NCBI RefSeq assembly: GCF_014201835.1
Contig: NZ_JACHFH010000031.1
Span: 1-34,051, forward strand
Source: Pectinatus brassicae
GTDB taxonomy: Bacteria > Bacillota > Negativicutes > Selenomonadales > Selenomonadaceae
Reading direction: 5' to 3'
Length of the DNA: 34,051 bases
Below, in pieces: positions 1 through 34,051 of the stretch (the stretch's first letter is position 1; the number at the start of each line of letters is the position of its first letter). The notes beneath the pieces were generated by a model, which was not told where the DNA came from, searched no databases, and saw only the letters and a program-made list of their open reading frames with translations. The position numbers were made by a program, and so were the translations under genes.

Positions 1-70
1 TCAGAAATTTGTTGAAGAAGTTAACAAAAAATCAGCAGAAGTTATTGATCGGCTTTGTATTTCACTGTAA
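1..70 (+). CDS. C-terminal end of an unidentified CDS, cut by the window edge
   Basis: A reading frame open from base 2 encodes 22 residues, ending DRLCISL, and stops at TAA 68-70. The stretch is rich in Glu, Lys and Val, unlike the AT-only intergenic DNA beside it, which makes it look like a real gene end. It is too short to assign a family. It lies just outside the old (trailer) end of the CRISPR array and so marks the array boundary. It could also be a chance open frame. Confidence 0.4.
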   Translation, partial: QKFVEEVNKKSAEVIDRLCISL

Positions 71-73
71 AAT

Positions 74-103
74 TCTTTAGTTCGTTATATATAGATTCCA
101 AAC
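74..103 (-). repeat. Degenerate terminal CRISPR repeat (trailer end)
   Basis: The last 12 bases (TAGATTCCAAAC on the plus strand) match the array repeat exactly. The other half has decayed, with about 17 of 30 positions matching overall. It is followed by a 37-nt spacer-like stretch (104-140) before the first intact repeat. Degenerate repeats normally sit at the leader-distal end. This therefore supports reading the array on the minus strand, with the leader on the right. The half lost is the crRNA 5' handle. Confidence 0.8.
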
Positions 104-140
104 TTTAGGTCTTGTCAAATATTTCTTATTAGTTGTTAGC

Positions 141-3100
141 ATTTACATTACATGCTGCTAGATTCCAAACTTATAGCAGCACTAGCTAATCCAGCAATAG
201 CAGAAACATTTACATTACATGCTGCTAGATTCCAAACGTACTAATGTGCGGAATAACACCCAGTACATTTACAATTTACATTACATGCTGCTAGATTCCA
301 AACTGACGGTTACTCTATTGAAAGTATTACTTCTACAATATTTACATTACATGCTGCTAGATTCCAAACACGTTTTTGTTCATATTTTTCAAGCTGTTCT
401 TTTATATTTACATTACATGCTGCTAGATTCCAAACCATGGGTGGTTTTACTCATGCAAGTATGCTTTATAGATTTACATTACATGCTGCTAGATTCCAAA
501 CTTGAATGGGTACGTGAGGGAAGACGAGGAGACATTAATTTACATTACATGCTGCTAGATTCCAAACCTATATATGCATATGATTACATATGTAGCAGTA
601 TAAAAATTTACATTACATGCTGCTAGATTCCAAACTACAGTATTTGATTCTTCTTTTTGCGGTTCTGCTGCATTTACATTACATGCTGCTAGATTCCAAA
701 CCGTACAATTTTTCAATCTTATGTGATACTAAATTTTATTTACATTACATGCTGCTAGATTCCAAACTTTAATAATGAATAGGAGTAAATAAACCGCTTG
801 AAAATTTACATTACATGCTGCTAGATTCCAAACTTAAGCCCATATCAGAACTACAAAAAAGAATACTAATTTACATTACATGCTGCTAGATTCCAAACTT
901 ATAATGTTTATATCAGAGCCTTCTGATATAAATATATTTACATTACATGCTGCTAGATTCCAAACGAGTGGCTAGCGCTGACTATAAAGGAGTGGCTAGC
1001 ACATTTACATTACATGCTGCTAGATTCCAAACCTAAGGTAATGGTTATATCTTCCACCCTTTTATCTAATTTACATTACATGCTGCTAGATTCCAAACAT
1101 AACTATAAGGCGCAAGAAGTGTGCTCATATATATATTTACATTACATGCTGCTAGATTCCAAACCAAAGAACATCCGTAGCACCAAACTTCATACACAGT
1201 AATTTACATTACATGCTGCTAGATTCCAAACGCATAGAAAAGTTTTACGCTTATCATCTTGATAAACATTTACATTACATGCTGCTAGATTCCAAACTTG
1301 GTTCATCCGACCATATGAAAGGTTGCTTTTCTGCATTTACATTACATGCTGCTAGATTCCAAACCATCGTGAGTGTGCTTGTGTAATTAAGCCAGTACCA
1401 ATTTACATTACATGCTGCTAGATTCCAAACGCGGATAGAACATCTTTTTTGTTCGGAATATTCCTTATTTACATTACATGCTGCTAGATTCCAAACGCTA
1501 CTAAGACAGGTTTGACTGTGCCTAATGGCTATATTTACATTACATGCTGCTAGATTCCAAACTTGATTATCATATATCCACCGCTTACGCACTTCAAAAT
1601 TTACATTACATGCTGCTAGATTCCAAACAGTACGTTAAAGTGTTAATAAGTTAATACTTTAAGGATTTACATTACATGCTGCTAGATTCCAAACTGAAAA
1701 AAGAATACCAAAATATTATCTCTAGTTATCTATTTACATTACATGCTGCTAGATTCCAAACTATGCAGTACGACATAGGTAAAGAATATACCGTTGAATT
1801 TACATTACATGCTGCTAGATTCCAAACTTTAAGCCACGAATTTTAACTGGCCTGTATAATCATAATTTACATTACATGCTGCTAGATTCCAAACAAGTCT
1901 GCCCAATTACGATATTCTTTAACTAGCGCCATTTACATTACATGCTGCTAGATTCCAAACCAAAGACAAGAAACATATTAGAGACATCATAGCTTTAATT
2001 TACATTACATGCTGCTAGATTCCAAACTGCTGGTAGGCATGGAGCGGCTATTGCTGGTGATAGATTTACATTACATGCTGCTAGATTCCAAACGCCACAG
2101 TGGCAACTAGACATGACCATGAGGTAACGATTTACATTACATGCTGCTAGATTCCAAACTAGATATGCTGCATGGGCCATCCGTACCACAAATGAATTTA
2201 CATTACATGCTGCTAGATTCCAAACTGATGATGGAAATTTGGTCATTACTGCATTAGATGCATTTACATTACATGCTGCTAGATTCCAAACTAATCTACG
2301 CCATTATAGCGCAGTTTAAATCTATTTATTTACATTACATGCTGCTAGATTCCAAACAACCGGTATTAAGAACTTAATACTCGGACTAACCTCATTTACA
2401 TTACATGCTGCTAGATTCCAAACCTTTACTTTAATTGTGTACCAGTCATCAATAAATTCATTTACATTACATGCTGCTAGATTCCAAACCTTATGATGAA
2501 AGGAATAAATAAATGAAGCTTTTAAAATTTACATTACATGCTGCTAGATTCCAAACCGTAAACAGGAGCGGCAAGCGCTTGCTGTTAAGCTGATTTACAT
2601 TACATGCTGCTAGATTCCAAACGCAATCGACAAGCCTACATACAGCTATAATATGTCCATTTACATTACATGCTGCTAGATTCCAAACTGCGCGGCGCAT
2701 AGTATCTGTTTCTCTTATATGAGATTTACATTACATGCTGCTAGATTCCAAACCAAGACTACATTTTAAAGTTAGCCAACCCCATTTATAATTTACATTA
2801 CATGCTGCTAGATTCCAAACTAAGCCACGAATTTTAACTTGCCTATATAAGCATAATTTACATTACATGCTGCTAGATTCCAAACCAACATATGAGCTAC
2901 CAGCTATTGTTATTTTTATGAATTTACATTACATGCTGCTAGATTCCAAACGGGCATATGTTCAGCTCCTTTGCTTATTTATTTCAAATTTACATTACAT
3001 GCTGCTAGATTCCAAACAAACGATGCTGAAAATATTGTCAGTAATTATTTTGAATTTACATTACATGCTGCTAGATTCCAAACACAAGTGCACCATCAGG

Positions 3101-5528
3101 ACCATATTCATTATAATATATTTACATTACATGCTGCTAGATTCCAAACATGACTATAAAGCCAGCGGTGCTTTAATGTCTACAAATTTACATTACATGC
3201 TGCTAGATTCCAAACCCAGAAGAAGTAACATGTTCAAAGTGACGTTCATTAATTTACATTACATGCTGCTAGATTCCAAACGATAGTAGTGGTGGTAATG
3301 GTTGGCTGAATATCTGATTTACATTACATGCTGCTAGATTCCAAACGGCTTATCATTGTCTGAAGCTCCTTAAGATTTCTTTATTTACATTACATGCTGC
3401 TAGATTCCAAACTTTACAAAAGAAATTTCACAGGCCACACTTCTGTTTATTTACATTACATGCTGCTAGATTCCAAACTATTATGTATCTTGCTAACTGC
3501 TGTTGTTGTAGCTAATTTACATTACATGCTGCTAGATTCCAAACCATGCAAGAGTATAAGGGGAACAACAAGTTAATTTAATTTACATTACATGCTGCTA
3601 GATTCCAAACTACCTACTGCCTGTTGAAATGAACCCTATAAATTCAATTTACATTACATGCTGCTAGATTCCAAACAGGTCATAATATAAATGACTTCAT
3701 ATATTATAATAAATTTACATTACATGCTGCTAGATTCCAAACTACTGTGACCACGATATTCAACTTTCTGTTTACGATATTTACATTACATGCTGCTAGA
3801 TTCCAAACGCGCTGGTATCAATTCTGTTTCTTCAGTGTCAAACATATTTACATTACATGCTGCTAGATTCCAAACGAAAATAAAAAGACTAACTTTTTTA
3901 ATATAGTTGCAATTTACATTACATGCTGCTAGATTCCAAACCAAATACTTTGCAGGTATATTGAGAGGTGATAATAGATTTACATTACATGCTGCTAGAT
4001 TCCAAACTGAATCATACGCAAGGCATAAAGCACATGAGCTATATTTACATTACATGCTGCTAGATTCCAAACTCAATATCAGGTAATAAAATAAGCAGGG
4101 CAGAGCCTTATTTACATTACATGCTGCTAGATTCCAAACCAAAGATATACGATATAAATACAATACAATTACAAATTTACATTACATGCTGCTAGATTCC
4201 AAACACATCAATCAAACGTTGATAAAAATTATATTGGCATATTTACATTACATGCTGCTAGATTCCAAACGCCGTTGACTTTAACGGACATATGCAAAAC
4301 CTGTGTATTTACATTACATGCTGCTAGATTCCAAACTATGCATTATTATTCATTCTTACCGCGTCCATTATCATTTACATTACATGCTGCTAGATTCCAA
4401 ACACCATTAAAAAGACTTTTAAGAATGCTTTAGCTGGCATTTACATTACATGCTGCTAGATTCCAAACAAGATTACCCAGATGATTACAAAAGTAGTGCT
4501 TACTAATTTACATTACATGCTGCTAGATTCCAAACGCAGTGCTGGTGGCGGCAAAACTTATGCATTACTTAATTTACATTACATGCTGCTAGATTCCAAA
4601 CCAGAATAGCAAATATCATATCAACAGCAGTAAGAAAATTTACATTACATGCTGCTAGATTCCAAACACCACAACAAGAAGCTGATACATTAGATTATGA
4701 TAGATTTACATTACATGCTGCTAGATTCCAAACATTAAAAGGAATATTCCTAAAATCACCTATAACATCATTTACATTACATGCTGCTAGATTCCAAACC
4801 AGTAATTAAAATAATAATGTTCTTGCCCATACTTGATTTACATTACATGCTGCTAGATTCCAAACCCATCATTTGAATTGCAGCCGGCATTCGTGAATAA
4901 ATTTACATTACATGCTGCTAGATTCCAAACCGATTTATGCCCCTTTTACTAAATGAATTGTTTCCTTATTTACATTACATGCTGCTAGATTCCAAACATC
5001 GTAAAAATGATACAGGCCCCACAAACTGTCCACAATTTACATTACATGCTGCTAGATTCCAAACATATATATCTGTGTCTGCACCTTTGAAGTCAATATC
5101 TATTTACATTACATGCTGCTAGATTCCAAACGGAAGACACTTTATACCAAATGCCATACATACACATATTTACATTACATGCTGCTAGATTCCAAACGGT
5201 ATAGATGCTACCGTATATGAAATTCAGTATGCAATTTACATTACATGCTGCTAGATTCCAAACTAATCGCCTCGATTGCTCGCTGTGACATCTCAGCCTG
5301 ATTTACATTACATGCTGCTAGATTCCAAACAAGGCATAACAAGAGGTTCATGGTACCAGATAAGCGAATTTACATTACATGCTGCTAGATTCCAAACTTG
5401 GTATATTCCAATCGGAGCAGATCTGCCCGATTCATTTACATTACATGCTGCTAGATTCCAAACAGTTCTAGAAGATTCGATAAAGGATATGTAATTTAAT
5501 TTACATTACATGCTGCTAGATTCCAAAC
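141..5528 (-). CRISPR. CRISPR array, 82 repeats of 30 nt and 81 spacers, type I-B
   Basis: I counted 82 repeat starts from 141 to 5499. Every copy I read is identical. Spacers are about 35-38 nt, giving a period near 66. On the minus strand the repeat begins GTTTGGAATCTAGC and ends GTAATGTAAAT. The ending AATGTAAAT is shared with the type I-B repeats of Clostridioides difficile and Listeria, which predicts an 8-nt crRNA 5' handle AUGUAAAU. Transcription therefore runs leftward from the leader beside cas2. The repeat lacks stop codons in several frames and creates spurious open frames across the array. Notable spacers are a near-duplicate pair (1828-1864 and 2821-2855), a hairpin spacer (899-935), an internally repeated spacer (966-1002) and one encoding a Walker A motif (4536-4571). 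Confidence 0.98.
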
Positions 5529-5714
5529 TCGATTTTTAAGTTCTCCCATATTTCCTATACTTATAACTATTATTTTGTCGCTCTAACATATTTCAATAAA
5601 AATAATATTATAAAGCTATTATACTTTAAGACAAACATATTTGCTACTGCGCTTCTAAGCTTCTGTCGCTACCCCAGTATTTTTACCTAATTATCGGTCG
5701 ACAGAAAATTACTC
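5529..5714 (-). promoter_or_regulatory. CRISPR leader with array promoter
   Basis: This AT-rich, gene-free stretch separates cas2 from the newest repeat. On the minus strand it holds TTGTCT (5629-5634), a 16-bp gap and TATAAT (5607-5612), which would start pre-crRNA about 70 nt before the first repeat. A second TATAAT lies at 5618-5623. Further upstream, arms CTGTCG (5663-5668) and CGACAG (5699-5704) form an interrupted inverted repeat that could be an integration or bending site. Its position next to cas1-cas2 and opposite the decayed repeat makes it the leader. The promoter boxes are predictions. Confidence 0.75.
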
Positions 5715-5993
5715 TCATAAAAAAGTACTTGTCTTATCCTCTTCTTTTATCACAAATTCTTTTTTCATCCATATATCATTACGTCCCTTAAAAATAATAC
5801 ATGAATCCATATCCTCTCGTAAGTATTGTTTTATTTCTATTTTTAATTGCATCATTTGACCTTCCGATAATTCTCCTTCAAATACAGAGTTTTGTATATG
5901 CGTCAAATATTTTTTACAGATTTTAAAAACATTACGTAATATTTTAGGCCCATTTCCCTCCATATTGATATCATAAACCAAAACAAGATACAT
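5715..5993 (-). CDS. cas2: CRISPR-associated endonuclease Cas2
   Basis: A 92-residue protein of normal Cas2 length. It starts MYLVLVYDIN, the first ferredoxin-fold strand with the conserved Asp at residue 8. Cas2 dimerises and bridges two Cas1 dimers to form the integrase that inserts new spacers at the leader end. The start codon lies 4 nt past the cas1 stop, and the Shine-Dalgarno (GGTGGTGA) overlaps the last cas1 codons, so translation is probably coupled. It is the last gene of the operon and faces the leader directly, as expected for the adaptation module. Confidence 0.95.
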   Translation of the reverse strand: MYLVLVYDINMEGNGPKILRNVFKICKKYLTHIQNSVFEGELSEGQMMQLKIEIKQYLREDMDSCIIFKGRNDIWMKKEFVIKEEDKTSTFL

Positions 5994-5997
5994 ATTA

Positions 5998-6990
5998 TCA
6001 CCACCATATTCTAAAAGCTTTATATTCTTGCATCCCAGTTAAATGTTTTATTAATTTATAAACCTCCAGCCGCATAAGATGTTGATATGAAACATCCCTA
6101 TTGAGCGTTTTATGTTTTATTGTCTTGTTCAAATATTCATCAACAGCAGCCATAATTTTTTTAGCAACACTGTCTTTCATTCTTATATATTCTACCTCTT
6201 GGTCAAAATCTTTTTCCGTTATTACTTTTTTATTAAGTAAGGAAAATATCAACCTATCTGCTATAAGCGGTTTAAAGATTTCTGCAATATCCAATGATAA
6301 GGAAAATCTTTTGGTTGAAGGTTCATGCAGATAACTAATCGTCGGATTCATTTGTGTTTTATATATTTCTGTCAATACCTTCGTATAAATTATTGAATTT
6401 ATAAATGATATCAATGTATTTATCATATTCTTAGGGGGCCTTTTCTCTCGCTTTTCAAAATTAATATCTACATCAATTATTGTCTGCCACGCAGAATAAT
6501 AGTTTTTTCGGATATTGCCTTCTATCCCCATTAACTCTTGGACATTTTGACAATATTTCACATGTGAGTATAATGCTTTTATTTCCTCCATTACTGCTGA
6601 TACATCTTTACCCCGACCATTATAATATCGCAAATTACGGTATATATTCTCGTATGCTCCCGTTACGAATTCTTTTGCTAATATTAATCTTTTTTCAGCA
6701 TTAGTATAATGTTCCACCTGCTTAACCAATAACGAACCCGATACCTGTCTTTCTCGTGGATAAAAACTTCCCGCATAAAAATCATAATAATTAAAGAAGT
6801 GCACTATTACACCATTTTGCGATAAAAAATTTATTAGTTTAGTATTGAATCTCATTTCAGAAAACACATAGATGTCCCGTACTCGCTCTATTGGAATATC
6901 TTTATTTTGTCCATTATCTAAACAAAGCTGCAATGTATTGTCTTTTCTCTTTAAATCACCGCTGCTAAAAATATAGTATGATTGTTCCAT
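5998..6990 (-). CDS. cas1: CRISPR-associated integrase Cas1 (type I-B)
   Basis: A 330-residue protein of normal Cas1 length. The catalytic metal-binding triad is visible as E157 (in MGIEGN), H222 (in SYLHEP) and D234 (in LSLDIAEIF). The N-terminal beta domain covers roughly residues 1-75 and the alpha-helical catalytic domain the rest. It integrates prespacers as a Cas1-Cas2 complex. AGGAG lies 6 nt before the ATG, and cas4 ends 14 nt upstream. All key residues are intact, which fits an array that still acquires spacers. Confidence 0.97.
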   Translation of the reverse strand: MEQSYYIFSSGDLKRKDNTLQLCLDNGQNKDIPIERVRDIYVFSEMRFNTKLINFLSQNGVIVHFFNYYDFYAGSFYPRERQVSGSLLVKQVEHYTNAEKRLILAKEFVTGAYENIYRNLRYYNGRGKDVSAVMEEIKALYSHVKYCQNVQELMGIEGNIRKNYYSAWQTIIDVDINFEKREKRPPKNMINTLISFINSIIYTKVLTEIYKTQMNPTISYLHEPSTKRFSLSLDIAEIFKPLIADRLIFSLLNKKVITEKDFDQEVEYIRMKDSVAKKIMAAVDEYLNKTIKHKTLNRDVSYQHLMRLEVYKLIKHLTGMQEYKAFRIWW

Positions 6991-7004
6991 TGTTTTCTCC
7001 TATT

Positions 7005-7493
7005 TTATATATAACAAAATTCATAATATGCACACGATTTACATGCTGCTTTTTTATCTGTTGATGGTGGAACTGATAAATTTAATATTTCATTTATTGC
7101 CTGCAAATTTTCTTCTATTTGACAGCTATCTTGCTCGCTTAATTCCACATCTTCACTAATACGTTCTTTAGGTATAACAAGGCGTCCTTTTATATGCATT
7201 AAATTATGCTGCTGTAAAATATATAAATAATATTTTATCTGATTTATTGCCATCTGCTTTTCTTTTTTGCTTTTTTTTACTTCACAAACTATACCATTAT
7301 TAATGTAATCAATATTTATAGTATCATCGATTAAAATATGCTTATTTTCTCGTTTATACGTAGATTCATCAATAAGCTTACCTATAAAAACAGCTTCACT
7401 TTCCTGTTCCATATTTATATCATGCGCAAACAACCATAATTTACGTTTACATAAAAAATAATAAGAATACATTACACCGGTTATTTTTTTCAT
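7005..7493 (-). CDS. cas4: CRISPR-associated exonuclease Cas4
   Basis: A 162-residue Cas4 of the short type I form. Four cysteines for the Fe-S cluster are present: C15 in FLCKRK, then C151, C154 and C160 in CKSCAYYEFC. The RecB-like nuclease residues are visible as D62, E71 and K73 (CEVKKSK) with Q85 in a downstream helix. Cas4 trims prespacers and selects for the PAM before Cas1-Cas2 integration. It lies 19 nt after cas3 and 14 nt before cas1, with GAGGG before its ATG. Confidence 0.95.
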   Translation of the reverse strand: MKKITGVMYSYYFLCKRKLWLFAHDINMEQESEAVFIGKLIDESTYKRENKHILIDDTINIDYINNGIVCEVKKSKKEKQMAINQIKYYLYILQQHNLMHIKGRLVIPKERISEDVELSEQDSCQIEENLQAINEILNLSVPPSTDKKAACKSCAYYEFCYI

Positions 7494-7512
7494 TATAAAC
7501 CCTCATATTTTA

Positions 7513-9801
7513 CTATATTATATTATTTTCATCTTCTGGTTTATCGATTTCTATTCCTATTCCTGTATTATCTGCTTCTGAAAAATCATATTTACACCAA
7601 GCTTTATGTATATTTAATTTTTTACTATTATTCAATAAGCACTTATCTATATAACGACTATTATTAAACAATGTATTAGCCGGAATATCAACAGTATATT
7701 GGCGTATTTTTTCTTCTAAAAGCATGTTTTCTGGCAATGTCATTTTTCTGCTTTTTTCCAATGAATCAATTGCACTTTCCAAATCGGTATTATCTGTTAA
7801 CAATGCATCAGGTAATATTGATACGCTTTGAATATTCCTAAATAATTTTCTTGCTTGTTCTTGATTTATGGAGTTATATAAAAGTTTTTTCAATGTTTGT
7901 AAGTTCTTTTTTATTTGTAAATAATATTGACTGTTTTTTAATGAGTCTACTGCATAAACTGCATCAATATATTTAAATTTTTCTTTTTCTGTAAATATTT
8001 CCCCATCATATTGTTGTAATAACTGCCATGAATTATCATTTATTTCAGTAAATTTATATACCGATTTTTCGCCTATACCATTTCCCGTATTATAAATATA
8101 GACATTAATCTGTCCATCAGGATATTTATCTTCATACTTCTCGGTTCGACAGCAACGTCCCATCCGCTGCAATAAACTATCTGCCGGACACATTTCTGTA
8201 AATAAAACATCATAACTGATATCCAAACTGGCTTCAACTATCTGGGTGCTTATCCAAATAATCGGCTTATCGCTCTTAGCATCTTCTTTAATTGCTCTTT
8301 CCAACGCAGCCCTATCCTTACGTACAAAGCGGCTATGCAGTAGTTTTATTATTACTTTTTCTTCAAATTCGTCATTATAACTTTTTAATTTATTATATGT
8401 ATCTTGTGCTTTTTTTACTGTATTACAAAGCACTAATACTTTCTGTTGCTGTCCCATGGTAAATATTTTTTCATAATCAAATTCACTATTGATACATTTT
8501 ATTTTATGCCGTTCAGAACATTCTTTAACAAAATATTTTTCCTGCGGCGGTATAAATTTTATCTTTTCTTCACGCATAATTTCCTGTAAAATTGGCGGGA
8601 ATGTCGCTGTTATTATAGCAAACTTGCCACCTAATTCCGTAATCGTTTTCAATCCACATAATATATAAGCCAATATATCCGGTGAATACATTTGTATTTC
8701 ATCAATTATTATCCGAGAATATTTAAGTGTTGCCGGAATCATTTCTGTGCCTGCTGCCTTAAAGACAAAATAAAATAATTGATCTACAGTACAAATTGTT
8801 AATGGATATGATAATAATCGTGCTTTATTCTGTCGTTCTAATGTTTCCTCTATCACTTCTATTTTTTCTTTATCGCTATTTTGCTCTAAATAATAAGAAA
8901 ATAATCCCGAATGCAATAATGTTATTTTTTCTTTATCATAGCCATAGTCATCACAAATACGGTCATGTATCGCATTAATAGATACTTTTAATGGCAGCGT
9001 ATAAAAGGTTTTATATCCATCAAGCCATAATAAAGCTGCTTCTGTTTTTCCACAGCCCGTCGAGGCAATAACTACCAAATTATCATCTTTATGTTGCTGC
9101 ATATATTTTTGCACCGGTCGCAACTGCCAGTTTTTTTCTTTCAATTGGTTTATTATTTTTTTTGTTAAAAAATCTATTGCTGGTGGAGTAATTTCCAGTT
9201 CTTTCATATCACCACTGGCAGCATAGTCGATACGATTCAGCATCCCTTTAATAACTATATATTTTAATAATATCTCTGCCTTTATCGGTTTACCGCCATC
9301 AATTCTATTTCGTAGCCCAGGTATAATATATTTTAAAAACTTAGCACTATTATCCATCATTTTATATTCTTTATTAGTGATTTCATCTATATATATTTCT
9401 GGCAAATACCTATTTATATAATCTTTTAATTTCTCTGTATTACAAAAATCATCTCGTGTATGATGATTATATATTGCTGTCATTAATATACGTATATCCG
9501 TTTTTAGTGCTTCATCTTTATTTATTTCTTTTTTAATATCTTGACTAAAAAAATACGCACAACTAAAAAAACCATGTGGCATTTCATCTTCAATTCTAAT
9601 TTTATTATTTTGTATTTTTCTTTGAAACAGTGCATTTAATTTACCCAAATCGTGATATTCAATTGCCTTTGAAATAAGTTGTTGTTCATTTTGCGTAAAT
9701 ATTTTGGGATATATAATTAAAAATTTCTGCCATATATTTTGCAAGTCCATTGTATGCCTTGCAATAGTTATTTGTGGCGCAGATTTGGCCCAATATGCCA
9801 T
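7513..9801 (-). CDS. cas3: CRISPR-associated nuclease-helicase Cas3 (HD plus DExD/H)
   Basis: About 762 residues from the chosen ATG, which has AAGGAG 11 nt upstream; an in-frame ATG 30 nt earlier lies inside the preceding terminator hairpin and has no ribosome site. The N-terminal HD nuclease shows H50-D51 (EYHDLGKL), H76 and H113-H114. The helicase follows, with RPVQ near 228, Walker A STGCGKT near 247-253, DEIQ at 367-370, TAT near 398-400, and a C-terminal QRMGRCCR arginine-finger motif. Cas3 is recruited by target-bound Cascade and nicks, unwinds and degrades the DNA. It opens the second half of the operon, just behind a hairpin terminator. Confidence 0.96.
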   Translation of the reverse strand: MAYWAKSAPQITIARHTMDLQNIWQKFLIIYPKIFTQNEQQLISKAIEYHDLGKLNALFQRKIQNNKIRIEDEMPHGFFSCAYFFSQDIKKEINKDEALKTDIRILMTAIYNHHTRDDFCNTEKLKDYINRYLPEIYIDEITNKEYKMMDNSAKFLKYIIPGLRNRIDGGKPIKAEILLKYIVIKGMLNRIDYAASGDMKELEITPPAIDFLTKKIINQLKEKNWQLRPVQKYMQQHKDDNLVVIASTGCGKTEAALLWLDGYKTFYTLPLKVSINAIHDRICDDYGYDKEKITLLHSGLFSYYLEQNSDKEKIEVIEETLERQNKARLLSYPLTICTVDQLFYFVFKAAGTEMIPATLKYSRIIIDEIQMYSPDILAYILCGLKTITELGGKFAIITATFPPILQEIMREEKIKFIPPQEKYFVKECSERHKIKCINSEFDYEKIFTMGQQQKVLVLCNTVKKAQDTYNKLKSYNDEFEEKVIIKLLHSRFVRKDRAALERAIKEDAKSDKPIIWISTQIVEASLDISYDVLFTEMCPADSLLQRMGRCCRTEKYEDKYPDGQINVYIYNTGNGIGEKSVYKFTEINDNSWQLLQQYDGEIFTEKEKFKYIDAVYAVDSLKNSQYYLQIKKNLQTLKKLLYNSINQEQARKLFRNIQSVSILPDALLTDNTDLESAIDSLEKSRKMTLPENMLLEEKIRQYTVDIPANTLFNNSRYIDKCLLNNSKKLNIHKAWCKYDFSEADNTGIGIEIDKPEDENNII

Positions 9802-9820
9802 AACAATTAATCTCCTTTGT

Positions 9821-9865
9821 AAAAAAGGCATTAGTATATTACCTTCTATATACTAATGCCTTTTT

Positions 9866-9867
<2 letters not shown>
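9821..9867. terminator. Bidirectional hairpin terminator between cas5 and cas3
   Basis: A perfect 13-bp stem, 9827-9839 pairing with 9848-9860, has an 8-nt loop and T-tracts on both sides (six T on the minus strand, seven on the plus). It starts right after the cas5 stop and ends just before the cas3 Shine-Dalgarno, with no room for a new promoter. It should lower transcription of cas3-cas4-cas1-cas2 relative to the Cascade genes. Confidence 0.85.
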
Positions 9868-11471
<1,604 letters not shown>

Positions 11472-11491
11472 TATAGTAAATCCACCTTTCA

Positions 11492-13195
11492 TTATTCAGC
11501 ACTAATTTCTTGTTTAATATTTTTTTCTACTTTATGATTATCTTTTAGTCCTAAAATATAAGCATACCCCAATTGTTTAAAATTATCTTCATTTTTAAAC
11601 GCTTTCAAAAAAATATCGGTTTCTGGTATTGCTTTACCATAGCTTAAGTACATACGAGCTACTATTTGCCAAAATTTTTCTTGATCATTTACACGTAATG
11701 CACCCAATAGCTTATAAGCATAACCTCTTAATTTGCCATCTTCATCCGCATTCATTCCATTTTTATCAACAATTGAGAAACTGCGTAACTGTTTACCTGC
11801 TGCCTTTATACTAGTTATATCATCTTGTGTAACACAATTTTGCTCCATTTTTTTCCCTCCCACTATCATATGTTGTATTTGCAAGACATTATCCAGAAAT
11901 TCTACTTGGATATTTTCTCTTATGGCATAATTTAATATTTTATTCATCATGGTATATAAATCAGTTCGACGAAAAATATTTTTTAAAACCTCATCTTGAA
12001 TATTAACACTGATTCCCGATGGTGTTTTTATAAAGTTATTCCCAATGTAGCCAATGTACTTTAATGATTTTTCTAATAACTCTAATATATCTTTTGCAAT
12101 AATATTAAAATTGTATTTTTCTGTATCTTTCTCCCGCACTACTACCTGAATGTTTCTAAGTGCTTTTTGTTTACTTTTTAATATATTCTGAACAATCTTA
12201 TTCCAAATACGCATCCAGCCGATTGTGCCTTCTATATTACTTTCCAATTCACTCGATGCATCAAGCTCATCATTTATTGACTTCATCCCTTCAATGTCAG
12301 CATTGTCATTGACAAACATCATATTCCGCTGCATTGCTGTAAATCCTAAAGGTGACATACTGTAAATAAAAGCACATAATGGACAGAGCTGCGCATCAGG
12401 CTTACAATTCCAAAAAGCTGACTTTTTCCTGCTCATATCATCGGCTGAATCATTAAGAAATGATATATCAATTGGCTTGGACATCACCGCATCACAAACA
12501 ATACAATGTCTGCTGCTTTTCTTTTCTTTAGGTGGTGCTTTCAAATATTTTATTACTGGCTCAATAAAGTCACTGTAATAAATTTCTTTGATATCTTTTT
12601 TGGCATTTGCTCTATTTAAGAAAGATTTACCTGACCAAATAGAATTTATCCGCGAATACATAATATCTTTCATTAAGAAAGTTTCACGACAACTATTATC
12701 CTGTAATTTTTTTTGTAGCTTCAATACTTCTTGATATTTTTCCCCATAATCTTTAATCGCTTTAATATTTTTGCATTCTGCTTTTAAATCTAAATTAATA
12801 TTCTTATCTTTTAATATGGCACAAGCTGTTATATAGCTGGCTCTTGTTAGACCAGCAGTATCAAGTAACTTCTTATATTCTTCATCCAAATCCTTTTTTA
12901 TACTTTTATCTTCCGCTTCAACATATTTATCAGTAAGCATTTTAATTTTTTCGACATTTTCCCCTAATAGCCTTGTATAAGCACTAGAAATAGCAAATTT
13001 TTCTATGCATGTATCAATATAGGCTTGTGCTAAATTAGTATTTAAGAAGAATTCTTTTTTTACTTTAAATACATTACCGCCATATATATAATCCTCATCT
13101 TCAATAGCCTGCACCGTTTCCAATAGCTTAATAAAACCGACAATACCAGCATTATATAAAAAATCACTGCTATAAAAACTTATATATTCATCCAC
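11492..13195 (-). CDS. cas8b: Cascade large subunit Cas8b (Cst1-like, type I-B)
   Basis: A 567-residue protein starting at GTG (AAAGGAGG ends 8 nt upstream). A zinc-ribbon is visible as C231-x2-C234 (CIVC) and C271-x2-C274 (CPLC), followed by SMSPLGFTAMQR, as in Cst1/Cas8b1 proteins. Cas8 recognises the PAM and recruits Cas3. The rest of the sequence is poorly conserved between genomes, so subtype rests on the Cys pattern, its size and the neighbouring cas7. It lies 17 nt after cas6. Confidence 0.9.
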   Translation of the reverse strand: MDEYISFYSSDFLYNAGIVGFIKLLETVQAIEDEDYIYGGNVFKVKKEFFLNTNLAQAYIDTCIEKFAISSAYTRLLGENVEKIKMLTDKYVEAEDKSIKKDLDEEYKKLLDTAGLTRASYITACAILKDKNINLDLKAECKNIKAIKDYGEKYQEVLKLQKKLQDNSCRETFLMKDIMYSRINSIWSGKSFLNRANAKKDIKEIYYSDFIEPVIKYLKAPPKEKKSSRHCIVCDAVMSKPIDISFLNDSADDMSRKKSAFWNCKPDAQLCPLCAFIYSMSPLGFTAMQRNMMFVNDNADIEGMKSINDELDASSELESNIEGTIGWMRIWNKIVQNILKSKQKALRNIQVVVREKDTEKYNFNIIAKDILELLEKSLKYIGYIGNNFIKTPSGISVNIQDEVLKNIFRRTDLYTMMNKILNYAIRENIQVEFLDNVLQIQHMIVGGKKMEQNCVTQDDITSIKAAGKQLRSFSIVDKNGMNADEDGKLRGYAYKLLGALRVNDQEKFWQIVARMYLSYGKAIPETDIFLKAFKNEDNFKQLGYAYILGLKDNHKVEKNIKQEISAE

Positions 13196-13212
13196 AAATT
13201 CAACCTCCTTTC

Positions 13213-13935
13213 TTAGTAAATTTTTTCAAACAAGCCAAATCCAATCGAACGATTTGCTCCTATCCCCGCTTTATAGAGTATATTTAATAACTCGGGCTTA
13301 CCTTGTAAATGTAAAACACCAATAGTTCCGTCACAGGTATGCTTAAAAGTTTTCACCACACATTTCTTGACCTGCACTGGTGTAATTGAAAAACCAATTA
13401 ATAAAGATGTGCTTAATCCCATCATCGCAATCTGTGCTGTTATCGCTGCTTTGGCTTGCTCAGCAAAATCATTATCATCATATTTTACATAACGATTAGT
13501 ATTATTTTCTTTATTATGAACACGTATTATAAATGGCGACAACATTTTTATAATTAACTGTGTCTGAGTAATTTTATGTTCCGGTAAAATAAGGATTTTC
13601 TCCAAAGTCATGGCATTATCATCACATAATTCAAACATCTTATCTTTTCGTCCTAAAAAAGCATTATAGAAGATAATGGCATCACGTTCATCAGCTGCCG
13701 ACCAATTAAGCTCAATCTTATCTGTGGCTAAAATAATTTTATTTGCTTTAAATTCAGGCTTAGGAATTCTTACAGAAAAAGCGTAGTTTTTTATTTTTGC
13801 ACCATTGTTATAATATAAGTCAAAAAATCTTTTATCATAATTATCTAAGGCACCTTTCATAAAAGATACGCAAGCTGCTCTATAGTCTATAGGCAATTGT
13901 AGTTTTTTTAAAGAAAATTTTAATTGTATTCTCAT
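13213..13935 (-). CDS. cas6: CRISPR RNA endonuclease Cas6 (type I-B)
   Basis: About 240 residues from MRIQLKFSLKK. The Shine-Dalgarno AGGAGGTG lies just before this ATG and inside the frame of an upstream ATG (13953), so the downstream start is right. The C-terminal glycine-rich loop GIGANRSIGFG, a Cas6 hallmark, sits about 15 residues from the end. Cas6 cuts pre-crRNA at the base of each repeat, leaving the 8-nt handle. Oddly, there is no His in the first 110 or so residues, where many Cas6 enzymes carry the general base. It is the first cas gene of the operon. Confidence 0.92.
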   Translation of the reverse strand: MRIQLKFSLKKLQLPIDYRAACVSFMKGALDNYDKRFFDLYYNNGAKIKNYAFSVRIPKPEFKANKIILATDKIELNWSAADERDAIIFYNAFLGRKDKMFELCDDNAMTLEKILILPEHKITQTQLIIKMLSPFIIRVHNKENNTNRYVKYDDNDFAEQAKAAITAQIAMMGLSTSLLIGFSITPVQVKKCVVKTFKHTCDGTIGVLHLQGKPELLNILYKAGIGANRSIGFGLFEKIY

Positions 13936-13958
13936 ATTTTCACCTCCTAACATTTTAA

Positions 13959-13987
13959 TTGTTTTTTCGTTTTTTCGTTGTTATAAT
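13959..13987 (+). promoter_or_regulatory. Promoter of a convergent antisense RNA
   Basis: TTGTTT (13959-13964), a 17-bp gap and a perfect TATAAT (13982-13987) on the plus strand would start RNA near 13994, running toward the toxin gene. No reading frame follows, but a terminator does, at 14032-14066. Confidence 0.6.
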
Positions 13988-14032
13988 TATAGTATAGATA
14001 TTGGCTGGACCCCTTTATCTATACTATAATTA
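13984..14032. repeat. 17-bp perfect inverted repeat upstream of cas6
   Basis: Arms TAATTATAGTATAGATA (13984-14000) and its complement (14016-14032) flank a 15-nt loop. No T-tract follows on either strand, so it is not an intrinsic terminator by itself. It overlaps the -10 box of the plus-strand promoter. It would fold as the 5' hairpin of the antisense RNA and in the toxin/cas6 transcript. An operator role is possible. Confidence 0.75.
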
Positions 14033-14066
14033 ATCGCTGGGTACTCTGCCATGGCGATTTTTTATT
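13994..14066 (+). ncRNA. Candidate type I antisense antitoxin RNA
   Basis: An RNA of about 70 nt is predicted between the plus-strand promoter (TTGTTT-N17-TATAAT) and an intrinsic terminator. The terminator stem is AATCGCTGG (14032-14040) pairing with CCA-TG-GCGATT (14049-14059), followed by TTTTTTATTTT. It runs convergent to the small peptide gene and would pair with the 3' untranslated part of its mRNA. This layout (short hydrophobic ORF, overlapping 3' antisense RNA) is that of TxpA/RatA-like and holin-like type I systems, and of pairs found beside CRISPR arrays in C. difficile. Expression and function are inferred. Confidence 0.55.
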
Positions 14067-14142
14067 TTATTATCATAATAAATAGTATTATGGATAATAA
14101 AAACTGCGACAGTAACAATATAGTTAATTCGATTGATTGCAT
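14062..14142 (-). CDS. 26-residue hydrophobic peptide, candidate CreT-like or type I toxin
   Basis: An ATG with AAGGAGGTGA 8 nt upstream, almost fully complementary to 16S rRNA, opens 26 codons ending TAA. The peptide has a short polar start (MQSIE), one Leu/Ile-rich membrane span from about residue 6 to 25, and a final Lys. This is the profile of small membrane toxins. Five of the 26 sense codons are AUA, with two AUA-AUA pairs, which recalls tRNA-sequestering CreT ORFs. The promoter is at 14191-14219 and is matched by the neighbouring crRNA-like spacer. It lies 126 nt before cas6 in the same direction. I do not recognise an exact family, and toxicity is inferred. Confidence 0.7.
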   Translation of the reverse strand: MQSIELTILLLSQFLLSIILFIMIIK

Positions 14143-14190
14143 ATCAGTCACCTCCTTATTTATATTATTATTTTAGAATTTTCTTATATT

Positions 14191-14219
14191 ATTATACAGC
14201 GCCTTTTTATATCTCACAA
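14191..14219 (-). promoter_or_regulatory. Promoter of the small peptide gene and perhaps the cas operon
   Basis: On the minus strand, TTGTGA (14214-14219), a 17-bp gap and a perfect TATAAT (14191-14196) predict a start near 14184, about 40 nt before the peptide ATG. No other good minus-strand promoter is visible before cas6. Confidence 0.75.
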
Positions 14220-14234
14220 TAATATTATATAAGG
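14215..14234 (-). promoter_or_regulatory. Cascade target site: CCT PAM plus 17-nt protospacer over the -35 box
   Basis: Minus-strand CCT (14232-14234) is followed by 17 nt (14231 down to 14215) identical to the first 17 nt of the crRNA-like spacer at 14337-14321. After that the match drops to about 6 of 18. The match overlaps the -35 box, and a full Cascade footprint would reach the -10. CCT fits the CCW PAM known for C. difficile type I-B. Partial pairing of this kind would repress without DNA cleavage, as for CreA. Confidence 0.75.
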
Positions 14235-14243
14235 TTGTATATT

Positions 14244-14285
14244 TTTTTATATTGTCTAATAATAAATTATTAGACAATATAAAAA
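14244..14285. repeat. 42-bp near-perfect palindrome
   Basis: Two perfect 20-bp arms (14244-14263 and 14266-14285) are separated by AA; the core is TATTGTCTAATAAT and its complement. T-runs precede and A-runs follow the stem on both strands, the wrong way round for an intrinsic terminator. It lies between the crRNA-like spacer and the toxin promoter, so it may be an operator, or the 3' structure of the guide RNA. Confidence 0.85.
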
Positions 14286-14303
14286 TACAATTTGTTCTAT
14301 TCA

Positions 14304-14380
14304 ATTATTTTTTATGAAAACACAATAATATTATATAATTTACATTATAATATACTCAATTAAATTACAACTCAACCTTT
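14304..14380 (-). ncRNA. creA: CreA-like guide RNA (mini-CRISPR antitoxin)
   Basis: Downstream of a strong promoter, 14338-14371 (minus strand) forms a degenerate CRISPR repeat. It opens GTTGTAATTTA, compared with GTTTGGAATCTA in the array, and ends TAATGTAAAT, identical to the last 10 nt of the array repeat including the 8-nt handle. The following spacer (14337 downward) begins with 17 nt identical to the promoter of the next gene. Cas6 would release a crRNA-like guide whose Cascade silences that promoter. A second repeat, expected around 14274-14303, is not clearly recognisable, so the 3' end is uncertain. Inside its own gene the spacer is flanked by repeat-like AAT instead of a PAM, so it would not target itself. 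Confidence 0.75.
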
Positions 14381-14386
14381 TATAAA

Positions 14387-14415
14387 AGTATACTCGTACA
14401 CTTTATAATTGTCAA
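14387..14415 (-). promoter_or_regulatory. Strong promoter of the CreA-like RNA
   Basis: A perfect TTGACA (14410-14415), a 17-bp gap and TATACT (14387-14392) on the minus strand predict a start near 14380, only about 9 nt before the degenerate repeat. This is one of the best promoters in the window, and no protein-coding frame follows directly. Confidence 0.85.
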
Positions 14416-14437
14416 CCATATATAATATTATTTAAAG

Positions 14438-15040
14438 TTACATTGATTCCCGCAATTTTTTCATTTTCTTTTTATGCTGTTTTTTCCATCTATTGCTATA
14501 ACGTTCTTCTTCACTAAAAATACAGCCACAATATGGCTGACGATATAATTCCAGTTCCTGACATATTTCTACACCTTCGTCCCAGCCTGTGCGGAAATCT
14601 TCATAATAAAATTCAATACCTACGGCTTTAGCTATCTTTTCCGCTACATCTTTCATTACATTATGCAATTGATAGGGACTGACAAATAAAGTCGATGTAA
14701 AAGCATCAAAGCCGTTTTCTTTGGCATATATCGCTGCCTGATGCAACCGCCAGGCATAGCACATCCGGCAACGTGGTTTTTCCGTGAGTGTTTCTTCTCT
14801 TTTTTCGGCGGTCAATGCTCTTTGCAAAAAACTGCGTAAATCATAGTTTTTATCAACTTCTAGCGGCATATTTACTTTTTCAGCAAATTCCAATGCCGTT
14901 TCAAAGCGCTGTTTAAATTCTTTATAGGGATGAATATTAGGATTAAAAAAGTATCCTTTGATTTCATGTCCATCAGAGCGCAGTTTTTTTAATGGATAAC
15001 ATGAGCATGGCCCACAGCACATATGTAGTAGTATCTTCAT
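14438..15040 (-). CDS. queH: Epoxyqueuosine reductase QueH
   Basis: Exactly 200 residues from MKILLHMCCGPC. The start is chosen because GAGG lies 8 nt upstream; an in-frame ATG at 15100 would add 20 unlikely residues. QueH catalyses the last step of queuosine synthesis, reducing epoxyqueuosine in tRNA. Conserved cysteines for the Fe-S and metal site are visible in CCGPC (residues 9-13 or so), CRMC and PYCGC. The family was long known as DUF208. It ends at the edge of the toxin/guide module and is probably not part of the cas operon. Confidence 0.93.
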   Translation of the reverse strand: MKILLHMCCGPCSCYPLKKLRSDGHEIKGYFFNPNIHPYKEFKQRFETALEFAEKVNMPLEVDKNYDLRSFLQRALTAEKREETLTEKPRCRMCYAWRLHQAAIYAKENGFDAFTSTLFVSPYQLHNVMKDVAEKIAKAVGIEFYYEDFRTGWDEGVEICQELELYRQPYCGCIFSEEERYSNRWKKQHKKKMKKLRESM

Positions 15041-15206
15041 TTTTTTACCTCGTAAAACATTTGTTAACCCCTCAGTCAGCTTACGCTGCCAGCTCCACAC
15101 ACACCGCGTACTATATTTCTAAGCGCTAAAGCGCAAAGAACTATAGCATACAGGGGAGCCTTAATGTACTATATATTATCAACACTGGACTTCTTTATAC
15201 AAAATA
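15041..15206. other. Intergenic region upstream of queH with a palindromic element
   Basis: No gene is visible. It holds AAGCGCTAAAGCGC (around 15121-15132), whose GCGC arms can pair, and GCTGGCAGCGTAAGCTG on the minus strand near 15074-15094. The stretch 15118-15138 resembles 33753-33773 at 17 of 21 bases. I see no preQ1 riboswitch. Confidence 0.4.
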
Positions 15207-15242
15207 AAACTGCCGTCAGCATAATGCTTAATACGGCAGTTT
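15207..15242 (-). terminator. ruvB terminator
   Basis: A 10-bp stem AAACTGCCGT (15207-15216) pairs with ACGGCAGTTT (15233-15242), with further pairing inside the loop. T-rich flanks lie on both sides. It begins 18 nt after the ruvB stop on the minus strand. Confidence 0.85.
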
Positions 15243-15260
15243 TTATTATTTATCAAGCGC

Positions 15261-16277
15261 TTATGTAGTTTCTTTTTGCGGTGCTTTTATATTCATATGT
15301 TCATAGCCACGCACAGTAACTACACGCCCACGCGGTGTGCGATTAATAAACCCTAGCTGCAATAAATATGGTTCATAGACATCTTCAATGGTATCACGTT
15401 CTTCACTGATAGCTGCCGCCAGTGTTTCCACACCAACCGGACCGCCACTAAATTTATCAATCATTGTCTCAAGCATCCGCCTATCTATATTATCAAGACC
15501 GGCTTTGTCTACTTCCAATAGTTCCAATGATTTATCGGCTATTTCATCAGTGATAATCCCACTGCCTTTTATCTGGGCAAAATCACGTACCCGCTTTAAT
15601 AAACGATTGGCCACACGTGGCGTACCACGTGATCGTCTGGCAATTTCCCTGGCACCGCGGTCTTCTATTTCAATACCAAGTATCTCCGCTGATCGTTTTA
15701 TTATAAATACAAGTGCATCAGGCTCATAATATTCCAAGCGTGATATTACACCAAATCGGTCACGTAACGGTGATGCCAATGCTCCAGCCTTAGTTGTAGC
15801 ACCAATTAATGTAAACGGTGCTATATCCAAGCGAATAGAACGAGCTGATGGACCCTTGCCTATTATAATATCAAGGGCAAAATCCTCCATAGCTGAATAC
15901 AGTACTTCCTCCACACTATGTGACAGTCTATGTATTTCATCAATAAACAGAACGTCTTTTTCTGTAAGATTTGTAAGTATCGCGGCTAAATCCCCGGAAC
16001 GTTCGATCGCCGGGCCAGAAGTAACACGAAAATTTACACCGAGTTCATTGGCAATTATCGAAGCCAGCGTGGTCTTTCCCAGTCCCGGCGGTCCATATAA
16101 AAGCACATGATCAAGTGCTTCTTCGCGTGATACTGCCGCTTTAATAAATACTTCTAAATTATCTTTTACCTTATCTTGTCCGATATATTCATTTAGTTTT
16201 TTAGGACGAAGGCTGTATTGCCATGTATCCGTATCATTTTCTGAGCCTGCAATGATACGATCTTCATTATTTTCCAT
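15261..16277 (-). CDS. ruvB: Holliday junction branch migration helicase RuvB
   Basis: A 338-residue AAA+ ATPase of normal RuvB length. Walker [10 protein letters not shown] is at 62-70, Walker B DEIH at 113-116, sensor 1 GATTKA near 159-164 and the arginine finger RDRFG at 172-176, with the winged-helix DNA-binding domain in the last 80 residues (TPRGRVVT). RuvB hexamers drive branch migration with RuvA, with RuvC cutting the junction. AGGAGG precedes the ATG. ruvA and ruvC, often adjacent, are not upstream here; the neighbour is a flippase-like gene 34 nt away in the same direction. Confidence 0.97.
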
Positions 16278-16311
16278 GCCAACCTCCTATTATCAATTCA
16301 TTTTAATATTA

Positions 16312-17298
16312 TTACTTATTCTTGGAAAATGATTTCCCCAGAAATCCTCGGCCAAAAGATTTTATCGAATAATAAAATCCTACTACAAATGGCAGATATT
16401 CTGCAAATAATCGCCAGCCAACAGCTACTACCCCGACTGTTCCATTAGGTGCTATTGTTTTAAACAATAAAACAAAGCCGCCTTCGGCAATCCCAGAGCC
16501 GCCCGGAGTCGGCGAAAAATACAAAAATAAGTTTAAGAAAATCATCCGCCCCATGACTAATACCCAGTCGACATGCGTCCCCAGCCCCAATAGCAGAAAT
16601 GGAACAACACCATATAATGCAAATAAACTCAGCCCGGAAATTATAAATATTTTAAACATTTCTCCTGGTGCCGATGCTAACAGCAATATGGCTTTTTTAT
16701 TGTCACGATAAAAAGACATGAATCTGCGGCCTTTTTTTAACGATATTTTTCTGGCAATAACTACTGCCACCTTATCAAATGTACCGCTTACCATTGCCCA
16801 TACGATAAAAACTATTATGGTAATTGCTATAATTGAAAACCATAATAATAATTCATTGGAAATCCAAGGCAATACTCCGGCATCTTTTAATAAAATAAAT
16901 GGCATACAAACAAATAAAAACATAATTGATACTATTGTTCTAACAACTACTATAACAGCTGCTTTCCCCATTGGAATATCGGCATGACGTAAAAACATCA
17001 GTTGAGCCACAGCCCCGCCAGAAAAACCAGGTGTTAACAGTGCCAGAAAATAATTGCCAAAAACTACTCTAGCTGCCTGCAGAGGCGTTATTTTTTCGCC
17101 TGATAATCGTACCAAATGAACCAGCCGCAAACCATCCAAAAAGAGTCCAATCAATACGCTGCACAAAGCAGCCCCTACTGACCACGGCTGAAAATCAAGT
17201 AAATTTCTAAATGTATTTATATCTACCGTAAAATATATTACGCAATAAGAGATAATTCCCACTAATAGTAATAAAACTATAAGGCGTTTATAAAACAT
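16312..17298 (-). CDS. Flippase-like integral membrane protein (LPG synthase TM / UPF0104 family)
   Basis: About 328 residues from MFYKRLIVLLLLVG, a start with AAGGAGGG 4 nt upstream; an in-frame ATG 51 nt earlier lacks a ribosome site. At least seven hydrophobic spans are visible. PGFSGG (roughly residues 101-106) and YFSPTPGGSGIAEGG (around 273-287) are family-typical loops. Members are YbhN/AglD-like and include the flippase domain of MprF; the substrate here is unknown. A lipid or envelope role fits the neighbouring shape and division genes. Confidence 0.8.
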   Translation of the reverse strand: MFYKRLIVLLLLVGIISYCVIYFTVDINTFRNLLDFQPWSVGAALCSVLIGLFLDGLRLVHLVRLSGEKITPLQAARVVFGNYFLALLTPGFSGGAVAQLMFLRHADIPMGKAAVIVVVRTIVSIMFLFVCMPFILLKDAGVLPWISNELLLWFSIIAITIIVFIVWAMVSGTFDKVAVVIARKISLKKGRRFMSFYRDNKKAILLLASAPGEMFKIFIISGLSLFALYGVVPFLLLGLGTHVDWVLVMGRMIFLNLFLYFSPTPGGSGIAEGGFVLLFKTIAPNGTVGVVAVGWRLFAEYLPFVVGFYYSIKSFGRGFLGKSFSKNK

Positions 17299-17350
17299 TA
17301 AACCCTCCTTATCTTCTATGGCAACTACTAATCTATTGCTTTGTCGCAAG

Positions 17351-17383
17351 AAATGGCCTTTTGTTTATAACAAAAGGCCATTT
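17351..17383 (-). terminator. Hairpin after minE, probable terminator
   Basis: A perfect 13-bp stem AAATGGCCTTTTG (17351-17363) pairs with 17371-17383 around a 7-nt loop. On the minus strand it ends in a weak ATTTCTT tract, 17 nt after the minE stop. Confidence 0.65.
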
Positions 17384-17399
17384 CCTCTGTTGTATAACA

Positions 17400-17693
17400 T
17401 TATCTATCTGTATTGCGAGAAGACATTACTTGCGATCTTATTCTTTTAACCGGTATATTGGCTAAAAGTGCCACTGAATTTTCATCATCAGATAAACTTA
17501 TTTCCATATCATGCTGGTTTATATCCATATAACTGGAAATCACCTTAATGATATCGTCTTTTATATGATTTATTACCTCGGGGGAAATATTAGCCCTATC
17601 ATGTATAAGGACTACGCGCAAACGGTCTTTAGCCACTCTCCCCGATGGTTTATCTTCTTCATGACCAAATAACCTCATAACAGCTTTTAACAT
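17400..17693 (-). CDS. minE: Cell division topological specificity factor MinE
   Basis: A 97-residue protein from MLKAVMRLFG. AAGGAGG is 9 nt upstream, which rules out the earlier in-frame ATG. The N-terminal amphipathic helix and MinD-contact segment (DRLRVVLIHDRA, about residues 22-33) are visible, followed by the dimerising C-terminal domain. MinE stimulates MinD ATPase and sweeps MinCD from mid-cell. It follows minD by 13 nt in a minC-minD-minE operon. Presence of MinE instead of DivIVA control is common in Negativicutes and clostridia. Confidence 0.95.
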   Translation of the reverse strand: MLKAVMRLFGHEEDKPSGRVAKDRLRVVLIHDRANISPEVINHIKDDIIKVISSYMDINQHDMEISLSDDENSVALLANIPVKRIRSQVMSSRNTDR

Positions 17694-17706
17694 GCGATAT
17701 ACCTCC

Positions 17707-18495
17707 TTACACATGCAACATTTGTTTTAGCTTATCAAACAAATTCTTTTTTTTCAAGTCTAAAAAAGGAATTTGTTCACCACAAATACGACCTACAATA
17801 TTACTATATGCCTGCCCGGCTAATGATTTTTTATTAGAAATAACAGGTTCGCCTCTATTAGTTGATGTTACTACCATTTCATCATCCGGCACCTGACCGA
17901 TACATTCTATTGCCAATATATCATCGATATCTGACATATCAAGCATATCACCGGCTTCAACCATATGACTTCGTATTCTGTTTACTACAAGTTTTATATG
18001 TGTTTTATCAGCACGATTGAGTTCACCGATAATTTTATCGGCATCACGCACTGCTGATATTTCCGGCATTGTTACTACAATTGCATAGTCAGCAGCTGCT
18101 ACTGCGGTTTTAAATCCCTGCTCAATTCCAGCGGGACAGTCAATCAGTATGTAATCAAATTCACTGCGCATCTGATTGCAAATATCCACAAGCTGATCAC
18201 CATCTACAGCACTTTTATCACGTATTTGTGACGTTGGCAGTAAAAATAAATTATCATGCTTTTTATGCCTGACCAGAGCTTTTCGATAAGGCACTTTACC
18301 TGTCGCTACGTCTACCAAATCATACATTATACGATTTTCAAGCCCCAGCAGTAAATCAAGATTTCTCAGGCCGGTATCCGTATCAATCAAGACAACCTTA
18401 TAGCCGCGTTTAGCCAGACCTACTCCTAAATTAGCTGTAGTTGTAGTCTTGCCGACACCGCCCTTGCCCGATGTTATAACTATTACTTCACTCAT
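17707..18495 (-). CDS. minD: Septum site-determining ATPase MinD
   Basis: A 262-residue ParA/MinD-type ATPase. Deviant Walker A KGGVGKTT is at 11-18, with DTDTGLRNLDLLLG at about 39-52 and IDCPAGIEQG near 118-127. The last 15 residues (FDKLKQMLHV) form the amphipathic membrane-targeting helix. ATP-bound MinD binds the membrane and recruits MinC to block FtsZ assembly. It starts 4 nt after minC. Confidence 0.96.
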   Translation of the reverse strand: MSEVIVITSGKGGVGKTTTTANLGVGLAKRGYKVVLIDTDTGLRNLDLLLGLENRIMYDLVDVATGKVPYRKALVRHKKHDNLFLLPTSQIRDKSAVDGDQLVDICNQMRSEFDYILIDCPAGIEQGFKTAVAAADYAIVVTMPEISAVRDADKIIGELNRADKTHIKLVVNRIRSHMVEAGDMLDMSDIDDILAIECIGQVPDDEMVVTSTNRGEPVISNKKSLAGQAYSNIVGRICGEQIPFLDLKKKNLFDKLKQMLHV

Positions 18496-18499
18496 TCAT

Positions 18500-19150
18500 T
18501 TACCTCCTACCGGTTAATTGCTCCAATATTATTTGTCCATCACTAACATAAGCTTTCTCCGGATAGGGCGCATCCTCTTTTGACATACATTTGTCCGGTG
18601 CCCGCGCAACCATGTCAGCAATTCGTATTTGCATGGGAATAAGATAACTAGCCGAGACTGTAGCTTTTATATTACCAAAAGCCCCCGCATGTACAATGCC
18701 ACGACAGGCACCATGTATATCAATATTTCCTGCAGCAATTACCGTTGCACCTGGATTAACATTTCCATTTATAACCACTGAGCCATCTGATATTACTTCT
18801 TGGCCATTTCGTATAGTTTGATTTATCACAGTTGTCTTTAATGGCATTTTCATGCCATTATCCGCTGAATCACTATTTGCATTATCTGCTGTTGCGTGAT
18901 TTTCAGCCGAATCATCATTTTCGGCATTTTGCAAAATCAAGCCATATTCATCAAATAGTTTTTCCAATTTCTCTTTTTGTAATTCACTAAGCCAATCGGC
19001 GTCTAAGTGTATCACAGTACCTTTTTCGAAAAACTTAAATGATGCATCCAGCTTCTGCCGTATTAAATTTTCATTTGTAGCAAAGTCAATTGTATTGGTT
19101 AAAATCATTTTTAAACCAGATCGACTGCCTTTAAATACAACTTCATTCAT
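18500..19150 (-). CDS. minC: Septum site-determining protein MinC
   Basis: A 216-residue MinC. The N-terminal FtsZ-inhibiting domain (about 1-75) is joined by a Asp/Asn/Ala-rich linker (NAENDDSAENHATADNANSD, about 75-95) to the C-terminal beta-helix. There, VISDGSVVINGNVNPGATV and AAGNIDIHGACRG show the family repeats that dimerise and bind MinD. The ribosome site is weak (GGATG, about 11 nt before ATG). It follows mrdA after 105 nt. Confidence 0.95.
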   Translation of the reverse strand: MNEVVFKGSRSGLKMILTNTIDFATNENLIRQKLDASFKFFEKGTVIHLDADWLSELQKEKLEKLFDEYGLILQNAENDDSAENHATADNANSDSADNGMKMPLKTTVINQTIRNGQEVISDGSVVINGNVNPGATVIAAGNIDIHGACRGIVHAGAFGNIKATVSASYLIPMQIRIADMVARAPDKCMSKEDAPYPEKAYVSDGQIILEQLTGRR

Positions 19151-19255
19151 AGTATTTTACATCCTATTATCCAATATTTACATTAGCAAATTAAGGGCAT
19201 TACTATATGAAACTTCGCTTTAAAATCAATTTTTTCCTGCTTAACCTTGTATAAA

Positions 19256-21106
19256 TTAATGCCCAACCTGAACCCCTGTTTTTATGGTTTTATTTTTATC
19301 CACATTCATTTTTTGCTGATCAATTAATGGTGGTTCCGGTGTTATATGAAAAGCCGCTTCCAAAATTTTCTTGCCAATCGGCACTGCCGATTGTGCACCA
19401 TAACCGCCATTTACCACTATAACTGCAACAACCACCTGTGGATCATTATATGGTCCGTATGCAACAAACCAGCCATGGTCAGCACCATGCGGATTTTCTG
19501 CCGTACCTGTTTTCCCAGCAATTTGTACAGGAAAATTAGAAAAAGTTGAAGCTGCTGTACCAATTTTGGTAACTGCCAACAAGCTTTGTTGAATAAGCGT
19601 TATTATATCTGGTGAAACACCATCCAGCTTACTTTCGACAATCGGTTCGAATTTTTTATATAAACTGCCATCAGGATTTGTTATCCTATCTACTAAATAT
19701 GGTTTGTATCTTGTACCGCCATTAGCAATTTCACTCATTACCATAGCAGCCTGCAGTGGCGTAACCAGGTTAAAGCCCTGTCCAATAGCCGCATCGAGTG
19801 TTTCCGATAAATACCAATCCTGTTTATATACTTTTCGCTTATATTCTTTGCTGGCAACAAGGCCATTTGCTTCATAAGGCAAATCGATACCTGTTCTTTG
19901 CCCTAAACCAAATAGTTTTGCATAACGCCCCAATGTATCTATACCAACTCGATGTCCCATTTCATAAAAATAAACATTATCAGAATGGGCTAAGGCCTGC
20001 GTGAAGTTTATGAGGCCTAATGCTTCTCCATCGGCATTATGTTTAGGCACCAGCCAGTATACCCCTGGATCGTAAATCTTTTCTTCCGGCGTAACTTTAT
20101 GCTCGTTTAAGGCTGCTGTCCCCGTTACTATTTTAAATACAGACCCCGGTGGATATTCCCCGCTTATCGTTTTATTATCCATTGGATGATAAGGATTATT
20201 ATTTATTTCATTCCAATCCTTTACGGAAATACCACCAGCAAATTTATTAGGATCAAAGGAAGGGCGGCTTGATATTGCCAGTATTGCGCCAGTCTTCGGA
20301 TTCATTACAACTGCTGCTGCCGCATGGGCATTTATCTTTTGCAGCTGCTCATCTATAGCCTGTTCAACTGCCAATTGCAACGGCATATCAATAGTTAGAT
20401 GCAGATCCTTACCAGGAACAGGCTCTTTCTTCCCAAGTATTTCTACTGGTTTACCAGTTACATCAACTTCGACCTGCTCACCGCCGGAAATACCGCGCAG
20501 GTATTGGTCATAAATTTTTTCCAGTCCAAACTTTCCAATTATATCGCCTAATTTATAAATGTCATCTTTATCTTTTTTATGGGCTTCCAATTCGCGTTCA
20601 TTAATTTCTCCCACATAACCAAAGGCATGTGCACCGATTCCCTTATAAATATAATCCCTAACCGGCTGAGCTTCAATAACAACTCCAGGGTATTTTTCCT
20701 TTTGTTCTTCAATAATCGTCCATATCTCAGGACCTACATCCGTTTTTAACATAATCGGATCAAAACCACTATGTTTTTTTATCTTGTCTTCTATTTCTTT
20801 TTTATCCACGTTCAGTAAAACTGATAAATTTTCGATGAGTTGTGGTTTTATTTTTTTGCTCAATGGTAATATTGCCACTGAAAACCCTGGTTGATTTATA
20901 ACTACAGGATTATTTTTACAGTCATACATTATACCACGCGGTGCCATTGTTGGTATAATGCGAATTCTATTTCCCTCTGCCTGCCGTTTATAAAAATCGC
21001 CCTGATATATTTGCAAATAGCCGACTCGCGCAATAAGCACAAATATTATCAATACTGAAACGATGGATAAAGCTTTTAATCTGCCTGACACATCTTTTGA
21101 GTCCAA
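19256..21106 (-). CDS. mrdA: Penicillin-binding protein 2 (elongasome transpeptidase)
   Basis: A 616-residue class B PBP. One membrane anchor (about 12-31) is followed by the pedestal domain and the transpeptidase with S322-x-x-K325 (PGSVFK), S375-D-N and K532-T-G. It cross-links peptidoglycan for cylindrical growth with RodA and MreBCD. The start codon is TTG with GGGGAG 9 nt upstream. The length fits PBP2. It lies downstream of mreBCD, the usual order in this phylum. Confidence 0.95.
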   Translation of the reverse strand: MDSKDVSGRLKALSIVSVLIIFVLIARVGYLQIYQGDFYKRQAEGNRIRIIPTMAPRGIMYDCKNNPVVINQPGFSVAILPLSKKIKPQLIENLSVLLNVDKKEIEDKIKKHSGFDPIMLKTDVGPEIWTIIEEQKEKYPGVVIEAQPVRDYIYKGIGAHAFGYVGEINERELEAHKKDKDDIYKLGDIIGKFGLEKIYDQYLRGISGGEQVEVDVTGKPVEILGKKEPVPGKDLHLTIDMPLQLAVEQAIDEQLQKINAHAAAAVVMNPKTGAILAISSRPSFDPNKFAGGISVKDWNEINNNPYHPMDNKTISGEYPPGSVFKIVTGTAALNEHKVTPEEKIYDPGVYWLVPKHNADGEALGLINFTQALAHSDNVYFYEMGHRVGIDTLGRYAKLFGLGQRTGIDLPYEANGLVASKEYKRKVYKQDWYLSETLDAAIGQGFNLVTPLQAAMVMSEIANGGTRYKPYLVDRITNPDGSLYKKFEPIVESKLDGVSPDIITLIQQSLLAVTKIGTAASTFSNFPVQIAGKTGTAENPHGADHGWFVAYGPYNDPQVVVAVIVVNGGYGAQSAVPIGKKILEAAFHITPEPPLIDQQKMNVDKNKTIKTGVQVGH

Positions 21107-21128
21107 AACTTTATTCTCCCCATCTAGT

Positions 21129-21160
21129 AATTAAGACACCTATTGTGGGGTGTCCTAATT
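21129..21160 (-). other. Intercistronic hairpin between mreD and mrdA
   Basis: Arms AATTAAGACACC (21129-21140) and GGTGTCCTAATT (21149-21160) pair with one G-U, around an 8-nt loop. No T-tract follows, so it looks like an RNA stability or processing hairpin more than a terminator. It overlaps the mreD stop codon. Confidence 0.6.
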
Positions 21161-21646
21161 ATCAAAACTTTTATTTTTTAACCAGCATACTAATTTATGT
21201 ACAAAATATGAAAAAATTAGATTATAAATTATCGGAAACAATAATAATTTATATATATTTTGCCTTATATCTACATTATAGCCCAATAAAAAAATTATTA
21301 TAGTAAGGATTATATAATTGGCAACAGTTGCCGCGACTGAGGACACCAAAGGCAATAAAATCTTTCCTTCATATATTCTATCAATCATAAGTCCAAAGCA
21401 AAAGCCTATTATCATCTTACTCAATGTATTAAAGCCCAAAAATGCACCAGAGGCTATATCTTGTAATAATCCCCCACAAAAACCAGCAAAAGCTCCACGT
21501 TTAAAGCCATGTGTTAATGCGATTGAGGTGGTAAGCAATAAAAGCAAATCAGCATTACTGCCCTCAAATGAAATTGCATATAATAATGAACTTTGTAATA
21601 TATATACCACCAAAAAAACTAATATCCATGCAAATGCCTTTTTCAT
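21155..21646 (-). CDS. mreD: Rod shape-determining protein MreD
   Basis: A 163-residue membrane protein with five to six predicted spans. The segment GFKRGAFAGFCGGLLQDIASG (about 47-67, with FCGGLLQD) is the conserved MreD loop. It acts with MreC in the elongasome. The ATG overlaps the mreC stop (ATGA), so translation is coupled. Sequence conservation in this family is low; assignment rests on the loop, topology and position between mreC and mrdA. Confidence 0.92.
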   Translation of the reverse strand: MKKAFAWILVFLVVYILQSSLLYAISFEGSNADLLLLLTTSIALTHGFKRGAFAGFCGGLLQDIASGAFLGFNTLSKMIIGFCFGLMIDRIYEGKILLPLVSSVAATVANYIILTIIIFLLGYNVDIRQNIYKLLLFPIIYNLIFSYFVHKLVCWLKNKSFDN

Positions 21647-22563
21647 TCGTTAGCACCTACTTTTTCTACCTGCTGCCCATCAGCATTTTGCTGCATTTGT
21701 TTAACTAATTTTTCTGCTGGTATTTGCTGTGAATTTACAATTATTATTACATCTTCGAGTTTTTGAAACTCTACTGCTGTTTTTACTGCTGCGTATTTAA
21801 GCAATCCACCTGATTCGTTTTGTACATCTTCTACCGTTCCCACAAAAATTCCTTTAGGATATATACCTCCTAATCCTGAGGTTATTATCTGGTCACCCTT
21901 TTTTACATCGGCTGACCGCGGAATATTTTCCATATGAACTGCCGAAGAACCATTTATATCGCCTTTTATAATACCAGCGACCCTTGAATCATTACGCTGA
22001 ACCATTACACCGACAGCAACACGTGGATCAGTTATAAGTGCTACAATGGAATAACTATCATATGTTTTTATTACATAGCCTACAAGTCCTGCCGGCGTAA
22101 CTACCGGCATATCTTTTTTTATTCCATCGTTAGCACCACGATTAACCACGATATTATTTACCCAGGTAGATGAATCCCTGGCAATAACTGTAGCTGTTTT
22201 CATCTCGAACTGCTGTGCAATTTTTTTATAATCGAGTATCTTGCGCAAACGTTCATTTTCTATAGCTATTTCATTGTTTTGCATATTTTGTTTACGCAGT
22301 TGTAGTACCTGAGCCTTTAACTGTTTATTTTCTTGATAAACAGTCAATAAATCATTGACTCCTTTTATCACATTACTGCTGGTATTGCCCAATTTTGATG
22401 AAGCACTTTGAAAAGGCGCCAATAATGTTATGACAATACGGTTAGTCAATGGTATTTTAACCTTACCCTTGGCCGAAAAAAATATCAGACAAAAAACTAC
22501 TAATAATACTATTATAAGCAGCCACAATTTTTCCCGCACCGGGCCATTTGTATGCATACTCAT
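21643..22563 (-). CDS. mreC: Rod shape-determining protein MreC
   Basis: A 306-residue bitopic protein. A single transmembrane helix (about 13-30) is followed by a coiled coil (about 70-110, KQLKAQVLQLRKQN) and a beta-rich extracytoplasmic domain with GLVGYV and IITSGLGGIYPKGIFVG. MreC connects MreB and PBP2. The first ATG has only a weak ribosome site, and a second in-frame ATG lies 6 nt on. It starts 15 nt after mreB. Confidence 0.94.
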   Translation of the reverse strand: MSMHTNGPVREKLWLLIIVLLVVFCLIFFSAKGKVKIPLTNRIVITLLAPFQSASSKLGNTSSNVIKGVNDLLTVYQENKQLKAQVLQLRKQNMQNNEIAIENERLRKILDYKKIAQQFEMKTATVIARDSSTWVNNIVVNRGANDGIKKDMPVVTPAGLVGYVIKTYDSYSIVALITDPRVAVGVMVQRNDSRVAGIIKGDINGSSAVHMENIPRSADVKKGDQIITSGLGGIYPKGIFVGTVEDVQNESGGLLKYAAVKTAVEFQKLEDVIIIVNSQQIPAEKLVKQMQQNADGQQVEKVGANE

Positions 22564-22578
22564 CTATATCCGCTTTTC

Positions 22579-23613
22579 TTATCGTAATTTTTTAGTTGTC
22601 ATCATGACACGTTTTAATAAATCAATATTGCCTAAGGATTTACCAGTTCCCTCACCAACGCAAGAAAGTGGATCTTCTGCGATAAGAACAGGCATGCCTG
22701 TTTCCTTGCTCAAAAGTTTATCAAGGTTTGACAACAATGCCCCTCCGCCAGTCATCATAATGCCATGATCCATTACATCGGCTGCTAATTCTGGTGGTGT
22801 GTGTTCCAACGTATTTTTCACGGCTTCAACTATTTTGTGTACCGGTTCACGCAAGGCTTCTTCGATTTCTTTATCGCTTACTTCAAGCACTTTAGGCAGC
22901 CCACTTACAAGATCACGTCCACGGATTTCCATAGTTTTAGGCGTACTAGGTGAAATAGCCGTACCAATATTGATTTTTATTTCTTCAGCTGTACGTTCAC
23001 CAATCATTAAATTGTACATTCTTTTGATATAATGAACAATTGCAGTATCCATTTCATCTCCGCCAATTCTAATCGAACAGCTTGTTACAATACCGCCCAA
23101 TGAAATAACCGCAATCTCAGTTGTACCACCGCCAATATCAACTACCATACTGCCAGTTGCTTCTTCTACCGGAAGACCTGCGCCGATGGCTGCTGCCATT
23201 GGTTCTTCAATCAAATAAGCCTCATTAGCACCAGCCTGACGAACAGCATCGATAACAGCACGTTTTTCTACTTCGGTTACGCCAGAAGGTACACCGACAA
23301 CAACACGTGGCTTAACAAATGAGCTTCTATTCATTGCTTTACCAATAAAATATTTAAGCATTGACTGAGTTACGTTAAAGTCAGCAATAACCCCATCTTT
23401 CATAGGACGAATTGCTACGATATTCCCCGGAGTACGGCCAATCATGCGTTTTGCCTCTTCACCTACTGCTAATACATTATTTGAATCTTTATCTATTGCT
23501 ACAACTGATGGCTCACGTAAAACAATACCTTTACCTTTTACATGCACCAGTGTATTTGCTGTTCCTAAATCGATTCCCATATCATGAGAAAAACCGCCAA
23601 AAATATTCCACAT
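22579..23613 (-). CDS. mreB: Rod shape-determining actin homologue MreB
   Basis: A 344-residue actin-fold protein. Phosphate-1 motif GIDLGTANT is at 13-21, phosphate-2 [16 protein letters not shown] near 156-171 and the adenosine motif [13 protein letters not shown] near 291-303. MreB filaments direct the cell-wall elongation complex. It is the first gene of mreB-mreC-mreD-mrdA-minCDE, with GGGAG before its ATG. The 165 nt between it and radC hold no gene; I found no convincing promoter there. Confidence 0.97.
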
Positions 23614-23778
23614 TCTAAACTACGTTCTCCCTTCAAATTTCAATAATAATATAAAACCGTGTTAACTATAATTTAGCATTAACCTTTGTTATAGCACTAT
23701 TATCTATGTTGAAAATATTATAGCCCTGACTTTATGGTTTTCAGCTCTATAATAGATTATTTCACTACAATAAGCTAC

Positions 23779-24474
23779 TCAATCCATCAGACCTTGTTCC
23801 TTTAAGCTTATATATTTATTATTTCCTACAATAATATGATCCACTACATTAATTCCCATTATCTGCCCTGCCTTTACCAAACGATGGGTCGTTGCTATAT
23901 CTTCACTGCTGGGCTTAGGATCACCACTGGGATGATTATGCGTTAAAATGATTGACGAAGCGGCATTCTTTAAAGCTTCCTCAAATACCTCACGTGGATG
24001 CACTAATGATGCATTTAATATCCCCACAGATATTATTTTAAATGACAATATCTGATTTTTTACATTTAATAAGATTATAGCAAAGTTTTCCTTGGTTTCA
24101 TAACGCAGTCGCGGCATAATATAACGAGCTGCATCATCCGGCGTCGTAACAGCAGTCTTTTGGTAAAAAGGCTCCTGGGCAATACGTCGGCCTAATTCTA
24201 TTGCTGCCAATATTGTTGCCGCTTTAGCAGGACCTACACCAGCAATTTCGCTTAATTGCGCTGGTGCTAATTTAACAATTGACGATAAACCACTATCCTT
24301 ATATAATGACAATAAATTTTCCGCCACATGCAAAACAGAAACATTTTTAGTACCTACTCGCAGCAAAATAGCCAATAGCTCAGCATTGCTTAATGTTTCT
24401 ACACCATGGGCAATTAATTTTTCCCGTGGCCGTTCCTGCTCAGGTAAATCGCGAACCATAGTAGTGTTTTTCAT
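23779..24474 (-). CDS. radC: RadC family JAB1/MPN domain protein
   Basis: About 231 residues from MKNTTMVRDLPEQERPREK; GAGG 9 nt upstream favours this over an ATG 18 nt earlier. An N-terminal helix-hairpin-helix (SEIAGVGPAKAATILAAIELG) precedes the JAMM metal-binding motif THNHPSGDPKPSSED. Despite the name, a repair role is doubtful; its biochemical function is unsettled. Its place before mreB is common in Bacillota. Confidence 0.93.
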   Translation of the reverse strand: MKNTTMVRDLPEQERPREKLIAHGVETLSNAELLAILLRVGTKNVSVLHVAENLLSLYKDSGLSSIVKLAPAQLSEIAGVGPAKAATILAAIELGRRIAQEPFYQKTAVTTPDDAARYIMPRLRYETKENFAIILLNVKNQILSFKIISVGILNASLVHPREVFEEALKNAASSIILTHNHPSGDPKPSSEDIATTHRLVKAGQIMGINVVDHIIVGNNKYISLKEQGLMD

Positions 24475-24908
24475 AATAATACCTCTAGCCATTCAACAAG
24501 TTCAAACTTTTCGCCTTTAATATTTCACTTATAAAAAAACATACTGTAACAAGAATACTATACCAAATAACGTCTATTAAGACAACGACTAATTAATAAA
24601 ATCTTTAGATTTTTTTTGGTATTATCTATTATCACTTCCTAATATAACCTTAATTATTGACAGAATTAAATTATACTACAAAATTTTTAATACTGACATA
24701 AAAAAATGATTTTGTTTATAATTTTTTTTTATTTTTTTTTAGTATTTGTATAATTATTCATAAAATAGTAATAAATCACTCTAAAGCCTTAGCAAAGCTT
24801 GACTACTATATAGTGCTACTGTATAATTTCAAGTGAGATATATTATATATTTTACCTACATAAATTGGAAATGAAACTACAGCATCTTCACATTTCCAGA
24901 CTGGAGAG
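24475..24908 (+). promoter_or_regulatory. Divergent intergenic region with sigma factor promoter
   Basis: This AT-rich region separates radC (minus) and the sigma gene (plus). On the plus strand TTGACT (24799-24804), a 17-bp gap and TATAAT (24822-24827) form a good promoter, giving a 5' leader of about 75-85 nt. A run of T (about 24720-24745) lies upstream as a possible UP-like element. I see no other structure. Confidence 0.7.
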
Positions 24909-24917
24909 ATGATGCGA

Positions 24918-25781
24918 ATGGCTGATATCAATGAAAACAATCCTACAAATGCCTCTTTAGATAATAGCAACACGGATATACAGCACGATGAACAAGATAA
25001 TTTTTCTATAAGTGTGCTTGCTAAAGAAAATAGCTATCCTAAAACAAATATGCTGGATAACTGTGATACAGCTGAATTAGATAATGTCCTTGCCAGTTTC
25101 AGTGATGAGGAATTATTGTTTTCGATAAAAATCAAACAAAATAAGTATGCCTTGGATTTTTTAATAAAAAAATATCGCAATTTTGTTCGTGTCAGGGCAC
25201 GTTCCTATTTTTTAATTGGTGCTGACCGTGAAGACATCATTCAAGAAGGAATGATTGGTCTTTATAAAGCTATTCGTGATTTTCGTGATGAAAAATTATC
25301 ATCTTTTCGCGCTTTTGCTGAATTATGTATAACACGACAAATAATTACAGCAATAAAAACAGCTACCCGCCAAAAACATATTCCTCTAAATTCATATATA
25401 TCTCTTAACAAGCCCATTTACGATGAAGAATCGGATCGTACCCTCCTTGATATTTTATCAGGGACAACCGTCAGTGATCCTGAGGAATTAATGATTAACC
25501 GTGAAGAGTTTTTGGCTATTGAAGGTAAAATGGAACAAATTCTAAGTGACTTAGAATGGAAAGTATTAATGTCATATCTTGATGGCAAATCCTATCAGGA
25601 AATTGCTGTTGATTTAAAACGTCATGTAAAATCCATTGATAATGCCCTGCAGCGCGTCAAACGCAAACTGGAAAAGTATATAACCAGTCGTGCTAAAGCT
25701 GAAGAACGCCCATTATATAAAAAAGCACAAAACAAACATTTTGATGATTTATATATTAGCTTAAGTTCTAAAAATAAATAA
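24918..25781 (+). CDS. sigH: RNA polymerase sigma factor, SigH-like (sigma-70 family)
   Basis: About 287 residues from MADINENN (GGAGAG is 9 nt upstream; two earlier ATGs are too close to it). Region 2 spans roughly 70-140, with YRNFVRVRARSYFLIGADREDIIQEGMIGLYKAI reading as the core-binding and -10 recognition helices (quoted in part: DREDIIQEGMIGLYKAI). Region 4 shows SYQEIAVDLKRHVKSIDNAL, a helix-turn-helix. SigH of Bacillus is about 218 residues; this one has an Asn/Asp-rich extension of about 60 residues at the N-terminus and a basic tail of about 30. It is co-directional with pfp, 11 nt apart. SigH is the closest group I recognise. Confidence 0.8.
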   Translation: MADINENNPTNASLDNSNTDIQHDEQDNFSISVLAKENSYPKTNMLDNCDTAELDNVLASFSDEELLFSIKIKQNKYALDFLIKKYRNFVRVRARSYFLIGADREDIIQEGMIGLYKAIRDFRDEKLSSFRAFAELCITRQIITAIKTATRQKHIPLNSYISLNKPIYDEESDRTLLDILSGTTVSDPEELMINREEFLAIEGKMEQILSDLEWKVLMSYLDGKSYQEIAVDLKRHVKSIDNALQRVKRKLEKYITSRAKAEERPLYKKAQNKHFDDLYISLSSKNK

Positions 25782-25792
25782 GGGGTGATTTT

Positions 25793-27034
25793 ATGTCGCA
25801 AAAAACTATCGCTATTGTCTGCGGTGGAGGTCCTGCACCTGGCATAAACAGTGTTATTCGTTCTGTCACATCTGAGGCACTGCGCAATGGCTGGAAAGTT
25901 CTTGGTATGTATGAAGGTTTTTCCTATCTTGCTAAGGGAGAAAAAAAGTACGTTGAGCTTGTTTACAATAATACCAGCCGCATCCATCTAACTGGTGGCT
26001 GCATACTGCAAATGTCCCGCTTTAATCCTACTAAGGATGAAGCCGATTTAAAACGAGTTGTTGATACATTAATGGCTCTTAATGTCACTCATTTACTGAC
26101 AATCGGCGGTGATGATACTGCTTTTAGTGCTTCTGCTGTTGCCGCATATTCCAAAAAAATAAACTGTCCTATCAATGTGGTTCATGTACCTAAAACAATT
26201 GACAATGATCTGCCCTTACCAGAAAATGTTCCTACCTTCGGCTTTGAAACAGCTCGTGCCTTTGGCACTACTGAAATAGAAAATCTTATTGAAGATTCAC
26301 GCACTACTAACAATCGCTGGTATCTGACAATTGCCATGGGCCGCACTGCCGGTCATTTAGCGTTAGGGATTGGCCGCTCTGCTGGTGCAGCTGTTACAAT
26401 TATTCCCGAAGAATTTCCGCAATATAAAATTACCTTGCAGCATCTAATAGACATTCTTGTCGGTGCTATGATAAAACGTTATATGATTGGTCGCAATTAT
26501 GGTGTAGCTGTTATCGCTGAAGGTGTTATTGAAAAGATTGCCCCTGAAGATTTTGCAAAATTCGGTAATATCTCACTAGATGAACATGGTCATATTCGTT
26601 ATGCCGAACTTGATTTTGGTGAAATATTAAAAGAAGCTGTCGTCAAGGAAATGAATTCTTTGGGCATTAAATTATCTATCGTTGACAAGGAAATCGGCTA
26701 TGAACTGCGCTGCGCCGCTCCTATTGCCTATGACATTGATTATACAACCATGCTGGGATATTCTGCTGTACAGTTCCTGTTAAAAGGCGGTTCCGGTGCC
26801 ATGATTTCTGTTCAAGGCAGCCGTTCAGTTCCCATGTATTTTGAAGAACTTAAAAATCCAACTACAGGAAAAACCTTTGTACGCAAAGTCAATATTGATT
26901 CCGTAAGCTATAAAATTGCCCGCAGCTTTATGCAGCGATTAGAACGCGAGGATTTAGACAATCCTGATGTTGCCAAACTTTATCAAATGAAGTTAGATGA
27001 ATTTAAAAAACGTTATATATACCTGTTTGAATAG
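25793..27034 (+). CDS. pfp: Phosphofructokinase, probably pyrophosphate-dependent
   Basis: A 413-residue PFK family enzyme. GGGPAPGIN at 11-19 is the phosphate-binding start, GGDDT near 105-109 and PKTIDND near 133-139 the active site. The Asp after GGD and the Lys in PKTIDND are the residues that mark pyrophosphate users, where ATP enzymes carry Gly-Gly. It phosphorylates fructose 6-phosphate in glycolysis, reversibly if PPi is used. It follows the sigma gene by 11 nt with AAGGGGTGA before ATG, and ends in a strong terminator. Confidence 0.88.
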   Translation: MSQKTIAIVCGGGPAPGINSVIRSVTSEALRNGWKVLGMYEGFSYLAKGEKKYVELVYNNTSRIHLTGGCILQMSRFNPTKDEADLKRVVDTLMALNVTHLLTIGGDDTAFSASAVAAYSKKINCPINVVHVPKTIDNDLPLPENVPTFGFETARAFGTTEIENLIEDSRTTNNRWYLTIAMGRTAGHLALGIGRSAGAAVTIIPEEFPQYKITLQHLIDILVGAMIKRYMIGRNYGVAVIAEGVIEKIAPEDFAKFGNISLDEHGHIRYAELDFGEILKEAVVKEMNSLGIKLSIVDKEIGYELRCAAPIAYDIDYTTMLGYSAVQFLLKGGSGAMISVQGSRSVPMYFEELKNPTTGKTFVRKVNIDSVSYKIARSFMQRLEREDLDNPDVAKLYQMKLDEFKKRYIYLFE

Positions 27035-27035
27035 C

Positions 27036-27070
27036 AAAACTCCCATGTGGCATAGCACATGGGAGTTTTT
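27036..27070. terminator. Bidirectional terminator between pfp and a membrane protein gene
   Basis: A perfect 14-bp stem, 27036-27049 pairing with 27056-27069 (core ACTCCCATGTG), has a 6-nt loop and a T-run on the plus strand. It lies between convergent genes and can serve both. Confidence 0.92.
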
Positions 27071-27646
27071 TTATTGACCATAAGGTGTTTTCCCATCCAT
27101 TTGGAAAATTTCCCGATAATCCATTTTATCAAGTTTTTGCAAAAACGTATAAAATATAAATATGCTTATTGTTGAACCTATTTCATAAATAGCAATAATT
27201 AAATAACCGACAAAAATCTGCCCATTCGTATCAATTAAAGCCATAAAACAGCCCAATATCATCACTAAAATATATTTTGCTATTTCTATTTTCATCCCCC
27301 GCACCAAAAAATCATAATTTTGCGGATTTGGCAGCCAAGCTGCACGATTTACAAGAATTATGGCAATAAAGTAAACAGCCGCTGTTATTATCAGTACAGC
27401 ATCAGGCGGTAAAAACATACTAAGCAGCCCGCATACAATTGCCCCCGGCCAATTATATGGCAAAAACAAACCAATAAAGATCATCCAGCTTAATGATAGC
27501 GCAGCTACTGCCGAACTTGTATACAAAAAATAAAAAGCTAAAACCCAGCATACAGCTATCAGCTGCACTATCAAAGCCAATCCTGCTAAAATTCTCATCC
27601 GGCTTATAAAAATAAGCTTACCGGACATGTCATTATTTTTGAACAT
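27071..27646 (-). CDS. Unknown integral membrane protein
   Basis: A 191-residue protein I do not recognise. Hydrophobic spans at about 18-42, 45-62, 66-79, 82-100, 120-138 and 144-168 predict five or six transmembrane helices, with a basic N-terminus (KNNDMSGK) and a polar C-terminal tail (KLDKMDYREIFQMDGKTPYGQ, about 171-191). GGGGT lies 6 nt before ATG. It stands alone, 46 nt after the peptidase gene on the same strand, so the two may be cotranscribed. Confidence 0.75.
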   Translation of the reverse strand: MFKNNDMSGKLIFISRMRILAGLALIVQLIAVCWVLAFYFLYTSSAVAALSLSWMIFIGLFLPYNWPGAIVCGLLSMFLPPDAVLIITAAVYFIAIILVNRAAWLPNPQNYDFLVRGMKIEIAKYILVMILGCFMALIDTNGQIFVGYLIIAIYEIGSTISIFIFYTFLQKLDKMDYREIFQMDGKTPYGQ

Positions 27647-27691
27647 AATACCCCATTTGACCCCTTCTTTTATTCCTATTTTTTTATTATA

Positions 27692-28687
27692 TCAGCTGAC
27701 AAAATCCGTATTATCTGAAAAAGACTGGGCACTTTTTAAACCATAAGCTGGCTTAGCCGAAAGTACTGCCCGATTAATCGCCTTAGCCATTACATAAGAT
27801 GCTAAAGTCCCCACTGAATTTATATCAGCGGACAATGTTCCTGCTGATAAAGCATATACGCTGTCCCCGTCGACCATAGTATGTACCGGACGTATTGTTC
27901 TGGCCAAGCCATTTTGTGCCATTGCTGCTACTTTTGTCAGTTCTGTTTTATTGAAAGCTGCATTAGTTATTATAGCACCAATTGTCGTATTATTGCTGCT
28001 AAATAAATCAATCTTTTTTTCATTATTTTCAATAATGCTTTTTTCCGTATCCGCAAAATTATTTTTACTGCCATCAAGCATTCCCGCTAAAATTTTATTA
28101 CTATCCAGCTCATAAACATCACCTAATGCATTTACTGCTACTATTGCGCCTACCTTTACCTCTCCCACCTGCACCGCATAAACACCAAGTCCGCTCTTCA
28201 TCATATGCTCTGCACCATTATATTTTCCTACAGAAGCACCACAACCGGCTCCAACATTCCCTTCCTCAATAATATTTTTTTCCGCCTGCTGACAAGCCTT
28301 ATAGACCATCTTACGACCCGGTCGCACCTGCGACAAACCTACAGAAAAATCAAAAATACATGATGCGCAAACCAATGGTACTTTACCATAGCCCGTATCA
28401 AAACCAATATTCTTTTCTTCCAGATACTGCATTATTCCACCAGCACCATCAAGACCAAAGGCACTACCGCCTGACAATAATATAGCATGAATTTTATCAG
28501 CAGCAGCCAGTGGGCTAAGCAATGCTGTCTCACGCGAAGCCGGCCCTCCACCTCTTATATCAATACCACAGCAAGCTCCCTGCTCACATAATATGACTGT
28601 ACAGCCTGTAGCACTTACTGCATCCTGCATATTACCTATTTTTATATTTCCTATTTGCGTTATAGCTATTTCTCTCATATTTGCCAT
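27692..28687 (-). CDS. P1 family peptidase (DmpA-type N-terminal nucleophile aminopeptidase)
   Basis: About 331 residues from MANMREIAITQIGN, with GGGGAGG 7 nt upstream; an ATG 30 nt earlier lacks a site. LSGGSAFGLDGAGGIMQYLE (about 70-89) and GNVGAGCGASVGK (about 143-155) are P1 signatures. Self-cleavage probably occurs before a Thr in NNTTIGAIITNA (about 240). Family members are aminopeptidases or amidases for small peptides and beta-peptides; the substrate is unknown. Confidence 0.88.
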   Translation of the reverse strand: MANMREIAITQIGNIKIGNMQDAVSATGCTVILCEQGACCGIDIRGGGPASRETALLSPLAAADKIHAILLSGGSAFGLDGAGGIMQYLEEKNIGFDTGYGKVPLVCASCIFDFSVGLSQVRPGRKMVYKACQQAEKNIIEEGNVGAGCGASVGKYNGAEHMMKSGLGVYAVQVGEVKVGAIVAVNALGDVYELDSNKILAGMLDGSKNNFADTEKSIIENNEKKIDLFSSNNTTIGAIITNAAFNKTELTKVAAMAQNGLARTIRPVHTMVDGDSVYALSAGTLSADINSVGTLASYVMAKAINRAVLSAKPAYGLKSAQSFSDNTDFVS

Positions 28688-29148
28688 ATCAAGGCCTCCC
28701 CTTGAGATAATCATCAATAAATATTTTCCCTCTTACCTTTGGTAAATCCTGCTACTATTTATTAATTATATCAACAGCTTTCTAAATAGTTGCTATTAAA
28801 AATTTATTAAAACATTTTATTAATGATTATTTTCTCCATATACCAGTTTACATTTATACATTTTCTATCTGCACTTGTATTGGTTTTAAAATACACATTA
28901 AAGAATATATATTTTATTTTTTCTTTATAATATATTAATAATAAATTACAATTGATTTTTAGTGGTGGATTTGGCTTGCCAAACACTATGCTTATATGAT
29001 ATTATACTTTACGTTCACATTTATTATCTTAATGAAATATTATTTTTTTACTATAATATATAAAATATTATTTTGTTTTGCTTATAAATTTAAATAATAT
29101 TTTCTTGTGAACCAATACTCTATTTTATCATCTTAAGGAGGAACTATC
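28688..29148. other. AT-rich intergenic region upstream of the symporter gene
   Basis: About 460 nt with no reading frame of note. I see only AT-rich sequence, scattered TATAAT-like boxes and the Shine-Dalgarno AAGGAGGA at 29135-29142. No glycine riboswitch or other known element is recognisable. Confidence 0.5.
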
Positions 29149-30501
29149 TTGGATGCATTAAGCATTGCCAAACAGATTGATTCATTTTTATGGGGACCAC
29201 CTCTTATTGTTTTATTAGTTGGAACAGGTGTTTTCTTGACAATACGTTTGCAATTATTACAGGTTTTCCGACTACCTACTGCTCTTGGTCTTATTTTTAA
29301 AGCGAAAAACAAAGGTGACGGTGATGTCAGCAGTTTTAAAGCACTTTGTCTTGCTTTGGCTGCCACCGTTGGAACCGGTAATATCGTTGGTGTTGCTACA
29401 GCCGTTCAGGTAGGTGGCCCCGGTGCTATTTTCTGGATGTGGATGGCAGCATTCTTTGGTATGGCTACAAAATACGGTGAGGGCCTTTTAGCGATAAAAT
29501 ACCGCACGATTGATGAGAAGGGTCAAATTGCTGGTGGCCCGATGTACTATATCGAACGTGGTCTAGGAAAAAAATGGCGTCCACTGGCAATCTTTTTTGC
29601 AGCCAGCTGTATATTAGTTGCCTTCTTCGGTATTGGCACATTCCCTCAGGTAAATGCCATTGTTGACAGTGTTGAATTATCATTTGGTGTTAATAAATAC
29701 ATCACTGATGCTGTTATTACGATTCTCGTAGCGGCTATAACTTTAGGTGGTATTAAAAGTATCTCCCGAGCAGCTTCGGCTATTGTACCTTTTATGGCTG
29801 TTCTTTATCTTATAATTTCTGCTTTAATATTAATCATACATGCATCACAAATTCCAGCTGCCGTTATAACTATTATTCATTCAGCCTTTACTACTACTGC
29901 TGCCAGCGGCGGCTTCTTAGGTGCTACTATTATGATGGCAATGAAGAACGGGATTGCCCGTGGTGTTTTCTCTAATGAATCCGGCTTAGGTTCTGCGCCA
30001 ATTGCTGCTGCTGCTGCCAAAACCAACTGGCCAAGTGAACAGGGACTTATTTCTATGACTGGTACATTTATTGATACTATCATTATCTGTACAATGACTG
30101 GCTTAACTCTCGTCTTAACTGGTGTTTGGAACGGTGATGCTGTAGGTGCGGCTATGACTAATAGTGCCTTTACATCCGCATTAGGTTTATTCGGTGGTCA
30201 TTTTCTTACTGTTTCTTTAGCCCTATTTGCTTTTACAACTATTTTAGGTTGGAACTATTATGGTGAACGTGCCTGTTTATATCTATTTGGCATGAACAGT
30301 ATTATTGCCTATCGCATAATCTTTATCCTTCTCGTAGCTTCTGGAGCCTTTTTGAAACTTGATTTAATATGGATTATTGCTGATATTGTAAACGGCCTTA
30401 TGGCAATACCAAATCTAATTGCCCTTATTGGTCTATCTGGTGTAATAGCTGCTGAAACAAAAAAATACTTAAATCATATAAAAGAGACTAACAACAAATA
30501 A
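29149..30501 (+). CDS. alsT: AGCS family sodium:alanine/glycine symporter
   Basis: A 450-residue carrier with about 10-11 transmembrane helices. GTGNIVGVATAVQVGGPGA (about 76-94) and GVFSNESGLGSAPIAAAAAK (about 271-290) are hallmarks of the AGCS family, which imports alanine or glycine with Na+ or H+. The start codon is TTG, preceded by AAGGAGGA at 6 nt. It is monocistronic, with its own terminator 24 nt after the stop. Exact substrate cannot be read from sequence. Confidence 0.93.
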   Translation: MDALSIAKQIDSFLWGPPLIVLLVGTGVFLTIRLQLLQVFRLPTALGLIFKAKNKGDGDVSSFKALCLALAATVGTGNIVGVATAVQVGGPGAIFWMWMAAFFGMATKYGEGLLAIKYRTIDEKGQIAGGPMYYIERGLGKKWRPLAIFFAASCILVAFFGIGTFPQVNAIVDSVELSFGVNKYITDAVITILVAAITLGGIKSISRAASAIVPFMAVLYLIISALILIIHASQIPAAVITIIHSAFTTTAASGGFLGATIMMAMKNGIARGVFSNESGLGSAPIAAAAAKTNWPSEQGLISMTGTFIDTIIICTMTGLTLVLTGVWNGDAVGAAMTNSAFTSALGLFGGHFLTVSLALFAFTTILGWNYYGERACLYLFGMNSIIAYRIIFILLVASGAFLKLDLIWIIADIVNGLMAIPNLIALIGLSGVIAAETKKYLNHIKETNNK

Positions 30502-30524
30502 TTTATATTAAATATAAAAAAGCT

Positions 30525-30566
30525 AAATAGAAAAGGCGGGAATTATCCTGTCTTTTCTATTTTTAT
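30525..30566 (+). terminator. Terminator after the symporter gene
   Basis: A 16-bp stem (30525-30540 with 30547-30562, including G-U pairs; core AAATAGAAAAG) is followed by TTTTAT. Confidence 0.85.
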
Positions 30567-30587
30567 ATATAAATATTCTAAAAGATA

Positions 30588-30616
30588 TTAACAAAGATAT
30601 ATAAATTCGTTATAAT
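30588..30616 (+). promoter_or_regulatory. lepA-hemW promoter
   Basis: TTAACA (30588-30593), a 17-bp gap and TATAAT (30611-30616) on the plus strand, about 44 nt before the lepA start, directly after the upstream terminator. Confidence 0.8.
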
Positions 30617-30659
30617 GAGAATATCTATAAGATTATTTAATTAAGAAAGGGTCATAAAA

Positions 30660-32453
30660 TTGGACGCAAAACATATTAGAAATTTTTCGATTATCGCCCA
30701 TATAGACCATGGAAAGTCAACTATCGCTGACAGATTGATAGAACTAACTGGTACTCTAAGCGAAAGAGAAATGGAAAGTCAAATTCTCGACAGCATGGAT
30801 CTGGAACGCGAACGTGGTATTACTATAAAAGCCCAAACAGTACGCTTAAACTATAGAGGAAAAGATGGAGAAATATACGAACTCAATTTAATTGACACCC
30901 CGGGTCACGTTGATTTTAACTATGAAGTATCCCGCAGTCTAGCTGCCTGCGAAGGTGCTCTATTAATTGTCGATGCTGCCCAAGGTGTTGAAGCCCAAAC
31001 CCTGGCTAATGTCTATTTAGCACTGGAACACGATTTGGAAATCATTCCTGTCATCAACAAAATTGATCTGCCTAGTGCTGATCCCGATCGTGTAAAACAG
31101 GAAATCGAGGATGTCATCGGGCTTGATGCCAGTGATGCTGTATTATGCAGTGCTAAAACTGGTATCGGCATTGAAAATATTTTAGACCAAATCGTTGCCA
31201 AAATTCCCGCTCCTGCCGATAAAAACGATAAACCACTAAAGGCTATCATTTTCGACTCCTATTTTGATGCTTATAAAGGTGCTATTGCCCATATTCGTAT
31301 CTTCGAAGGCTGCATAAAACCAGGTATGAAATTAAAAATGATGTCTACAGGAAAAACCTTTGATGTAACTGATATCGGCTGCTTTGTTCCTACGCCTTAT
31401 GCAGTAGACTCATTAGAATCAGGTCAGGTTGGATTTATTGCCGGCAGCCTGAAAAATGTACGTGATGTACGCGTCGGTGATACAGTAACAGCTGCCGCCA
31501 ATCCGACCGATAAACCACTGTCTGGCTATCGTGGTGTGACGCCTATGGTTTATTGCGGTCTTTATACTGTTGACAGTGCTGACTACAACAATTTAAAAGA
31601 TGCTTTGGAAAAATTACAGTTAAATGATGCTGCACTTGTTTTTGAGCCAGAAACTTCTATTGCCCTTGGTTTCGGCTTTAGATGCGGCTTTTTAGGATTA
31701 CTTCATATGGATGTAATTCAGGAACGTCTCGAACGTGAATATAACTTAAAATTAATTACAACTGCTCCTAGTGTTATTTATCATATATATAAAACCAATG
31801 GTGAAATGATAACCGTATCCAACCCTACTGATTTACCAGAAACAACCGAAATTGAGCATATGGAAGAACCTTTTGTAAAAGCTACCATCATTGTTCCCAA
31901 TGATTATGTCGGCGCTGTAATGGAAATTTCCCAGGACAAACGCGGTAAATTTATCAGTATGGATTATATTGATAGCCGTGTAATGCTTACTTACCATATT
32001 CCTCTAAATGAAATAATCTATGATTACTTTGATAAATTAAAATCGATGACACGCGGCTATGCATCACTTGACTATGAATTAGCTGGCTACCAGCAGTCCA
32101 AGCTGGTAAAACTAGATATTCTCTTAAACGGTGAAATGGTTGATGCTTTATCCACAATTGTCCATATTGACCGTGCCCAAATTCGCGGACGCCAATTGGC
32201 AGAAAAGCTAAAAGAAATTATTCCTCGCCAGATGTTTGAAATTCCTGTCCAAGCTGCTATCGGCAATAAAATAATTGCTCGTGAAACAGTACGTGCCATG
32301 CGTAAAGATGTATTATCAAAATGCTATGGTGGTGATATTTCCCGCAAACGTAAATTACTCGAAAAACAAAAAGAAGGTAAAAAGCGCATGAAATCTGTCG
32401 GCAGCGTAGAAGTTCCGCAGGAAGCTTTCATGGCTATTTTAAAAGTAGACTAA
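30660..32453 (+). CDS. lepA: Elongation factor 4 (LepA) GTPase
   Basis: A 597-residue translational GTPase, the normal length. The G1 motif AHIDHGKST is at 12-20, the switch II motif DTPGH near 80-84 and NKID near 134-137, followed by EF-G-like domains and the LepA-specific C-terminal domain ([20 protein letters not shown], about 560-579). It acts on the ribosome under ionic or translational stress. The start is TTG with AAAGGG 8 nt upstream. Its stop shares a base with the hemW ATG. Confidence 0.97.
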
Positions 32454-33583
32454 TGTATTCATTATATCTGCACATACCATTTTGCAAACAAAAATGCCGC
32501 TATTGTGATTTTCCCTCAATAGCGGCAGATTCATCTTTGTATGAAAAATATGGACAGGCTGTACTACAAGAAATTATTCAGCGTCACGAAGAATTAGGCC
32601 CAATAAATATTGATACAATTTATTTTGGTGGTGGCACACCATCACTGATGCCAATAAAAATTATTAGTGCCATTGTAAACAGTATCTATACTAATTTTAC
32701 TATTAATAATAATTGTGAAATTACCCTTGAAGCTAATCCCGGAACAGTAGATATGGCATATCTACTTGGCCTGAAAAAAATTGGCTTTAATAGACTAAGC
32801 TTTGGTATTCAGGCGGTACAAGATAATCTGCTAAAAACACTGGGACGTATTCATAGCAATCATGATGCTGATACCACTATAAATAACGCTCAAAAAGCTG
32901 GCTTTAAAAATATAAGCGTCGATTTAATGTATGGACTGCCCGATCAAACAATGTCCATGTTAGAAGAAAGCCTCAATTGGGCTGTTAATAAAGCTGTTCA
33001 GCATATATCTATCTATGGCTTGCAACTAGAGGAAAATACTCCTTTTTACAGTATGCATGAATCTGGTCATCTATTATTACCTGATGAAGATTCTGTGGAA
33101 AAAATGTATGACTATATAAATGCCTTTCTGCCGTTAAATAATTTTGAGCGCTATGAGATATCCAATTTTGCTAAAAAAGGCTTTGAAAGCCGTCATAATA
33201 CTGCCTATTGGCAGGATAAAGCTTATATTGGCATTGGCTGTGCCGCTCACTCCTATTACCAGCAAAAACGTTTGTATAATACACATAATGTTAATAATTA
33301 TATTCAACAAGCTACTAATAAGCATTTTACTTATCAACAGGAAGAAATTTTAGATAAGAATAATTGGATCGAGGAATTTTGTTTTCTTGCTTTACGCACT
33401 ACCCAGGGCATAAATAAAAATAAGTTTCAGCAAACATTTAACTGTGATATTTACAGCCTCTATAAAGAAGTTATCCACAATTTTATTACTAAAAATTTAT
33501 TAATTGATACTGGCAATTTTATAAAACTTACACCACTAGGTATGAAATATGGCAATATCGTCTTTGAGGGATTTCTATTATAA
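32453..33583 (+). CDS. hemW: Radical SAM heme chaperone HemW
   Basis: A 376-residue radical SAM protein. The motif HIPFCKQKCRYCDF (7-20) has the CxxxCxxC cluster ligands followed by Asp-Phe, where true HemN has a fourth Cys, so this is HemW (often misnamed coproporphyrinogen III oxidase). GGGTPS (about 60-65) and EANPGT are typical SAM-site motifs. It inserts heme into target proteins such as respiratory enzymes. It is coupled to lepA by the ATG/TAA overlap, a conserved pairing in Bacillota. Confidence 0.95.
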   Translation: MYSLYLHIPFCKQKCRYCDFPSIAADSSLYEKYGQAVLQEIIQRHEELGPINIDTIYFGGGTPSLMPIKIISAIVNSIYTNFTINNNCEITLEANPGTVDMAYLLGLKKIGFNRLSFGIQAVQDNLLKTLGRIHSNHDADTTINNAQKAGFKNISVDLMYGLPDQTMSMLEESLNWAVNKAVQHISIYGLQLEENTPFYSMHESGHLLLPDEDSVEKMYDYINAFLPLNNFERYEISNFAKKGFESRHNTAYWQDKAYIGIGCAAHSYYQQKRLYNTHNVNNYIQQATNKHFTYQQEEILDKNNWIEEFCFLALRTTQGINKNKFQQTFNCDIYSLYKEVIHNFITKNLLIDTGNFIKLTPLGMKYGNIVFEGFLL

Positions 33584-33589
33584 TATTTT

Positions 33590-33618
33590 TAGCTGCTATT
33601 TTAGCAGCTATTTTTTTT
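33590..33618 (+). terminator. hemW terminator
   Basis: Stem TAGCTGCT (33590-33597) pairs with AGCAGCTA (33603-33610) around a 5-nt loop, followed by eight T. Confidence 0.92.
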
Positions 33619-33645
33619 GCTAAAATATTCTATAAAATTAAAAAC

Positions 33646-33717
33646 TATGGATAATTCTATATATTTCTTATTTTATCCACAGTTTTTCTGGGAATATCCC
33701 TATTCTTCTGTGGATAA
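33646..33717. other. Cluster of DnaA boxes
   Basis: TATGGATAA (33646-33654, one mismatch), TTATCCACA (33673-33681) and TGTGGATAA (33709-33717, reverse of the consensus) lie within 72 bp. A further perfect TTATCCACA sits at 33471-33479, inside hemW. The setting is AT-rich and gene-free between hemW and the 5S gene. Confidence 0.6.
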
Positions 33718-33747
33718 TTAGCAGCTCTAATATTTATCAACATACAT

Positions 33748-33779
33748 GAGGATCTAAGTGCTAAAGCAATAAGATCCTC
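33748..33779. repeat. Intergenic hairpin resembling an element upstream of queH
   Basis: GAGGATCT (33748-33755) and AGATCCTC (33772-33779) form an 8-bp stem without a T-tract. The loop carries CTAAGTGCTAAAGC, close to 15118-15138. The rest of 33780-33915 holds no gene that I can see. Confidence 0.5.
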
Positions 33780-33915
33780 GATACGCATAGCGAATAAAAT
33801 GAGGAACACACTCCCACGTTAACACTTAAATAGCCGCACAAAAATAAGCAGCATGAACAATGTGTTTATCCCCACTGCTTTATATTTTCTTGTATATATT
33901 TTTTCAGGCAATAAA

Positions 33916-33956
33916 AAAACGTCTATGACAATAGTTTAACTAAAATCATAGACGCT
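33916..33956 (-). terminator. Terminator of the rRNA operon
   Basis: On the minus strand, CGTCTATGA (complement of 33946-33954) pairs with TCATAGACG (33920-33928), followed by TTTTTT. It ends the transcript just after the 5S gene. Confidence 0.9.
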
Positions 33957-33961
33957 TTCTA

Positions 33962-34051
33962 ACCGGCAACATCCTATCCTCCCAGGGGGCTGCCCCCCAA
34001 GTACTTTCGGCCTGTGGATGCTTAACTACTGTGTTCGAAATGGGAACAGGT
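33962..34051 (-). rRNA. rrf: 5S ribosomal RNA, 3' part (5' end beyond the window)
   Basis: The minus strand reads CCCATTTCGAACACAG, then GCCGAAAGTACTTGGGGGGC and GGGAGGATAGGATGTTGCCGG, the conserved 5S loops and 3' half. About 90 of some 117 nt are present. Being last before a terminator, it is the end of an rRNA operon that runs in from the right. Confidence 0.95.

What the first reader, a model, noticed from the sequence alone, without database searches (positions are those of the whole stretch)
1828..2855. Two spacers differ by three bases
Seen: spacers 1828-1864 and 2821-2855 share 32 of 35 aligned bases (both contain AAGCCACGAATTTTAACT). In crRNA orientation the mismatches fall at positions 5, 11 and 16, while the distal 19 are identical. 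They were acquired about 15 spacers apart. Inference: sampling of the same locus from related phages, possibly after escape changes in the seed-proximal half.
Basis: partly seen in the sequence, partly recalled or inferred. Interest (0 to 1): 0.6.

Follow-up and report, generated by a model that had tools for sequence, protein, structure and literature searches.

The report
Near-twin spacers in a CRISPR array
A bacterial immune memory array holds two almost identical entries that were most likely recorded on two separate occasions from the same spot in related viruses, which is ordinary behaviour for such systems.

Summary
Spacers 1828-1864 (37 nt, S56 counted from the leader) and 2821-2855 (35 nt, S41) agree at 32 of 35 aligned bases; in crRNA orientation the mismatches are at 5, 11 and 16 and the PAM-side ends coincide. 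The pair scores 29; the next best of 3,240 pairs scores 14, simulated arrays reach 11-14. The array belongs to a type I-B system of the genus Pectinatus.

Best reading: two separate acquisitions from the same PAM-defined site in related phages or other mobile elements. Copying plus mutation is unlikely: all 82 full repeats are identical and the spacers end differently on the distal side. No source was found in the collections searched, so the gene, its PAM and a two-copy origin stay open. Escape is possible, since position 5 is a seed position in two studied I-B systems, but not shown: all three mismatches within the first 16 positions has chance probability 0.09. Random re-sampling needs no special mechanism. 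A CCN PAM has indirect, mixed support. Ordinary; low interest.

The parts
104..5528 (-). Type I-B CRISPR array: 82 identical 30-nt repeats (141-5528) and 82 spacers, the oldest (104-140) bounded by the degenerate repeat
1828..1864 (-). Spacer S56 (37 nt), older member of the pair
2821..2855 (-). Spacer S41 (35 nt), newer member of the pair, 32 of 35 identical, same PAM-side end
74..103 (-). Degenerate terminal repeat marking the old end of the array
   Evidence: sequence
5529..5714 (-). Leader, conserved with both arrays of congener G046
4734..4769 (-). Spacer S12, matches faecal phage MT835474.1 at 31 of 36 with CCA directly upstream (PAM support)
5715..5993 (-). cas2
   Evidence: TIGR01573
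5998..6990 (-). cas1 (type I-B Cas1b)
   Evidence: TIGR03641, 454.8 bits over cut-off 304.1
7005..7493 (-). cas4
   Evidence: TIGR00372, 71.3 bits over cut-off 65
7513..9831 (-). cas3 (helicase and HD nuclease)
   Evidence: TIGR01587 and TIGR01596; Cas3b
9866..10597 (-). cas5b (Tneap subtype)
   Evidence: TIGR01895
10581..11492 (-). cas7b (Cst2/DevR, I-B/Tneap)
   Evidence: TIGR02585
11492..13195 (-). cas8b
   Evidence: PDLC02050 E 1.5e-105; PF09706; no NCBIfam hit
13213..13953 (-). cas6b
   Evidence: TIGR01877

Best explanation
S56 and S41 were acquired in two separate events, about 15 insertions apart, by the same type I-B adaptation machinery (Cas1-Cas2-Cas4). Both came from the same PAM-defined site in homologous DNA of two related phages (or other mobile elements) whose sequences differed there by ordinary divergence. 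Shown: the near-identity, the common PAM-side end, the different PAM-distal ends, the order in the array, a full I-B gene set. Inferred: that the source is phage, that a CCN PAM flanks it, and that the newer crRNA restores targeting which the older one does poorly because of the position-5 seed mismatch.
For: Pair score 29 against a null maximum of 14. The PAM-side ends coincide exactly while the distal ends differ by 2 nt, as expected if each acquisition is anchored at the PAM. All 82 full repeats are identical, so mutation of a copied spacer inside the array is unlikely: P(3 or more substitutions in 72 nt) about 1e-4 to 2e-4 even if the repeat mutation rate is set at 3-3.7 per 2,460 nt. No neighbouring spacer is duplicated. 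Where copying is seen in the genus, in G043 contig C17, it gave four tandem two-spacer blocks, seven of eight spacer copies exact and one with a single change. Among 336 distinct spacers of three genomes the two pairs with the highest ungapped identity are both in exact register: S56/S41 (32/35) and, across species, L080+645 / L082-6743 (25/36), though the second leads the next pair, out of register, only narrowly (0.694 against 0.690). Phage-like DNA holds about 1,700-2,700 CCW sites per 40 kb, so among 82 spacers 0.04-3.3 coincident pairs are expected for 1-30 equally sampled phage families and 1,000-2,500 usable sites: one pair needs no special cause.
Against: No protospacer for either spacer was found: 7 patterns in viral contigs (only one search gave a hit, one contig, 14-15 mismatches overall), phages (with S56: 7 records, none covering 80% of it; with the whole array: one record, matching another spacer), plasmids (no match), genome contigs (39 stretches with the 18-mer; 38 of 39 had at least 10 mismatches to S56 and at least 8 to S41, and one, L023, is cut at its end and was not scored), and 189 family genomes at up to 3 mismatches of the 32-mer (the array only). 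So relatedness of the two sources is deduced from the spacers alone. The frame open in both (KPRILTGLYNH / KPRILTCLYKH) has one silent change in three, no clear sign of purifying selection. The coincidence estimate rests on an assumed number of phage families. At the looser 60% identity level register zero is not enriched among spacer pairs.
Confidence: 0.72

Rival explanations
1. Escape and re-capture: a phage descended from the one sampled as S56 escaped through changes in the site (position 5 in the seed) and was then sampled again at the same PAM, possibly by primed adaptation set off by the S56 crRNA.
For: Position 5 is a seed position in Thermotoga maritima I-B (mismatches at 1-5 and 7 gave little or no binding; PMC13199841, passages) and in Haloferax volcanii I-B (first 10 nt except position 6; PMC4390866, passages). 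The mismatches lie in the PAM-side 16 nt. Priming starts near the recognised protospacer in a type I system (PMC5059440, part of the abstract and passages).
Against: All three within the first 16 positions has chance probability 0.086, and at least one within the six Thermotoga seed positions 0.44. Positions 11 and 16 lie outside both measured seeds, so at least two of the changes need another cause. Neither source phage is known.
Confidence: 0.17
2. Two copies in one element: the spacers come from two paralogous loci of a single phage or other mobile element.
For: Not excluded, since no protospacer was found.
Against: No positive sign; none of the other 79 spacers compared has a near-twin.
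Confidence: 0.08
3. Copy inside the array followed by mutation: one spacer-repeat unit was duplicated and drifted.
For: Duplication of spacer blocks is known (review PMC8047081, passages) and is seen in the congener G043, contig C17, once with a single base change.
Against: 82 identical repeats, 35 against 37 nt length, 14 unrelated spacers in between, no copied neighbour; P about 1e-4.
Confidence: 0.02
4. Chance similarity of unrelated spacers.
For: None found.
Against: Score 29 against a maximum of 14 in 30 simulated arrays.
Confidence: 0.001

Closest known systems
Type I-B CRISPR-Cas, Tneap/Cst2 branch (Thermotoga maritima I-B1 is placed beside it from recall)
   Same: Cas1b, Cas2, Cas4, Cas3, Cas5t, Cas7/Cst2 (I-B/Tneap), Cas8b and Cas6 by profile; CCN beside three related protospacers.
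   Different: No difference of kind seen. The repeat was found within 3 mismatches in 2 of 5 genomes of the genus, the own one included; the leader was compared with the other of these two. Proteins were not aligned with the Thermotoga ones.
Clostridioides difficile type I-B system
   Same: PAM: CCW predicted earlier, YCN by library, 5' side (PMC8406132, passages); the three PAMs here (CCA, CCA, CCG) fit it.
   Different: Cas genes were not compared directly here.
Repeated sampling of one virus lineage by CRISPR arrays (e.g. Sulfolobus islandicus, cited in PMC8047081, passages)
   Same: Non-identical spacers that trace to one viral source.
   Different: That case compares arrays of different isolates; here both spacers sit in one array and start at the same site.

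Membership tests
[quoted passage not shown]
   TIGR01587 247.2 bits over cut-off 102.45 and TIGR01596 59.9 over 43.45; Cas3b E 2.8e-217
[quoted passage not shown]
   PDLC02050 E 1.5e-105; PF09706 over cut-off; no NCBIfam hit
[quoted passage not shown]
   TIGR01895, TIGR02585 and TIGR01877 over cut-off
[quoted passage not shown]
   TIGR03641, TIGR01573 and TIGR00372 over cut-off
[quoted passage not shown]
   For: one spacer of this array (S12, 5 mismatches, CCA) and two of the congener G043 (7 mismatches each, CCA and CCG); the best reversed-spacer controls had 10 mismatches. Against: matches with 6 and 7 mismatches without the motif in BLAST-picked loci (S21 in L087, S38 in L066). No PAM known for the pair itself
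Independent acquisitions from homologous protospacers | Same PAM-side register, different distal ends | tested here: met
Independent acquisitions from homologous protospacers | Both variants present in related phages beside the PAM | tested here: inconclusive
   No protospacer in any collection searched
Array-internal duplication | Identical length and copied neighbouring units | tested here: not met
   35 against 37 nt; no copied neighbour

The most novel reading that the evidence does not exclude
The array records memory updating: after a phage escaped S56 by seed change, the mismatched S56 crRNA primed re-acquisition of the very same site, so that one array keeps both the outdated and the corrected version of one entry. 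The two would then be a dated record of one step of an arms race.
Probability: 0.12. Interest if true: 0.5.

Novelty: new member of a known kind. Interest (0 to 1): 0.2.

Why it matters
If the two source elements were found, the pair would give two ordered snapshots of one site in one phage lineage that meets Pectinatus. As it stands it is an ordinary result of random sampling by a long array.

Tried and rejected
The 18-mer core hits in genome contigs (39 stretches) looked promising but are chance: 38 of 39 had at least 10 mismatches to S56 and at least 8 to S41. Many carry the core inside a QVKIRG stretch (translated in six loci among the rows printed; that this is a peptide-synthetase motif is recalled). 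The Pectinatus cerevisiiphilus hit (L036) has 11-12 mismatches and lies in an open reading frame that looks like a dihydrodipicolinate-synthase-type gene (my reading of the translation; not scanned against a library). L023 is cut at the locus end and its printed value 0 is a script artefact. The viral-contig hit L003 has 14-15 mismatches. Codon-degenerate patterns for three reading frames of the site found nothing in viral contigs. A six-frame search for the encoded peptides in 95 fetched loci (729,823 bases, some overlapping) gave in the 30 best rows printed only by-products of the 18-mer and weak matches. Stretches around two terminase genes of the genus (found in 2 of 5 genomes; fetched) and the phage MT835474.1 held no match to the pair (best 13 of 35 mismatches). 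Of five weak family hits with E 0.0005-0.009 (where at most two candidates per genome were scored), those in L085 and L086 were not among the rows printed, those in L087 and L089 lack CCN, and one in L088 (S39, 10 mismatches) has CCC but an indel-like end and was not counted. Whether the mismatches fit the every-sixth-base rule of type I effectors (6, 12, 18) was considered: they are at 5, 11, 16, so no.

Paper searches: 'nearly identical spacers' with CRISPR gave 2 papers, both software by title (listing); Pectinatus with CRISPR gave 19, of which the 10 listed did not look to be about Pectinatus arrays by title and abstract start. (listings of 1, 0 and 4) showed no paper on this kind of pair by title and abstract start. 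Searches were used to find papers on seed, PAM and priming. PMC7056967 was opened and held none of the terms searched. I make no claim that the phenomenon is unreported.

Full report
What is there. Window 104-5528 is a CRISPR array of 82 identical 30-nt repeats and 82 spacers, the oldest bounded by a degenerate repeat at 74-103. The crRNA strand is the minus strand: the leader, 5529-5714 next to cas2, is conserved with both arrays of a congener, G046. Upstream in that sense lie cas2, cas1, cas4, cas3, cas5b, cas7b, cas8b and cas6b, a full type I-B set with Tneap/Cst2-type Cas5 and Cas7. The genus is Pectinatus: genome G043 of the same genus carries the sequence of a Pectinatus cerevisiiphilus DSM 20467 contig around the 18-mer hit (the first 200 bases of L043 lie in L036; its last 200 do not, as L043 should run past the end of L036). 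The species of the window was not determined.

The observation. S56 (1828-1864) and S41 (2821-2855) agree at 32 of 35 bases with mismatches at crRNA positions 5, 11 and 16. Among 3,240 pairs of the 81 spacers lying between full repeats (the oldest spacer was left out), the pair scores 29 and the next best 14, both orientations tried; 30 simulated arrays, one orientation, gave maxima of 11-14.

Copying or capture. The array's repeats are invariant, the two spacers differ in length only at the PAM-distal end, 14 unrelated spacers lie between them and no neighbour is copied. With a generous mutation rate taken from the repeats, three substitutions in the two spacers have a probability of about 1e-4 to 2e-4. 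In genome G043, contig C17, spacer duplication does occur, but as four tandem two-spacer blocks in which seven of eight copies are exact and one has a single change. Two captures are therefore far more likely than one capture and a copy.

Same site. Both captures start at exactly the same base on the PAM side. In a register test over 336 distinct spacers of three genomes (344 less 8 tandem copies), offsets -8 to +8 and both orientations, 11 pairs reached 65% identity; two of them are in register zero and these are the two highest: S56/S41 and a cross-species pair, L080+645 / L082-6743, at 25 of 36 (0.694), with an out-of-register pair close behind at 20 of 29 (0.690). At the 60% level register zero is not enriched (6 pairs; other offsets in the same orientation 0-9), so the general test is weak and the second pair is a lead only.

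How surprising is it. Phage-like stretches scanned here hold about 1,700-2,700 CCW sites per 40 kb. If 82 spacers are drawn at random from 1-30 equally common phage families with 1,000-2,500 usable sites each, 0.04-3.3 same-site pairs are expected. The number of families is assumed, not measured. One pair is within that range and needs no hotspot and no special mechanism.

Search for the source. Seven patterns in viral contigs, blastn against phages and plasmids, one pattern scan of genome contigs and 189 family genomes at up to 3 mismatches (which by their handles examined the same 189) found no protospacer. The own genome holds the site only in the array (18-mer at up to 2 mismatches; 32-mer at up to 3), so there is no self-target of the pair at that level.

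PAM. In a scan of 344 spacers against nine stretches (two terminase-bearing regions of the genus, probably prophages, and the phage MT835474.1) the only three matches with 7 or fewer mismatches all have CCN directly upstream: S12 on MT835474.1 (5 mismatches, CCA), and two G043 spacers on a G045 region near a terminase gene (7 mismatches each, CCA and CCG); reversed-spacer controls reached 10 mismatches at best. One further match with 8 mismatches has TCA, which would fit the YCN motif of C. difficile (PMC8406132, passages); two with 9, from one duplicated spacer, have no such motif. In an earlier scan of 22 loci, most of them picked because BLAST had matched a spacer there, two AT-rich matches with 6 and 7 mismatches had no such motif (S21 in L087, S38 in L066), nor had one with 9 (S11 in L053); controls there also began at 10. 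The PAM evidence is therefore favourable but mixed.

Escape or drift. In T. maritima I-B, mismatches at positions 1-5 and 7 gave little or no binding, while position 9 was tolerated (PMC13199841, passages); in H. volcanii I-B the first ten positions except 6 are needed (PMC4390866, passages). By that standard the S56 crRNA would probably bind the S41 site poorly, because of position 5, and a second spacer would be useful. But the placing of the three changes is not significant (P 0.086; at least one in the six seed positions 0.44), and two of the three lie outside both seeds. In the one frame open in both spacers the changes are one silent and two amino-acid changes. So escape is possible but not shown.

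Verdict. It is an ordinary feature of a long type I-B array.

Noticed in passing
window 4734-4769 (S12); L090 1801-1836 (MT835474.1): Spacer S12 matches an unannotated phage from human faeces at 31 of 36 with CCA directly upstream; the phage reading there looks like a DNA methyltransferase (DPPH motif, my reading).
   Followed up: partly
L080 645-680 and L082, counted on the reverse complement, from 6743: Spacers of two genomes of the genus agree at 25 of 36 in exact register and read as similar peptides (by eye): possibly the same phage gene sampled at the same PAM in two host species. Statistically borderline.
   Followed up: partly
L082 (G043 contig C17), counted on the reverse complement: spacers starting 4171-4370, 8261-8459, 9580-9777, 10899-11098: Four tandem duplications of two-spacer blocks in a very long array (179 repeats found in the stretch), one copy with a single base change.
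   Followed up: no
L098 around 12087 and 12696 (G045): A region near a terminase gene of one congener is matched by two spacers of another congener (7 mismatches each, CCA and CCG), which suggests shared prophages in the genus.
   Followed up: partly
L080 149-777 (G000 contig C20): The same genome has a second, short array with the same repeat (9 spacers); the sequence before it does not resemble the leader of the window's array and holds a partial repeat at about 93-112.
   Followed up: no
L081 (G046 905050-918141): A congener has two arrays with nearly identical leaders about 10 kb apart; near the end of one, two repeats lie 336 nt apart instead of one spacer length.
   Followed up: no
window 966-1002 (S69): Spacer S69 contains an internal direct repeat (GCTAGCCACTC twice on the crRNA strand).
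   Followed up: no
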